NCBI GenBank assembly: GCA_947630785.1
Contig: CANRIW010000011.1
Location: forward strand, 1 to 53,529
From: an uncultured Oscillospiraceae bacterium
GTDB lineage: Bacteria; Bacillota; Clostridia; Oscillospirales; Oscillospiraceae
Length of the DNA: 53,529 nt
Direction: 5' to 3'
The position numbers and the translations under genes were made by a program. The notes below the pieces were generated by a model. It searched no databases, had not been told where the DNA came from, and was given only the letters and a program-made list of their open reading frames with translations. Below are positions 1 through 53,529 of this stretch, piece after piece. The first letter of the stretch is position 1, and the number at the start of each line of letters is the position of its first letter.

Positions 1-100
1 GTAAGGCACGACGTAGACGATGTCGTTGATAGGTCGGAGGTGTAAGCGCTGTGAGGCGTTGAGCTGACCGATACTAACATGCCGAGGGCTTGACCTCAAC
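1..100 (+). rRNA. 23S rRNA, 3' end (partial)
   Basis: The first hundred bases match the conserved end of bacterial large-subunit rRNA, including GGTGTAAG, GAGCTGACCGATACTAA and the closing CGAGGGCTTGACC block. The 5' part lies outside the window. The exact 3' end is estimated from the conserved block. Confidence 0.93.
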
Positions 101-189
101 AAGAGGAAATGCAGGCTGCTTGTGAAGATCACATTGTTCAGTTTTGAGGGTACGCCGAGTGCCCCAAGCGACTTGAGACCCCATCATAA

Positions 190-264
190 GGCCCGTTGGT
201 CAAGTGGTCAAGACGGCGGCCTCTCACGCCGCAAACGGGAGTTCGACTCTCCCACGGGTCACCA
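190..264 (+). tRNA. tRNA-Glu (anticodon CTC)
   Basis: A full cloverleaf is visible. The acceptor arms are GGCCCGT and ACGGGTC, the anticodon stem is GCGGC/GCCGC with loop CTCTCAC (anticodon CTC, reads GAG), and the T arm is GGGAG-TTCGACT-CTCCC. The discriminator is A and the CCA is encoded. It lies between 23S and 5S rRNA and is presumably cut from the same rRNA transcript. Confidence 0.95.
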
Positions 265-293
265 CTTCTCTTCGGAGAAGGACAATTCCATAG

Positions 294-407
<114 letters not shown>

Positions 408-418
408 ATAATCAGAGA

Positions 419-446
419 GCAGACAGTCATCAGGCTGTCTGCTTTT
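419..446 (+). terminator. rRNA operon terminator
   Basis: Perfect 8-bp stem GCAGACAG/CTGTCTGC followed by TTTT, directly after 5S rRNA. This is a standard intrinsic terminator. Confidence 0.85.
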
Positions 447-467
447 CTATATTTACTCACTTATAAT

Positions 468-502
468 AAGGCGGCCAGCCGGAAGTTCCGGCTGGCCGCC
501 TT
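468..502 (-). terminator. Terminator of the SLH lipoprotein gene
   Basis: A 17-bp near-perfect inverted repeat (AAGGCGGCCAGCCGGAA and its complement) lies 32 bases beyond the minus-strand stop at 534. On the minus strand it is followed by TTATTATAA. It separates the convergent rRNA operon and SLH gene. Confidence 0.75.
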
Positions 503-533
503 AGATCTGTTTGGGGAATTTGCCGATGCCTCG

Positions 534-3086
534 TTACGCGGCCTCCCCCGTCTCACGATAGAGGAAGGTGACGATCTGGCCGCGGGTGCAGGTCTCGGCG
601 GGGGAGAAGGTGGTGCCACCGGTGCCGTTGGTGATACGCTTTTCCACGGCCCAGGCCACGGCCTGGGCGTAGTCGGCGTCACCGGCTACATCGGAGAAGC
701 TGGCGTTTCCGGCGGCGGGGCTGCCGGCGGCCTTCCACATGTAGGTCACAGCGCTGCTACGGGTGCAGACGGCGTTTGGATCAAAGTCCTCGCCAATCAT
801 ACCGTTCTCAAGGGCCCAGAGCAGGGCGGCCTCCATATCGGAGCTGTCCGCCTGGAAGTTGGGGTCTTCCGCGGCGCGCTGCGCCCGATAGAGCATAGTC
901 AGGATCTGCTTCTCGGTGCAATTTTGAGTGGGGGAGAAGCTGTTGTCGCCGGTGCCATTGGTGACGCCGAGCTTCACAGCCCAGCCCACGGCGCTGGAGT
1001 AGTAGTCGGTCTCCTTGATGTCGCTGAACTGCTCCACGGCGGCCTCGGTGTTCTCCTTCTCGGTCTTCTCCTTCAGGGACAGGCCGCAGGCGAGGCACTG
1101 GACGGAGCCGTCCTCGTTCTCCAGGATCACGTGGGCGGTGACGTCAGCCTTCTCGCCGCAGACGGTGCAGACGTGCCAGTGGTTCTGGCTGTCGGCGTTC
1201 CAGCTCTCGGTGAAGGTGTGGACGTGCTCCTCCGCGGCAGTGGGATCGGCGGCGCCGCAGACGGTGCACTTGCCGTCCTTGAAGGTGTGGGCGGCGGTAT
1301 CCTTGATGTCGCCGCAGGAACATTCATGCCAGTGGTGAGCGCCGTCGCTGACCCAGGCGCTGTAGCTGTGGGTGTGGTCGTTGGTCAGTTCGGGGATCTC
1401 CTGGCCGTCAGACAGCTTCTGGCCGCAGCCGAGGCAGTAGGTGTCGCCGGTGTAGCCCTTCTCGCCCACCTTGGCGGCTTTGGCATTCCTGATCTCGGTG
1501 CCGCCGCCGTGGTTGGCGGGGTCCTTGGCGCCGTATTCCGCGCCGCAGTCGGAGCACTTGGCGCCGGAGGCACAAGTGGCGGTGCCGCCGGAGTGGGAGC
1601 CGCTCTGCTTGGCGGAGCAGCCGGGATGGGTGCAGGAGCGGTAGTGGCTGCCGCCGCTGCTGATCCAGTGGCCCCAGGCGTGATCAGAGCTGCCGGCCAC
1701 CACCACCGCGCCGCAGTCCTTACAGGTGATGCCGGTGGTGCAGTCGCCGCTGCTGCTGCCGCCGGAGTGGGCCGCGCTCTGCTTGGCGGTGCAGCCGGGA
1801 TGGGTGCAGGAGCGGGTGTGGCTGCCGCTGCCGCTGTTCACCCAGGGACCCCAGGCATGGTCACTGTAGGCGGCGCTGCCCATCAGGTAGCCGCAGACGG
1901 TGCACTTGGGGGCGGAGGTGCAGCTCCCGTTGGTGGCGCCGGGGACGTGGGCGCCGGTCTCCTTGTACTGGCAGCCCACCCGGCGGCACGCCACGGAGTG
2001 GCCGTTGGCGTCCTTGGAGGTCTCGCCACGCAGGTCGTGGCTGGCGTAGCCCTGGAGGGCCACGTTGCCGCAGACGCAGTAGACGGTCTGGGTGCAGTCG
2101 GAGCGGGCGCTGAGCGGCACAGAGGTGGAGCAGTTGACGCTCTTGGTGGCGCCGCACTTGGAGCAGGTCTCAATGTGGCTGAAGGTGGATTTGGAGGTGA
2201 CTTGGTAGTCGTGCTGGCACTGGACGGGCTTGGCGTTGGCCTTCATCTGGTACCCGCAGACGGAGCAGTAGCCGGCGCCGTTGTCGGTATGGGCGGAGAC
2301 GGGCGTGGTCTGCGAGCAGAGCGCGCAGCGCTGATAGTGCCCCTCGGCGGTCTTGACGTAGGTGCCCCAGGAGTGGGTGCCGGCGGGGACGGTCGCATCA
2401 CAGCGGACGCACTTCCGGGCGACGGTGCAGTCCGTGCGGCCGCCGAAGCTGTGGCCCAGGGCGGGCTGGCCGTCCACGATCCGGGTCTGACCGCATTTGG
2501 AGCAGCGCTGGGTGATCTGTTCGGGCTCCGTGCAGGTGGCGGGAACGGAGGTCTGACTCAGCCAGTAGTGGCTGGCGCTTTGGGTCTCGGTCTGATGGCA
2601 GTAGCTGCACGTTCTGCTCTCGCCGTTGTCACAGCTGCCGTCAATGGCGGTCCATTTGCTCCAGCTGTGGCCGCCGGGGGTCTCCTTGACGTCACCGCAC
2701 ACGGAGCACCTTTGCTCGATGTAGGGGTGGTCGGGGCAGGTGTAGTCCTCCCGGACTGTGACATACTGATGCGAGCCCTTGGTCGTACCGGGCTTGGGAC
2801 GATAAGCGACTTCGCTCGTGGCGCCGCAGATCGTGCAGATCTTGTAGTAGACCCAGGTCTCGCCGTACAGGCAGTTTTCTCCGGGGCCGTAGTACCTCGC
2901 GTTTTCAGCGCCCCAGACATGATTGGTGCAGGTGGTCGTGGCAGGGGGATCGGTGGACTCGCCGGGACCCTCGACCAGGGGGACGGCGTGGTCGTGGTCC
3001 AGGTCGACGATCCCGCCGGTGGAGCAGGCCACTAAGGTGAATACCATGACCGTACACATCAGCAGGGCTAACAGACGTTTTTTCAT
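534..3086 (-). CDS. Cys-rich repeat lipoprotein with two C-terminal SLH modules
   Basis: 850 aa surface protein. It starts with a lipoprotein signal peptide (MKKRLLALL, hydrophobic core, lipobox LVAC with the lipidated Cys near residue 21). The next ~600 residues hold about twenty zinc-ribbon-like CxxC pairs, mostly in a recurring unit with HxW near the start and CxxCG near the end. The last ~130 residues carry two SLH-type repeats with the family pattern (F-x-D-V/I ... A-V-x-W-A-V ... T-N-G-T-G ... F-S-P ... T-R-x-Q). The start is set by AGGAGG eight bases before the ATG; an upstream in-frame ATG at 3176 lacks such a site. Known: SLH modules bind cell-wall polymers. Inferred: lipid-anchored and wall-associated, with metal- or disulfide-linked ribbons. 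The function is unknown. Confidence 0.85.
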   Translation of the reverse strand: MKKRLLALLMCTVMVFTLVACSTGGIVDLDHDHAVPLVEGPGESTDPPATTTCTNHVWGAENARYYGPGENCLYGETWVYYKICTICGATSEVAYRPKPGTTKGSHQYVTVREDYTCPDHPYIEQRCSVCGDVKETPGGHSWSKWTAIDGSCDNGESRTCSYCHQTETQSASHYWLSQTSVPATCTEPEQITQRCSKCGQTRIVDGQPALGHSFGGRTDCTVARKCVRCDATVPAGTHSWGTYVKTAEGHYQRCALCSQTTPVSAHTDNGAGYCSVCGYQMKANAKPVQCQHDYQVTSKSTFSHIETCSKCGATKSVNCSTSVPLSARSDCTQTVYCVCGNVALQGYASHDLRGETSKDANGHSVACRRVGCQYKETGAHVPGATNGSCTSAPKCTVCGYLMGSAAYSDHAWGPWVNSGSGSHTRSCTHPGCTAKQSAAHSGGSSSGDCTTGITCKDCGAVVVAGSSDHAWGHWISSGGSHYRSCTHPGCSAKQSGSHSGGTATCASGAKCSDCGAEYGAKDPANHGGGTEIRNAKAAKVGEKGYTGDTYCLGCGQKLSDGQEIPELTNDHTHSYSAWVSDGAHHWHECSCGDIKDTAAHTFKDGKCTVCGAADPTAAEEHVHTFTESWNADSQNHWHVCTVCGEKADVTAHVILENEDGSVQCLACGLSLKEKTEKENTEAAVEQFSDIKETDYYSSAVGWAVKLGVTNGTGDNSFSPTQNCTEKQILTMLYRAQRAAEDPNFQADSSDMEAALLWALENGMIGEDFDPNAVCTRSSAVTYMWKAAGSPAAGNASFSDVAGDADYAQAVAWAVEKRITNGTGGTTFSPAETCTRGQIVTFLYRETGEAA

Positions 3087-3197
3087 GTGCTTTTCCTCCT
3101 CGGATAGACGGGTGGCGGCCGGGGCGCGAAACGGGCGATCGGACACGCGCGCAGGACACCGGGGACGGACATACAATTATTATATCTGTCTGCTTAT

Positions 3198-3226
3198 AGT
3201 GTACCAGACGCCATAGGAAATGGCAA
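3198..3226 (-). promoter_or_regulatory. Promoter of the SLH lipoprotein gene
   Basis: On the minus strand TTGCCA and TACACT are 17 bases apart. A second -10-like TATAAT lies about 20 bases downstream but has no good -35. The leader before the start codon is about 105 bases long. Confidence 0.6.
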
Positions 3227-3311
3227 GTGCGCTTTTCACTGAAAAACCTGCTGTTTTCAACGGCTGAGCGGTCCGCGGCAGGCGCGGCTCCCGCCGGCCC
3301 TGGAATGAAAA

Positions 3312-3337
3312 GCCCCCGCCTTTTGAAAGGCGGGGGC
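3312..3337 (-). terminator. Terminator of the cysE-cysS operon
   Basis: Stem GCCCCCGCCTTT/AAAGGCGGGGGC just after the cysS stop, followed on the minus strand by TTTTC. Confidence 0.85.
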
Positions 3338-3344
3338 AGACTTG

Positions 3345-4796
3345 TCATATGCGCTTCCAGACCGCGCCGCCGGGCACGTCGGTGACCTCGATCCCCCGGG
3401 CCTTCAGCTGGTCCCGGATGGCGTCGGCCTCGGCGAAGTTCTTGGCCTTTTTGGCCTCCGCCCGCTTCATGACCAGCGCGTCGATGTCCGGGTCCCCCTC
3501 GCCGGTGACGGTGAAGCCGCCGGCGGCGGGGGCCGCCTTTACCTGGGCGGCCTCTTTGGCCCGGAGCTCCGCCGCTTTGTCCAGCAGGGACAGTGAGAGG
3601 ACCCTGTCATAGTCGTCCAGGACGGCCAGACGGGTGGCGTCGTTGGTATCGGCCTTCAGGGCGTCGTACAGGCAGGTGACGCCCAGGGCGGTGTTCAGGT
3701 CGCTGCCCACCCGCTCGATAAATCTCGCCCGGTACTCGGCCGGCACCGCCTCGTCCACGGGGCCGTCATCGGGTTTAAGGGCGGCGATCCGCCGGATGAG
3801 CTTCTGGTAGGCCTTGGCGGCGTTGTCCAGGTTCTCCCAGGAGAAGACCAGGGCCTTCCGGTAGTGGCTCTGGAGGCAGAAGAACCGGTAGACCAGGGGG
3901 TCGTACCCCTTCTCCTCCAGCAGGGAGACGGTGAGGAACTCGCCTTTGGACTTGGACATCTTGCCGTCGTCGGTGTTCAGGTGGTGGACGTGGAACCAGT
4001 GCCGGCACCAGGGGTGGCCCAGATAGGACTCGGACTGGGCGATCTCGTTGGTGTGGTGGGGGAAGGCGTTGTCGATGCCGCCGCAGTGGAGGTCCAGCCA
4101 CTCGCCGTTGTATTTCATGGAGATGCAGGAGCACTCGATGTGCCAGCCGGGATAGCCCACCCCCCAGGGGGAGTCCCATTTGAGGGCCTGGTCCTCGAAC
4201 TTGGACTTGGTGAACCAGAGGACGAAGTCGTTCTTGTTCCGCTTGTTGGTGTCCTCCTCCACGCCCTCCCGGACGCCCACGGCCAGATCCTCCTCGTCGT
4301 GGTCGTTGAACACGTAGTAGTGGTCCAGCTTGGAGGTGTCGAAGTACACGTTGCCGCCGGCGAAGTAGGCGTAGCCCTTGTCCATCAGGCCCTGCACGAC
4401 CTTGATGAACTCGTCGATGAGGCCGGTAGCGGGCTGGACCACCTCGGGGGTCTTGATGTTCAGCTTTTTGCAGTCGTCGAAGAAGGCGTCGGTGTAGAAC
4501 TTCGCGATCTCCATGACGGTCTTGTGCTCCCGCTTGGCGCCTTTGAGCATCTTGTCCTCGCCGGTGTCGGCGTCGGAGCTGAGGTGGCCCACGTCGGTGA
4601 TGTTCATGACCCGGTTCACGTCGTATCCCTCGTACCGGAGGTATTTCTCCAGGGCGTCCTCCATGATGTAGGAGCGGAGGTTGCCGATGTGGGCGAAGTG
4701 GTAGACCGTGGGGCCGCAGGTGTACATCTCCACCCGGCCGGGGGTGTGGGTGGTGAATTCCTCTTTCTTATGGGTGGCGGAATTGTATAGCTGCAT
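3345..4796 (-). CDS. cysS: Cysteine--tRNA ligase
   Basis: 483 aa, normal length for class I CysRS. It charges tRNA-Cys with cysteine using ATP in the cytoplasm. The N-terminal catalytic core has the start MQLYNSATHKKEEF, the zinc-site Cys in YTCGPTVY and the HIGH-type motif HIGN (residues ~36-39). Further in are GWHIECSCIS and the KMSKS loop (KMSKSKGEF, ~270). The C-terminal end has the anticodon-binding and LKARGIEVTDVPGG pattern typical of the family. The ATG at 4796 is chosen because it begins the conserved sequence; the longer in-frame start at 4868 would run into cysE. It lies four bases after cysE in one T-box-controlled operon, so cysteine synthesis and charging are co-regulated. Confidence 0.97.
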   Translation of the reverse strand: MQLYNSATHKKEEFTTHTPGRVEMYTCGPTVYHFAHIGNLRSYIMEDALEKYLRYEGYDVNRVMNITDVGHLSSDADTGEDKMLKGAKREHKTVMEIAKFYTDAFFDDCKKLNIKTPEVVQPATGLIDEFIKVVQGLMDKGYAYFAGGNVYFDTSKLDHYYVFNDHDEEDLAVGVREGVEEDTNKRNKNDFVLWFTKSKFEDQALKWDSPWGVGYPGWHIECSCISMKYNGEWLDLHCGGIDNAFPHHTNEIAQSESYLGHPWCRHWFHVHHLNTDDGKMSKSKGEFLTVSLLEEKGYDPLVYRFFCLQSHYRKALVFSWENLDNAAKAYQKLIRRIAALKPDDGPVDEAVPAEYRARFIERVGSDLNTALGVTCLYDALKADTNDATRLAVLDDYDRVLSLSLLDKAAELRAKEAAQVKAAPAAGGFTVTGEGDPDIDALVMKRAEAKKAKNFAEADAIRDQLKARGIEVTDVPGGAVWKRI

Positions 4797-4800
4797 GGTG

Positions 4801-5514
4801 TCAACTCTCCTTATCTGACGGTTTATCCTTTGGGTCGTAGTCTTCGGCGGCTTTGAGGAAGGGCTCATCGGCCAGAGCGGCGGCCTGGCGCTCCACCAGC
4901 CGCTCCAGGAACTCCAGACGGGAGCTCAGGGCCTGCAGCTCCTTCTGCACCGGGTCGGACACGCTGATCTGGTCCACCCGCCCGGCGAAGTCCACCTTCT
5001 CCCCCGCGATGCGGACCACCCGGGCGGGGACGCCCACGGCGGTGGCGTTGGCGGGGATCTCGGACAGGACCACCGCGTTGGCGGCGATGCGGGCGCCGTC
5101 CCCCACTTTGAAGGGGCCCAGCACCTTGGCGCCGGTGGAGATCAGCACGTTGTTGCCGATGGTGGGGTGACGCTTGCCCTGGTCCTTGCCGGTGCCGCCC
5201 AGAGTGACCCCGTGGTAGATCAGGCAGTCGTCCCCGATCTCGGCGGTCTCGCCGATGACGATGCCCATGCCGTGGTCCATGACCAGGCGCCGGCCGATGG
5301 TGGCGCCTGGGTGGATCTCGATCCCCGTCCAGCAGCGGCTCCACTGGGAGACGCAGCGGGCGATGAATTTCAGGTTGTGTTTGTAGAAGAAATGCGCGAC
5401 GCGGTGGTAGATGACGGCGTGGACGCCGGGGTACAGCAGGAAGATCTCCAGCCGGCTCCGGGCCGCCGGGTCCCGGGCCTGATAGGCCCGCAAAGTTTCG
5501 CCCAATCGGGTCAT
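4801..5514 (-). CDS. cysE: Serine O-acetyltransferase
   Basis: 237 aa. It acetylates L-serine with acetyl-CoA, the first step of cysteine synthesis. It has the short Gram-positive form: a helical N-terminus (LFLLYPGVHAVIYHRVAHFFY region), then left-handed beta-helix hexapeptides with the catalytic motif DHGMGIVIGETAEIGDDC, YHGVTLGGTGK and KRHPTIGNNV. An extra C-terminal tail of ~45 residues, predicted coiled coil (SRLEFLERLVERQAAAL), follows the usual end. The ATG at 5514 has TTAGGAG upstream. The gene directly follows the T-box terminator/antiterminator, so it is expressed when tRNA-Cys is uncharged, and it shares the transcript with cysS. Confidence 0.96.
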   Translation of the reverse strand: MTRLGETLRAYQARDPAARSRLEIFLLYPGVHAVIYHRVAHFFYKHNLKFIARCVSQWSRCWTGIEIHPGATIGRRLVMDHGMGIVIGETAEIGDDCLIYHGVTLGGTGKDQGKRHPTIGNNVLISTGAKVLGPFKVGDGARIAANAVVLSEIPANATAVGVPARVVRIAGEKVDFAGRVDQISVSDPVQKELQALSSRLEFLERLVERQAAALADEPFLKAAEDYDPKDKPSDKES

Positions 5515-5522
5515 AATGATCG

Positions 5523-5766
5523 CTCCTAAAAAGAAAATCCTCCCATGCCTGATGGCATGAGAGGCGAAGATCGTTCGCGGTTCCACTCTCGTTTATCGCT
5601 CGAAGGCCGTGACGTGGTCAAACCGGCGGGCATCTGCATCCCGCTCGCTCCCGCCCGCAATTCGCACCGTCCTTCCGCGAGGGCCGCTTGCAGCCGGCGG
5701 TGGCCCCTCTCTGACGCTTTCGAAACGGACTACTGAAAGGCGTTCATCGCGATATTCTCTTGTCGT
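5523..5766 (-). promoter_or_regulatory. T-box leader (probably tRNA-Cys-sensing) of cysE-cysS
   Basis: The minus strand carries AGAGTGGAACCGCG at 5577-5590, the invariant T-box that pairs with the tRNA acceptor end. Next come a terminator hairpin (5539-5564, CCTCTCATGCC/GGCATGGGAGG) and a T-rich run. The upstream ~180 bases form the stem I region with the usual AGAGAG and GGCTGCAAG elements. The likely specifier is TGC (Cys) in GAATTGCGGG at 5657-5659. The T-box is certain from the sequence. The cysteine identity rests on the genes controlled and on the specifier placement, which I did not fold. Confidence 0.93.
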
Positions 5767-5772
5767 TCCAGT

Positions 5773-5801
5773 ATATTATCACGGGCGGCGGACGGTGTCA
5801 A
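5773..5801 (-). promoter_or_regulatory. Promoter of the cysE-cysS T-box transcript
   Basis: TTGACA, a 17-base spacer and TAATAT on the minus strand, immediately upstream of the T-box leader. Confidence 0.88.
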
Positions 5802-5876
5802 GAGGAAAGGGGAGAGGCTATCATATGTCAATCACATATATTTTTCTACGGAGCGTAATTTTGTGAAAAATAACGC

Positions 5877-5926
5877 TTCCATGTTGGGCGGGATAAGTAT
5901 ATACTATGTGCCAAACTGTATAGTTT
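5877..5926 (+). promoter_or_regulatory. Possible promoter and operator of the ABC exporter operon
   Basis: A TATACT box (5900-5905) has a weak TTCCAT 17 bases upstream. The palindrome AAACTGTATAGTTT (5913-5926) covers the expected start of transcription, and a second small dyad, AGTATATACT, overlaps the -10. The arrangement suggests repression by a dimeric regulator, perhaps in response to a drug. No regulator gene is adjacent, so this is an inference. Confidence 0.5.
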
Positions 5927-5985
5927 ACGGCGTCGGCCCGGCCTGCTCCGGGCGATGAGAGCCGGGAAAGGAGTTTTTTGTAAAT

Positions 5986-7728
5986 ATGTTGAAACGGTTA
6001 GCGGCGTCGGTCCGGGAATTCAGGGCACCGGCCATCGCCACGCCTGTCCTGGTGTCCTTCGAGGTGATTGCCGAGTGCGTCATCCCCCTGGTCATGGCGG
6101 AGCTCATCCGACAGATCGAGGCCGGCTGCGGGCTGGACGTCATTATCCGCTATGGCGGGGCACTGATCCTGCTGGCGGGCTTCTCCCTGCTGATGGGCTG
6201 GGCGGCGGGCACCACCTGCGCCATCGCCTCCACCGGGTTCGCCCGGAATCTGCGGCAGGATATGTTCTTTGCTATCCAGGGGTTTTCTTTCGCCAACATC
6301 GACAAGTTCTCCACGTCCTCTCTGGTGACCCGGCTCACCACCGACGTGACCAACCTGCAGATGGCCTTCATGATGCTGATCCGGGGGGCCATCCGATCCC
6401 CCTTCATGCTGGTGTTCTCCTTCTTTATGGCATACACCATGGGTGGGTCCATGGCGTTCATCTTCCTGTTCACCATCCCGGTGCTGCTGGTGGGCCTGTC
6501 CCTGGTCATCTGGAAGACCATGCCCCTGTTCCGGCGGGTGTTCCGCAAGTATGACCGGCTGAACGAGTCCATCCAGGAGAACGTGCAGGCCATGCGGGTG
6601 GTCAAGTCCTTCGTCCGGGAGGACTACGAGAAGAAGAAGTTCAACGCCGCCGCCGAGGACGTGTGCGTCGACTTCACCAGGGCGGAGAAGATCCTGGCCC
6701 TGAACAGCCCCATCATGCAGTTCTGCGTCTATACCGGGATGCTGCTGATCTCCTCCCTCGGGTCCTGGCTCATCATCAGCACCGGCGGCACCGCTCTGAA
6801 CGTGGGGCAGATGTCCGCCCTGATGACCTACAGTTTCCAGATCCTCATGAGCCTGATGATGCTGTCCATGGTGTTCGTGATGATCACCATGTCGGTGGAG
6901 TCCGGCCGGCGCATCGCCGAGGTGCTGGAGGAGACCTCCACCATCACCAGCCCGGAGAACGCCGTGGAGACGGTGAAGGACGGCTCCATCGACTTCGACC
7001 ACGTGTCTTTCCGGTACTCCGAGCACGCTCAGCGGATGGCCCTGTCCGACGTGGACCTGCACATCCGCTCCGGCGAGACCATCGGTATCCTGGGGGGCAC
7101 CGGCTCGTCCAAGTCCACCCTGATCCAGCTGATCTCCCGGCTGTACGACGTGACCGAGGGGAGCGTGAAGGTGGGCGGCGTGGACGTGCGGGACTACGAC
7201 CTCACCGCCCTCCGGGATGCGGTGTCGGTGGTCCTTCAGAAGAATGTGCTGTTCTCCGGGACCATCAAGGAGAACCTGCGCTGGGGCGACCTGAACGCCA
7301 GCGACGAGGAGCTGGTCCACGCCTGCAGGCTGGCCCAGGCCGACGAGTTCATCAGCCAGTTCCCCGACGGGTATGACACCTACATCGAGCAGGGGGGCAC
7401 CAACGTGTCCGGCGGGCAGAAGCAGCGGTTGTGCATCGCCCGGGCCCTGCTGAAAAAGCCAAAGGTTTTGATTTTGGACGACTCCACCTCCGCGGTGGAC
7501 ACCAAGACCGACGCCCTGATCCGCAAGGCCTTCCGGGAGTATCTGCCCGAGACTACAAAAATCATCGTGGCCCAGCGGGTGGCCTCGGTGGAGGACGCCG
7601 ACCGCATCCTCATCCTGGAGGGCGGGTCCATCGCCGCCATCGGCACCCACGAGGAGCTGCTCTCCTCCAATCCCATCTACCAGGAGATCTATCACTCCCA
7701 GAACAAGGCGGGAGGTGAGCAGGAATGA
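5986..7728 (+). CDS. Heterodimeric ABC exporter, degenerate-site half
   Basis: 580 aa: six-helix exporter membrane domain (~1-310), then a nucleotide-binding domain. The ATP site is non-canonical. The Walker A is GGTGSSKST (Ser in place of the last Gly, ~369), the Walker B ends LDDSTS (Asp in place of the catalytic Glu, ~495), and the switch His is Gln (IIVAQRV). The signature VSGGQ is intact. Known: such changes mark the degenerate partner in heterodimeric type IV exporters (BmrCD, TM287/288 type), leaving one working ATPase site. AAAGGAG precedes the ATG. It overlaps the next gene by ATGA. The substrate is unknown; drug or lipid export is likely. Confidence 0.93.
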   Translation: MLKRLAASVREFRAPAIATPVLVSFEVIAECVIPLVMAELIRQIEAGCGLDVIIRYGGALILLAGFSLLMGWAAGTTCAIASTGFARNLRQDMFFAIQGFSFANIDKFSTSSLVTRLTTDVTNLQMAFMMLIRGAIRSPFMLVFSFFMAYTMGGSMAFIFLFTIPVLLVGLSLVIWKTMPLFRRVFRKYDRLNESIQENVQAMRVVKSFVREDYEKKKFNAAAEDVCVDFTRAEKILALNSPIMQFCVYTGMLLISSLGSWLIISTGGTALNVGQMSALMTYSFQILMSLMMLSMVFVMITMSVESGRRIAEVLEETSTITSPENAVETVKDGSIDFDHVSFRYSEHAQRMALSDVDLHIRSGETIGILGGTGSSKSTLIQLISRLYDVTEGSVKVGGVDVRDYDLTALRDAVSVVLQKNVLFSGTIKENLRWGDLNASDEELVHACRLAQADEFISQFPDGYDTYIEQGGTNVSGGQKQRLCIARALLKKPKVLILDDSTSAVDTKTDALIRKAFREYLPETTKIIVAQRVASVEDADRILILEGGSIAAIGTHEELLSSNPIYQEIYHSQNKAGGEQE

Positions 7729-9617
7729 AGCCCAATGTGAAGCTCGGCCCCACCCTGAAGCGCATCGGAAAGACGCTGTTTGGCTTCTACCCGGTGATGC
7801 TGCCGGTGACGCTGCTGTGTATCCTGTTCAGCGCCGCGGTGAGCGCTATCCCCTCCCTGTTCATGCAGAGGGTCATCGCCATCATCGAGGAGGCCTATCC
7901 CACCCGGGACTGGGCGGGGGCGTCGGGGCGCGTTTTCGGGGTCATCGTGATCCTGGCGGCGCTGTATCTGCTGTCCCTCGTCAGCGTGTTCCTGTGGAAC
8001 CGGCTCATGGCCATCATCACCCAGGGCACCCTGAAAAAGCTGCGGTGCAGGATGTTCGACGGGATGCAGGACCTGCCCATCCGTTACTTCGACACCAACG
8101 GCCACGGGACCATCATGTCCTTCTACACCAACGACATCGACACCCTGCGGCAGCTGATCTCCCAGTCCCTGCCCAATCTGCTGAACTCCGCGGTCATCGT
8201 GGTCACGAACTTCTTTATCATGGTGTGGTTCAGCGTGCCGCTGACCCTGGTGGTGCTGGCCGGCGTGGCCATCATGTTCGTCATCACCGGCAAGGTAGGG
8301 GGCGGCTCCGCTAAATACTTCCGCCGGACCCAGAAGTCGGTGGCCCGGCTGGAGGGCTTCGTGGAGGAGCTGATGGAGGGCCAGAAGGTGGTCAAGGTCT
8401 TCAACCACGAGCCCGAGACCAAAAAGGATTTCGTCAAGGTCAACGACCAGCTCTATGAGGACGCCAAGGCCGCCAACCGCTACGCCAACACCCTCATGCC
8501 CATCCTCAACAACATGGGCCATGTCATCTATGCCGCCTGCGCCATGGTGGGCGGGGTGATGCTCATTCTGAACGCCCCCAACCCCTGCCTGTCCGGCATG
8601 GCCGTCAGCATCAGCGTGGTGGTGCCCTTCCTGAACATGACCCGGCAGTTCTCCGGCAGCATCAGCCAGGTGTCCCAGCAGGTGAATCCCATCGTCATGG
8701 GCATGGCGGGCGCCCAGCGGGTCTTCGACCTGATGGACCAGCAGCCCGAGACCGACGAGGGCACCGTGACCCTGGTGAACGTGAAGGAGCGGGCCGACGG
8801 TTCCCTGGAGGAGTGCCCGGAGCGCACCAACGTGTGGGCCTGGAAGGTCCCCCAGGCGGACGGCTCCTGCACCTATACCAAGCTCACCGGCGATGTGCGG
8901 TTCAAGGATGTGGACTTCGGCTACGTGCCGGAGAAGACGGTGCTCCACGACATCACCCTGTTTGCCGAGCCCGGCCAGAAGGTGGCCTTCGTGGGGGCCA
9001 CCGGCGCCGGCAAGACCACCATCACCAACCTCATCAACCGGTTCTACGACATCCACAAGGGCCAGATCCTCTATGATGGCATCGACATCATGGACATCAA
9101 AAAGTCCGCCCTCCGCAAGTCCCTGGGCATCGTGCTTCAGGACACCAACCTGTTCACCGGCACCGTGATGGAGAACATCCGCTACGGCAACCTTGACGCC
9201 TGCGACGAGGAGTGCATTGCCGCCGCGGAGCTGGCCGGGGCCCACGACTTCATCACCCGGCTGCCCGACGGCTACGACACCATGCTCACCGGCAACGGGG
9301 CCAACCTGTCCCAGGGCCAGAGGCAGCTGCTGGCCATCGCCCGGTGCGCCGTGGCCGACCCGCCGGTGATGATCCTGGACGAGGCCACGTCGTCCATCGA
9401 CACCCGCACCGAGGCCATTGTCCAGCGGGGCATGGACGCGCTCATGACCGGGCGCACCGTGTTCGTCATCGCCCACCGGCTGTCTACGGTCCAGAACTCC
9501 GACGTCATCATGGTGCTGGAGCAGGGCCGTATCATCGAGCGGGGCAGCCACGAAAAGCTCATCGCCGAGAAGGGCAAGTATTATCAGCTCTATACCGGCG
9601 CCTTCGAGCTGGAATAA
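7725..9617 (+). CDS. Heterodimeric ABC exporter, catalytic half
   Basis: 630 aa exporter half with an N-terminal six-helix membrane domain and a C-terminal ATPase. The Walker A is GATGAGKTT (~425), the Walker B LDEATSS has the catalytic Glu, and the switch IAHRLST is complete. Its signature is LSQGQ rather than LSGGQ, which fits pairing with the degenerate site of the upstream half. An extra ~40 residues (TLVNVKERADG... region, ~345-385) sit between membrane and ATPase domains, as in the larger subunit of this family in Clostridia. It is translationally coupled to the first half by a 4-base overlap. Inferred: one heterodimeric pump with a single hydrolytic site. Confidence 0.94.
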   Translation: MKPNVKLGPTLKRIGKTLFGFYPVMLPVTLLCILFSAAVSAIPSLFMQRVIAIIEEAYPTRDWAGASGRVFGVIVILAALYLLSLVSVFLWNRLMAIITQGTLKKLRCRMFDGMQDLPIRYFDTNGHGTIMSFYTNDIDTLRQLISQSLPNLLNSAVIVVTNFFIMVWFSVPLTLVVLAGVAIMFVITGKVGGGSAKYFRRTQKSVARLEGFVEELMEGQKVVKVFNHEPETKKDFVKVNDQLYEDAKAANRYANTLMPILNNMGHVIYAACAMVGGVMLILNAPNPCLSGMAVSISVVVPFLNMTRQFSGSISQVSQQVNPIVMGMAGAQRVFDLMDQQPETDEGTVTLVNVKERADGSLEECPERTNVWAWKVPQADGSCTYTKLTGDVRFKDVDFGYVPEKTVLHDITLFAEPGQKVAFVGATGAGKTTITNLINRFYDIHKGQILYDGIDIMDIKKSALRKSLGIVLQDTNLFTGTVMENIRYGNLDACDEECIAAAELAGAHDFITRLPDGYDTMLTGNGANLSQGQRQLLAIARCAVADPPVMILDEATSSIDTRTEAIVQRGMDALMTGRTVFVIAHRLSTVQNSDVIMVLEQGRIIERGSHEKLIAEKGKYYQLYTGAFELE

Positions 9618-9634
9618 CCGCATACGCAAAGCGA

Positions 9635-9660
9635 GGCCCCGGCGGAAGCCGGGGCCTTGT
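9635..9660 (+). terminator. Terminator of the ABC exporter operon
   Basis: GGCCCCGGC-GGAA-GCCGGGGCC followed by TTGTCATTT, 17 bases after the stop. Confidence 0.75.
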
Positions 9661-9675
9661 CATTTGGACTGGGGC

Positions 9676-9749
9676 GCCTTCCCCACGCCTCATCCGTCAC
9701 GGCTTTGCCGTGCCACCTTCCCCACAAGTGGGGAAGGCTTTTAGAGGAA
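9676..9749. repeat. Palindromic intergenic repeat, copy 1
   Basis: Contains CCTCATCCGTCA, a small hairpin (CACGGCTTTGCCGTG), ACCTTCCCC, then a hairpin whose arm continues as GTGGGGAAGG and ends CTTTTAGAGGAA. The same order and most bases recur at 14242-14338. The right end overlaps the stop codon of the minus-strand gene that ends at 9741. It looks like a dispersed REP- or MITE-type element. Confidence 0.85.
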
Positions 9750-10169
9750 TTTTTTCATCTCTTCGATGTTGGACTGCTCGGTGCGGAGGAGCTTGTCGGC
9801 CAGGTCCCGGACCTCACCGTCGTGCAGGTCGCAGTCCCGGATGGTGCGCAGGCTCTTGGTCACCCCCATGGTGGAGCCCTGGATCATCATCTCCGCGATG
9901 TTGGTGGCGGACCGGTCGGTCATGGCCTTCAGGGTGCTCATGGCCTCGGAGGACAGGCGGGCCACCGGGCTGATCCCCTTGGAGGGCTCCCCCCGGGCGT
10001 GGAGCATGGAGCCGGCGCTGGATTGCAGCTTCTCGTACTCGGCGCGCTGGACGGAGAGGGCGTCGATCAGGCGGGGGTTTTTGGCGTAGCGCAGCACCGT
10101 GTCGATGCCGTCCACCCCCATCTCAGCGGTCTGGTAGATATGGTTGAGCAGTTGGGTCTCGGTCAGCAT
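9741..10169 (-). CDS. Small all-helical protein of unknown function
   Basis: 142 aa, soluble and predicted almost entirely helical, resembling a four-helix (ferritin-like) bundle in its heptad pattern. No catalytic motif, signal peptide or membrane segment is visible. I do not recognise the family. The ATG at 10169 has GAGGTG nine bases upstream. The last codons (Phe-Leu-stop) fall inside the dispersed repeat at 9676-9749, so the present C-terminus was probably set by repeat insertion. It is divergent from recD2. Confidence 0.7.
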   Translation of the reverse strand: MLTETQLLNHIYQTAEMGVDGIDTVLRYAKNPRLIDALSVQRAEYEKLQSSAGSMLHARGEPSKGISPVARLSSEAMSTLKAMTDRSATNIAEMMIQGSTMGVTKSLRTIRDCDLHDGEVRDLADKLLRTEQSNIEEMKKFL

Positions 10170-10226
10170 GATAGTTCACCTCGGATCTCGTATTCGTGTA
10201 GGATCAGTATGCGCACAAAGTCACAG

Positions 10227-10255
10227 TTGAAAACTGCCAAATTTTTTGTTACAAT
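10227..10255 (+). promoter_or_regulatory. Promoter of recD2
   Basis: TTGAAA, 17 bases, TACAAT. The predicted transcript start (~10262) lies just upstream of two possible start codons, 10276 and 10294. Confidence 0.85.
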
Positions 10256-10293
10256 GGGCCATAAGGAAAGAACAAATGTTTGAGGAGGCCGCC

Positions 10294-12525
10294 ATGGCTG
10301 TGGAGAGACCGGAAGGGCAGGAATGGAATCACATCGAGGGCGCGGTGGAGACGGTGCTGTTCCGCAACGAGGAGAACGGCTACACGGTGCTGAAGCTGAA
10401 CTGCGGCGAGAAGGGGGACGTGGCGGTGGTGGGCTGTATGCCCGGCGTCACCCCCGGAGAGCGGCTGGAGCTGGAGGGCACCTGGGGCCGCCACCCCAGC
10501 TACGGGGAGCAGTTCAAGGCGGAGGTGGTGGTCCGGCGGCTGCCCGAGGGGGAGCGGGCCATCTTCGAGTATCTGGCCTCCGGGGCCATCAAGGGCGTCC
10601 GCATGGGGACGGCCAGGCAGATCGTGGACCGGTTCGGGGAGAAGGCCCTGGAGGTCATCGAAAACGAGCCGGAGCGGCTGGCCGAGATCCGGGGCATCAC
10701 CCCCAAGCGGGCCAGAGCCATCGGCGAGGCATTTCGGGAGCGGATGGGGATGCGGCGGCTGGCGGAGTTTCTGACGGAACACCGGCTGCCCCTGGCCGCG
10801 GCGGTGCCCCTCTATAAGCGGTTCGGCGACGTGGCGGTGGAGGTGGTGCGGGACAACCCGTACCTGCTGGCGGACAGGTCCCTGGAGGTGCCCTTTGCCC
10901 AGGTGGACGCCCTGGCCATCGAGCTGGGGGTGGCGGGGGACGACCCCCAGCGGGTGGAGGCCGCCCTCCAATTTGAATTGGACCACAACGCCAACAACGG
11001 ACACGTGTTTTTACCCAAGGAGAAGCTGATTGCGGCCACGGGCGCCCTTATCGGTGTGGAGGGGGAGTGCCTGGACAAGGGGCTGGAGGAGCTGATCCAA
11101 CGGGGCGAGGTGGTCCGGGAGGACATCGCCGGAGTCACGGCCTGCTATCCGGCGGAGCTCTACGAGGCGGAGTGCTATGTGGCCATGCGGCTGGGGGAGA
11201 TGTGCGCCGCCGAGCTGCGGCCGCCGGAGGACCTGGACCGGCTCATCGGGCGCATCGAACAGGAGCAGGGCATCCGGTACGCGGCCCAGCAGCGGGAGGC
11301 GGTGGAGCTGGCGGCCTCCCGGCAGGTGATGCTGCTCACCGGGGGGCCGGGCACTGGCAAGACCACCTCCCTGCGGGGGGTGCTGGCCCTGTTTGACCGG
11401 CTGGGGCTGGAGACCGCCCTGGCGGCCCCCACGGGAAGGGCGGCCAAGAAGCTGGCCGAGACCTGTGGGGCGGAGGCGGCCACCATCCACCGGCTGCTGT
11501 GTACCCAACTGGATCCCTTTACCGGGACGCTGGCCTTTACCAAAAACCAGGACGAGCCGCTGGAGGCGGACGCGGTCATCGTGGACGAGACCTCCATGGT
11601 GGATATGTCTCTCATGGCAGCGCTGCTGGCCGCCCTGCGGTCCGACTGCCGGCTGGTCTTAGTGGGCGACCCGGACCAGCTGCCCTCGGTGGGGCCGGGG
11701 AATGTGCTGGACCACCTGCTGCGCAGCGGCGTGGTGCCCTCGGTGCGGCTGACGGAGATCTTCCGGCAGGCACGGGAGAGCGCCATCGTCATGAACGCCC
11801 ACGGGGTCAACGAGGGGAAGGCGCCGAGGCTGGATAACAAGAGCCGGGACTTCTTCTACCTGGGCAGGCGGGACGCCGCCCGGACGGCGGAGACCGTGGT
11901 GGAGCTCTGCCAGACCCGGCTGCCCAAAAACATGGGCATCCCGGCAGAGCAGATCCAGGTCCTCTCGCCCACGAGGCGGCGAGGGGCGGGCACCGCCGCC
12001 CTCAACCGGGCATTGCAGGCCGCCCTCAATCCCCCCGCCGACGGCAAGGGGGAGCGGGCCTTCGGGCAGTACATCTTCCGGGTGGGCGACCGGGTGATGC
12101 AGGTGAAAAACAACTACGACCTGTTCTGGGAGGATCCAGACACCGGCGAGCGGGACATGGGGGTGTTCAACGGAGACGTGGGCACCGTGGTGGAGGCCAA
12201 CGGCGGCGGTGTCACCGTGTCCTTTGACGGACGCATGGTGGTCTATCCCCCGGAGCTGCTGGGGGAGCTGGAGCCGGCCTACGCCGTCACCGTCCACAAG
12301 GCCCAGGGCAGCGAGTACCGGGCGGTGATCCTGGCTCTCAGCGACGTGCCGCCCTCCCTGCTGGCACGGGGGGTGCTCTACACCGCCATCACCCGGGCGC
12401 GGGAGTTGTTCATCCTGGTGGGCAGCGAGGAACTGATGGCGAAAATGGTGGCCAACGACCGGCACACCAGACGCTACTCCGCCCTGCGGACACGGCTGCT
12501 GCGGGAGATGGGCGTGGAGGCGTGA
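10294..12525 (+). CDS. recD2: RecD2-family 5'-3' DNA helicase
   Basis: 743 aa. Superfamily 1B helicase acting in DNA repair, not part of RecBCD. Regions in order: N-terminal OB-like domain (EGAVETVLFRNEENGYTVLK), helix-hairpin-helix region (~85-200), then the motor with Walker A GGPGTGKTT (~350), APTGRAAKKL, Walker B VDETSMVD (~430), GDPDQLPSVG, TEIFRQA, and the final YAVTVHKAQGSEY (~666) with YTAITRAR. Length and order match RecD2. The ATG at 10294 is chosen because GAGGAGG lies five bases upstream; 10276 is an alternative. It is followed by a terminator and is monocistronic. Confidence 0.95.
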   Translation: MAVERPEGQEWNHIEGAVETVLFRNEENGYTVLKLNCGEKGDVAVVGCMPGVTPGERLELEGTWGRHPSYGEQFKAEVVVRRLPEGERAIFEYLASGAIKGVRMGTARQIVDRFGEKALEVIENEPERLAEIRGITPKRARAIGEAFRERMGMRRLAEFLTEHRLPLAAAVPLYKRFGDVAVEVVRDNPYLLADRSLEVPFAQVDALAIELGVAGDDPQRVEAALQFELDHNANNGHVFLPKEKLIAATGALIGVEGECLDKGLEELIQRGEVVREDIAGVTACYPAELYEAECYVAMRLGEMCAAELRPPEDLDRLIGRIEQEQGIRYAAQQREAVELAASRQVMLLTGGPGTGKTTSLRGVLALFDRLGLETALAAPTGRAAKKLAETCGAEAATIHRLLCTQLDPFTGTLAFTKNQDEPLEADAVIVDETSMVDMSLMAALLAALRSDCRLVLVGDPDQLPSVGPGNVLDHLLRSGVVPSVRLTEIFRQARESAIVMNAHGVNEGKAPRLDNKSRDFFYLGRRDAARTAETVVELCQTRLPKNMGIPAEQIQVLSPTRRRGAGTAALNRALQAALNPPADGKGERAFGQYIFRVGDRVMQVKNNYDLFWEDPDTGERDMGVFNGDVGTVVEANGGGVTVSFDGRMVVYPPELLGELEPAYAVTVHKAQGSEYRAVILALSDVPPSLLARGVLYTAITRARELFILVGSEELMAKMVANDRHTRRYSALRTRLLREMGVEA

Positions 12526-12546
12526 CATCTGAATAAGCAGGGGAGT

Positions 12547-12579
12547 CCCCGGAGTGAGTTTTCGCTCCGGGGATTTTTT
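12547..12579 (+). terminator. Terminator of recD2
   Basis: CCCCGGAG...CTCCGGGG followed by ATTTTTT. It separates recD2 from the phage-derived block. Confidence 0.88.
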
Positions 12580-12641
12580 AGCCTTGCACCGGGAGGGGCA
12601 ACAAATGGCGGTGCGTCACGGAGGTGCGGAGGAGGTTCGGC

Positions 12642-12962
12642 ATGGGCGAGGAGACGAAGAAAACGGCGCCCCGGCGGTCCAGTGAGCCGGTGAGCCATCT
12701 GCGGAAGCTAGCGCGGTGGAGGAACAATGACGCGGTGAAGCTGGCCTATCTCAGCGAGGAGCAGACGGACCAGATCGACGGGCTGGACCTGGCGGGGGTG
12801 ACCGAGCTGAAGCGGCACGGCAACGGGTCCGTCGAGCTGAAATTCGTGGACAAGGTGCGGGTGCTGGACCTGCTGGGCCAGCTGCTGGACCGGCGGGACG
12901 ACCGGGAGCTGGGCAGGCTGCTGGATGAGCTGGGCACGGCGGAGAGCGGCGATGGACAGTGA
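12642..12962 (+). CDS. Phage terminase small subunit, short form
   Basis: 106 aa. The segment ~65-85 (VELKFVDKVRVLDLLGQLL) matches the C-terminal end of PBSX-type small terminases (pattern VK..DK..ALELLGK), and the gene overlaps the large subunit. Usual members are about 140-180 aa and begin with a helix-turn-helix that recognises packaging sites. Here only a basic 40-residue lead precedes the C-terminal part and no clear HTH is seen. The ATG at 12642 has AGGAGG six bases upstream. It is probably the first gene of the phage-derived operon. The identification rests on context plus the C-terminal pattern. Confidence 0.75.
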   Translation: MGEETKKTAPRRSSEPVSHLRKLARWRNNDAVKLAYLSEEQTDQIDGLDLAGVTELKRHGNGSVELKFVDKVRVLDLLGQLLDRRDDRELGRLLDELGTAESGDGQ

Positions 12963-14194
12963 GCGGGCGCGGATTTTCCCCCAAACAGCGGAAGGTGCTG
13001 ACCTGGTGGAGGATGGGGGACTATGACGCCGTCATCTGCGACGGGGCGGTGCGCTCCGGGAAGAGCTACGCGGTGACCGTCGCGTTCTTCCTGTGGGCCA
13101 TGGTCCGGTTCCAGCGGCAGCGGTTCGGCCTGTGCGCCCCCACCGTCAACGGGGCGCGGCGCAATCTGCTGGCCCCTGTGCGGGGGGAGATGGAGGCACT
13201 GGGCTTCCGCTGGGAGGAGCGGCTCAGCCGGAACCAGGTGGTGCTCCGGGGCGGAGGACGGGAGAACACCTTCTATCTCTACGGCGGGCGGAACGAGGCC
13301 AGCGCTTCCCTCATCCAGGGGGTGACCCTGGCGGGGGCGCTGCTGGACGAGGTGGCGCTGATGTCCCGGTCCTTTGTGGAGCAGGCCGTGGCCCGGTGCT
13401 CCCTACCGGAGGCCAAGGTGTGGTTCTCCTGCAACCCGGCGGGGCAGGCCCACTGGTTCTACCGGGAGTGGATCCAGCGGGCGGAGGAGAAGCGGGCGCT
13501 GTACCTCCATTTCACCATGGACGACAACCCGGCCCTGACCAGGCGGGCCAAGGAGCGGTACCGGCGGATGTTCCGGGGGGTCTTCTACCGGCGGTATGTG
13601 CTGGGGGAGTGGGTGTCCCCGGAGGGGCTGGTGTACGACTTCTTCGACCCCGCCCGGGTCCCGCCCGCCCCCAGGGGCGGCTGTGAGCGGTGGCGGATCT
13701 CCTGCGACTACGGCACCCGGAACCCGGCCTCCTTCGGCCTGTGGGGGCTGAAAGACGGGGTGTGGTACCGGGTGAGGGAGTTCTACTACGACGCCTCGGC
13801 GGAGGGCAGCCAGAGGACCGACGGCGAATACGTCCAGGACCTGGAGCGGCTGGCCGGGGGACGGCGGATCGAGGCAGTCATCGTGGACCCGTCGGCGGCC
13901 AGCTTTATCGAGGCGCTGCGGCGGCAGGGCTGGCCGGTGCGGAAGGCGGACAACCGAGTGCTGGAGGGCATCCGGCGGACGGCGGAGGCGCTGAAAGAGG
14001 GCAGGATCGTCGTCTGTCAGGGGTGCGGGGCCGCCCTCCGGGAGTTCGGGCTGTACCGCTGGGAGGACGACGGGACGAAGGACCGGGTCCACAAGGAGAA
14101 CGACCACGCCATGGACGACATCAGGTATTTCGTCATGAGTTTGGAGACGGAGGAGCCGCTTGCGGCGGTGAGCGTGGAACGAAGGGCTGTGTAG
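12959..14194 (+). CDS. Phage terminase large subunit (PBSX XtmB type)
   Basis: 411 aa. The motor that pumps DNA into the prohead. The ATPase domain has Walker A GAVRSGKSY (~28) and Walker B LLDEVAL (~126), with a coupling segment FSCNPAGQAHWFY. The C-terminal RNase H-like nuclease domain has the acidic residues in SCDYGTRNPAS (~247), VDPSAASFI (~309) and NDHAMDDIRYF (~380). All key residues look intact. It starts at a GTG inside the TGA of the small subunit. The stop is followed immediately by a hairpin and the dispersed repeat. Confidence 0.95.
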   Translation: MSGRGFSPKQRKVLTWWRMGDYDAVICDGAVRSGKSYAVTVAFFLWAMVRFQRQRFGLCAPTVNGARRNLLAPVRGEMEALGFRWEERLSRNQVVLRGGGRENTFYLYGGRNEASASLIQGVTLAGALLDEVALMSRSFVEQAVARCSLPEAKVWFSCNPAGQAHWFYREWIQRAEEKRALYLHFTMDDNPALTRRAKERYRRMFRGVFYRRYVLGEWVSPEGLVYDFFDPARVPPAPRGGCERWRISCDYGTRNPASFGLWGLKDGVWYRVREFYYDASAEGSQRTDGEYVQDLERLAGGRRIEAVIVDPSAASFIEALRRQGWPVRKADNRVLEGIRRTAEALKEGRIVVCQGCGAALREFGLYRWEDDGTKDRVHKENDHAMDDIRYFVMSLETEEPLAAVSVERRAV

Positions 14195-14213
14195 GGGCGC
14201 ACAGTGTGCGCCC
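14195..14213. repeat. Perfect hairpin abutting the terL stop
   Basis: GGGCGCACA-G-TGTGCGCCC begins at the base after the TAG stop of the large terminase. No T-run follows, so it is not a good terminator. It may be a second type of dispersed palindrome. Confidence 0.6.
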
Positions 14214-14241
14214 GAACGATCAAGGCAGGGGCCTGTGCGCC

Positions 14242-14338
14242 CCCTCATCCGCCCCCTTCGGGGGCACCTTCCCCCCGGCCTCATCCGTCAGCCTTCGGCT
14301 GACACCTTCCCCGCAAGCGGGGAAGGCTTTTAGAGGAA
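14242..14338. repeat. Palindromic intergenic repeat, copy 2 (one and a half units)
   Basis: CCTCATCCG-hairpin-CACCTTCCCC occurs first as a partial unit (14242-14275). A full unit follows: CCTCATCCGTCA, hairpin, ACACCTTCCCC, GCAAGC, GGGGAAGGCTTTTAGAGGAA. The full unit matches copy 1 at 9676-9749 except in the small hairpins, where changes are paired and so keep the stems. The 220-base gap between terminase and decoration genes is made largely of this element. Confidence 0.87.
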
Positions 14339-14435
14339 GGTTATTTCGATCGGGTGGAAGGCTTAAGAGCTTTAAGCGGGGAGATACCCTGTAAAGGGGT
14401 TTCCAGATATACATTCAATGAGAGGAGTCAGAGAC
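14339..14435 (+). other. Leader before the capsid genes
   Basis: Contains the dyad GCTTAA-GAGCT-TTAAGC (14361-14377). I see no convincing -35/-10 pair, so either transcription reads through from the terminase genes or an unrecognised regulated promoter lies here. Confidence 0.35.
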
Positions 14436-14786
14436 ATGGAGATTTGCTTTGAGGGCATCGGTCAGGCGGTGGCCACCTTCCAGACGGAGGCGGAGCTGAG
14501 CGCCGGCCAGGCGGTGGCGCTGACCGGCAGCTCCACAGTGGGATTGGGCGAGAGCGGCGCGCTGCCCTGCGGCGTCACCGCGGGCGCGGCCCGGAACGGG
14601 GCGGTGGCCGTCCAGATCGCGGGGATGGTGACGGTGGCCTATTCCGGCGAGACCGCGCCCAAGGCAGGCTATGAGAGCCTGACCTGCGACGGCAAGGGGA
14701 TGCTGGTCAAGGCTGAGGACAGCGGGCTCACCTGCCTGGTGCTGGCCGTGGACGAGACCGCCAAGACCGTCACCGTGAAGCTGTAA
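14436..14786 (+). CDS. Capsid decoration-like small protein
   Basis: 116 aa, rich in Gly, Ala, Val and Thr, predicted all-beta with no membrane segment or signal. Its position just before the major capsid gene, its size and its composition fit the head-decoration/stabilising proteins of tailed phages (DUF2190-like). Sequence alone does not prove this. The ATG at 14436 has AGGAG eight bases upstream, better than the ATG at 14418. It ends 20 bases before the capsid start. Confidence 0.6.
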   Translation: MEICFEGIGQAVATFQTEAELSAGQAVALTGSSTVGLGESGALPCGVTAGAARNGAVAVQIAGMVTVAYSGETAPKAGYESLTCDGKGMLVKAEDSGLTCLVLAVDETAKTVTVKL

Positions 14787-14806
14787 ATAACGGGAGGAGA
14801 TCAGAT

Positions 14807-15829
14807 ATGGCTTATCGATTCGACAATGTGAAGCTGGAGAAGGGCATGTACCACGAGGCGGGCAGGTCCTTCACCCAGGTGCTGGAGAAGATGGACCCCA
14901 GCGAGCAGTACAAGGGCACCGCCCTGGAGGGGCTGGACGCCTATCAGCGCCAGCTCAAGCGGTTCGACATCAAGGTGAAGGGGGCCGGCTCCGACCTGGT
15001 GGACAAGTTCTTCTCCACCTCCCAGTCCGCGGTGCTGTTCCCTGAGTACATCGCCAGAGCGGTGAAGGTGGGCATGGAGGAGGCCAACATCCTCCCCGAC
15101 ATCACCGCCACCGAGACCCTCATCGAGGGGATGGACTACCGCTCCATCACCTCCGTGCCGGAGGATGAGAAGGAGCTGAAGCGGGTGGCTGAGGGCGCGG
15201 TCATCCCCCAGACCACCGTGCGCACCAGGGACAGCCTGGTGAAGCTCCACAAGCGGGGCCGCATGCTGGTGGCCTCCTATGAGGCCATCCGGTTCCAGAA
15301 GCTGGACCTGTTCTCCGTCACCCTGCGGCAGATCGGCGCCCAGATCGGGCGGATGCACCTGGAGGACGCCATCGAGGTGATCCTCAACGGGGACGGCAAC
15401 GACAACAAGGCGGAGGTCTCCCACGTGGCCGCCACCGGCAAGCTGACCTACGACGATTTGCTGGCCTTCTGGAACGGCTTTGAGCCCTATCAGCTCAATA
15501 CCCTGCTGGTGGGCACCGACACCATGACCAGGCTGCTGGCCATGAGCCAGATGCAGGACGCCGCCGCCGGGCTGGACTTCCACGGCACCGGCAGGCTCAT
15601 CACCCCCATGGGGGCCAGGGTGCTGCGCACCTCCGCCATGCCCAGGGACACCATCATCGGCCTGGACAAAAACTACGCCCTGGAGATGGTGAAGGCCGGC
15701 GACGTGATGGTGGAGTACGACAAGATCATCGACCGGCAGCTGGAGCGGGCGGCCATCACCACCATCTCCGGCTACGCCAAGATCTTTGAGGACGCCAGCC
15801 GCGCCCTGTCCATGAACGCGGCGGGCTGA
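14807..15829 (+). CDS. Major capsid protein (HK97 fold, XkdG-like)
   Basis: 340 aa. Pattern of an HK97-type capsid protein: N-terminal charged arm (~1-60), then the shell domain beginning ~AVLFPEYIARAVKVGMEEANILPDI, with a long helix (DLFSVTLRQIGAQIGRMHLEDAIEVI, ~165-195) and a C-terminal ERAAITTISGYAKIFEDASRA segment. No separate scaffold gene is present, so the N-terminal arm may be trimmed by the downstream protease. GGGAGGAGATC precedes the ATG. It is placed before the portal gene, the reverse of the usual order. Confidence 0.87.
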   Translation: MAYRFDNVKLEKGMYHEAGRSFTQVLEKMDPSEQYKGTALEGLDAYQRQLKRFDIKVKGAGSDLVDKFFSTSQSAVLFPEYIARAVKVGMEEANILPDITATETLIEGMDYRSITSVPEDEKELKRVAEGAVIPQTTVRTRDSLVKLHKRGRMLVASYEAIRFQKLDLFSVTLRQIGAQIGRMHLEDAIEVILNGDGNDNKAEVSHVAATGKLTYDDLLAFWNGFEPYQLNTLLVGTDTMTRLLAMSQMQDAAAGLDFHGTGRLITPMGARVLRTSAMPRDTIIGLDKNYALEMVKAGDVMVEYDKIIDRQLERAAITTISGYAKIFEDASRALSMNAAG

Positions 15830-15848
15830 GCCCGATAGGAGGCGGAGC

Positions 15849-16994
15849 ATGAGCCTTCTGAGACAAAAACAGGCGGGGCAGGCGGCGGCCGCCGCCCAGC
15901 TCCGGGACGCCGGACGGCATCCCTTTGCTATGCTGGACGGCTACGTGCCCCTCCACAACGGGGAGACTGCCCTGTACCGGGCTATCCGGGAGGGGGTGCC
16001 CGTCATCGACGCGGCCATCGACAAGCTGGTCCGGCTGTGCGGCGGGGTCACCGTCCGGTGCAGGGACCGAAAGGCCCAGGAGGGGATGGAGCGGTTCCTC
16101 CGCACTGTCCCCACCGGCCGGGGCCAGCGGGGCATCCAGTCCTTTCTGGACGGCTATCTGGACTCCATGCTGGTGGCCGGCCGGGCGGTGGGGGAGATGG
16201 TGCCCTCCGCCGACGGCCGGGACGTGGCGGCGGTGCTGTGGGCCGACGTGAGCCGGGTGGAGATCCGGGAGGGGGACAGCCCCCTGGACTTCACCCTCTG
16301 GGCCAGGGACAGCGACGGGAAGCTCAGAGAGCTGCCCCGGCAGGAGCTGCTGCTGTTCACCCCCTTCCAGCCGGAGACCGGGGCGCCCTACGGCGCGTCC
16401 ATGCTGCGGTCCATGCCCTTTTTGACGGAGATCCTGATGAAGATATTCGACGCCACGGGCAAGAACTGGGAGCGGATGGGCAACGTGCGCTTCGCGGTGG
16501 TGTGCAAGGGCGCCGAGGCGGGCCTGGCCGAGGAGCGGTGCCGGCAGGTGGCAAAGGAATGGTCCGCCGCCATGCAGGCCAGCCGGGACGGGGCCGTGCG
16601 GGACTTCGTGTGCGCCGGGGACGTGGAGATCCGCGCCATCGGCGCGGACAACCAGATCCTGGACAGCGAGGTGCCGGTGCGGCAGATTCTGGAGCAGCTG
16701 GTGGCCAAGACGGGCATCCCGCCCTTTTTGCTGGGCCTGAGTTGGTCGTCCACCGAGCGGATGAGCAGCCAGCAGGCCGACATCCTCACCAGCGAGATCG
16801 CCGCCATCCGGCGGAGCCTGGAGCCGGTGGTGGAGCGGATCTGCGAGCTGTGGCTGAGGTTGCACGGCTATGACGACCGGGTGGACATCGACTGGATCGA
16901 CGTGAATTTGCAGGACGAGGAGGCCGAGGCCAGAGCGGCGCTCTACCGGGCGCAGGCCGGAGCCATCGAGGAGGGAAAGAATGGAGATCAGTAA
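15849..16994 (+). CDS. Phage portal protein (XkdE-like)
   Basis: 381 aa, short for the family (usually 450-500). Features typical of portals: a leading segment on pairs of subunits (VPVIDAAIDKLVRLCGG), a central LLLFTPFQPETGAPYGASML stretch (host/clip region), and the helical stem and crown ending in PPFLLGLSWSSTERMSSQQADILTSEI followed by a long helix. The AGGAGGCG site supports 15849. It overlaps the protease gene by 14 bases. It would form the dodecameric vertex through which terminase loads DNA. Confidence 0.85.
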   Translation: MSLLRQKQAGQAAAAAQLRDAGRHPFAMLDGYVPLHNGETALYRAIREGVPVIDAAIDKLVRLCGGVTVRCRDRKAQEGMERFLRTVPTGRGQRGIQSFLDGYLDSMLVAGRAVGEMVPSADGRDVAAVLWADVSRVEIREGDSPLDFTLWARDSDGKLRELPRQELLLFTPFQPETGAPYGASMLRSMPFLTEILMKIFDATGKNWERMGNVRFAVVCKGAEAGLAEERCRQVAKEWSAAMQASRDGAVRDFVCAGDVEIRAIGADNQILDSEVPVRQILEQLVAKTGIPPFLLGLSWSSTERMSSQQADILTSEIAAIRRSLEPVVERICELWLRLHGYDDRVDIDWIDVNLQDEEAEARAALYRAQAGAIEEGKNGDQ

Positions 16995-17847
16995 GGACGC
17001 GGTGGTGAAGGCCATCGGCCGGCCGGAGGGGGAGGACATGGTCCTCATCAACGCCCTGGCCCGGCGGGAGCTTCAGTCGGAGGAGGTCTACACCTTCGCG
17101 GTGCGGCTGTGCGACAACGACATCGACCGGGACTTTGAGCGGTTCGACGATGGGGCGCTGGACGCCCTGGCGGAGCTGTTCCCGGGGGTGTCCGGGGTGT
17201 TCGACCACCAGTGGTCGGCCAGGGGACAGACCGCCCGCATCTACCGCACCGAGGTGGTGACGGACCCCGGCGTGGTCACCGCCGACGGGCGGCCCTACAA
17301 GTTTTTGAAGGGCTGGGCCTACATGATGCGCACGGCGGAGAACGCCGACCTCATCGCCGAGATCGACGGGGGCATCAAGCGGGAGGTCAGCGTGGGCTGC
17401 GCGGTGGAGAGCGTGCTGTGCTCCATCTGCGGCGAGCCCCTGGAGGACTGCCCCCACGAGAAGGGACAGGAGTACGACGGGCAGCTGTGCTGCGGCGTCC
17501 TCACCGGGGCCACCGACGCCTACGAGTGGTCCTTCGTGGCGGTGCCCGCCCAGCGGAAGGCGGGGGTCATCAAGAGCGCCAGACGGCTGGAGGACGAGGC
17601 CCGGCTGGGCCGGAAGTACCTCAAGAGCCTGCGCCGGGAGACGGCCCGGCTGGCGGGCATCGCCGAGCCGGGGGCCGACCGGACCCTGCTGGAGCGGGTG
17701 TGTGCCAAGCTGGACGAGGAGGAGCTGCTGGGCCTCATCAAACTGTATCGGGGGCGGACCGACAGGCTGCTCACCGGGCGGCCCCAGCTCTCCTACGGCG
17801 AGGAAGGGCAGGAGCCGGAGATGGCCGACGGGGCCTATCTCATCTGA
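16981..17847 (+). CDS. Prohead maturation protease (XkdF-like)
   Basis: 288 aa. Herpes-type serine protease fold inferred from a conserved His in GVFDHQWS (H76) and the nucleophile Ser in REVSVGC (S137), the spacing and motif of HK97-type prohead proteases. A Cys/His cluster follows (CSICG, CPHEKG, CC at ~150-170), possibly binding zinc. The C-terminal third is charged and may act as internal scaffold. It starts inside the portal gene at an ATG preceded by GGAGGG. It probably cleaves the capsid arm during assembly. The acidic third member of the triad cannot be assigned by eye. Confidence 0.8.
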   Translation: MEISKDAVVKAIGRPEGEDMVLINALARRELQSEEVYTFAVRLCDNDIDRDFERFDDGALDALAELFPGVSGVFDHQWSARGQTARIYRTEVVTDPGVVTADGRPYKFLKGWAYMMRTAENADLIAEIDGGIKREVSVGCAVESVLCSICGEPLEDCPHEKGQEYDGQLCCGVLTGATDAYEWSFVAVPAQRKAGVIKSARRLEDEARLGRKYLKSLRRETARLAGIAEPGADRTLLERVCAKLDEEELLGLIKLYRGRTDRLLTGRPQLSYGEEGQEPEMADGAYLI

Positions 17848-17862
17848 TAGGGGGGCGCGGAT

Positions 17863-18210
17863 ATGACTGACGCGGTGCTGGAGATCGTGAAGGGGCTGTG
17901 CCCCGGACGGGACGAGGAGCTGCTGCGGCTGCTGTGCGCAGCCGCCTGCGAGGCGCTGGACGGCCTGCTGCGGGAGGACGTAAAGCCGGAGGACTGCGGC
18001 GGGCGGTTCGCCCTGGCGGCGGCGTGGCTGGCCGCCGACTGGCTGCGGGACTGCGGCGGTACATCGGAGATCACCGCCCTGTCCGCCGGGGACCTGAGCG
18101 TCCGCCGGGAGAGCGGGGCGTCCGCCGGAAGGCTGTCCGGCAGAGCCATGGAGCTGATGGCCCCCTACATCCGGGATGCCGGATTCGTGTTCCGGGGGGT
18201 GCGGGGATGA
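17863..18210 (+). CDS. Head-tail connector protein (XkdH/gp6-like)
   Basis: 115 aa, mainly helical, beginning with a compact DEELLRLLCAAACEALDGLLREDV helix pair followed by WLAADWLRDC and a C-terminal MELMAPYIRDAGFVFRGVR. Size, helix layout and position right after the protease fit the adaptor ring proteins that bind the portal. It ends with an ATGA overlap with the next gene. Confidence 0.65.
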   Translation: MTDAVLEIVKGLCPGRDEELLRLLCAAACEALDGLLREDVKPEDCGGRFALAAAWLAADWLRDCGGTSEITALSAGDLSVRRESGASAGRLSGRAMELMAPYIRDAGFVFRGVRG

Positions 18211-18542
18211 CAGAGCTGTTCAGAGAGGTCATCCGCGCCTACGGCAAGGAGCTCATCTGCCGGACAGGGGACGGGGTCGAGGCCGGCCGGGGGATGGCCA
18301 TCGTCCGGCCCATGACCGGACGGGACCGGCAGACCGCCGGCGGGGCGCTGGGCCGTGAGCGGACCGACGCATTTCTGGGGCTGGCCGAGCCGGGGACGCC
18401 GGTGGAGGACATCGGTCCCGGCGGCTGGCTGGAGTGGAGCGGCCAGCGGTTCGAGGTGCTGAACTGCCAGCCCATCCCGGTGGGGGACGCCGTCACCCAC
18501 CTGTGGCTGGCCCTGCGGCCCTGCGGGGAGACCGCCCCATGA
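18207..18542 (+). CDS. Head-tail joining protein (XkdI-like position)
   Basis: 111 aa, predicted beta-rich, with no membrane segment. I recognise no signature beyond position: second of three small genes between connector and sheath, as the head-completion protein in PBSX-type clusters. Both ends overlap neighbours by four bases, which fixes the ATG at 18207. Confidence 0.6.
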   Translation: MTELFREVIRAYGKELICRTGDGVEAGRGMAIVRPMTGRDRQTAGGALGRERTDAFLGLAEPGTPVEDIGPGGWLEWSGQRFEVLNCQPIPVGDAVTHLWLALRPCGETAP

Positions 18543-19039
18543 GCGGCGGGTTCAACGGACTGCGGGAGAGGGTCGTCGCCCTCCTGCGGGAGAACGGGGT
18601 CAACGCGGTGCCCGCCGGGGCCCCGGAGCCGGCGGGCCGGTGGAGAGAGGCTACGGCGGCGGTGTCCGTGAAGCGGGTGCGGTGCGCCGACAGCGGGTTC
18701 CAGAACTATCTGGGCAGCGAGGCCAACGGCAGCAGGGTGACGGAGCTCTACGGCCGGGCGGCGGACATCACCCTGGCCATCGACGTGTACGCCCCCCCGG
18801 ACGGGGGCGAGGGGGCCTGTCAGGAGACGGCGGAGAAGATCGCGGAGCTGCTGCTGACCCGGGGGGCGGGCGGCCTGGAGCCCGCCGAGTGGACGGCGGA
18901 GCGGGCCGAGTGGCTGGACCGGGAGGGCATGTACCGGCTGCGGACCGAGTGCCTGTGCCGGGCGTGGCTCACCGTGGCCGCGGAGGCCGAGGGCGGCCCG
19001 GGCTTTACGGACTTTGAAGTGAAAGGGAGAAAAGCATGA
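18539..19039 (+). CDS. Tail completion/terminator protein (XkdJ-like position)
   Basis: 166 aa alpha/beta protein starting with GLRERVVALLRENGVNAVPAG and containing AADITLAIDVYAPPDGGEGAC. The layout resembles minor tail proteins that cap the tube and sheath below the connector. The call rests on order and size. The ATGA overlap sets the start, and the stop overlaps the sheath start. Confidence 0.6.
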   Translation: MSGGFNGLRERVVALLRENGVNAVPAGAPEPAGRWREATAAVSVKRVRCADSGFQNYLGSEANGSRVTELYGRAADITLAIDVYAPPDGGEGACQETAEKIAELLLTRGAGGLEPAEWTAERAEWLDREGMYRLRTECLCRAWLTVAAEAEGGPGFTDFEVKGRKA

Positions 19040-20088
19040 GCATGACAGTACAGCATGAGCGGCCGGGGGTGTACTCCTCCTACGAGGCGTCCAGTCTGAC
19101 AGCCGCGTCGGTCCGCGGCGGCGCGGTGGCCATCATCGCCAAGGCGGATAAAGAGGACGCTCAAAAGGTCTACACCTGGAGCAGCTACAGCCGGGCCGCG
19201 GGCGACGTGGGCGCCTGTACCCTCAGCGAGATGGCGCGGCTGGCCATCCGCAACGGCGCGGGGCTGGTGTACGGCCTCCCCGTGAAAACGGACGAGGGCT
19301 ATGACGACGCTTTTGTTCTGGCGGCGGGGCTGGAGGATGTGGCCGTGGCGGTGTGTGACAGCGACGACCAGGACGTGCAGAAGAAGCTGATGGAGATGGC
19401 GCGGACCTGCTCCGCCGCCCGGAAGGAGCGCATCGCCGTGGTGGGCGGCAGGGCCGCCGAGACGGTGGAGCAGCTCACCGCGCGGGCCAAGGCGCTCAAC
19501 AGCGAGCGGGTGGTGCTGGCGGCCCCCGGCGCAGTGGACAGCGCCGGCAAGGGGATCGGCGGCGCCCTCTGCGCCGCGGCGGTGGCGGGGGCCATCGCCG
19601 GAAACGCCGATCCGGCTCTGCCGCTTGGGGGCGTTCAGCTCTATGGGCTGAGCGGGCTGGAGACCAACTATGACGACGGGGACATCGACCTGCTCATTCA
19701 GGGCGGCGTCACCCCCCTGGAGACGCTGGCGGGGAACTGCTATGTGGTGCGGGCCGTCACCACCCGGACCACCACCGGCTCCGCCGGGGACCCTACCTGG
19801 CGGGAGCTGACCACCATCCTGGTGGTGGACGAGGTCATCCCCGGCATCCGGGACGCACTGCGGGCCAAATTCAGCCGGGCCAAAAACACGGAGCAGACCA
19901 GAGGGGCCATCCGCGCCCAGACCGTGATGGAGCTGGAGCGGCGGGTAGAGCGGGAGATCATCGACAGCTATGAGGACGTGACCGTGTCCGCCCTGCCGGA
20001 GGACCCCACCGTGTGTCTGGTGGAGTTTGCCTTCACCGTGGCCCACGGGCTGAACCAGATCTGGCTGTCGGCCCACATCACCGTTTGA
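19036..20088 (+). CDS. Contractile tail sheath protein (XkdK-like)
   Basis: 350 aa. N-terminal RPGVYSSYEA and C-terminal strand-rich part (VDEVIPGIRDALRAKF ... TVSALPEDPTVCLVEFAFTVAHGLNQIWLSAHITV) follow the family pattern of myophage and PBSX sheaths, whose C-terminus builds the handshake between subunits. It is somewhat short compared with the usual ~450 aa, lacking much of the outer domain. Its presence marks the element as having a contractile tail. It is followed after 14 bases by the tube gene, the usual pairing. Confidence 0.88.
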   Translation: MSMTVQHERPGVYSSYEASSLTAASVRGGAVAIIAKADKEDAQKVYTWSSYSRAAGDVGACTLSEMARLAIRNGAGLVYGLPVKTDEGYDDAFVLAAGLEDVAVAVCDSDDQDVQKKLMEMARTCSAARKERIAVVGGRAAETVEQLTARAKALNSERVVLAAPGAVDSAGKGIGGALCAAAVAGAIAGNADPALPLGGVQLYGLSGLETNYDDGDIDLLIQGGVTPLETLAGNCYVVRAVTTRTTTGSAGDPTWRELTTILVVDEVIPGIRDALRAKFSRAKNTEQTRGAIRAQTVMELERRVEREIIDSYEDVTVSALPEDPTVCLVEFAFTVAHGLNQIWLSAHITV

Positions 20089-20102
20089 TAGGGGGAGAGA
20101 GC

Positions 20103-20504
20103 ATGAGCATTGCCTTTGGACAGGCGGGGTTCCCCACCAGCAGCGACATCTGGCTGGAGCTGGACGGCAAAAAGGTGGCCGTGGTGCAGAGCTACGCCAG
20201 CAAGTCCACCAGGACCTCCGGCACGGTGGAGGCCTTCGGCGAGAGTGAGCCGGTGGCCACCGTGCAGGGGCCCCAGACCCACACCATCCAGCTGAGTCGG
20301 CTGTACGCCACCGACGGGGCCATCGCCGACGGACTGGACTTCTATGATTTGAAAGACTTTTCCCTGGTCATCTGCAAGCCGGACCGGAAGATCATCTACT
20401 CCGACTGCCAGTGGAGCGACATCCAGGAGGACGCCAGGCTGGGCCAGACCGTGGTGGAGAAGCTGACCATGGTGGCCCGGAAGCGGCTGGAGATCAGGAC
20501 ATGA
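20103..20504 (+). CDS. Tail tube protein (XkdM-like)
   Basis: 133 aa, beta-rich, with the tube family feel: start MSIAFGQAGFPTSSDIWLELDGKKV, then QSYASKSTRTSGTVEAFGE and IQLSRLYATD. It would form hexameric rings inside the sheath. The ATG at 20103 follows GGGGAGAGA. It directly follows the sheath gene and overlaps the chaperone gene by four bases. Confidence 0.87.
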   Translation: MSIAFGQAGFPTSSDIWLELDGKKVAVVQSYASKSTRTSGTVEAFGESEPVATVQGPQTHTIQLSRLYATDGAIADGLDFYDLKDFSLVICKPDRKIIYSDCQWSDIQEDARLGQTVVEKLTMVARKRLEIRT

Positions 20505-20914
20505 GCATCCGGGCGGGACGGGAGCGGATGACTGTGCCCGAGGGGGAGCTGCGGCTGCTGTCCGCCCTGGAGGCGCTGGAGGCCCGCCGGGAGGGGGCCG
20601 CACTGGCCGCCGATGAGAAGGAGCGGGCCCTGTGCGACAACGCCTGCCTCATCGCCAGGGCGCTGGAAAAGGACGGGAAGCCCGTCTTTGCCGACGGGCG
20701 GGCCGCGCTGGACGGGCTACGGGTGGAGGACATCGCCCGCCTGGCGGACCAGTGGGCGAAATTCAACCGGGAGCAGAACCCCTCTCCGGTGGGGCGCGCT
20801 GAGGAGCAGGAACGGCGAAAAAAAGCCTGGAGCACGCGCGTTATGAGCGCCTTCAATGGCGCGTGCTCCGCCTGTTCGGCGCTCTTCCCACGGAGGAACG
20901 GGCCCGGAAGATGA
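20501..20914 (+). CDS. Tail assembly chaperone, G-type product (XkdN-like)
   Basis: 137 aa zero-frame product of a two-frame gene. Helical N-terminal part (ELRLLSALEALEARREG, residues ~15-32) and a basic end. It sits between the tube gene and the place where a tape measure would be, the universal position of the lambda gpG/P2 gpE chaperone. Codons 107-108 form the run A AAA AAA at 20818-20824, and -1 slippage there joins the downstream frame. The start overlaps the tube stop (ATGA). Confidence 0.82.
   Translation: MSIRAGRERMTVPEGELRLLSALEALEARREGAALAADEKERALCDNACLIARALEKDGKPVFADGRAALDGLRVEDIARLADQWAKFNREQNPSPVGRAEEQERRKKAWSTRVMSAFNGACSACSALFPRRNGPGR
20818..20884 (+). promoter_or_regulatory. 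Programmed -1 frameshift signal (slippery heptamer plus pseudoknot)
   Basis: A AAA AAA (20818-20824) is in phase for tandem slippage (zero-frame codons cgA AAA AAA). Four bases later begins a perfect 11-bp stem, GGAGCACGCGC (20829-20839) with GCGCGTGCTCC (20859-20869). Its loop contains GAGCGCC (20845-20851), which is perfectly complementary to GGCGCTC (20878-20884), giving an H-type pseudoknot. Slippage enters the -1 frame, which is open to 21111. Confidence 0.85.
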
Positions 20915-21111
20915 AGGACCGGGACTATCTGTGGTGCGCTTTGAATCTGGCGCTGGACCGGGAGGAGGAACTGGCGCGGCTGTGCCCCTCCTGCCGGGAG
21001 CGGGCGGAGCGGGAGCCCTGCCCCGCATGCGGCGCCCCCCGGGAGAGCTGGGGGGTCAACGCCGGGTTCGACTGGGCGCGGTATGTGAAGCTGAAGGAGG
21101 GCGGCGTGTAA
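20824..21111 (+). CDS. Tail assembly chaperone, T-type extension made by -1 frameshift
   Basis: 95 codons in the -1 frame, read as the second half of a ~203 aa fusion (first 108 residues from the upstream gene). The extension has a helical start (SLEHARYERLQWRVLRLFGA) and a zinc-finger-like pair CPSC...CPAC near its middle, ending FDWARYVKLKEGGV. There is no ribosome site before the only internal start (GTG 20863), so separate translation is unlikely. In lambda and P2 the equivalent fusion binds the tape measure protein. Confidence 0.8.
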   Translation, partial: SLEHARYERLQWRVLRLFGALPTEERARKMKDRDYLWCALNLALDREEELARLCPSCRERAEREPCPACGAPRESWGVNAGFDWARYVKLKEGGV

Positions 21112-21657
21112 GTGATCGACCGATTGGCGGAACTGCTGGGCGTTTCGGAGCGTGAGGACGAGGACGAGAGGGAGAAAGACGAGGATGTGGTGGACGCCGG
21201 CCCTCTGACCGGGCCGGGGCGGCTGAAGGCCGCACCGGATCCGGAAAAGCCGGAGACCGGCATGGAAAAGGACGGCCCGGAGGAGGAACCGGCGGAGCCT
21301 GTTCCGGAGGGAATAGCGCCGGCGGTCCGGGAGAGCGCCGCCGGCATGGCCGACCCCCTCCCGGCGCTGACGGGGAAGGACGGACCGGTCCTGGCCGGGA
21401 TGTTAAAGCTCCCCGGAGAGACCGGATGGCCGTCCGCCGCTGAGTGCGACAGGGACCAGGCGGGCCTGGAACTGCTGTACCGGGCCGCGGCCCGGGCGGC
21501 AGAGCCGGTCTTCGAGGCCCCAATGGCAGACCGGAGCGCGGACCGGACGCTGCCGGAGCCGGTGCTGTCCCAGCCCGCCCGGATGTCGTTGGAGGAGCTG
21601 GACCGGGCCATGCGCCGGGACAGCCGCCGGTATGACGGCGGAATGACCATCTATTGA
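21112..21657 (+). CDS. Acidic low-complexity protein in the tape-measure position
   Basis: 181 aa, rich in Glu, Asp, Pro and Gly, with a charged start ([19 protein letters not shown]), a disordered middle and a helical, conserved-looking end ([20 protein letters not shown]). It has no membrane segment or coiled coil of tape-measure type. It fills the slot of the tape measure (XkdO, >1000 aa in PBSX) but is far too small and Pro-rich to span a normal tail. It starts at a GTG directly after the frameshift product stop, with AAGGAGG 11 bases upstream. The function is unknown. Confidence 0.65.
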
Positions 21658-21674
21658 CGAGAGGAGCGGGAAAC

Positions 21675-22247
21675 GTGAACCTTTCTCCCATGCGATTCAA
21701 AAACTTTGTGTGGCCTCACAATCCCAGGACCTATACCATCACCTTTGAGCGGAAGATGGCGGTGCATAAGATCCCCTTCGGGCGGCACTGCCTCCAGAGC
21801 CTGGGCCAGACCCGGCGGGTGCTCCGGGGGGAGGGAGAGTTCGCGGGTAAGGGGGCCTACGACACCTTCAAAAAACTGGCCGATGTGTTCTATGAGGAGA
21901 CGCCGGGGGTGCTGGTCCATCCGGTATGGATGACCACCACCGCCTGGTTCGCGGCGCTGGAGCTGCGGCAGGAGCCGCGGCCGGACTATGTGGCCTATTC
22001 CTTTGAGTTCTGGGAGACCGTGGAGGAGGGGAACACCGGATTGACCGCGGGGGCTGTTTCGACCGCCAGCGGCGGGAGCGGCGGCGGTCAGACAGGCGGC
22101 CAGACGTGGTACACTGTGGTGAAGGGGGATACTCTCTGGGGCATCTCCCGGCGGTACGGCGTCACACTGGCGCGGATCATCGCCCTGAACCCCCAGATCA
22201 AGAATCCGAATCTGATCTTTGTGGGACAGAAGGTGAGAGTGAGATGA
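21675..22247 (+). CDS. LysM-containing tail/baseplate protein (XkdP-like)
   Basis: 190 aa. The N-terminal ~125 residues are a beta-rich domain typical of XkdP-type proteins joining tube to hub. A Gly/Ser/Thr linker follows, then a C-terminal LysM domain (~145-190: [16 protein letters not shown] ... LNPQI ... IFVGQKVRV). LysM modules bind peptidoglycan. The GTG at 21675 has GAGGAG eight bases upstream; ATG 21690 is an alternative. It overlaps the hub gene by ATGA. Confidence 0.88.
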
Positions 22248-23197
22248 TCCAGTGCTGGGTGACCAAGGGAGACGGGACCATGCTGACGCTGCCAACGGCG
22301 GTGAGCTGGCGGTTTTGCTACGGCACGGACACCCCCTGTGACAGCTTTGAGGTGCAGTGCCTGTGGGAGCGGGGGCAGGAGAAGGAGCTGTCCTCCGCCA
22401 GCCGGTTCTATGCCCAGTGGGAGGACGAGCGGGTGTTCACCGGTGTGGTGGACGAATACGCCGTGGTGTGCGGCAAGGAAGGACTCTATCTGGAGCTTTC
22501 GGGCAGGGGGATGGCGGCTCTGCTGCTGGACAATGAGGCCATGCCGGCACAATATCAGAGAGCGACTAAGGCGGTCATCGTGGCGGACCATGTGACGCCA
22601 TACGGCATCACCGCTGTCGGCGGGGACAGCCTGCCAGTGGTGAGCGGCTTCCGGGTGAGCAGCGGGGAGAGCGAGTGGAGCGTGGTGCGGAACTATGTCT
22701 GCTGCTACGGCGGGGTGGTGCCCCGGTTCGACCGGATGGGCCGGCTGGTGCTGGACCGCCACGGGGACAGGACGGCCCTGAAGATCGGGGACGGCACTGT
22801 TCTCACGGGGTGGGAGTATCGGGAGGACCGCCACGGAGTGCTGAGTCAGGTGGCGGTGCGCCGGAACACCTATCCCGGCGTGCAGTGGGTCAGCGACAGG
22901 AGTTTTCTTGCCGAGGGAGGAAAGGCCCGGCGGGTGGTCACGGTGCCCAACGCCACCGGGACGGCGGCCATGCGGTACACGGCGGACTATCAGCTGCGGG
23001 CGTCCCGCCGGGAGCGAAAGCGGATGACGGCGGCATTGGCCGGGGCCTTCCTGGCCTGGCCGGGAGACTTGGTGGACGTATCCCTCACCGGCTGCGGGGC
23101 CAACGGACGCTATCGTGTGGCCCAGGCGGAGGTGTCCTGCGGAGAGGACGGCCTGACCACCAGATTGGTCCTGGGCGAGCCGGAGAGCATGATCTGA
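22244..23197 (+). CDS. Baseplate hub protein (XkdQ / late control D-like)
   Basis: 317 aa beta-rich protein in the XkdQ position. N-terminal strands up to residue ~100, a central [22 protein letters not shown] segment as in gpD/gp27-like hubs, and a C-terminal stretch with [28 protein letters not shown], the usual end of XkdQ. It would form the trimeric hub carrying the spike. The start is fixed by ATGA overlap with the LysM gene. Confidence 0.85.
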
Positions 23198-23214
23198 ACG
23201 GGAGATGGATAAGT

Positions 23215-23571
23215 ATGTGGCTAAGCGGACAGCAGAGACGACCCGCTGAGAGCGGCGAGGGCCAGACCGGCACCGTGACCATCAGCGGGGGAGAGCTGGC
23301 GGTGGAACTGGACAGCGAGCGGCGGGGTTTGGAACTGTACGGCCCCGCCGGCTATCGCTGGACCCCAAAGGTAGGGGAGCGGGTCTTGGTGATCCAGGGC
23401 AGGGGAGAGGATCCCTGCGTAGTCGGGACCAAAACGGGGGCCTATGTGCCCGACCGGGTAACGATCGAGGCGGGGAGCATCGATCTGAACGGACAGGTGC
23501 TCATCGGCGGCGTACCGCTGGAGAGCTATATCATAAGTCATATGAGCGGTCTGATGGGGGGAGAGGTATGA
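23215..23571 (+). CDS. Baseplate spike protein (XkdR / gpV-like)
   Basis: 118 aa. An OB-fold-like stretch (GERVLVIQGRGEDPCVVG, ~65-82) is followed by a short strand series VTIEAGSIDLNGQVLIGGVPL, the pattern of gpV/gp5 spike tips (OB fold then beta-helix). It is shorter than most gpV proteins. The ATG at 23215 has GGGAGA upstream. It overlaps the gp25-like gene by four bases. Confidence 0.78.
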   Translation: MWLSGQQRRPAESGEGQTGTVTISGGELAVELDSERRGLELYGPAGYRWTPKVGERVLVIQGRGEDPCVVGTKTGAYVPDRVTIEAGSIDLNGQVLIGGVPLESYIISHMSGLMGGEV

Positions 23572-23915
23572 GTCTGCGGCTGGTGAACAGGGATTACGCG
23601 GCGAGCGGAGGCGGCCTTGTCTCCGATACCGGCGAGGAGGCTCTGCTGGACGAGGTGCTGTTCCGGCTCACCGTCCGCCGGGGGAGCTTTCCCTTCCTGC
23701 CCGAGCTGGGCAGCCGGATGTATCTGCTCCGGCGGGAGAAGTCCTCCGCCCGAACGGACCTGGCGTGTCAATATGCCGCCGAAGCGCTGTCCGGAATATC
23801 CGGTTTAGCGGTGACCGGGGCGACAGTGGGTTGGCGGGAGGATGATCTGACGGCAGAGATCTCCCTGCTGTGGCAGGGGGAAAAACTGACGGTGACGGCA
23901 CAGGTGGAGGAATGA
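23568..23915 (+). CDS. Baseplate wedge protein (XkdS / gp25-like)
   Basis: 115 aa member of the gp25/gpW lysozyme-like wedge family shared by myophages, R-type pyocins and type VI secretion. Pattern: EEALLDEVLFRLTVRRGSFPFLPELGSRMYLL, then a helix and C-terminal strands ending LTVTAQVEE. It would link sheath and baseplate. It sits between spike and baseplate J, the standard order. Confidence 0.9.
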   Translation: MSLRLVNRDYAASGGGLVSDTGEEALLDEVLFRLTVRRGSFPFLPELGSRMYLLRREKSSARTDLACQYAAEALSGISGLAVTGATVGWREDDLTAEISLLWQGEKLTVTAQVEE

Positions 23916-23918
23916 CAG

Positions 23919-24977
23919 ATGATGACCTTGGAGGAGATCTATCAAAATCTGGCGGCGGTTTTTCAGGAGCGGACCGGCCAGAGCGCGGCGGGAAACAGCG
24001 AACTGGCGGTGCGGTTCTACGCGGTGGCTTCGGAGCTGTACAGCCTGTACGTCCAGGCGGAGTGGACCAGGCGGCAGTGTTTCCCACAGACCGCCGCAGG
24101 CGAGGACCTGGACAACCACGCCTGGCTGAGGGACATCGGCCGGCGGCAGGCGGTGAAGGCCACCGGTACGGTGCGCTTTTTTGTGAATGAGGAGCGGGAG
24201 AGCGACGTGCCCATTCCGGCGGGAACGGTGTGCATGACCGCCGTGGGGACGCGCTTCATGACCACTGAGGATGGTGCGGTGAGGTCCGGCACTACGCAGA
24301 CCGACGTGCCGGTGGAGGCGGAAGAGGAGGGCGCGGGCGGCAACGCGGCGCCGAATACCATCGTGTACATGGCACTGCCTCCCGCGGGAATATCCGCCTG
24401 CACCAATCCCGACGCGCTGGTGAATGGGCAGGACCAGGAGAACGACGAGAGCCTCCGGGCACGGGTGCTGGAGAGCTACCGACGGCTGGCCAATGGCGCC
24501 AACAGCGCCTTCTATCGGCAGGCGGCGATGGCCTTCGACGGGGTGGCGGCCGTGACGGTGCTCCCCAAGGCGCGGGGCGTGGGCACCGTGGATCTGGTGG
24601 TAGCCAGCCAGGGCGGAAAACCGGGGCAGGAGCTGCTGAGCGCCCTGCAGAGCTATTTTGACCAGGTGCGGGAGATCGCGGTGGATGTGGATGTGAAAGC
24701 GCCTGCTGAGCATGAGGTGGATGTGGAGGCCGCGGTCACCGCCAAAGCGGGACGGCAGTTCGAAGAAGTGAAGAGCGCTGTGGAGGCGGCGGTGCAGGGC
24801 TGGTTCACCGGGGAGCGGTTGGGCAGTCCCCTCACCAAAGCGGAGTTGACCGCCCTGATCTTCGGTGTGGACGGGGTGGCCAATGTGACCGTCAGCCAGC
24901 CGGCGGAGGATCTGGCCGCGGAGAGTTCTGCACTGCCGGTCCTTGGGACGCTTACCGTCACCAACGGGGCACAGTAA
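23919..24977 (+). CDS. Baseplate J-like protein (XkdT)
   Basis: 352 aa. Standard baseplate J features: N-terminal helix pair (AVRFYAVASELYSLYVQAEW), AGEDLDNHAWLRDIGR, then beta domains with VPIPAGTVC, the long central NDESLRARVLESYRRLANGANSAFYRQAAMAFDGVAAVTVLP segment and a C-terminal VANVTVSQP. Full length for the PBSX type. The ATG at 23919 has GGAGG eight bases upstream. It makes the baseplate periphery. Confidence 0.93.
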   Translation: MMTLEEIYQNLAAVFQERTGQSAAGNSELAVRFYAVASELYSLYVQAEWTRRQCFPQTAAGEDLDNHAWLRDIGRRQAVKATGTVRFFVNEERESDVPIPAGTVCMTAVGTRFMTTEDGAVRSGTTQTDVPVEAEEEGAGGNAAPNTIVYMALPPAGISACTNPDALVNGQDQENDESLRARVLESYRRLANGANSAFYRQAAMAFDGVAAVTVLPKARGVGTVDLVVASQGGKPGQELLSALQSYFDQVREIAVDVDVKAPAEHEVDVEAAVTAKAGRQFEEVKSAVEAAVQGWFTGERLGSPLTKAELTALIFGVDGVANVTVSQPAEDLAAESSALPVLGTLTVTNGAQ

Positions 24978-24989
24978 GGGGGCCGCGCA

Positions 24990-25568
24990 ATGAGCTATGA
25001 AAACTACCTGGTGGAGCTGCTGCGGCCTCTTGGGGTGTATGACCTGCGGGAGGACACTGTCAACCGGGGGGAGCTGGCAGCCTATGGCGGGGCGCTGGAC
25101 GGCGTCGGGACGGAGCTGGACGACACCGCGAGAGAGATGTCCCTGGCCACGGCGGAGGGCTTTGGCCTGGAGCGGATCGAGGAACTGCTGCCCTACCGGC
25201 CGGTATGCGAGACGACCAGGCAGCGGCAGCGGGCCCTGGCGGCGCTGCTCCGAATCAGCGGGGACAGCTTTACGCCGGCCGCCGTCAACGACACCCTGAC
25301 CGGGTGTGGGCTCAACGCCGCGGCGGAGGAGACCGGCAAGCCGGGATATGTCCGGGTGCGGTTCCCGGAGGTGGCGGGCATCCCGGAGGGATTTGAACAG
25401 ATGAAGGCCATCATCGAGGAGATCCTGCCCTGCCACCTGGACATCGAATATAAGTTCTGGTATAACACATGGGCCATGGTCCGGGAGCGGCATCCCACGT
25501 GGAGGCACGCCATGGACACGGCATTGAGCTGGTACGGCATTGCCACGGAACATGAGGCGTGGGATTGA
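24990..25568 (+). CDS. Tail protein I-like (XkdU / YmfQ, DUF2313)
   Basis: 192 aa, matching the XkdU/YmfQ family: N-terminal DLREDTVNRGELAAYGGALDGVGTELDD, middle ETTRQRQRALAALLRISGDSFTPAAV and C-terminal PCHLDIEYKFWYNTW. Last gene of the block. No tail fibre, fibre chaperone, holin or endolysin follows; a terminator comes eight bases later. Confidence 0.9.
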   Translation: MSYENYLVELLRPLGVYDLREDTVNRGELAAYGGALDGVGTELDDTAREMSLATAEGFGLERIEELLPYRPVCETTRQRQRALAALLRISGDSFTPAAVNDTLTGCGLNAAAEETGKPGYVRVRFPEVAGIPEGFEQMKAIIEEILPCHLDIEYKFWYNTWAMVRERHPTWRHAMDTALSWYGIATEHEAWD

Positions 25569-25575
25569 CAGGGAG

Positions 25576-25613
25576 AAGTGGGGATGGCTGGAAAACCATC
25601 CCCACTTTGATTT
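25576..25613 (+). terminator. Terminator of the phage-derived operon
   Basis: 12-bp stem AAGTGGGGATGG/CCATCCCCACTT with loop CTGGAAAA, followed by TGATTT. It ends the block begun at 12642. Confidence 0.83.
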
Positions 25614-25648
25614 CCTGAAAAAGGTTATAAAATTTTCACAAAAAAGTG

Positions 25649-25677
25649 TTGACAAATGGAACTGTGAGTAGTACAAT
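25649..25677 (+). promoter_or_regulatory. Strong promoter of the structured RNA
   Basis: TTGACA, 17 bases, TACAAT. Predicted start ~25684. Confidence 0.9.
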
Positions 25678-25683
25678 ACAGAC

Positions 25684-25974
25684 AGAAAGGAAAAGGTGAG
25701 TCCAATGATTTGAGGAACCGCCCGAAACCCTTTTGTGATGGAGACGCAGGTGCGAAACGAACCCTTGACCGTTCCAAACGTGCTTAAGTAAGCATCGGAA
25801 GCCAGAGAAGTCTGAAGCGTCCAGTTTAGTTTGCAGAAACAGGGAGCAAGTAGTTTCTATAGCGAGTCCATCACGACGATATCTCAGAAAGCGAAGGTAT
25901 CCGCCAATGAACAATCTGAGCCAGAAGTAGGCCCCCAACCGCGATGTGGGACGGTTGGGGGCCGAGGTGTTTTT
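25684..25974 (+). ncRNA. Structured non-coding RNA, about 290 nt, class not certain
   Basis: An independent transcription unit with a near-consensus promoter and a strong terminator but no credible reading frame. Visible helices: GTGATGGA (25735-25742) with TCCATCAC (25867-25874), closing a large internal domain; TGCTT-AAGT-AAGCA (25781-25794); AGAAAC (25835-25840) with GTTTCT (25853-25858); and GGAAC (25714-25718) with GTTCC (25771-25775). Unpaired purine-rich stretches such as CAGGTGCGAAACGAA look like conserved loop sequence. It lacks the hallmarks of tmRNA, RNase P, SRP RNA and 6S RNA. The size, setting and motif style recall the raiA-type RNAs of Clostridia, but I cannot confirm the class. 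Confidence 0.78.
25930..25974 (+). terminator. Terminator of the structured RNA
   Basis: 12-bp stem GGCCCCCAACCG/CGGTTGGGGGCC, then GAGGTGTTTTT. Confidence 0.9.
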
Positions 25975-26060
25975 GTGGGGATATCGACAGTATTTGATCC
26001 GGCGGCCGGCCGGATGTTTTTTTGCCTGAAAAATTGGCGGAAAGTTTACAGAAAAGGGTA

Positions 26061-26089
26061 TTGCAAAATGAAAGCCCGTCCTGTATTAT
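26061..26089 (+). promoter_or_regulatory. Promoter of the mreB-family gene
   Basis: TTGCAA, 17 bases, TATTAT (overlapping a second box, TATAAT). The leader to the ATG is about 80 bases. Confidence 0.75.
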
Positions 26090-26176
26090 AATATGTGCGT
26101 TTTCATCGAAAGGTGAGATTTGCCATTTTACCGCCGCCGGGCTGGACCGGGGGCGTATGATACAGGAGTGAGCGAT

Positions 26177-27205
26177 ATGTCTCTGTTTGCGAAGGATATC
26201 GGTATCGACCTGGGCACCGCTACCGTGCTGGTCTATATCAAGGATAAGGGCATCGTGCTGCGGGAGCCCTCCGTGGTGGCCCTGGACAAGAACACCGGCA
26301 AACTGCTGAAGGTGGGCACCGAGGCCCAGCAGATGCTGGGGCGCACCCCCGGCAACATCGTGGCCATCCGGCCCCTGCGGGAGGGCGTCATCTCCGACTA
26401 CGACATGACCGAGCGGATGCTCCGGGAGTTCATCCGCAAGGTGGCCCCCATCCGGCTGTTCAAGCCCAGGGTGGTCATCTGCGTGCCCTCCGGCATCACC
26501 GAGGTGGAGGAGCGCGCCGTCATCGACGCGGGCATCCAGGCCGGCGCCCGGAAGGTGTACCTCATCGAGGAACCCCTGGCAGCCGCCATCGGCGCGGGAG
26601 TGGATATTACCCAGCCTGACGGCCACATGGTGGTGGACATCGGCGGCGGTACCGCCGACATCGCCGTCATCTCCCTGTCCGGCATCGTGGAGTCCGCCTC
26701 CATCAAGGTGGCGGGCGACGCGTTCAGCGAGGCGGTGGTGAAGTATATCCGCAAGCGCCACAACGTGCTCATCGGCGACCGCACCGCCGAGGAGTTGAAG
26801 ATGACCATCGGCTGTGTGTTCCCCCGGCCAGAGGAGATCACCATGGAGATCAAGGGCCGCTGCCTGATGACCGGTCTGCCCCGGGTGTTCTCCGTGTCCT
26901 CCAGCGAGATGATCGAGGCCTTCGAGGAGCCCTGCTCCCGTATCCTGGAGGCGGTCCACGGCGTCCTGGAGCGCACGCCGCCCGAACTGGTGGCCGACAT
27001 CTCCAGCAACGGCATCATCATGACCGGCGGCGGTTCCCTGGTCTGGGGCTTTGACAAGCTCATCGAGTCCCACACCGGCATCGAGACCTATGTGGCGGAC
27101 GACGCCATTTCCTGCGTGGCTCACGGTACCGGCAAGAGCCTGGACTGGATCAACGACATGCAGGACGGCACCATGAACATCTCCCGCAGCCGGCAGATGC
27201 TGTGA
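26177..27205 (+). CDS. mreB: MreB/Mbl-family actin-like cell-shape protein
   Basis: 342 aa, normal length. Phosphate-1 loop GIDLGTATVLVY (~7-18), connecting part CVPSGITEVEERAVIDAG, phosphate-2 VDIGGGTADIAV (~154), and adenosine motif IIMTGGGSLVWG (~285). It polymerises along the membrane and guides wall synthesis. It stands alone, without mreC/mreD or a division operon, so it may be an Mbl- or MreBH-like paralogue. AGGAGTGA lies seven bases before the ATG at 26177. It is monocistronic with its own promoter and terminator. Confidence 0.94.
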   Translation: MSLFAKDIGIDLGTATVLVYIKDKGIVLREPSVVALDKNTGKLLKVGTEAQQMLGRTPGNIVAIRPLREGVISDYDMTERMLREFIRKVAPIRLFKPRVVICVPSGITEVEERAVIDAGIQAGARKVYLIEEPLAAAIGAGVDITQPDGHMVVDIGGGTADIAVISLSGIVESASIKVAGDAFSEAVVKYIRKRHNVLIGDRTAEELKMTIGCVFPRPEEITMEIKGRCLMTGLPRVFSVSSSEMIEAFEEPCSRILEAVHGVLERTPPELVADISSNGIIMTGGGSLVWGFDKLIESHTGIETYVADDAISCVAHGTGKSLDWINDMQDGTMNISRSRQML

Positions 27206-27216
27206 ACCGGTTTTTT

Positions 27217-27253
27217 CCCCGCTCTCGGAGGAGGGCGGGGATTTTCATTTTTT
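27217..27253 (+). terminator. Terminator after mreB
   Basis: Stem CCCCGCTCTC/GAGGGCGGGG with one mismatch, then ATTTTCATTTTTT. Confidence 0.8.
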
Positions 27254-27301
27254 CAGGGGGGAAACGGTTTGGCATTTTTTGCGAAAAAACCGCGGAATGG
27301 C

Positions 27302-27330
27302 TTGAACGGCGGCGGTTTGTGTGATATACT
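27302..27330 (+). promoter_or_regulatory. Promoter of the ohrR-rlmA operon
   Basis: TTGAAC, 17 bases, TATACT. Confidence 0.8.
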
Positions 27331-27382
27331 GCCACAGACGTAAAATCTGTTGGCCGACTGGCCTGTCCCCGCGGAGGTACCC

Positions 27383-27829
27383 ATGAGCAAACAAACGTAT
27401 GATCCCCTGAAGATCGAAAATCAGCTGTGTTTTCCTCTGTATGCCTGTTCCCGCAACCTGATCCGGCAGTATAAGCCCTTTCTGGACAAGCTGGACCTGA
27501 CCTACACCCAATACATCGCCATGATGATCCTGTGGGACCGCAGGTCTGTCATGGTAAAAGAGATGGGGGAGACGCTGTGCCTGGATTCCGGCACTCTGAC
27601 TCCCCTGCTGAAAAAACTGGAGGCAAAAGGGTTCGTCACCCGGAGGCGGGACGAACGGGACGAGCGCAATCTCATCGTCACGCTGACCGAGAAGGGCGCG
27701 GCCCTGCGCCAGGAGGCGCTGGCGGTGCCGCCCCAGATTTCCGCCCGCGTCCCTTTGACCCGCAAGGAGGCGGACCAACTGTACCGTCTGCTCTATAAGA
27801 TGCTGGGCCGGTCTGTGGTGGAGCCGTGA
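27383..27829 (+). CDS. ohrR: OhrR-type MarR-family peroxide-sensing repressor
   Basis: 148 aa winged-helix regulator. The N-terminus (ENQLCFPLYACSRNLIRQYKP) carries the reactive Cys (C16) in the LCF context that defines one-Cys OhrR sensors, which lose DNA binding on oxidation by organic hydroperoxides. The wing and recognition helix are in GTLTPLLKKLEAKGFVTRRRDERDERN. No ohr peroxidase is adjacent; the gene is instead coupled by a GTGA overlap to an rRNA methyltransferase. GGAGG precedes the ATG at 27383. It may also repress itself. Confidence 0.88.
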   Translation: MSKQTYDPLKIENQLCFPLYACSRNLIRQYKPFLDKLDLTYTQYIAMMILWDRRSVMVKEMGETLCLDSGTLTPLLKKLEAKGFVTRRRDERDERNLIVTLTEKGAALRQEALAVPPQISARVPLTRKEADQLYRLLYKMLGRSVVEP

Positions 27830-28659
27830 CCGCCAGTCTGTTCCGCTGCCCCAACTGCGGCGCGCCGCTGGAGCGGGAGGGGAGGACCCTCCGCTGCCCC
27901 GCCCGCCACAGCTTCGATATGGCCCGGGAGGGGTATGTGAACCTTCTTCCCCCCAACCGGAAGCGCTCCAAAGACCCCGGCGACGACCGGGACATGGTGG
28001 CGGCCCGGTCCTCTTTTCTGGAGAAGGGGTACTATCTGCCTCTGCGAAACGCACTGGAGGATTTGGTCGTCCGGCGCACGGAGAACGTTCCCGCGCCTGT
28101 CGTGGTGGACAGCGGATGCGGAGAGGGCTGGTACACCGCCGGTGTCCACGCCGCCCTGGAGCGGGCGGGGAGGGCGCCCCGGACCGCCGGGGTGGACCTG
28201 TCCAGGTACGCCCTGCGGCGGGCGGCAAGACGGCTGCCCGAGGAGGAGTTCGCTGTGGCATCCGTCTACCGGCTGCCGCTGGGAGACGCCTCCGCCGACC
28301 TGCTGCTGGACGTGTTCTCGCCCCTGGCGGCGGCGGAGTTCGCAAGAGTGGTGAGGCCCGGCGGGTGCTTCCTCTATGTGGTGCCCTCCGCCCGGCACCT
28401 GTGGCAGATGAAGGAAGTCCTCTACCCCCGGCCCTACGAGAACCCGGTGAAGGTGGAGGACTACCCCGGCTTCGCCTATCAGGGCGTGACGGAGATCAGG
28501 GAGACCATCACCCTCACCGAGCGGGCGGATATCACGGCCCTGTTCGGCATGACGCCCTACGCCTGGAAGACGCCGAAAGAGGGCGTCGCCCGCCTGGAGG
28601 GGCTGGACGCCCTCACCACCGAGATCGGGTTCGACGTCCACGGTTACCGCAGAACATAA
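27826..28659 (+). CDS. RlmA-type 23S rRNA (guanine-N1) methyltransferase
   Basis: 277 aa. N-terminal zinc ribbon (CPNCGAPL ... CPARHSFD, residues ~8-30), then AREGYVNLLPP, the family sequence before the methyltransferase domain. SAM-binding motif I is VVDSGCGEGWYTAG (~90-103), followed by GVDLSRYALRRAAR. Members methylate G745 or G748 in 23S rRNA; in Gram-positives the G748 enzyme influences tylosin sensitivity. A GTG start overlaps the ohrR stop, so the two are translationally coupled. Confidence 0.9.
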   Translation: MTASLFRCPNCGAPLEREGRTLRCPARHSFDMAREGYVNLLPPNRKRSKDPGDDRDMVAARSSFLEKGYYLPLRNALEDLVVRRTENVPAPVVVDSGCGEGWYTAGVHAALERAGRAPRTAGVDLSRYALRRAARRLPEEEFAVASVYRLPLGDASADLLLDVFSPLAAAEFARVVRPGGCFLYVVPSARHLWQMKEVLYPRPYENPVKVEDYPGFAYQGVTEIRETITLTERADITALFGMTPYAWKTPKEGVARLEGLDALTTEIGFDVHGYRRT

Positions 28660-28664
28660 AAGCG

Positions 28665-28697
28665 CGGCCCCGGAGGTCTCTCCGGGGCCGTTTCGCG
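28665..28697. terminator. Bidirectional terminator between rlmA and the MFS gene
   Basis: Perfect 11-bp stem CGGCCCCGGAG/CTCCGGGGCCG between convergent genes, with TTTC on one side and TTTTATG on the other strand. Confidence 0.8.
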
Positions 28698-28699
28698 TA

Positions 28700-29872
28700 T
28701 CATTTCCGCTTCACCAGGGGCACGCCGATTAAAATCAGGATTGGGAACACGACGGCGGGCAGCAGGCCGGCGGTGAGCGCGTTTCCGTTTGCCGCCGCGG
28801 CGAAGCCCACCAGTGTGGGTCCGGCGGAGCAGCCCACGTCCCCCGCCAGGGCCATCAGGGCGTACATGGCGGTGCCGGCGGCGGGAAGGCGGGCGGCGGC
28901 CGCGCTGAAGGTCCCCGGCCAGAAGAGCCCTACCGAGAACCCACACAGGGCGCAGCCGGCGAGGCTCAGGGCCGGGGAGCCGGACAGGGCGGCCAGCAGA
29001 TAGCAGCCCACGCACAGCCCCGCGCTGCCCATCATGGCGGCGTGGAGGGGGATGCGGTCACTGAATCTGGCGTACAGGGCTCTGGAGGTCCCCATCAGCA
29101 GGGCGAAGGAGCAGGGGCCGGCCAGGTCGCCCACCGCCTTGGTCACGTGGAGGGCGGACTCGGCGAAGGAGGAGGCCCACTGGCTCATGGCCTGCTCGGA
29201 GGCGCCGGCGCACACCATCAGCGCCAGCAGCAGCCAGAACACCTTCTGCTTCAGCAGGTCCTCCAGCTTCATGGGCTCGTGGCCGCCGGCCATGGGGAAG
29301 ATGGGCACCGCGGCGAAATAAAAGGCGTTGGCGGCGGGGAGGAGGGCCCAGAGCAGGGCCAACGCCCGCCAGTTCCGGACCCCGAACAGGGCGAAGAAGC
29401 CGGTGGAGATCAGCACCACCCCCACGTGGCCCCAGCAGTAGAAGGAGTGGAGGAGGCTCATGGCGGCCTCCTTTTTCTCGGTGGGGCAGCTCTCCACGAT
29501 GGGGCTGATAAGCACCTCCGTCAGCCCGCCGCCGATGGCGTACAGTACCACCGCGCACAGGATGCCGGGGTAGGGGGACAGGACGGCGGGCAGCACCGTC
29601 AGGCCCGCCAGCCCCACGGCGGCGAACACATGGGCCGCCACGATGCACCTGCGGACGCCGATGCGGTCCACGAACCGGGCGGACAGCAGGTCCACCAGCA
29701 TCTGCACGGCGAAGTTCACCGTGGTGATGAGGGTGATCTGCCCCAGGGACAGGGAGAAGTCCGCCGCCAGCGTCAGAAACAGCAGGGGGACGAAGTTGTT
29801 GACCACGGCCTGGGTGATGTACCCTAAGTAGCTGGCGTAGATCGTGTGGGTGTAGCTTTGCAGACGCGGCAT
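28700..29872 (-). CDS. Major facilitator superfamily transporter
   Basis: 390 aa, twelve predicted membrane helices. The MFS loop signature is seen after helix 2 (ARFVDRIGVRRCI). The start is YTHTIYASYLGYITQAVVNNFVPLLFL and the central loop follows FPMAGGHEPMKLEDLLK. It resembles the FucP/YfkF-like group of sugar or small-solute carriers, but the substrate cannot be read. The start has AGAGGT upstream and the gene has its own consensus promoter. It is divergent from the TtcA operon. Confidence 0.88.
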   Translation of the reverse strand: MPRLQSYTHTIYASYLGYITQAVVNNFVPLLFLTLAADFSLSLGQITLITTVNFAVQMLVDLLSARFVDRIGVRRCIVAAHVFAAVGLAGLTVLPAVLSPYPGILCAVVLYAIGGGLTEVLISPIVESCPTEKKEAAMSLLHSFYCWGHVGVVLISTGFFALFGVRNWRALALLWALLPAANAFYFAAVPIFPMAGGHEPMKLEDLLKQKVFWLLLALMVCAGASEQAMSQWASSFAESALHVTKAVGDLAGPCSFALLMGTSRALYARFSDRIPLHAAMMGSAGLCVGCYLLAALSGSPALSLAGCALCGFSVGLFWPGTFSAAAARLPAAGTAMYALMALAGDVGCSAGPTLVGFAAAANGNALTAGLLPAVVFPILILIGVPLVKRK

Positions 29873-29902
29873 AGGTTCGACCTCTTTCCAAAAATCTATG
29901 TT

Positions 29903-29931
29903 ATTCTATGCGCCGGCGGCGGACCTGTCAA
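29903..29931 (-). promoter_or_regulatory. Promoter of the MFS transporter gene
   Basis: TTGACA, 17 bases, TAGAAT on the minus strand. Confidence 0.85.
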
Positions 29932-29942
29932 GTGGGCGTCTC

Positions 29943-29971
29943 TTGACAGGATGAGTTCATGCTGATATACT
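29943..29971 (+). promoter_or_regulatory. Promoter of the ttcA-like operon
   Basis: TTGACA, 17 bases, TATACT, divergent from the MFS promoter; the two -35 boxes are 11 bases apart. Confidence 0.88.
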
Positions 29972-30013
29972 GTAAATCGTTTTTGACAGGTCAACTTTTG
30001 AGGAGGAGATCGC

Positions 30014-30859
30014 GTGGCCAGGACGCTGGACCGCTGCCAGCTCATCGAGCGGAGCATCATCAAAAAATACCGCAAGGTCCTGTGGAATCCCTTCACCTAC
30101 GCGGTCAAAAAGTACGAGCTGATCCGGCCGGGGGACAAAATCGCCGTGTGCGTCTCCGGCGGCAAGGACTCTATGCTCATGGCCAAGCTGATGCAGGAGC
30201 TCCACCGCCACACCGAGGTCCCCTTCGAGCTGACCTTCCTGGTGATGGACCCCGGCTACAGTCCCGCCAACCGGAAGCGTATCGAGGACAACGCCGCTCT
30301 GCTCCGGGTGCCGGCGGAGATCTTCGAGAGCAGCATCTTTGACATCGCCAACCACGCGGGGGGGAGCCCCTGCTACCTCTGCGCCCGGATGCGCCGGGGG
30401 CACCTGTACGCCAGAGCGCGGGAGCTGGGCTGCAACAAGATCGCCCTGGGCCACCACTTCAACGACGTCATCGAGACCACGGTGCTGGGCCTGTTCTACG
30501 GCTCCCAGCTCCAGGGCATGATGCCCAAGCTCCACAGCGCCAACTTCCCCGGTATGGAGCTCATCCGGCCACTGTACTGCGTCCACGAGGAGGACATCAT
30601 CGCCTGGGCCCGGTACAACGGCCTGGAGTTTTTGCAGTGCGCCTGCCGGTTCACCCAGGACGCCGCCGACCAGGCGGGGGCGTCCAAGCGGCTGGAGATC
30701 AAGGAACTGCTGAAAAAGCTCCGGGAGGACAGCCCGGACATCGAGAAGAGCATCTTCAACGCCGTCCACGACGTCCATCTGGATACCTTCCCCGGCTGGA
30801 AGACCGGGGGAGTGGAGCACTTCTTTTTGGAACACTACGACAGGAGAGAGGAACCATGA
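30014..30859 (+). CDS. TtcA/TtuA-family tRNA thiolation protein
   Basis: 281 aa PP-loop ATPase. The P-loop SGGKDS is at 48-53. The Fe-S/thiol site is SPCYLC (C120, C123) with a third Cys in LQCACRF (~212), the three-Cys layout of TtcA/TtuA enzymes that bind a [4Fe-4S] cluster and put sulfur on tRNA. GHHFNDVIETT is the conserved His-Asp block. The GTG at 30014 follows AGGAGGAG. It overlaps the next gene by four bases. The tRNA position modified is not known. Being first in an operon of low-potential Fe-S proteins suggests a shared electron or sulfur chemistry. Confidence 0.9.
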   Translation: MARTLDRCQLIERSIIKKYRKVLWNPFTYAVKKYELIRPGDKIAVCVSGGKDSMLMAKLMQELHRHTEVPFELTFLVMDPGYSPANRKRIEDNAALLRVPAEIFESSIFDIANHAGGSPCYLCARMRRGHLYARARELGCNKIALGHHFNDVIETTVLGLFYGSQLQGMMPKLHSANFPGMELIRPLYCVHEEDIIAWARYNGLEFLQCACRFTQDAADQAGASKRLEIKELLKKLREDSPDIEKSIFNAVHDVHLDTFPGWKTGGVEHFFLEHYDRREEP

Positions 30860-31803
30860 TCTCATTGCGGGACAAAGACCCCCGGGGCCTGACGGTGGGC
30901 ATCCCCAGGGGGCTGCTCTATCATCGGTACAACGCCCTCTGGTCCGCCTTTTTCAAGGGGCTGGGGGTGGAGCTGGTCTACAGCGAACCCACCAGCCGCA
31001 AGGTGCTGGAGGAGGGCGCGGGGGTGGAGGTGGACGAGACCTGCTTGTCCGCCAAGATCTACATGGGCCACGTGAAGGCCCTCATCGGCAGATGCGACTA
31101 CATCTTCGTGCCCCGGGTGGACACCTTCGGCCATTTCCGGGACATGTGCGTCCGCTTCCAGGCCCTGTACGACCAGTGCCGGAACCTGTTCCGCCCCACG
31201 GGCCAGAAATTCCTGACCTATAACGTGGACGGCGAGTTCGGCATCACCGAGGAGATGGCCTTCCTGGAGCTGGGACAGTCCCTGGGTTTCCCCAAGGGGG
31301 AGGTCAAAAAGGCGTATGCCGCCGCCAAAAAAGAGGAGCAGCGGGCCTGGAGGGAGAAACTGAAAGCCCAGGAGCCCCTGCTCAAGGCCGACGGGACGAA
31401 GATCCTGCTGTCCGGCCACAGCTACGTGCTGGACGACCCCTATGTGGGCAGGCCCATCACCGACTTTCTCCGCTCCATCGACGTGACCGCCGTCCGGGCC
31501 GACGTGGTCAACCGGGAGCTGGCCCTGAAGAAGAGCGTGGAGCTGTCCCCCACCTGCAAGTGGGAGATCAGCCGGGAGCTGCTGGGGGGCATCGCCCTCT
31601 ACCGGGACCAGGTGGACGGGATCATCCTGGTCAGCGCCTTCCCCTGCGGGCCGGACGCCATGGTCAACGAGCTGCTCACCCGCAAGCTGAAGGGGATCCC
31701 CCTGCTGAACCTGGTGCTGGACGCCCAGAGCGGCGCGGCGGGGGTGGAGACCCGGCTGGAGAGCTTTGTGGACATCATCCGACTGAAGAAGGGGGCGCTG
31801 TGA
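30856..31803 (+). CDS. DUF2229-type acyl-CoA dehydratase activase-related protein
   Basis: 315 aa. The start GLTVGIPRGLLYHRYNALWSAFFKGLGVELVYSEPTS is the DUF2229 pattern normally found in the middle of giant activase-like proteins. Conserved Cys occur in VDETCLSAKIYMGHV, MCVRFQALYDQC, SPTCKWEI and FPCGPDAM, plausible Fe-S ligands. Here it is a free-standing polypeptide. The ATG at 30856 overlaps the TtcA stop. With the next two genes it forms a split version of the giant fusion. The function is unproven. Confidence 0.82.
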   Translation: MISLRDKDPRGLTVGIPRGLLYHRYNALWSAFFKGLGVELVYSEPTSRKVLEEGAGVEVDETCLSAKIYMGHVKALIGRCDYIFVPRVDTFGHFRDMCVRFQALYDQCRNLFRPTGQKFLTYNVDGEFGITEEMAFLELGQSLGFPKGEVKKAYAAAKKEEQRAWREKLKAQEPLLKADGTKILLSGHSYVLDDPYVGRPITDFLRSIDVTAVRADVVNRELALKKSVELSPTCKWEISRELLGGIALYRDQVDGIILVSAFPCGPDAMVNELLTRKLKGIPLLNLVLDAQSGAAGVETRLESFVDIIRLKKGAL

Positions 31804-31804
31804 G

Positions 31805-32911
31805 ATGCCGCTGAAGCTGGAACGAATCAAGGAGGGGCAGAGGGTCATCCACGGGGCCTTCCCCCGGTACGCCGAGTACAACTGCGCCATGAAGTACATG
31901 GCGGAGCACGGCTTCCACAACGTGAAGTTCGTCATGCCGCCCCCCCTCACCAAGCGGACGGAGGAGATCGGCGCCCGGTACAGCCCGGACTACGTCTGCA
32001 CCCCCTTCAAGACCCTGCTGGGCAGCCTCATCGAGGCGCTGGAGGCCGGGGCGGACACCCTGGTGATGGTCCACGGCTACTGCCGTCTGGGGTATTACGG
32101 CGAGCTGATGGAGCAGATCCTGAGGGACCAGGGCTATGAGTTCGACTTCATCAACCTCAGCGACTACGATACCTGGAAGAAGCGGGACTGGCTGAAGGTG
32201 ATCCGGCGCATCGACCCGAAGCTGAACATCCCGAAGTTCGTCCAGGCCGCCCGGGAGACCATCAGGATGATGGAGCACCTGGACGAGGTGACGTCGGAGT
32301 ACTACCAGATCTGTGGGTTCGACGCCACCGGCGGCGAGGTCAGGCGGGCCTACCGGCGGTTCCTGGCCGCCCTGTATACGGCGGACTCCGGGGAGGACAT
32401 CGAGGGGGCCTACAAGCGGGTGAAGCAGGACTTCCAGACCATCCCCCTGAACAAGCCGGACCGGCCCCTGCGGGTGGGCATTTTAGGGGAGTTCTACACG
32501 GTGATGGACGCCTTCTCCAACCTGCACCTGGAGCAGAAGCTGGCCGATATGGGGGTGGAAGTCCACCGGTGGATGAACATGACCCACCATCTCCTCCACT
32601 ACGGAGAGGTGAAGAACCTTGCCCCCAAGATCAGGGACCTGTGCGAGTACACCATGGGACCCACCTCCACCGCCAACATCTGGTACGCCAAGACCTGCGC
32701 GGAGCACGGGTATGACGGGCTCATCCATGTGAAGTCGGCCAACTGCACCCCGGAGATCGACATCATGCCGGTGCTGCAGAACATCAGCGCGGACTACAAG
32801 ATCCCCACGCTGTACCTGACCTACGACTCCCAGACCAGCGACGTGGGGCTCATGACCCGGCTGGAGGCGTTCTACGATATGATCGAAACGAGAAAGAGGG
32901 CATTGTCTTGA
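31805..32911 (+). CDS. 2-hydroxyacyl-CoA dehydratase (HgdB)-like protein
   Basis: 368 aa. Cys in YVCTPFKTL, GYCRLGYYGE and SANCTPEID match the spacing of ligands in the dehydratase/double-cubane family, and DRPLRVGILGEFYTVMDAFSNLHLEQKLADMGVEV is a typical Rossmann-like half. No acyl-CoA partner genes are nearby, so a double-cubane reductase role is as likely as dehydration. It starts one base after the upstream stop, and its own stop overlaps the activase start. Confidence 0.85.
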   Translation: MPLKLERIKEGQRVIHGAFPRYAEYNCAMKYMAEHGFHNVKFVMPPPLTKRTEEIGARYSPDYVCTPFKTLLGSLIEALEAGADTLVMVHGYCRLGYYGELMEQILRDQGYEFDFINLSDYDTWKKRDWLKVIRRIDPKLNIPKFVQAARETIRMMEHLDEVTSEYYQICGFDATGGEVRRAYRRFLAALYTADSGEDIEGAYKRVKQDFQTIPLNKPDRPLRVGILGEFYTVMDAFSNLHLEQKLADMGVEVHRWMNMTHHLLHYGEVKNLAPKIRDLCEYTMGPTSTANIWYAKTCAEHGYDGLIHVKSANCTPEIDIMPVLQNISADYKIPTLYLTYDSQTSDVGLMTRLEAFYDMIETRKRALS

Positions 32912-33855
32912 AACAGGCGTATCTTGGAATCGACGTGGGGTCCATCTCCACCAAAGGCGTCATCATCGACGACGACAATAAGATTTTGAGCAGCGAGTAC
33001 ATCTGGACCGAGGGCGACCCAATCGGGGCCAGCAAGCGGCTGGTGTCCCTGCTGGAGAAGCAGTTCGACAAGGAGAACTACCGGATCGTGGCCACGGGGA
33101 CCACCGGCTCCGCCCGGAAGTTAGTGGGGACCATCGTGGGGGCCACCATGGTGAAGAACGAGATCACCGCCCACGCGGTGGGCACCACCACCTTCTATCC
33201 GGAGGTCCGTACCATTTTGGAGATCGGCGGGCAGGACTCCAAGATCATCCTGGTGGAGAACGGGGTGGCGGTGGACTACGCCATGAACACCCTCTGCGCC
33301 GCCGGCACCGGGGCCTTCCTGTCCAGCCAGCCCAAGCGCCTGGGCATCGAGGTGGAGGAGATCGGCGAGTACGCCGCCCGGTCGGAGCACCCCACCCAGA
33401 TCGCCGCCCGTTGCACCGTGTTCGCCGAGTCCGACCTGGTCCACAAGCTCCAGATGGGCCACCCCCGGGAGGACGTCATCGCCGGCGTGTGCAACGCGGT
33501 GGTGGCCAACTACCTGAACAACGTGGGCAAGGGCAAGAAGATCCTCTCCCCGGTGGTGTTCCAGGGGGGCGTCAGCAAAAACTCCGGCGTGGTGGCCGCC
33601 TTCGAGAAGGCCCTGGGCTGCAAGGTGACGGTGGATGAGAACGGCCACCTGATGGGGGCCCTGGGGGCCGCCATCCTGGCCCGGAAGGGGAAGGGCCGCC
33701 GGACCTTCGACTTCGCCGTGGAGGACACCGAGTTCCACGTGCGGGAGGCGGGCTGCGGCCGCTGCCCCAACAACTGCGAGATCATCTGCGTCTACTCCAG
33801 CGATCAGCTCATCGACGCCTGGGGCAATCGCTGCGAGCGGGGCGCGGTACATTGA
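32908..33855 (+). CDS. BadF/BadG/HgdC-type ATPase activator
   Basis: 315 aa ASKHA-fold ATPase. Motifs: phosphate-1 GIDVGSISTKGVI (~7-19), EIGGQDSK (~108), the cluster-binding Cys in NTLCAAGTGAF and AARCTVFAESD (the two Cys per monomer that hold a bridging [4Fe-4S] in the dimer), and GGVSKNSGV. A Cys-rich tail (GCGRCPNNCEIIC ... NRC) extends beyond the core and may bind another cluster. TTG start, overlapping the upstream stop. Known activators use ATP to send one very low-potential electron to HgdB-type partners, here probably the preceding gene product. Confidence 0.9.
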   Translation: MKQAYLGIDVGSISTKGVIIDDDNKILSSEYIWTEGDPIGASKRLVSLLEKQFDKENYRIVATGTTGSARKLVGTIVGATMVKNEITAHAVGTTTFYPEVRTILEIGGQDSKIILVENGVAVDYAMNTLCAAGTGAFLSSQPKRLGIEVEEIGEYAARSEHPTQIAARCTVFAESDLVHKLQMGHPREDVIAGVCNAVVANYLNNVGKGKKILSPVVFQGGVSKNSGVVAAFEKALGCKVTVDENGHLMGALGAAILARKGKGRRTFDFAVEDTEFHVREAGCGRCPNNCEIICVYSSDQLIDAWGNRCERGAVH

Positions 33856-33856
33856 T

Positions 33857-33885
33857 TTGACAAACACGCTCCGGGGTGCTATGAT
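33857..33885 (+). promoter_or_regulatory. Promoter of the phosphoribosyltransferase gene
   Basis: TTGACA, 17 bases, TATGAT. Confidence 0.88.
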
Positions 33886-33934
33886 TTGCTCAGATGTGCC
33901 CCGTAAAATCATAATTTAACGGAGATGTGTCCAC

Positions 33935-34486
33935 ATGACCTATGAAATGACCGTGGCGGGCGTGAAGCGCGACCTGCCCCTGTGCCCCCTGAACGACCAC
34001 ATGATGATCGCGGCCTTCGTGATCTTCGGCGATGTGGAGCTCACCTGCGCCTGCGCCCGGGACCTGCTGAAGATCGCCCCCGAGTTCGACTACATGGTGG
34101 CCCCCGAGGCCAAGGCCATCCCCCTGGTCCATGAGATGGCCCGCCAGAGCGGCCGCAACGAGTATTTCCTGGTCCGCAAGAAGAAAAAGGCCTACATGGA
34201 CGGCGTGTTCGAGGCGGTGGACCGCTCCATTACCACCGAAGGGGAGCAGAAGCTGTACATGGACGGCGCCGACGCCAAAAAGATGAAGGGCAAGCGCATC
34301 CTCATCCTGGACGACGTGATCTCCACTGGCGGGTCCATCGCCGCGGTGGAGAACCTGGTGGAGCAGGCCGGCGGCATCGTGGCGGGCAAGATGGCCATCT
34401 TGGCCGAGGGCGGCGCCGCTGACCGAAAGGACATCCTGTTTCTGGAGCGGCTGCCCCTGTTCGACGGGCAGGGGAAGCCCATGTGA
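33935..34486 (+). CDS. Adenine-type phosphoribosyltransferase family protein
   Basis: 183 aa type I PRTase. The PRPP loop is RILILDDVISTGGS (~121-134). A flexible-loop region with basic residues (LVRKKKKAYMD) and VAPEAKAIPLVHEMAR follow the Apt/Xpt pattern. Likely purine salvage from a base and PRPP. The exact base is not certain, as the N-terminus (VAGVKRDLPLCPLND) differs from standard Apt. GGAGATG precedes the ATG. Confidence 0.85.
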   Translation: MTYEMTVAGVKRDLPLCPLNDHMMIAAFVIFGDVELTCACARDLLKIAPEFDYMVAPEAKAIPLVHEMARQSGRNEYFLVRKKKKAYMDGVFEAVDRSITTEGEQKLYMDGADAKKMKGKRILILDDVISTGGSIAAVENLVEQAGGIVAGKMAILAEGGAADRKDILFLERLPLFDGQGKPM

Positions 34487-34516
34487 AATGGCGCGTAAAA
34501 TGAAGGCGGAAGCCAC

Positions 34517-34921
34517 ATGAAAAGGGCGATCGTTATTCTGCTCTCCCTGGCGTTGATCGTGGGGAGTATCTCATCTTGCGGCCAGAACGCGCAAACGCCG
34601 GTAGTCAGCCCGGAAGCGGTCCCCACCGTCGAACCGACCGCGGAGCCGACCCCAGAACGCACATCGGAGCCGACGCCGGAGCCTACGCCGGAACCTACCT
34701 CGGAGCCGACACCGGAGCCGACCCCAGAACCCACCCCGGAACCTACCCCTGAGCCGGACCCGACTCCAGCGCCAACGCCGGAGCCTGTAATGGTCTGGAT
34801 CCCTCACAGCGGCTCAAAATATCACACCAAATCATCATGCAGCGGAATGAACAACCCGACGCAGGTCACGATCGACCGGGCCATCGAGCTTGGATACACC
34901 CCATGTAAGCGCTGCTGTTGA
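34517..34921 (+). CDS. Lipoprotein with Glu-Pro-Thr repeats and a Cys-rich end
   Basis: 134 aa. Signal peptide MKRAIVILLSLALIVGS with a lipobox-like ISSC (Cys 21). Then ~60 residues of EPTP repeats, a stiff wall-spanning spacer. The C-terminus (MVWIPHSGSKYHTKSSC ... GYTPCKRCC) is a small module with H and four Cys, seen at the end of many Clostridial membrane and secreted proteins and resembling an Ada-type metal site. Lipid-anchored outside the membrane. The role is unknown. Confidence 0.82.
   Translation: MKRAIVILLSLALIVGSISSCGQNAQTPVVSPEAVPTVEPTAEPTPERTSEPTPEPTPEPTSEPTPEPTPEPTPEPTPEPDPTPAPTPEPVMVWIPHSGSKYHTKSSCSGMNNPTQVTIDRAIELGYTPCKRCC
34630..34790 (+). repeat. Tandem minisatellite coding for EPTP repeats
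   Basis: Degenerate 6- and 12-base units (GAGCCGACG/CCGGAACCT types) within the lipoprotein gene. Third-base changes show that the protein repeat is being kept while the DNA varies. Confidence 0.8.
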
Positions 34922-34950
34922 CGGCGGGACATCATAAAACCGGTTACAAA

Positions 34951-34985
34951 GACAGGGGCCTGTGAGAATCACAGGCCCCTGTTCC
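34951..34985. terminator. Bidirectional terminator
   Basis: 14-bp stem ACAGGGGCCTGTGA/TCACAGGCCCCTGT between the convergent lipoprotein and ABC genes. Confidence 0.85.
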
Positions 34986-35013
34986 TTGTCCAAAGAAAAA
35001 TCCGCCAAATTTG

Positions 35014-36726
35014 TTAAGTCCCGCTGATGGTATACAGCGAATAGAAGTACCCCTTTTCGCCCATGAGGGCGTCGAACCCGCCCCGTTCGATGAGCCGCCC
35101 GTCCCGGAGGACGAAGATCTCGTCGTACTGCGCCAGCAGCGCCCGCTCCAGCCGGTGGGTGACGATGAGCCGGGTGAGACCGTCCAGGTCCAGGATGGCC
35201 TGGGTGACGGCGAAGGCGGTCTCGTTGTCCAGGGAGGCGGTGGCCTCGTCCAGCAGCAGCACCGGGGTCCCCCGGAGCAGGGCCCGGGCGATGGACACCC
35301 GCTGCCGCTCCCCGCCGGACAGCCCCGCGCCGTTCTCGCCGCAGCGGTAGTCCGGCCCCCGCTCCGCCAGGAGAGGGGAGAGCCCCGCCCGGTCCGCGGC
35401 GCTGTCCACTGCCTCCGCCGTGAAGTCCCGGAACATGGTGATGTTCCGGCGGATGGTGTCGTCAAAGACGAACACGTTCTGCCCGATGAGGCTCTCCAGG
35501 TCGTAGAGGCTGTCGGGGTCGATGGTCCGCAGCTCCTTCCCGTCCACGGTGAGGCTGCCCGTGTACCCGTCGCACCCGCCCATGAGCAGGTTCAGCAGGG
35601 TGCTCTTGCCCGAGCCGGAGGCTCCCACCAGCGCGTACTTTTTCCCCGCCTCCAGCCGGAGGGACACGTCCCGCAGCACCGGCTTGTCCGGCTCGTAGCC
35701 GAAGGTCACCCGGTCGAAAGTGATGGCGTCCGTCAGCACCGGCTCCACGGCCTCCCCCGAGCGGGCGGCGTTCTCCTCCACGATGTTTGCCAGCTTCTCT
35801 ATGAGGCCCCGGGCGGCTTTTCGCTGGGCCAGCAGTTGGGGGATCTGCTGGACCGGCTGGAGGAGGGAGTGGGAGAGGTTGGTGAAGATCAGCACCGTCC
35901 CCGCCGTGATGCTGCCCCGCAGCGCCAGACAGGCGCCGATGAAAAATATGCCGAACTGCATGACGACGGAGAGACTGCTGCCGATCCCCTGCATCGTGCC
36001 CCGCCAGAGCAGCCGGCGGCTTCGGGCCAGCTCCAGCGCGCGGTCTTCCTCGTCGAAGATGTGTTCCGCCTCCGGCTCGGCCTTGAAGCTCTTGATGACG
36101 GCAAAGCCGGAGAGCAGATCCTTGGCCCTGCCCACGAAGCCCTCGCTGGTGTCGCTGAGGGCCTTTTCCCGCCGGGCCAGCTCCGGGCCGAAGACGGCCA
36201 CCCCCAGGAAGGGCAGCACGCAGAGCACCACGGCGGCTCCCGTCATCGCCGGACTGTAGGTGAGCAGGAACACCAGGGTGGCCAGAAAATTCAGGGGCAG
36301 CACGATCAGCTCAAGCAGGTTTTGCAGATAGTCGGAGCTGATCACCGTCACATCGCTGGTGAGGACGGACAGATACCGCCCTGTGTTCTCCCTGGTAAAG
36401 GCGGTGATGCCCTTTTCGGAGAGCCGCCGGAAGGCGTAGGACTTATACTGGCCCAGCGCCCTGCCCAGCCAGCCGCTGAGGGCCCGGTAGTACAGCGCCT
36501 CCGCGACGCCCAGGAACACCGCTATCCCCGCCGCCGCCCACAGAAGCCGCACGAGCCGGTCGGTGTCCAGCGCCGCGATGGCGTCCATCACCTCACCCAG
36601 CACCCATGACACGACGAGCATGGACGGGATCTCCAGGATGTACAGCGCCGCCGTTCCCAGAAAGCGGAGGCGGTTGCGCTCATAAAACGCCCGGATGTAG
36701 GGCCGGGCGGGGTCAGGCTTTTTCAT
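35014..36726 (-). CDS. ABC transporter, membrane plus ATPase half
   Basis: 570 aa exporter-type half transporter with six predicted helices (~1-320) and a complete ATPase: Walker A GASGSGKST, signature LSGGERQ, Walker B LLLDEATAS and switch VTHRLER. All catalytic residues are present, unlike the exporter at 5986, so it probably works as a homodimer. Start: ATG 36726; an in-frame TTG at 36747 with a GGGAGAAG site is also possible. It overlaps the upstream regulator gene by 14 bases, so regulator and pump are co-made. The substrate is unknown. Confidence 0.9.
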   Translation of the reverse strand: MKKPDPARPYIRAFYERNRLRFLGTAALYILEIPSMLVVSWVLGEVMDAIAALDTDRLVRLLWAAAGIAVFLGVAEALYYRALSGWLGRALGQYKSYAFRRLSEKGITAFTRENTGRYLSVLTSDVTVISSDYLQNLLELIVLPLNFLATLVFLLTYSPAMTGAAVVLCVLPFLGVAVFGPELARREKALSDTSEGFVGRAKDLLSGFAVIKSFKAEPEAEHIFDEEDRALELARSRRLLWRGTMQGIGSSLSVVMQFGIFFIGACLALRGSITAGTVLIFTNLSHSLLQPVQQIPQLLAQRKAARGLIEKLANIVEENAARSGEAVEPVLTDAITFDRVTFGYEPDKPVLRDVSLRLEAGKKYALVGASGSGKSTLLNLLMGGCDGYTGSLTVDGKELRTIDPDSLYDLESLIGQNVFVFDDTIRRNITMFRDFTAEAVDSAADRAGLSPLLAERGPDYRCGENGAGLSGGERQRVSIARALLRGTPVLLLDEATASLDNETAFAVTQAILDLDGLTRLIVTHRLERALLAQYDEIFVLRDGRLIERGGFDALMGEKGYFYSLYTISGT

Positions 36727-37603
36727 CTCCCGCCGCCCCTTTTTCAAAGCACTTCTCCCGCATCAGGTTGCCCACCAGATTCATCCCGTGGCCCTGCCAC
36801 GCCCAGCGGGCAAAGGTCAAAAGGGGCACGACGCCGCTGAAGTCCCGGAGGGCATAGACGCTCACCGTTCCCTCCGGCATGGTGATCTGCTCCTTCACCA
36901 GCAGATGGGCCTGGGTCAGCGCCTCCAGAGCCTGTTCCGTCTCCGGCAGCGGGATGCCCGCGCCCTGGGCCGTCACCGCCGGGGCGTAAAGGCCCTCCCG
37001 GCTCCGGCAGAGATACCGCAGCGCCTCCATTGCCCCCGGCAGCGCCAGGGCGGCGAACAGCGTCCGGTATTCGTCGTCGGTCAGGAAATACCGCTCATAG
37101 CCCTCCTCCGGCTCCGGGAACACCCCGAAGTAGGAGTAGTCCTCCGCCCCTATGCCCAAAAGGTAGCCGCTGTCCGTCCCCGCCATTGTGCGCAGCAGCG
37201 CCTTGCCATGACCGAACAGGCTCGGTACCTCTATCTCTCCCTTCTCGGGGTATGCGATCCACGGCGTGTCAAACAGGGGATCGCTGACACCGTAGATGGC
37301 CGCGTCCCACAGCAGCCGGGTGATCCGGCTCAGCCGGTCCTTTTCCGGCAGGGACCGCAGCCATTGGATAAAGGTGTCGGACATATCCCGCACCTGTCCG
37401 CCCTCCCGGCCAAAGAGGGCGTCCACCGTCACCCCCAGCCGGTCCGCGATGGCGGGCAGCAGGGCCACGTCGGGCGCGCCGCCGTTCTCCCACTGGGACA
37501 CCGCCTGGGTGCTGACCCCCACGGCCTCCCCCAGCTCCTTCTGGGTCAGGCCCCGCTGCTTTCTGAATTTCTGTATCTGACTACCGATCAAACTGATCTC
37601 CAT
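36713..37603 (-). CDS. XRE-family regulator with a C-terminal sensor/winged domain
   Basis: 296 aa. N-terminal helix-turn-helix of the Cro/CI type (RKQRGLTQKELGEAVGVSTQAVSQWENG, ~14-40), then a ~220-residue domain ending in what looks like a winged helix (ALEALTQAHLLVKEQITMPEGTVSVYAL). GGGAGGT precedes the ATG. It is the first gene of an operon with the ABC half transporter, suggesting control of the pump by its ligand. Confidence 0.85.
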   Translation of the reverse strand: MEISLIGSQIQKFRKQRGLTQKELGEAVGVSTQAVSQWENGGAPDVALLPAIADRLGVTVDALFGREGGQVRDMSDTFIQWLRSLPEKDRLSRITRLLWDAAIYGVSDPLFDTPWIAYPEKGEIEVPSLFGHGKALLRTMAGTDSGYLLGIGAEDYSYFGVFPEPEEGYERYFLTDDEYRTLFAALALPGAMEALRYLCRSREGLYAPAVTAQGAGIPLPETEQALEALTQAHLLVKEQITMPEGTVSVYALRDFSGVVPLLTFARWAWQGHGMNLVGNLMREKCFEKGAAGDEKA

Positions 37604-37649
37604 ATCGTCGACCTCCCGTGTGAAATGCGCCTGTACAAGCTATGCTTTC

Positions 37650-37678
37650 ATTATAGGTCTTCCGCCGCTTGATTTCAA
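37650..37678 (-). promoter_or_regulatory. Promoter of the XRE-ABC operon
   Basis: TTGAAA, 17 bases, TATAAT on the minus strand. Confidence 0.88.
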
Positions 37679-37724
37679 TGGAGACGGATTGGAGGAAAAT
37701 CAAGTGTTGATTGAACTATCAACT

Positions 37725-37750
37725 GAAAAAGACGGCGGGGAGGCCCCGCC
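37725..37750 (-). terminator. Terminator of the SPFH operon
   Basis: GGCGGGG-AGG-CCCCGCC followed on the minus strand by TCTTTTTC, 16 bases after the last stop. Confidence 0.82.
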
Positions 37751-37766
37751 GCCTTTTCTGCGCCAG

Positions 37767-38000
37767 CTATTCTTTTTTGCCCTTCCTTTTCCGCACCGCC
37801 TCGGTGAGGATGAATTCGATCTGGCCGTTGATGGAGCGGAAGTCCTCCTCCGCCCAGGCGGCGATCTCGCTCCAGAGGGTGGCGGACAGCCGCAGGGGCA
37901 CCTGCTTTTTGGCGGACTCTTTGGCCTTCAGTTCCCGCTCCAGCGCTTCGATGCGCTCCAGCCGCGCCCGGAGAGCCTGTTCCCGTTCCTCGGGCGTCAT
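37767..38000 (-). CDS. Small ribbon-helix-helix (Arc-type) protein
   Basis: 77 aa. A coiled-coil-like start (EREQALRARLERIEALERELKAKE) is followed by the RHH pattern VPLRLSATLWSEIAAWAEEDFRSINGQIEFILTEAVRKRK (strand, helix, turn with SINGQ, helix). Arc/MetJ-like proteins bind operators as dimers of this fold. It is coupled by ATGA to the SPFH gene, so it may be the operon's own regulator acting at 39055-39073. That pairing is an inference. Confidence 0.85.
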   Translation of the reverse strand: MTPEEREQALRARLERIEALERELKAKESAKKQVPLRLSATLWSEIAAWAEEDFRSINGQIEFILTEAVRKRKGKKE

Positions 38001-39022
38001 CAGTAGATGCTCCCGGAGTTGACGATGGGCTGGGCATCCTTATTGCCGCACAGCACCACCAGCAGGTTGGAGACCATGGCGGCCTTGCGCTCCTCGTCCA
38101 GGTTCACGATCTCGTCCTCGCCCAGCCGGTCGATGGCCATCTTGACCATGCCCACGGCGCCGTCCACGATCTTCTGCCGGGCGGCGATGATGGCCACCGC
38201 CTGCTGGCGCTGGAGCATGGCGGCGGCGATCTCCTCGGCGTAGGCCAGGTGGGTGATGCGCACCTCCTCGATGGCCAGGCCGGCGTCCTTCACCCGCTTC
38301 TGCAGCTCCTCCCGCATGGAGTCGGCGATCTCGATGGCGGAGCTGCGGAGGGTCTTCTCCTTCACGCCGTCGTCGTCATCGTCGTCGTCGAACACGTCGT
38401 AGGGGTACAGCCGGGCGATGTTTCGGATGGTGGAGTCGGTCTGGATGTTCAAAAATTCCACGTAGTTCTCCACCGCGAAGGCGGCCAGGGTGGGGTTCTC
38501 CACGTGCCAGATGACCACCGCGCCGATGATGATGGGGTTGCCCAGCACGTCGTTGACCTTCTGCCGGTGGTTGTCCAGCGTCTGGGTCTTCAGGGAGATG
38601 CCCTTGCCGCCGGGGACGGAGATCAGGGCGGTCTTGCCCTCCTCCTCCAGCTGCTTCGATTTGAGCTGGGCGGCCTTGAGGGCCTCGTTATAGGCGGGGG
38701 AGAAGGAGGAGACGAAGGGGTTTACATAATAGAAGCCGCTCTCCTTCACGGTGCCGTAGTACTTGCCGAACAGGGTGAACACCCGGGCCTCGTTGGGCTT
38801 GACGATCTTCAGCCCCGCCATCAGGACGGGGCAGACGACCCAGCCGGCGACGGCCCCAAAGATGCCGAGAAGCACTCTGGGCATGTCTTTCCCGGTGCTC
38901 ACGCTCACGGCGATGCCTGCGATGAACACCGCCGTGCCGCAGAGGATGCCCAGAATCAGCAGAAGCAGGACCAGTCCGCCGGAGCGGGGATGGAGTTCTT
39001 TTTCCGCGATGTTGGTTTTCAT
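38000..39022 (-). CDS. SPFH/band-7 membrane protein
   Basis: 340 aa. Two N-terminal membrane helices (~15-45 and ~50-70) are followed by the SPFH domain starting [31 protein letters not shown] and running to [18 protein letters not shown], with an acidic run of seven Asp (~213). The end resembles stomatin-like proteins that form membrane microdomains. GGAGG lies ahead of the ATG. It is followed by and coupled to the RHH gene. Confidence 0.92.
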
Positions 39023-39054
39023 AGGGAGGACCTCCTTGAAATGGTTTCTTTTGA

Positions 39055-39073
39055 TGATATCGAAATGATATCA
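39055..39073 (-). promoter_or_regulatory. Palindromic operator over the SPFH promoter
   Basis: Perfect 7-5-7 inverted repeat TGATATC-GAAAT-GATATCA covering the -10 box. A dimeric repressor bound here would block transcription. Confidence 0.75.
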
Positions 39074-39093
39074 CTACAATATCGAGTTGTCAA
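39065..39093 (-). promoter_or_regulatory. Promoter of the SPFH-RHH operon
   Basis: TTGACA, 17 bases, TATCAT on the minus strand, overlapped by the palindrome. Confidence 0.88.
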
Positions 39094-39117
39094 GCATTTT
39101 TTCAGAGAAGCCCCGCA

Positions 39118-39146
39118 TTGACAATCATCCGCCCCAAAGTTATAAT
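39118..39146 (+). promoter_or_regulatory. Promoter of the Gfo/Idh/MocA gene
   Basis: TTGACA, 17 bases, TATAAT, a full consensus, divergent from the SPFH promoter. Confidence 0.92.
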
Positions 39147-39180
39147 TTTTTCAGAACATCTACGGGATGGAGGAGATCGC

Positions 39181-40467
39181 ATGGCAAAAAAGATCACCGC
39201 CGCCATCTGCGGCATGGGCAACCGGGGCTGTGAGGCATATGGGAACTATCACCGGCTGTTCCCGGAGGAGCTGGAGATCACCGCCGTGGCCGACCCCCGG
39301 CCCGACCGACGGGCCCTGGGCTGGCAGCGGCTGGACGTGCCGAAAGAGCGCTGCTACGAGACCGCCGAGGAGCTGCTGGCACAGCCCAAGCTGGCCGACG
39401 TGCTCATCATCACCACCCAGGACCGGGACCACGTGCGCCTGGCCCTGCCCGCCCTGGAGAAGGGCTACCATCTGCTGGTGGAGAAGCCCATTTCCCCCAG
39501 CCTGGAGGAGTGCGTCGCCCTCCGGGAGAAGGCCCATGAGTGTAACCGCACGGTGGTGGTGTGCCATGTGCTCCGCTACACCCAGTTCTACAGTAAATTG
39601 AAGGAGCTGCTGGACAGCGGGATCATCGGCAGGCTGGAGTCCATCGCCGCCACCGAGAACGTGGGGTACTATCACTTCGCCCACAGCTTCGTCCGGGGCA
39701 ACTGGCGGCGGTCCGACGAGACCAGCCCTCTGATCCTGGCCAAGACCTGCCACGACATGGACCTGCTCCGCTGGCTGGCGGACAAGCCTTGCCTGCGGGT
39801 GTCCAGCTTCGGCTCCCTGGACTGGTTCAAAAAGGAGAACGCCCCGGAGGGCAGCGCGGCCCGGTGCCTGGACTGCCCCGTCAAGGCGGACTGCCCCTAC
39901 GATGCGGAGAAGATCTACATCACCCACAAGCCCGCCGGCTACCGGCAGGGCGTCCGGGGCTGGCCGCTGACAGTGCTGTGCGTGGACCCCACCGAGGAGA
40001 AGCTGTACGAGGCCATGCGTACCGGCCCCTACGGCCGCTGCGTCTATCGCTGCGACAACGACGTGGCCGACCACCAGGTGGTCAACCTGGAGTTTGAGGG
40101 CGGGATCACCGCCACCTTCTCCGTGTCCGCCTTCACCGAGCGGTGTTACCGCACCATCCGCCTCATGGGCACCGTGGGGGAGATCGAGGGCAGCATGGAG
40201 GAGCATAAGATCGTGGTGCGCCGGTTCGGCAGGCCGGAGGAGGTCATCACCATCGACCCCAAAAAGGACAAGTTCGCCGGCCACGGCGGCGGCGACTCCC
40301 GGATGATGGAGCAGCTGTGCCGCATCGTGGCGGAGGGGGGCGGCGACGCCCTCACCTCCGTGGACGTGTCGGTGGAGAGCCACATCATGGCCCTGGCCGC
40401 GGAGGAGAGCCGCCTCCACGGAGGCAAGGCCGTGGAGCTGGCGGAGTTCGCCAAAACGGCGAAATAA
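39181..40467 (+). CDS. Gfo/Idh/MocA-family oxidoreductase
   Basis: 428 aa. The N-terminal NAD(P) Rossmann site begins AAICGMGNRGCEAYG. The conserved Lys-Pro of the family is in LVEKPISPS (~107), and the C-terminal domain carries KTCHDMDLLRWL with the catalytic-type His. An unusual Cys group (RCLDCPVKADCPYD, ~235-248) suggests a metal or cluster site, seen in a subgroup of these enzymes. It oxidises or reduces a sugar or cyclitol; the substrate is unknown. GGAGGAG precedes the ATG at 39181. Monocistronic. Confidence 0.9.
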   Translation: MAKKITAAICGMGNRGCEAYGNYHRLFPEELEITAVADPRPDRRALGWQRLDVPKERCYETAEELLAQPKLADVLIITTQDRDHVRLALPALEKGYHLLVEKPISPSLEECVALREKAHECNRTVVVCHVLRYTQFYSKLKELLDSGIIGRLESIAATENVGYYHFAHSFVRGNWRRSDETSPLILAKTCHDMDLLRWLADKPCLRVSSFGSLDWFKKENAPEGSAARCLDCPVKADCPYDAEKIYITHKPAGYRQGVRGWPLTVLCVDPTEEKLYEAMRTGPYGRCVYRCDNDVADHQVVNLEFEGGITATFSVSAFTERCYRTIRLMGTVGEIEGSMEEHKIVVRRFGRPEEVITIDPKKDKFAGHGGGDSRMMEQLCRIVAEGGGDALTSVDVSVESHIMALAAEESRLHGGKAVELAEFAKTAK

Positions 40468-40479
40468 ATGGACAAAATG

Positions 40480-40508
40480 AGAGCCGGGGGATTTTCCCCC
40501 GGCTCTTT
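40480..40508. terminator. Bidirectional terminator
   Basis: AGAGCCGGGGG-ATTTT-CCCCCGGCTCT followed by TTGTG on plus and CATTTTG on minus, between convergent genes. Confidence 0.88.
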
Positions 40509-40518
40509 GTGTGCTTTT

Positions 40519-40725
40519 TCAGTCCGCTCTGTACTCCAGGATGTCCCCCGGCTGGCAGTCCAGGGCCTTGCAGATGGCCTCCAGGGTGGAGAAGCGGATG
40601 GCGCTGACCTTGCCGGTCTTGATCTTGGACAGGTTCACATTGGCGATACCCACCCGCTCCGCCAGGGCGTTCAGGGACATCTTTCGGTCTGCCATGACCC
40701 GGTCCAGACGCAGGATAATGGCCAT
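40519..40725 (-). CDS. YozG-like XRE transcription regulator
   Basis: 68 aa, a bare helix-turn-helix (MSLNALAERVGIANVNLSKIKTGKVSAIRFSTLEAICKAL) with the GDILEY end typical of YozG-type proteins. It sits nine bases after a DUF2975 membrane gene, the conserved pairing seen in Bacillus (yoaS-yozG). GAGGTGATCTT precedes the ATG. It probably controls its own operon. Confidence 0.88.
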   Translation of the reverse strand: MAIILRLDRVMADRKMSLNALAERVGIANVNLSKIKTGKVSAIRFSTLEAICKALDCQPGDILEYRAD

Positions 40726-40734
40726 AAGATCACC

Positions 40735-41364
40735 TCACAGGGTCTCGTCGGAGAGGGTTTGCAGCTCCGCGCCGTATCGGAAGATATAGGAGAGCAGCAG
40801 CAGGACGGCAAATACCGCCAGGAAAGACAGGTCCAGCCGGTAGTTCACTGTGGCGGAGGCCACCTGCGCCGGGTCGAACAGGGCCGTCACATCCACCATG
40901 TGGAAGATTAGCTGGGTACAGGCATAGTCCGCCGCTGAGAACGCCCCGCCGCAGATCAGAGCGATGACCGACAGCCGCCGCAGATTTCTGGACACGGCCT
41001 GATCGAAGGGCCGGCCCTCCTTCATGGGCCGGAGAACGGCCCGGAGGGCGGCCAGCACGGTCAGCGTCAGGGCGACCGCCGCGGCGGCCAGCACTGCCAG
41101 CAGCGCGATGTAGGGCCATTCCGGGACGCGGCCGGCCAGGCCGCCGTTCAGCGTCAGGGACACATAGCCCAGATCGAGGCCGGTCAGGCCGAAGAACGTC
41201 ACCGAGGGGCCGTCGGCGCCGCTGATGACGCCCTGGGCGCCGGAGAGGGACAGCGGGACGAGGATGACCGCCACGGCGGCCAGGATCGTGCCGGCGATAC
41301 ACAGCCAGAACAGGACGCGGACGATCACGTCCAGGGCGTTCGCGATTTTTTTGAGCTTTTCCAT
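40735..41364 (-). CDS. DUF2975 membrane protein
   Basis: 209 aa with four predicted membrane helices (~12-37, ~85-110, ~135-155, ~180-197). The cytoplasmic loop LRPMKEGRPFDQAVSRNLRRLS is the conserved DUF2975 block. The role is unknown; it is thought to work with its XRE partner in envelope signalling. AGGAGG precedes the ATG by ten bases. Confidence 0.87.
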   Translation of the reverse strand: MEKLKKIANALDVIVRVLFWLCIAGTILAAVAVILVPLSLSGAQGVISGADGPSVTFFGLTGLDLGYVSLTLNGGLAGRVPEWPYIALLAVLAAAAVALTLTVLAALRAVLRPMKEGRPFDQAVSRNLRRLSVIALICGGAFSAADYACTQLIFHMVDVTALFDPAQVASATVNYRLDLSFLAVFAVLLLLSYIFRYGAELQTLSDETL

Positions 41365-41393
41365 AGGGACCGGCCTCCTTTTCTTCTGAGGCC

Positions 41394-41422
41394 AGTATAG
41401 CAGAGAGACAGATGCTTGTCAA
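41394..41422 (-). promoter_or_regulatory. Promoter of the DUF2975-yozG operon
   Basis: TTGACA, 17 bases, TATACT on the minus strand. The AT-rich stretch just upstream (TTTAACGATAAACATTAAA) is a loose dyad and may be an operator. Confidence 0.88.
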
Positions 41423-41517
41423 CTATCATTTAACGATAAACATTAAATATTTTATCTATCATATAGAAAAGGGACGGGTATGCGGGACGGCCCCTTCAAT
41501 AATAGTACGAGGGGAAA
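41423..41517. other. AT-rich gap with no gene
   Basis: No reading frame, RNA or clear terminator is seen. It marks the change to the AT-richer accessory region. Confidence 0.5.
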
Positions 41518-43191
41518 CTACTTTTTCCAGATCTTCAGTGCATATTTTGCCAGTTCTTTCTGCCGGTTTGTTATCTCAGAAGCACCCCATTCGCTGTACA
41601 AGGATAACCGGGAATTCGGTTCAATTTTTGAGGCGGCGTAGCCGGCCTTTTTCTCGGCAAATGGTTTGTTAGAGATGGATTGGTTTAGCGGACCACTGAG
41701 CAGAGCAAGGTTGCCGAGCCGCCATAGGTAATCATCATGAATGGCAGGATCAACAGTCCACTGTGTGCAGTCCACAGGCATAATATGCTCAATATGTACC
41801 TCACTAGTATCTGGGTTCAATTCAAGGTTCCTGTCCAACAGACGATGAATACGACTCAAAATATATCTCACAAGTTCTTTTTGGGAATTGGACGCAGTCC
41901 AGGTGGAGAAGGAACCCTCAAACTCCTCATCGGAAACCATCTGCTCCTTGACCTTATCGCAGATGGTTTCCACGTCGTCCAGTGTGCCGTCATAAATACT
42001 CTTGGCGGTAGCTGCGAAAAAGCGTTCACTCTGGTTGGCTACCTTGCCGCATATCGCGAAGTTTCGTAGCATATAAGCCTCAATAGTTCCGACTACATAG
42101 GCCAGGTCATCTTCAGTAAACTGGCGATCAGACTGCTCCATGGCGAGGACAACAGGATAGAAGGAACGCGCTTTCAAAATCTTCAGAGCGCGCAGGCTCT
42201 GGATCAGTTTTTTTGATTGGAACGGAGTATCCTCTCCGGGATATGCCATGGCGTGATAGATTGGGGCATACTTCTCTAAGGAATTGAGGAAAGCCTTGCT
42301 GCTTTTTGGAGTGGCGATGTGCTTGCTGATGGCGCGATAGAGTTCCTTGTCACGGGTAAAGTTCTCAGAGGAATTCCAGAAGTGGCGAATGTATTTTGTC
42401 GGGTCGGCCTTATCCAGAATGTTAATCATGCTGGTCCACTTTGTCTGGGCGAGGGCAATGTCTTTGGATTGGCTGAAAATATAGTTTTTTAGGAGATCGG
42501 ACGTCTCAAGATCTTTTCCGCAGGCGTTCAAAGTTTCGAAAATGACGAAAGCTTCTTCCAGTTTGGTAGCCTCCATGTAGAGCACGTTGAAACGGAAGAG
42601 AAACGCATCGTAGTATTGATCCAAGCAGTCGATTTTTCCATCGACGTCTGCTTCGGAGTAGTCTGCAAGCGAGCTTTTTATGTGGTCAAAAAAGAAAATA
42701 AACGCTTTTCGCATTCGCTCATGCGATTTTTTCTTTGCCTTTGCTTCATAATTTGGCTCACCTAATTGAATTGCAGTGCGAAAATAGTCCCGGTCCGGCT
42801 CATTCAAAATTAAGTGGAGTTTGTTGGCCTTGGAGGTGTATCTACCAAGGCATAGACTCGTGATATCGGTGCGCTTTTCGTCCGCATCGGCACTTTTGGT
42901 TTTTAGAAAAATATCTTCATAAAATAGCTGGAGTGCCCGAAGGAATATAACAGATGTGACGGTCCGTTGCTGGCCGTCAATGATGTATTTGTCAGTTTTA
43001 TCCTTATGAATGACCATTTGTCCGAAGAAATGCGTCGTTCCGTCGCTATCATTCTTTGTGGATTCGAGATCATCCCAGAAATCACTCAGTTCAGCAGCTT
43101 CCCAAGAATATTCCCGCTGGTAATCGGGAATGTGATAGGTATTACCCAGATAAGTTTTCATATCCCAGATAGAACAGTTTTGCAATGCCAT
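41518..43191 (-). CDS. DUF262-DUF1524 protein (GmrSD-like, putative anti-phage nuclease)
   Basis: 557 aa. The N-terminal DUF262 domain has IPDYQREYSW (~20-29) and FFGQMVIH...YIIDGQQRTVTSVIFL (~55-80), the DGQQR being its nucleotide-processing/QR motif. The C-terminal DUF1524 has a His-Glu-His HNH-type centre in VHIEHIMPVD (~466) and LGNLALLSGPLNQSISNKPFAEKK. Known: GmrSD is a type IV restriction enzyme cutting glucosylated phage DNA, and single-chain homologues are common in defence islands. The gene is much more AT-rich than the core genes and has no terminal overlap with them, suggesting transfer. GGAAGTGGG precedes the ATG at 43191. Confidence 0.88.
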   Translation of the reverse strand: MALQNCSIWDMKTYLGNTYHIPDYQREYSWEAAELSDFWDDLESTKNDSDGTTHFFGQMVIHKDKTDKYIIDGQQRTVTSVIFLRALQLFYEDIFLKTKSADADEKRTDITSLCLGRYTSKANKLHLILNEPDRDYFRTAIQLGEPNYEAKAKKKSHERMRKAFIFFFDHIKSSLADYSEADVDGKIDCLDQYYDAFLFRFNVLYMEATKLEEAFVIFETLNACGKDLETSDLLKNYIFSQSKDIALAQTKWTSMINILDKADPTKYIRHFWNSSENFTRDKELYRAISKHIATPKSSKAFLNSLEKYAPIYHAMAYPGEDTPFQSKKLIQSLRALKILKARSFYPVVLAMEQSDRQFTEDDLAYVVGTIEAYMLRNFAICGKVANQSERFFAATAKSIYDGTLDDVETICDKVKEQMVSDEEFEGSFSTWTASNSQKELVRYILSRIHRLLDRNLELNPDTSEVHIEHIMPVDCTQWTVDPAIHDDYLWRLGNLALLSGPLNQSISNKPFAEKKAGYAASKIEPNSRLSLYSEWGASEITNRQKELAKYALKIWKK

Positions 43192-43225
43192 GATCCCACT
43201 TCCTTGTCTAAATTTGACATTTGTT

Positions 43226-43897
43226 TTACCTTTCAATTATATCAATAACCGTGGCCACCCCGTCCCGGACGGAGAATTTGACCTCCATCCCGGCGAACCC
43301 GAACCCGTAGACCCGCTCCGGGTCGTCCTGGTAGGAGGGCCGGGGGTCCAGCGCCAGCACGTGGACCAGCGCCTCCCGGCGGTCCTCCGGGACCTTTAAG
43401 ATCAGCTCGTCCGGGACGGACACCGCCAGCCGTGCCTCCGGGGCCTCCGCCGCGAAGCCGCCCACCGCGTCGGGCCGGCAGTCGGCGTAGGGGAGGTAGG
43501 GCTTCACGTCATAGATGGGGGTGCCGTCCATCAGGTCGGCCCCCGCCACATGGAGGATGGGGCCCTCGGGGCTGTCCAGCTCCACCCCAAGCAGCCTCAC
43601 GCAGGACAGGCCGATGGGGTTGGGCCGGAAGGGGGACCGGGTGGCGAACACCCCCAGCCGGGTATTCCCGCCCAGCCGGGGAGGGCGCACCGTGGGGGAC
43701 CAGCCCTCCCGCTTCGCCTGGGAGAACTCCCAGATGAGCCACAGGTGGGAGAAGCCGTCCAGCCCCCGGAAGGCGTCGGCCACCCGGTACTCCGGCTCGA
43801 ACACGACGGCCGCCCGCAGCTCCTCCACCAGCCCCGCCTGCCGTGGCACGCCGAACTTGGAGGGGAACTCGGCGCGGATGTGGGCGATGGGCTTCAT
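43226..43897 (-). CDS. trmO: TrmO/TsaA-type tRNA methyltransferase
   Basis: 223 aa. Motifs of the family: IAHIRAEFPSKFGVPRQAGLVEEL, FSHLWLIWEF, RLGVFATRSPFRPNPIGLSCVRL (SAM site and active region) and DGTPIYDVKPYLPYAD. It N6-methylates the t6A37 base of some tRNAs using SAM. It ends with a C-terminal tail (PERVYGFGFAGMEVKFSVRDG) as usual. GGGAGG precedes the ATG. The DUF262 gene begins 34 bases after its stop and may depend on read-through. Confidence 0.93.
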   Translation of the reverse strand: MKPIAHIRAEFPSKFGVPRQAGLVEELRAAVVFEPEYRVADAFRGLDGFSHLWLIWEFSQAKREGWSPTVRPPRLGGNTRLGVFATRSPFRPNPIGLSCVRLLGVELDSPEGPILHVAGADLMDGTPIYDVKPYLPYADCRPDAVGGFAAEAPEARLAVSVPDELILKVPEDRREALVHVLALDPRPSYQDDPERVYGFGFAGMEVKFSVRDGVATVIDIIER

Positions 43898-43914
43898 GGG
43901 CGGGGCCTCCCTTC

Positions 43915-43946
43915 AAAAAAGCAGGGCGGGAGAGGCTCCCGCCCTG
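43915..43946 (-). terminator. Terminator of the small XRE gene
   Basis: CAGGGCGGGAG-AGG-CTCCCGCCCTG with a TTTTTT run on the minus strand, 14 bases after the stop. Confidence 0.88.
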
Positions 43947-43959
43947 TCCTGCGTCTATT

Positions 43960-44166
43960 TTACTCCTCGTCGGGGAGGAAAGCAACCACGTCGTTAGGCT
44001 GACAGTTCAAGATGCCGCACAGCCGCTCCATGGTGTAGAGCGTGATGCTCTTATTGTGCTTCAGATTGTTGATGGTACGGGGGTTGATGTTGTACTTCGT
44101 GATCAGCGTGTAGGTGCTGATGTTGCGGTCTTTCATCGTTTTCCAGAGCGGGGCGTAAGAAATCAC
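43960..44166 (-). CDS. Small XRE-type DNA-binding protein
   Basis: 68 aa from the GTG at 44166 (AAAGGG upstream); a TTG at 44175 would add three residues. Helix-turn-helix in STYTLITKYNINPRTINNLKHNKSITLYTMERLCGILNCQPND, the YozG-type layout with the CQPND end. It is AT-rich. Divergent from an excisionase-like gene, the arrangement of a small regulatory pair. Confidence 0.82.
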   Translation of the reverse strand: MISYAPLWKTMKDRNISTYTLITKYNINPRTINNLKHNKSITLYTMERLCGILNCQPNDVVAFLPDEE

Positions 44167-44221
44167 AGCGACCAAGCCCTTTCAAGACTTCTTTTCCACA
44201 TTATCATTGGAAAAAATGGGC

Positions 44222-44250
44222 TTGACTATACTGAAATATGTAACTATAAT
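44222..44250 (+). promoter_or_regulatory. Promoter of the excisionase-like gene
   Basis: TTGACT, 17 bases, TATAAT. Confidence 0.88.
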
Positions 44251-44276
44251 TGAGGCATAGAGAAAGGAGGATCGCT

Positions 44277-44447
44277 ATGGCCGATTACATGGGCACAAGT
44301 AAGGCGGCGGAAAAATGGGGCTGTTCTCAGGCGTATGTAGCGAAACTATGCAGAGAGGGCAAGATCAAAGGCGTAGAGCAGGGTGGCAAGGGGAAACCTT
44401 GGAGGATACCGGTTGATACGCCGAATCCAGTTTTCATTTCAAATTAA
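44277..44447 (+). CDS. Excisionase-like/MerR-like DNA-binding protein
   Basis: 56 aa. The whole protein is one winged-helix of the excisionase family: MGTSKAAEKWGCSQAYVAKLCREGKI, then a wing with GKGKPWRIPV. AGAAAGGAGG precedes the ATG at 44277. Such proteins help phage or element excision or act as small regulators. No integrase is adjacent. Confidence 0.85.
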   Translation: MADYMGTSKAAEKWGCSQAYVAKLCREGKIKGVEQGGKGKPWRIPVDTPNPVFISN

Positions 44448-44468
44448 GTATAAAGGAGAGAAGACTAT

Positions 44469-44810
44469 ATGAATATATACGCTATTAGTGGAATTTGCGT
44501 TTTTTTGGTGATTTTCGGTGTAATGCTTTTAGTATTAGCATTACTATTTAAGAAAGAGTTTGCTGTGCAGGGTGGAAATGGAGACAAGACTGCAAATAGA
44601 ATCGTAATAATTACAGCTATTATAGCGGCAATCTGTTTGGCGACAAGTCTCATTATAGGGAGCCTATTTACAAATTTAACAAAGGATGGTGGCGGAGATA
44701 GAGAAATGGGAAAATGCTGGATTTGTGGCGAAAAAGGTTCTTTCCAACTTGATGGGTCGTATTATTGCTATAAGCACTATAATGATCGCCTATCCGGGAA
44801 GATAGGGTAA
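44469..44810 (+). CDS. Small membrane protein with C-terminal zinc-finger-like motif
   Basis: 113 aa. Two predicted membrane helices (~4-28 and ~46-68) are joined by a charged loop. The C-terminus has CWICGEKG ... YYCYKH, a Cys/His set suited to zinc. I do not recognise the family. It follows the excisionase-like gene by 21 bases and shares its AT-rich composition. Confidence 0.75.
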   Translation: MNIYAISGICVFLVIFGVMLLVLALLFKKEFAVQGGNGDKTANRIVIITAIIAAICLATSLIIGSLFTNLTKDGGGDREMGKCWICGEKGSFQLDGSYYCYKHYNDRLSGKIG

Positions 44811-44864
44811 AAGAAAGAGAAAAGAGGTCAAATATTTCTGGCTCCTTTACGCAATGTCAAAATA

Positions 44865-44957
44865 AAACGGCTGAGGCGCTTACCCCAGCCGTTTTTGTGA
44901 TTATGATCGAATTAGAAGTATCGCTTCAGCAGACCCTCCAGGACCCTGCCGTGGCGG
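44865..44957 (-). pseudogene. Remnant of a rubrerythrin gene 3' end with its terminator
   Basis: On the minus strand this encodes HGRVLEGLLKRYF-stop, followed by the hairpin AACGGCTG...CAGCCGTT. The same 13 codons (one replacement) and hairpin form the true 3' end of the rubrerythrin gene at 45346-45438. The upstream part of the copy is missing. It is a duplication left by insertion or recombination. Confidence 0.85.
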
Positions 44958-44995
44958 TGAATATCTCTAAAGTATTCTGTGTGTCACCAAATTGC

Positions 44996-45024
44996 TTGAC
45001 AACGTAAACTAAAACGGTTATAAT
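44996..45024 (+). promoter_or_regulatory. Promoter of the relB-like gene
   Basis: TTGACA, 17 bases, TATAAT, full consensus. TTATAATAAG...CTTATAA around the start site is a loose dyad fit for autoregulation. Confidence 0.9.
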
Positions 45025-45053
45025 AAGGCTACACTTATAAGGGGGGCGATTTC

Positions 45054-45326
45054 ATGGCCACTACTCCGACCCAGGTCCGCATCGACGCGGATATCAAAAC
45101 CCAGGCGAACGCGCTCTTTGACAGCCTCGGCCTGGATATGTCTTCGGCGGTCAATCTGTTTCTTCACCAGTGTGTCCTTCGCGGCGGGCTTCCGTTTGCG
45201 GTGGAGGTCCCGCAGTACAGCGAGCGGACCCTGAGCGCGATGGCGGAGGCCAGGCGTATCTCCCGGGACCCTGACGTGAAGGGATACACCAGCATGGAAG
45301 AACTGAGGGCGGCGCTGGAGGACTGA
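45054..45326 (+). CDS. RelB/DinJ-family antitoxin
   Basis: 90 aa. The N-terminal ribbon-helix-helix (TQVRIDADIKTQANALFDSLGLDMSSAVNLFLHQCV) is followed by the toxin-binding tail (FAVEVPQYSERTLSAMAEARR ... SMEELRAAL), as in DinJ. A RelE/YafQ toxin would normally overlap the stop, but none follows; the rubrerythrin terminator comes instead. It is an orphan antitoxin. GGGGGGCGA precedes the ATG. Confidence 0.9.
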   Translation: MATTPTQVRIDADIKTQANALFDSLGLDMSSAVNLFLHQCVLRGGLPFAVEVPQYSERTLSAMAEARRISRDPDVKGYTSMEELRAALED

Positions 45327-45345
45327 TGTATAAATTCAAAACAAG

Positions 45346-45379
45346 AAACGGCTGAGGCGCTTGCCCCAGCCGTTTTTGT
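45346..45379 (-). terminator. Terminator of rubrerythrin
   Basis: AAACGGCTG-AGGCGCTTGCCC-CAGCCGTTT; T-rich flank on plus (TTTTTGTG) and TTTCTTGTTTTG on minus, so it serves relB and rubrerythrin alike. Confidence 0.83.
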
Positions 45380-45438
45380 GTGTATTTTCTGCTTAGAAGT
45401 ACCGCTTCAGCAGACCCTCCAGAGCCCTGCCGTGGCGG
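45346..45438. repeat. Direct repeat partner: 3' end of the rubrerythrin gene
   Basis: Matches 44865-44957 over about 90 bases (hairpin AACGGCTGAGGCGCTT and the last 13 codons), except a 12-base block between stop and hairpin. The offset is 481 bases, and the relB gene lies between the copies. Confidence 0.87.
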
Positions 45439-45977
45439 GCCTCGTCACGGGCCATCTCGTGGACGGTGTCGTGGATGGCGTCCAGGCCGTTCTTCTTGGC
45501 GCAGAGGGCCAGGTCGAACTTGCCCTGGGTGGCGCCGAACTCGCAGTCCACACGCCAGGCCAGGTTGGCCTTGGTGTCGGCCTTCATGTTGGGCTCCAGC
45601 TCGCTGCCCAGCAGCTCCGCGAACTTGGCGGCGTGCTCGGCCTCCTCATAGGCGGCCTTCTCCCAGTACAGGCCGATCTCGGGATAGCCCTCCCGGTGGG
45701 CAATGCGGGCCATGCAGAGATACATGCCGACCTCGCCGCACTCGCCGTTGAAGTTGGCCATCAGCTGCTCCCTGATGTAGGCCTTGTCCTCGTCGGAGAT
45801 GTCGGCGTTGTTCTTCACGGTCTTGGCGTAGATGCCGAACTCGTGCTCGGCGGCCAGCTTCATCTCGCCCTCCTGGGCGGTGAACTTGGAGCCGGGGACA
45901 TGGCACACGGGGCACTCGGCGGGGGGATTCTCGCCCTCATAGACGTAGCCGCAGACGGGGCAGATCCATTTTTTCAT
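45393..45977 (-). CDS. Reverse rubrerythrin
   Basis: 194 aa. The rubredoxin-type iron site comes first (CPVCG ... CPVC, residues 6-25), and the di-iron four-helix domain follows (AAEHEFG, EEAEHAAKF, VDCEFG, DEARHG Glu/His ligands). This domain order defines the reverse rubrerythrins of clostridia, which reduce H2O2 and O2 to water with NADH-derived electrons. AGGAGGAATC precedes the ATG. It has its own promoter and a palindromic operator. A copy of its 3' end lies at 44865. Confidence 0.95.
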   Translation of the reverse strand: MKKWICPVCGYVYEGENPPAECPVCHVPGSKFTAQEGEMKLAAEHEFGIYAKTVKNNADISDEDKAYIREQLMANFNGECGEVGMYLCMARIAHREGYPEIGLYWEKAAYEEAEHAAKFAELLGSELEPNMKADTKANLAWRVDCEFGATQGKFDLALCAKKNGLDAIHDTVHEMARDEARHGRALEGLLKRYF

Positions 45978-46007
45978 AAGTGATTCCTCCTAATAGAAAT
46001 ATGTAGT

Positions 46008-46028
46008 TAACAGGAATGATTCCTATTA
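46008..46028 (-). promoter_or_regulatory. Candidate Fur/PerR-type operator of rubrerythrin
   Basis: AGGAAT-C-ATTCCT, extended to TAATAGGAAT/ATTCCTGTTA with one mismatch: a 7-1-7 type palindrome at the predicted transcription start. Fur-family boxes have this layout, and PerR controls reverse rubrerythrin in clostridia. The sequence differs from the Bacillus PerR box, so the regulator is an inference. Confidence 0.6.
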
Positions 46029-46030
46029 GC

Positions 46031-46059
46031 ATCTTACCACAGTTTACCGGTGGTGTAAA
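46031..46059 (-). promoter_or_regulatory. Promoter of rubrerythrin
   Basis: TTTACA, 17 bases, TAAGAT on the minus strand. Confidence 0.82.
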
Positions 46060-46086
46060 GAGCTTTTTGCGCCGGGGAAACAGGTT

Positions 46087-47112
46087 TTAATCGTCCTTGT
46101 GGGCGGCGTAGAACTGGTCGTAGTCCCTGAGGTTGGCGGCCAGCAGGGCGGGGGTGTCCAGCCCGTAGGGGCAGCGGCTCTTGCAGGCGTTGCAGTGGAG
46201 GCAGTTGTCGATGCGGTGCATCTTCTCATACCAGATGTCGCTCATATAGGGCCTGTAGGGGGAGCGGCGGAGCAGTTGGGCCATCCGGGCGGACTGGGGG
46301 ATGTCGATGTTCGCGGGGCAGGGGAGGCAGTAGCCGCAGCTCCGGCAGAAGCTCTCCACCAGCTCGGCCCGGTCTTTCTCAATGACGGCCTTCAGCTCGT
46401 CGGTCATGGGTTGGCCGGCGGCGTCCAGCGCCAGCCACTGGTCCAGCTCCCACTCATACTGGATGCCCCAGATAGGCACCACGTCGGGGTACTGCTGCAT
46501 GAAGGCGAAGCAGGCGGCGGCGTTGTTCAGCATCCCGCCGGACAGCCCCTTCATGGCGATGAAGCCCATGTCGGCCGCCGCGCACTGTTTCAGCAGATCG
46601 AATTCGATGTCGGAGGCCAGATAGCAGAAGGGGAACTGAAGCGTCTCAAAGTTCCCGCTCTCGATGGCGGCCCTGGCCACATGGGCCCGGTGGTTGGTGA
46701 TGCCGATGTGCCGCACATAGCCCTTCTGTTTGGCCTCCAAAGCCGCGGCGAAGGGGCCGTCGGGGTCCTCGGGGTCGGGCAGCTCCGCCGGGTTGTGGAA
46801 CTGGAGCAGGTCGATGTAGTCGGTCTTCAGCATCCGCAGGGAGTTCTCGATGTGGGCCTGGGCGGTCTTCTTGTCGGAGGACATGGTCTTGGTGGAGATG
46901 ATCACGTTCTCCCGGATGCCCTCGAAGGCCAGCCCCAGCTTCTTCTCGCTGTCGGTGTAGGCGTTGGCGGTGTCGAAATAGTTGATGCCGGCGTCATAGG
47001 CCCGGCGGACCAGCTTCACCGCGTCCTCCACCGGGACGCGCTGGATGGGCAGGGCGCCGAAGGCGGTCTTGGTGACCATCAGCTCGGTCCTGCCCAGGCG
47101 GACTTTTTTCAT
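46087..47112 (-). CDS. Aldo/keto reductase with C-terminal ferredoxin domain
   Basis: 341 aa. TIM-barrel reductase part: FDTANAYTDSEKKLG (catalytic Asp and Tyr), ISTKT with the Lys, and QFHNPAEL for the His. The end holds two clusters: CRSCGYCLPCP (~262-272) and CLHCNACKSRCPYG (~309-322), a fused 4Fe-4S module found in many anaerobe members. It reduces carbonyl groups with NAD(P)H or ferredoxin; the substrate is unknown. The ATG at 47112 has AAAGGAG eight bases upstream. Confidence 0.92.
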   Translation of the reverse strand: MKKVRLGRTELMVTKTAFGALPIQRVPVEDAVKLVRRAYDAGINYFDTANAYTDSEKKLGLAFEGIRENVIISTKTMSSDKKTAQAHIENSLRMLKTDYIDLLQFHNPAELPDPEDPDGPFAAALEAKQKGYVRHIGITNHRAHVARAAIESGNFETLQFPFCYLASDIEFDLLKQCAAADMGFIAMKGLSGGMLNNAAACFAFMQQYPDVVPIWGIQYEWELDQWLALDAAGQPMTDELKAVIEKDRAELVESFCRSCGYCLPCPANIDIPQSARMAQLLRRSPYRPYMSDIWYEKMHRIDNCLHCNACKSRCPYGLDTPALLAANLRDYDQFYAAHKDD

Positions 47113-47173
47113 CTGACCCACTCCTTTTCTGCTGTTTTTCTCAGTGTATCACAGATGGGGCGGGCCCGCAAGA

Positions 47174-47203
47174 AAAATCGGGGCCCCGCGGGGCCCCGAT
47201 TTT
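47174..47203 (-). terminator. Terminator of the hydrogenase operon
   Basis: 14-bp stem AAAATCGGGGCCCC/GGGGCCCCGATTTT, 15 bases after the stop, followed by TTCTTG on minus. Confidence 0.85.
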
Positions 47204-47218
47204 CGGGTACAGGTTGGC

Positions 47219-48925
47219 TTACAGCTTCCACGCGGTCTGCTCAGTGTGGAGCAGATGGTGGGCCTTTTCAGACAGAGGGGCCCCGAGGTAGTCCTTGTAC
47301 AGGGCCTGCACCGACGGGTTCTCGTGGGAGAAGCGGATGGGGTTCTCCCGGTCCAGCTGGTACAGCCGCTTGCCCCGCTCCCCGGCCAGTTCGCAGCCGT
47401 CGCGGATGGGCTGGCCGCCGCCGCCGGCGCAGCCGCCGGGACAGGCCATGACCTCGATGAAGTCGTACTGGACCTCGCCCTTTTTCAGGGCGGTCATCAG
47501 CATCCTGGCGGAGGCCAGGCCGGTGGCCACGGCGATCTTCAGGGGCAGGTCCTTCACGGTGAAGGTGTACTCCCGCCAGCCCTGGAGGCCCCGCACCTCG
47601 GAGAAGGCGTCGGCGTCCGGATTATCGCCGGTGAGAAGGTAGTATGCGGAGCGGAGGGCGGCCTCCATCACGCCGCCGGTGGCGCCGAAGATGACCCCCG
47701 CGCCGGAGGCCGTGCCCAGGGGCTGGTCGAACTCCTCCTCGGGGAGGGCGGCTACGTCGGTGCCCCGGAGCAGACGGCCCAACTCACGGGTGGTGAGCAC
47801 CACGTCCACGTCTTTGGCGGCGTCGTTGACGGCCTCCACGTCGCACTCGTACTTCTTGGCGGAGCAGGGCATGACAGACACGCAGAAGATCTTTTCCGGG
47901 TCCACCTTGATCAGGTCGGCGAAGTAGCTCTTGGTCACCGCGCCGAACATCTGCTGGGGGGACTTGGCGGAGGACAGCTGGGGCACCAGCTCGGGGAACT
48001 CCAGCTTGAGGAACCGCACCCAGCCGGGGCAGCAGGAGGTGAACATGGCCTCGTTGCCCTTGCGGGTCTTGAGGTGTTCGATGAGCTCGCTGCCCTCCTC
48101 CATGATGGTCAGATCGGCGGAGAAGTTGGTGTCGAACACATAGTCCACCCCCAGAGTGCGGACGGCGGCGGCCATGCGTTTCTCGGTGGCCAGCTCCGGA
48201 GGCAGGCCGATCTCGTCCCCCCAGGCGGCCCGGACGGCGGGGGCGATCTGCACCACCACGACCTTGTCCGGGTCGGCGATGGCGGAGAGCACCCTGGCGG
48301 TGTCATCTCTGGCGGAGAGGGCCCCCACGGGGCAGTGGGTGATGCACTGGCCGCAGAGGGCGCAGTTGATGTCGTGGATGTCGACGCCGTCCCGGGTGGA
48401 GACGTGGGCGCCCCGGCCGGTGCCGGAGAACTCCCACACCTTCATGGACTGCATCCGGTCGCACACGTTGACGCAGCGCAGGCACTGGATGCACTTGCTG
48501 TTGTCCCGGATCAGGGGGAAGGTCCTGTCCCAGCGGGGAGGCAGGGGCATCTTCTCAAAGGGCTCCTCCAGCAGGTTCAGTTCCCGGGCCACATCCTGCA
48601 GAGAGCAGTTGCCGCCCCGGGGGCAGGAGGTGCAGGCCACGTTGTGCTGGGAGAGGATGAGCTGCACGTTGGTTTTCCGGGCCTGGCGGACACGGGGGGT
48701 GTCGGTGCGGACGGACATGCCCTCTTCCGCCGCGGTGTTGCAGGCGGCGGACAGCTTCTGGCTGCCCTCCACTTCCACCACGCACACCCGGCAGGCGCCC
48801 ACCTCGTTCAGGTGCTTCAGATAGCACAGGGTGGGGATGTGGACGCCGGTTTGGCGGGCGGCCTCTAAAATGGTGGTCCCCTCGGGGACGGAGACGGCTT
48901 TGCCGTTGATCGTCAGATTTACCAT
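47219..48925 (-). CDS. hydA: [FeFe] hydrogenase catalytic subunit, NAD-linked type (HydA/HndD)
   Basis: 568 aa. Order: [2Fe-2S] plant-type domain (CYLKHLNEVGACRVC), His-Cys3 cluster (HNVACTSCPRGGNC), two [4Fe-4S] clusters (CIQCLRCVNVC, CALCGQCITHC), then the H-cluster domain with motifs TSCCPGW (~298), MPCSAKKYE (~351) and ACPGGCAGGGGQP (~491), and a C-terminal small-subunit tail. All four H-cluster Cys are present; the second motif has Ser where Thr is usual. It makes or uses H2, usually with ferredoxin and NADH in a bifurcating complex. It overlaps its partner gene by seven bases. Confidence 0.97.
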   Translation of the reverse strand: MVNLTINGKAVSVPEGTTILEAARQTGVHIPTLCYLKHLNEVGACRVCVVEVEGSQKLSAACNTAAEEGMSVRTDTPRVRQARKTNVQLILSQHNVACTSCPRGGNCSLQDVARELNLLEEPFEKMPLPPRWDRTFPLIRDNSKCIQCLRCVNVCDRMQSMKVWEFSGTGRGAHVSTRDGVDIHDINCALCGQCITHCPVGALSARDDTARVLSAIADPDKVVVVQIAPAVRAAWGDEIGLPPELATEKRMAAAVRTLGVDYVFDTNFSADLTIMEEGSELIEHLKTRKGNEAMFTSCCPGWVRFLKLEFPELVPQLSSAKSPQQMFGAVTKSYFADLIKVDPEKIFCVSVMPCSAKKYECDVEAVNDAAKDVDVVLTTRELGRLLRGTDVAALPEEEFDQPLGTASGAGVIFGATGGVMEAALRSAYYLLTGDNPDADAFSEVRGLQGWREYTFTVKDLPLKIAVATGLASARMLMTALKKGEVQYDFIEVMACPGGCAGGGGQPIRDGCELAGERGKRLYQLDRENPIRFSHENPSVQALYKDYLGAPLSEKAHHLLHTEQTAWKL

Positions 48926-50742
48926 TGCTCGGACCTCCCTCCGCGAAACGCGCCCAGGCCGTAGTGGTCGCACCGCAGGCAGCGGGAGCACTCCTGCCGC
49001 GCCTCCTGCTCGGTCATGTTCAGTTCCATCAGGTCAAAGTCGTCCCTGCGCTCCTCGGCCCGGCGCTCGGACAGGTTCACCCGGCCCCAGGGGCCCAGGG
49101 AGGCGCTGGCCGCGGCGGGGACGGACACCGCCCGGGGCAGCCTGTGCTCAAAGCCCAGGTATTTGTCGATATTGGCGGCGGCGGTCTTGCCGGCCTCCAC
49201 GGCCCGGATGACGGTGGAGGGGCCGCTGGCGCAGTCGCCGCCGGAGAACACGCCGTCCACCTCGGTCAGGGTGCCGGTGTCGCTCTGGATGTTGTTCCGG
49301 CGGGTGGGGACGCCCTCGGCGGCGAAGGGGGCGGAGTCCACCACCTGGCCGATGGCGCCGATGACCACGTCGCACTCGATGCGGACCTCGTCCCGGTCGG
49401 CCCTGGCGGGCTTGGGACGGCCGCCGTCGTAGGCGCCGGGGATCTGGGGCTGGACCACCAGCGCGGCCACCTTGCCGCTCCCGTCGGTCTCCACCCGGAC
49501 GGGGGCCATCATGGTCACCATCTCGCAGTGCTCGGCGATGGCGCCCTCCACCTCCTCGGCCAGGGCGGTCATGTCGGCCTGGCGGCGGCGGTAGACGCAC
49601 TGGACGCTCCTGGCGCCCAGCCGCATGGCGGTGCGGGTGCAGTCCATGGCCACGTTGCCGCCGCCCACGATGACCACCCGCTTGCCCTTCAGATCGGGGG
49701 CCTGGCCGTCGCCCATGGCCCGGAGCAGCTCCACGGCGGACAGCACGTTCTCCGCGTCGTCCCCGGGGACGCCCAGGGGCCGGTAGGAGTGGGCGCCGAT
49801 GGCCAGATAGACCGCGTCGAACTCCCCTTTCAGCCACTGGAAGGTGCCGCCGGTGACGGAGACGTCGGTATGTACCTCCACGCCGGTGGAGAGGATGGCG
49901 TCGATGTCGCCGTCCAGATACTTGTCGGGCAGGCGGTAGCGGGGGATGCCGTAGCGCATCATGCCGCCCAGCTTATTGCGCTGCTCGAACACGGTGACAC
50001 TGTGGCCCATCAGCCGCAGATAGTAGGCGGCGGTGAGGCCGGAGGGGCCGCCGCCCACCACGGCCACCTTCTTGCCAGTGTCCGCCATGGGGGTGGGGGC
50101 GGGCACGTCGCCGGCCTTGTCCACGGCCATGCGCTTGATGCCCCGGATGTTCACCGCGTCGTCCACCATGTTCCGGCGGCAGCGGTGCTCGCAGGGGTGC
50201 TCGCACACCAGAGCGCAGGCGGCGGGGAAGGGATTGTCCTCCCGGATGAGGCGCACCGCGTCGGCATACCGGCCGGCCTTGGTCAGGGCGATATAGCCGG
50301 GGATGTCCACGTGGGCGGGGCAGCCGGCCTTGCAGGGCACCGGCTCGAAGGCGGCGGTGCAGCGGCCGGCCTCCACATGGGAGCGGAAGTCGCCCTCAAA
50401 GGCATTCATGCTGCCCAGCAGCGAGCGGGCGGCCTCGGAGCCGATGACGCAGTCGGCGCTGTCGGCGATGGCAGAGGCCAGGGAGCGGAGCAGGGTCAGG
50501 TCGCCGGCGGTGCCCTGGCCGTCCAGGATACGGTCCAGGATGGCGGAGAGCTGCCGCAGTCCCACCCGGCAGGGGACGCATTTGCCGCAGCTCTGGGACA
50601 GGCACAGCTTCACAAAGGCCGCCGCCTGCTCCACCGGGCAATTGGAGGCGGGAGCCACCGCGCCCCGGCGGGCCAGGTCGTCGTACAGCCCCCTGATGGC
50701 GGTCTCGGCGCTGCCCTCCCGAATGATGTCCAAACGATTCAA
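48919..50742 (-). CDS. NuoF-like Fe-S/GltD-like fusion, hydrogenase partner
   Basis: 607 aa. The N-terminal part has the NuoF iron-sulfur site SCGKCVPCRVG (~51) and a helical end, without the FMN/NADH domain of NuoF. The middle has the GltD-type Cys series (CKAGCPAHVDIPGY, CEHPCEHRC), then FAD site GGGPSGL (~227) and NAD(P) site GGGNVAMDC (~365), with GDCASGPSTV at the second FAD contact. The C-terminus adds CSRCLRCDHYG, a further cluster. It probably carries electrons between NAD(P)H and the hydrogenase, replacing HydB. TTG start 50742 with AAAGGAGG eight bases upstream; a longer ATG start lacks a site. Confidence 0.9.
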   Translation of the reverse strand: MNRLDIIREGSAETAIRGLYDDLARRGAVAPASNCPVEQAAAFVKLCLSQSCGKCVPCRVGLRQLSAILDRILDGQGTAGDLTLLRSLASAIADSADCVIGSEAARSLLGSMNAFEGDFRSHVEAGRCTAAFEPVPCKAGCPAHVDIPGYIALTKAGRYADAVRLIREDNPFPAACALVCEHPCEHRCRRNMVDDAVNIRGIKRMAVDKAGDVPAPTPMADTGKKVAVVGGGPSGLTAAYYLRLMGHSVTVFEQRNKLGGMMRYGIPRYRLPDKYLDGDIDAILSTGVEVHTDVSVTGGTFQWLKGEFDAVYLAIGAHSYRPLGVPGDDAENVLSAVELLRAMGDGQAPDLKGKRVVIVGGGNVAMDCTRTAMRLGARSVQCVYRRRQADMTALAEEVEGAIAEHCEMVTMMAPVRVETDGSGKVAALVVQPQIPGAYDGGRPKPARADRDEVRIECDVVIGAIGQVVDSAPFAAEGVPTRRNNIQSDTGTLTEVDGVFSGGDCASGPSTVIRAVEAGKTAAANIDKYLGFEHRLPRAVSVPAAASASLGPWGRVNLSERRAEERRDDFDLMELNMTEQEARQECSRCLRCDHYGLGAFRGGRSEQW

Positions 50743-50860
50743 GTATGCTGCCTCCTTTTCAAAATTGAGTGAAGCGGAGAGACAAGGCCGGGACAACCCG
50801 TCTCTCACAGAAAAATTGCCTAAAAATCACAGAAAATCCACAGGATTTTGCCGCTATTCC
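50743..50860 (-). promoter_or_regulatory. Hydrogenase leader with inverted and direct repeats
   Basis: AAAATCC-ACA-GGATTTT (50833-50849) is a perfect 7-3-7 palindrome. On the minus strand TTTTCTGTGA occurs twice nearby. The ~120-base leader may hold an operator (redox or iron regulator) or an RNA hairpin. No Rex consensus (TTGTGAAA...TTTCACAA) is seen. Confidence 0.45.
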
Positions 50861-50865
50861 ACAAA

Positions 50866-50894
50866 ATTATATCGGGAAGACGGCCTTCTGTCAA
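50866..50894 (-). promoter_or_regulatory. Promoter of the hydrogenase operon
   Basis: TTGACA, 17 bases, TATAAT on the minus strand, full consensus. Confidence 0.92.
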
Positions 50895-50979
50895 TATACG
50901 TTCTTCGGAGCGGCGGGAAAAGTTTTGCGGCGGGGCCAAGGAGAGAAAAACGCCGGGAAAGCCGGGATCAGGGCTGGCT

Positions 50980-51003
50980 TTTTATCACAAAAGCTGATAT
51001 ACT
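50980..51003 (+). promoter_or_regulatory. Probable promoter of the HAD-acetyltransferase genes
   Basis: TATACT at 50998-51003 with a weak upstream -35 region (TGGCTT) at about 17 bases. Confidence 0.5.
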
Positions 51004-51034
51004 GTCCTCAGAGAAGCGAAAGGGGGCAGGGCCT

Positions 51035-51853
51035 TTGGCCGCGCTGGGCGATAAACGGCTGTTCCTGCTGGACATGGACGGCACCATCTATCTGGACGAG
51101 GACCTGTTCCCCGGCACCAAGCCCTTCCTGGAGGCGGTGAGGGCCCGGGGGGGACGGTATCTGTTCCTCACCAACAACTCCTCCCGGGGCGTGGACGCCT
51201 ACATCGAAAAGCTGGGCCGGATGGGGGTGGAATCCTCCCAGGAGGACTTCCTCACCTCGGTGGACGCACTCATCGCCCATCTGCGGGGGAGGGAGCCCTA
51301 TCGCCTCTGTTACGTGTTCGGCACCGAGAGCTTCCGCGCCCAGCTGAAAGAGGCCGGCGTCCCCGTGACGGCGGAGCGCTCCGATGAGGTGGACTGCCTG
51401 CTGATCGGCTTCGACACCGAGCTGACCTTTCAGAAGCTGGAGGACGCCTGCATCCTCCTGAACCGGGGGGTGGACTTCATCGCCACCAACCCGGACTGGG
51501 TTTGCCCCACCTGGTACGGCTCGGTGCCCGACTGCGGCAGCGTCTGCGAGATGCTGTGGCGTGCCACCGGACGGCGGCCCCTGGTCATCGGCAAGCCGAG
51601 GCCCGCCATGGTGGAGCTGGCCATGGAGCGCACCGGCTTCTCTCCGGAACAGACTTTGGTGGTGGGGGACCGGCTGTACACCGACATCGCCGCCGGGGTC
51701 AACGCCGGGGTGGACGCCGCCTTCGTCCTCTCCGGGGAAGGGACCCTGGCCGACCTGGAGCGGAGCGAGGTGAGGCCCGCCTGGGTGTTCAACGACATCG
51801 CCGCCCTCCACGCCGCCTGGGCGGGGGAGGAGTCAAAGGAGAGATGGAAATGA
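51035..51853 (+). CDS. HAD-IIA family phosphatase (NagD-like)
   Basis: 272 aa. HAD motif I LFLLDMDGTIYL (~9-20), motif II LTNNSS (~45), the C2-type cap between, motif III Lys in GKPRPAMVELA and motif IV VVGDRLYTDIAAG. The family dephosphorylates small phosphates such as nucleotides or p-nitrophenyl phosphate; YutF/NagD are relatives. A TTG at 51035 is taken as start because AAAGGGGG lies nine bases upstream and no ATG lies before motif I. It overlaps the next gene by ATGA. Confidence 0.9.
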   Translation: MAALGDKRLFLLDMDGTIYLDEDLFPGTKPFLEAVRARGGRYLFLTNNSSRGVDAYIEKLGRMGVESSQEDFLTSVDALIAHLRGREPYRLCYVFGTESFRAQLKEAGVPVTAERSDEVDCLLIGFDTELTFQKLEDACILLNRGVDFIATNPDWVCPTWYGSVPDCGSVCEMLWRATGRRPLVIGKPRPAMVELAMERTGFSPEQTLVVGDRLYTDIAAGVNAGVDAAFVLSGEGTLADLERSEVRPAWVFNDIAALHAAWAGEESKERWK

Positions 51854-52473
51854 CAAACGGGGAGCGCCGGGACCGGGGCATGGTCTACGTGGCCGACGAG
51901 ACGGCCTTCGCGGAGATGGCGGAGTGCAGGAAGAAGCTGAAAAAGCTGAACGAACTGGACCGCTGGGAGTATGAGCGGATCAACGCCGCCGCCAGGGAGG
52001 TCATCCCGGACTCTCAAAACCTGTCCGTGATCCCGCCCTTCTACTGCGAGTACGGCACCCACATCAGGATCGGGCGGAATTTCTTCGCCAACTACAACTG
52101 CGTGCTCATCGACGTGGCCCCCATCGTCATCGGGGACAACTGCCTGTTCGGGCCCAACGTGTCCATCTATACGGCAGGGCACCCCGTCCACCCCGCCACC
52201 CGGAACAGCGGCTACGAGTACGGCAGAGGGGTGACCATCGGGGACAACGTGTGGGTCGGCGGCAGCGTCATCATCGTGCCGGGGGTGCATATCGGCAGCA
52301 ACGCCGTCATCGGCGCGGGGAGCGTGGTCACCGCCGACATCCCGGACATGGTGGTGGCGGCGGGGAACCCCTGCCGGGTGATCCGGCCCATCACCGACGA
52401 GGACCGCCGGTTTTTCTACAAGAGAGAGCCCATCGACGACGAGGCCTGGGAGATCATCTCCGGCGGTGTGTGA
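51850..52473 (+). CDS. Maltose/galactoside O-acetyltransferase family protein
   Basis: 207 aa. The Mac N-terminal helix region is followed by hexapeptide beta-helix: PPFYCEYGTHIRIGRNFFANYNCVLIDVAPI, the catalytic His in YTAGHPVHP (~101), VWVGGSVIIVPGVHIG and AGNPCRVIR, the standard LacA/Maa layout. It acetylates sugars with acetyl-CoA. The ATG at 51850 has AAAGGAG eight bases upstream; the ATG at 51844 is too close to that site. It is coupled to the HAD gene. Confidence 0.93.
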   Translation: MTNGERRDRGMVYVADETAFAEMAECRKKLKKLNELDRWEYERINAAAREVIPDSQNLSVIPPFYCEYGTHIRIGRNFFANYNCVLIDVAPIVIGDNCLFGPNVSIYTAGHPVHPATRNSGYEYGRGVTIGDNVWVGGSVIIVPGVHIGSNAVIGAGSVVTADIPDMVVAAGNPCRVIRPITDEDRRFFYKREPIDDEAWEIISGGV

Positions 52474-52501
52474 CCGAACGATCAAGTGAGGAGGAAAACC
52501 G

Positions 52502-53332
52502 ATGAAAAAGCACAGTCTGCTCAGAGCCGCCTTGATGGCCCCCGCCGCCGCGGCGGGCGTCTACCTGCTGTCCCTCCGGGGCAGAAGAGACCACCCCGCC
52601 TGGGAGACCCTCCGCCGGTACCGCTATGCCCACCGGGGGCTCCACGACAGGGAGCTGGGCGTCCCGGAGAACTCCCTGGCCGCCTTTCGCCGGGCGGTGG
52701 AGCACGGCTTCGGCGCGGAACTGGACGTCCACCTGACGAGGGACGGCCGGCTGGCGGTCATCCACGACAACTCCCTGCTTCGCACCGCCGGGGCAGACGT
52801 GAAGGCGTCGGAGTCCACGGCGGAGGAACTGTCCCAGTACCGCCTGGAGGGGACGGAGGAGAAGATCCCCTTCCTGGAGGAGGTGCTGCCCATCTTCGAG
52901 GGCAGGGCCCCCCTCATCGTGGAGCTGAAGGTGGACGGCAACAACGACGCCCTCTGTCAGACCGCGGTCGATATGCTGGACCGCTTCCAGGTGGACTACT
53001 GCGTCGAGTCCTTCCACCCCGGTGCGGTGCGCTGGCTGAAAGAGCACCGGCCCGACATCTGCCGGGGCCAGCTCAGCGAGGACTTTTTGAAGAGCGGCGG
53101 CACCAACATGGGCCCCTTCGCCGACTTTGCCATGACCCATCTGCTGCTGGACTGCGTCACCCGGCCCGACTTCATCGCCTACGACTGGCATGGCCGGGAG
53201 GGACTGTCCCCCCGGCTGGCCCGGAGCCTCTGGGGGGTCCAGGAGGTGAGCTGGACCGTCCGGGACCGGGAGACCATGGAGCGGCTGGAGCGAGAGGGCA
53301 GCCTCATCATCTTTGAGAATTTCATTCCGTGA
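52502..53332 (+). CDS. Glycerophosphodiester phosphodiesterase
   Basis: 276 aa. An N-terminal helix (~5-25, LLRAALMAPAAAAGVYLLSL) anchors or secretes it. The catalytic barrel has AHRGLHD (first His/Arg), PENSLAAF (metal Glu), AELDVHLTRDGRLAVIHD (Glu, Asp and general-acid His), and VELKV, SFHPGAVRWLK and WTV near the end. It cleaves glycerophosphodiesters to glycerol 3-phosphate and an alcohol. GTGAGGAGG precedes the ATG. Confidence 0.93.
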   Translation: MKKHSLLRAALMAPAAAAGVYLLSLRGRRDHPAWETLRRYRYAHRGLHDRELGVPENSLAAFRRAVEHGFGAELDVHLTRDGRLAVIHDNSLLRTAGADVKASESTAEELSQYRLEGTEEKIPFLEEVLPIFEGRAPLIVELKVDGNNDALCQTAVDMLDRFQVDYCVESFHPGAVRWLKEHRPDICRGQLSEDFLKSGGTNMGPFADFAMTHLLLDCVTRPDFIAYDWHGREGLSPRLARSLWGVQEVSWTVRDRETMERLEREGSLIIFENFIP

Positions 53333-53345
53333 GAGGGGAATCAAA

Positions 53346-53370
53346 ACCACCGGTTGGACCGGTGGTTTGA
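53346..53370 (+). terminator. Terminator after the phosphodiesterase gene
   Basis: Stem AACCACCGGT-TGG-ACCGGTGGTT 13 bases after the stop, followed by TGAC (weak T-run). Confidence 0.65.
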
Positions 53371-53529
53371 CAAGACACTATAAGGGACTATCTTCTGATG
53401 TTGACCACATAAATACGCGCTTACTATATAGAGGGGCCGGCGTGAGCCGGCCCCTCAGTCTGTCGAAAAAGTCTGCCTAGAGGCAGACTTTTTTGCATAG
53501 ATGAGGTAAAATGGGAATGAGGTGAGAGA
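53371..53529. other. Gene-free end with two strong hairpins
   Basis: GAGGGGCCGGC/GCCGGCCCCTC (53431-53456) and AAAAAGTCTGCC/GGCAGACTTTTTT (53466-53494), the second a bidirectional intrinsic terminator. TTGACC (53401) and TATATA (53425), 18 apart, are a possible weak promoter. No coding gene is seen up to the window end. Confidence 0.6.

Follow-up and report, generated by a model that had tools for sequence, protein, structure and literature searches.

A conserved A7 slip site with a downstream RNA structure as a probable -1 frameshifting signal in a tail gene of a host-tied particle cluster of Oscillospiraceae

We report that a gene located beside the presumed tail tube gene in a 53,529-nucleotide contig of an uncultured Oscillospiraceae bacterium (hereafter the window, meaning this whole stretch) is in all likelihood decoded by -1 programmed ribosomal frameshifting at an A7 heptamer followed by a pseudoknot, giving two presumed assembly factors, G and G-T. 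Comparison of related sequences reveals coding in two frames, a conserved slip site, a constrained RNA structure, and the absence of this slip site from the genes in which both halves form one ORF. The features concerned are as follows.

12624-25568, + strand: particle cluster, from small terminase to baseplate proteins, ~13 kb
19036-20088, + strand: contractile tail sheath (PF17482/PF04984)
20103-20504, + strand: tail tube protein (phrog_27038, 2e-54, a family of unknown function; tube label taken from its position beside the sheath)
20501-20914, + strand: zero-frame ORF, G, 137 aa without frameshift (ORF reading; homologues)
20803-20806, + strand: Shine-Dalgarno-like GGAG, ending 11 nt 5' of the heptamer
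20818-20824, + strand: slippery heptamer A AAA AAA (present in 29 of 29 loci, the window's copy counted)
20824-21111, + strand: -1 frame, T, 95 aa with two CxxC motifs, which would be entered by frameshift
20829-20839, + strand: stem 1, 5' strand
20845-20851, + strand: stem 2, 5' strand, inside the stem 1 loop
20859-20869, + strand: stem 1, 3' strand
20878-20884, + strand: stem 2, 3' strand
21112-21657, + strand: 181-aa protein in the place of the tape measure, with a variable linker and a conserved C-terminal RDxRRYDG
26120-27205, + strand: host mreB/mbl (PF06723), 3' neighbour of the cluster

The heptamer is in phase with the ATG at 20501, the codons reading CGA AAA AAA, and the -1 frame is open from 20803 to 21111, the zero-frame stop being at 20912-20914. 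Without a shift, G ends at 20914 and counts 137 aa; the -1 fusion, G-T, ends at 21111 and counts 203 aa. A preliminary description of this DNA had put the heptamer in the phase of the upstream gene, the -1 frame open to 21111 and the fused product at about 203 aa, all of which we recovered, the heptamer being exact at every coordinate; the CxxC pair that it saw in the T half is there too, its number being corrected to two CxxC motifs. The GC content of the three codon positions (0.78/0.48/0.87 in the zero frame before the slip site, 0.73/0.52/0.86 in the -1 frame after it) changes frame at the slip site itself. The A7 run occurs once on the + strand of the window, and by itself it is no evidence, since five are found on both strands versus 0.68 expected. 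The T half gave zinc-ribbon matches only below threshold in the HMM search, and a PDB sequence search also returned zinc-ribbon matches to this half, plus one other match at E 5.4.

Four nucleotides separate A7 from a perfect 11-bp stem (stem 1), and the seven bases of its loop at 20845-20851 can all pair with 20878-20884 (stem 2); both elements were found at the coordinates first proposed. The 71 nt located 3' of A7 are predicted to fold at -31.3 kcal/mol (z -2.0), as low as 9 of 200 shuffles, and a perfect 7-bp match between loop and downstream sequence arose in 149 of 20,000 shuffles. Stem 1 alone is not rare, as perfect 11-bp stems with loops of 3-40 nt start at 32 positions of the window, several of them overlapping. 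No Rfam family was recognised in the signal, the two matches up to E 5 both lying under the gathering score. The window's fold and second pairing are thus suggestive when taken alone, and it is the comparison with relatives that decides.

A search with the sheath protein matched 35 of 99 genomes, the window's own included, with one match per genome. Thirty loci were fetched, among which L004 is the window's own copy and L033 belongs to another genus; L021 ends before the gene, which leaves 29 readable loci. All 29 carry A7, have T in the -1 frame and close the zero frame 29 codons past the slip. Using a 106-base DNA query, the signal was found in 29 of 42 genomes of the genus (own included). 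The G homologues share 58-94% identity with the window's G in the 28 other loci, and 24-59% in 20 more diverse loci. At the scale of the family, loci were collected through the tube alignment, retaining the 80 best loci out of 301 in genomes and the 80 best out of 163 in viral contigs (160 in total), so that the class counts given below speak for the nearest relatives. The genome loci include Oscillospiraceae bacterium, Flavonifractor, Pseudoflavonifractor, Lawsonibacter, Oscillibacter and Candidatus Enterenecus; some lineages are represented in both the genome and the viral set, and several of the loci L113-L138 are the same contigs as loci with G handles.

Does the RNA structure persist in these relatives? 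The structure alignment holds 67 distinct A7 sequences, 33 of which form the window's clade, as read off the family tree with the addition of L196, absent from the tree and placed by its sequence. Over the 67 sequences stem 1 has on average 10.8 of its 11 pairs (97.8% of cells paired), and the 60 nt after the A-run have a mean z of -3.11, with z < -2 in 56 sequences. Changes on both sides of stem 1 occur in 18 cells (0 of 500 shuffles as high) and in three pairs (4 of 500), with shuffles that ignore relatedness; further pair types showed no excess over the shuffles (184 of 500). When both stems are taken together, 91.5% of cells are paired and both partners have changed in six pairs, a count reached in 0 of 500 shuffles. 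Sliding the pairing by +2 gave a covariation score of 0.082 versus 0.085, yet left only 62% of cells paired.

Within the window's clade the pairing is almost without exception, with 363 of 363 cells in stem 1 and 230 of 231 in stem 2. Third positions vary at 2 of 11 paired sites versus 8 of 10 unpaired sites (Fisher p 0.009, relatedness ignored), and the two variable paired sites still pair. Furthermore, the stem 2 pair 20846-20883 is A-U in 30 sequences and C-G in three (L204, L208 and L211); L204 falls in a different starred group of the tree from L208 and L211, which places the change on two separate branches. On one side this change replaces Glu by Ala, and on the other it is a silent change of an Ala codon, for which selection on the protein is no explanation. 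In this clade, the heptamer and both stems are conserved beyond the needs of the protein, with one compensated change in stem 2, and the alignment makes the pseudoknot well supported there, not for the family.

Indeed, stem 2 takes its full 7-bp form in 32 of the 67 A7 sequences, a shifted-by-one 6-bp form in nine (which fits nine of the 35 sequences devoid of the full form) and 6 of 7 pairs in three, and is missing from 23; a nested apical hairpin is possible in 16 of the 67. As stem 2 is missing or shifted in many of the other A7 sequences, we restrict the pseudoknot to the window's clade. The same pattern would be expected if stem 1 were the sole stimulator and the stem 2 pairing a by-product of the protein sequence, with no pseudoknot formed, and a simple stem is reported to suffice in dnaX (PMC5009743). 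We consider this explanation unlikely, though the most serious of those weighed here, as a protein by-product accounts poorly for the near-complete stem 2 pairing of the window's clade and for a Glu to Ala replacement matched twice by a silent codon change. The preliminary description had read the region as a recoding signal and had proposed looking for its heptamer and stems in homologues. Its reading is supported by the invariant A7 and -1 relation of the 29 loci, and by the constraint on both stems, which are kept in the window's clade; farther off, stem 2 is often absent, and stem 1, held by the 67 A7 sequences, is lacking in 22 A9 loci.

Three classes of slip site were found in the family. 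Among the 160 loci, 116 have G and T in the -1 relation, 10 have a single ORF, 30 have G without a recognised T, and four have neither. For the 118 loci consisting of these 116, the window and L033, the slip site is A7G in 85, A9C in 22 and A6C in 11. Stem 1 is lacking in the 22 A9 sequences, with 4.3 pairs and a z of -0.30. Of its 11 pairs, nine are kept in the three distinct A6C sequences, yet their z is -0.40 and they fold no better than shuffles. The view of the signal as a single class, held at first, was dropped in the face of these three classes and of the in-frame fusions. The A9C loci (L156, L158, L187 and 19 more) combine a nine-A run with no downstream stem, and may have switched to transcriptional slippage.

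Could RNA polymerase, slipping on the A-run and producing mRNAs with an extra A, account for the signal of the window as well? Runs of more than seven A's have been linked to transcriptional realignment, and in E. coli frameshifting of 10, 40 and 63% was measured for cassettes carrying 7, 9 and 11 A's, respectively (PMC3711429), which makes a longer A-run a credible substitute for a stem and polymerase slippage plausible for the 22 stemless A9 loci. The window has only A7, followed by a conserved RNA structure at the spacing of ribosomal frameshifting, and for this copy we regard polymerase slippage as highly improbable. All A9 rows lie in one tree group of 27 (support 92, not starred), and for this reason the replacement of a stem by A9 is a step that we infer. 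The tree was built with FastTree on 148 of 165 rows, with L139 among the omitted ones, and many of its forks are unstarred.

The in-frame genes provide a further comparison. An in-phase slippery heptamer (A or T kind) is missing from all 10 one-ORF genes, one of them having a six-A run elsewhere; five join G to nearly all of T and five to its zinc-finger end only. On the tree, where the label 'fused' covers full fusions and G-plus-zinc-finger forms together, the one-ORF state requires five changes, including that of L051, from another genus. Full reading of 10 loci without a recognised T or G gave seven short G that end in the last residues of T; among the other three, L205 has G fused to the next protein and the remaining two lack both. 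The in-frame fusions of several lineages show that evolution can dispense with slippage as the means of setting the G to G-T ratio.

T could also be made alone, by termination and reinitiation at the ATG at 20911, which overlaps the zero-frame stop (ATGA) and has a GGAGG 14 nt upstream. The preliminary description had given the second frame no ribosome site of its own; we found no start codon with a well-placed site, and that statement is to be qualified for this ATG at the stop and its GGAGG. The ATG is present in 28 of the 29 loci (L027 has ATA), and 84 of the 116 -1 loci have their zero-frame stop 29 codons past the slip, as reinitiation would favour; in the other 32 it lies elsewhere. However, the coding constraint begins 5' of the ATG. 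Synonymous differences, counted over 28 rows (L027, whose T runs off the contig, being dropped), amount to 1099 of 7008 (0.157) in T codons 0-20 and to 0.314 and 0.315 in the G parts, 0.347 in T codons 21-29, and 0.298 and 0.302 further on. Past the RNA structure, at 20887-20913, differences reach 0.387 at the third positions of the -1 frame versus 0.124 and 0.131 at the other two, and protein identity is 0.78 in the -1 frame versus 0.51 in the zero frame, a pattern which indicates that T is already coding before its first ATG. Four aligned in-frame fusions, moreover, retain the part of T that precedes the position of this ATG. We therefore give reinitiation a very small chance of being the way in which T is made. 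Finally, homopolymers are prone to sequencing errors, but a decayed gene or an assembly error that split one frame in two is contradicted by the 29 readable loci, which come from as many genomes and all have the identical A7 and frame relation, by the -1 relation in 116 of 160 family loci and by the dominance of synonymous changes in both halves, and hardly deserves consideration.

The GGAG at 20803-20806, missed in the preliminary description, is a possible third component of the signal. A Shine-Dalgarno-like element lies about 11 nt upstream of the dnaX heptamer, and we take the GGAG, 11 nt 5' of A7, to be in a dnaX-like position. GGAG, GAGG or AGGA ending 7-16 nt upstream of the slip site was found in 64 of 66 A7 loci, 19 of 22 A9 loci and one of three A6C loci (L033, without coordinates, being left out), versus 2099 of 6188 control windows in G, the stretch being Glu-rich and the controls unmatched for Glu. 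This excess is partly expected, since the stretch encodes Glu-Glu.

Put together, the evidence suggests the following course. Ribosomes translating G would reach A AAA AAA and be held there by the stem 1/stem 2 pseudoknot located 4 nt 3' of it, an upstream Shine-Dalgarno-like contact possibly assisting the slip. A fraction would slip by -1, so that G (137 aa) would be accompanied by a minority of G-T (203 aa) with a zinc-ribbon-like C-terminal half. By analogy with lambda gpG/gpGT, both would be assembly factors for the short contractile tail of the element, T presumably recruiting tube subunits and G or G-T holding whatever replaces the tape measure; in lambda the tape measure is bound by both gpG and gpGT, and the tube subunit by T (PMC5009743). 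We infer a ribosomal rather than a transcriptional origin of the slippage, as well as its rate and the chaperone or assembly role. Against frameshifting counts the report that, in E. coli, A_AAA_AAA shifts less readily than A_AAA_AAG (PMC5009743).

The name 'tail chaperone' is positional, as G has no significant family match in the Pfam, PHROG or NCBIfam models; the PHROG chaperones reached only E 0.11 and 0.19 with G, with one member each. G lies directly 3' of the tube gene, whose own label is positional. No ORF of at least 400 aa separates the tube gene from the LysM gene in the 139 loci that reach the latter (21 of the 160 did not), and in 123 of 160 loci the tape-measure position was seen to be occupied by a recognisable protein, 127-334 aa long from stop to stop, with the RDxRRYDG motif at its C-terminus. 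We read this as the sign of an element with, at most, a very short tape measure. In the window, the protein encoded at 21112-21657 has a fast-evolving Pro/Glu-rich linker before this motif. The earlier label of tail chaperone and the likeness to lambda G/GT consequently hold for the position after the tube, have no significant family match behind them, and fail for the tape measure of normal length; with this part of the lambda model lacking, we describe G as working like G/GT and do not file it as proven kin. P2 E/E' is a comparable tail-chaperone frameshift pair.

The particle cluster that carries G and T comprises a small terminase, terminase, structural protein, capsid, portal, sheath, tube, G/T, LysM protein, hub and baseplate proteins. 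Terminase, capsid, portal, sheath, LysM protein, hub, baseplate J and a Mu gp48-like protein were identified by HMM, the last one below the Pfam cut-off; the small terminase, protease and tube labels are positional or presumptive. Gene order is identical across L034-L049, the 16 genus loci taken at 13-20 kb. Mbl/MreB follows the cluster in 13 of these 16, and two others stop at a contig end; in L038 no mreB was seen in ~5.5 kb after the cluster, which points to a different site or a broken assembly. The 5' neighbour is a RecD2-like helicase in the window and its nearest relatives L034 and L035, and most of the others differ. Eleven genomes devoid of the cluster were found and 10 of their mreB regions taken, nine of which were long enough (L314-L322); in all nine, the genes that flank the cluster elsewhere sit within 6 kb upstream of mreB, so that this region resembles an empty site. 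The head module is arranged differently in L050-L053, four loci of other genera, where the portal and the next gene precede the capsid genes.

Sheath distances follow recA distances across 20 genomes (Mantel r 0.84, 0 of 5000 permutations), the trees being correlated and not identical, and sheath dN/dS against the window is 0.16-0.47. The capsid protein was found in 142 of the 400 genomes of the family, distributed over 48 of the 106 genera; G181 and G448 alone have two copies. A PHROG scan of 20 cluster ORFs gave no significant match to integrase or replication proteins. Host-tied inheritance at a fixed site, with no integration or replication genes recognised in that scan, is a trait of gene transfer agents, and we read the cluster as a domesticated, gene-transfer-agent-like one with a contractile sheath, and as no ordinary prophage. 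A described phage as its source was considered and rejected: tube and capsid searches of 50,697 phage records gave 2 and 14 records, the matches above 50% identity being unannotated faecal contigs and the named phages lying at 22-27%.

GTA-like packaging has been reported in Oscillospiraceae, for Onthomonas, in 3 of 25 events; four MAGs are named as searched, one of them Onthomonas, and a strong candidate operon is given for one F. prausnitzii MAG (PMC12946183). PMC12946183 contains neither the word frameshift nor the term tape measure. In Wolbachia, a +1 frameshift has been proposed in a hydrolase gene of a putative GTA (PMC10299305). Among the literature matches listed, with bioRxiv and most subscription papers outside the scope, none deals with a frameshift or such a GTA operon in Oscillospiraceae. 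The cluster may be the source of the GTA-like packaging in Oscillospiraceae that lacks a named operon (PMC12946183). As a wider and tentative proposal, to which we give somewhat less than an even chance, an active contractile-tailed gene transfer agent would exist across the Oscillospiraceae and be the source of the Onthomonas packaging; its tail would have no conventional tape measure, and its G to G-T ratio would be set by frameshifting, with the stimulator swapped (pseudoknot, simple stem, A9, fusion) during host-tied evolution.

This single orthologous gene thus amounts to a natural experiment, offering A7 with a pseudoknot, A7 with a stem, A6C, A9 without structure and in-frame fusions, and with this range of classes the trade between slip site and structure can be tested directly. 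It also raises the question of whether the G to G-T ratio matters in the absence of a long tape measure to coat. Lastly, it draws attention to a host-tied particle cluster, present across the family, in common gut bacteria; GTA-like packaging has been reported in this family without a named operon.

Several known systems resemble parts of this one. The FpGTA of Faecalibacterium is likewise a particle operon of phage origin conserved within one genus of gut Clostridia, and its authors consider it podovirus-like (PMC12946183), whereas the window's cluster has a contractile sheath, belongs to Oscillospiraceae and is known from its genes. The HK97-like tail chaperone cluster shares the presence of a frame transition in phage tail-chaperone genes, with 6-7% frameshifting measured in E. 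coli, and apparently belongs to another gene family (PMC3711429). E. coli dnaX has an A-rich heptamer with a stable stem a few nucleotides 3' (PMC5009743), but here the heptamer is A7 and not A6G, a pseudoknot is predicted in the window's clade, and the new frame gives the longer product. The closest parallel in arrangement is lambda gpG/gpGT (PMC5009743), which also follows the tube gene, slips by -1 near the end of the upstream ORF and yields two products with a shared N-terminus. In contrast to lambda, the gene of the window has no tape measure of normal length 3' of it and no significant family match, uses A7 with a putative pseudoknot, is carried by a host-tied cluster, and is replaced by in-frame fusions in several lineages.
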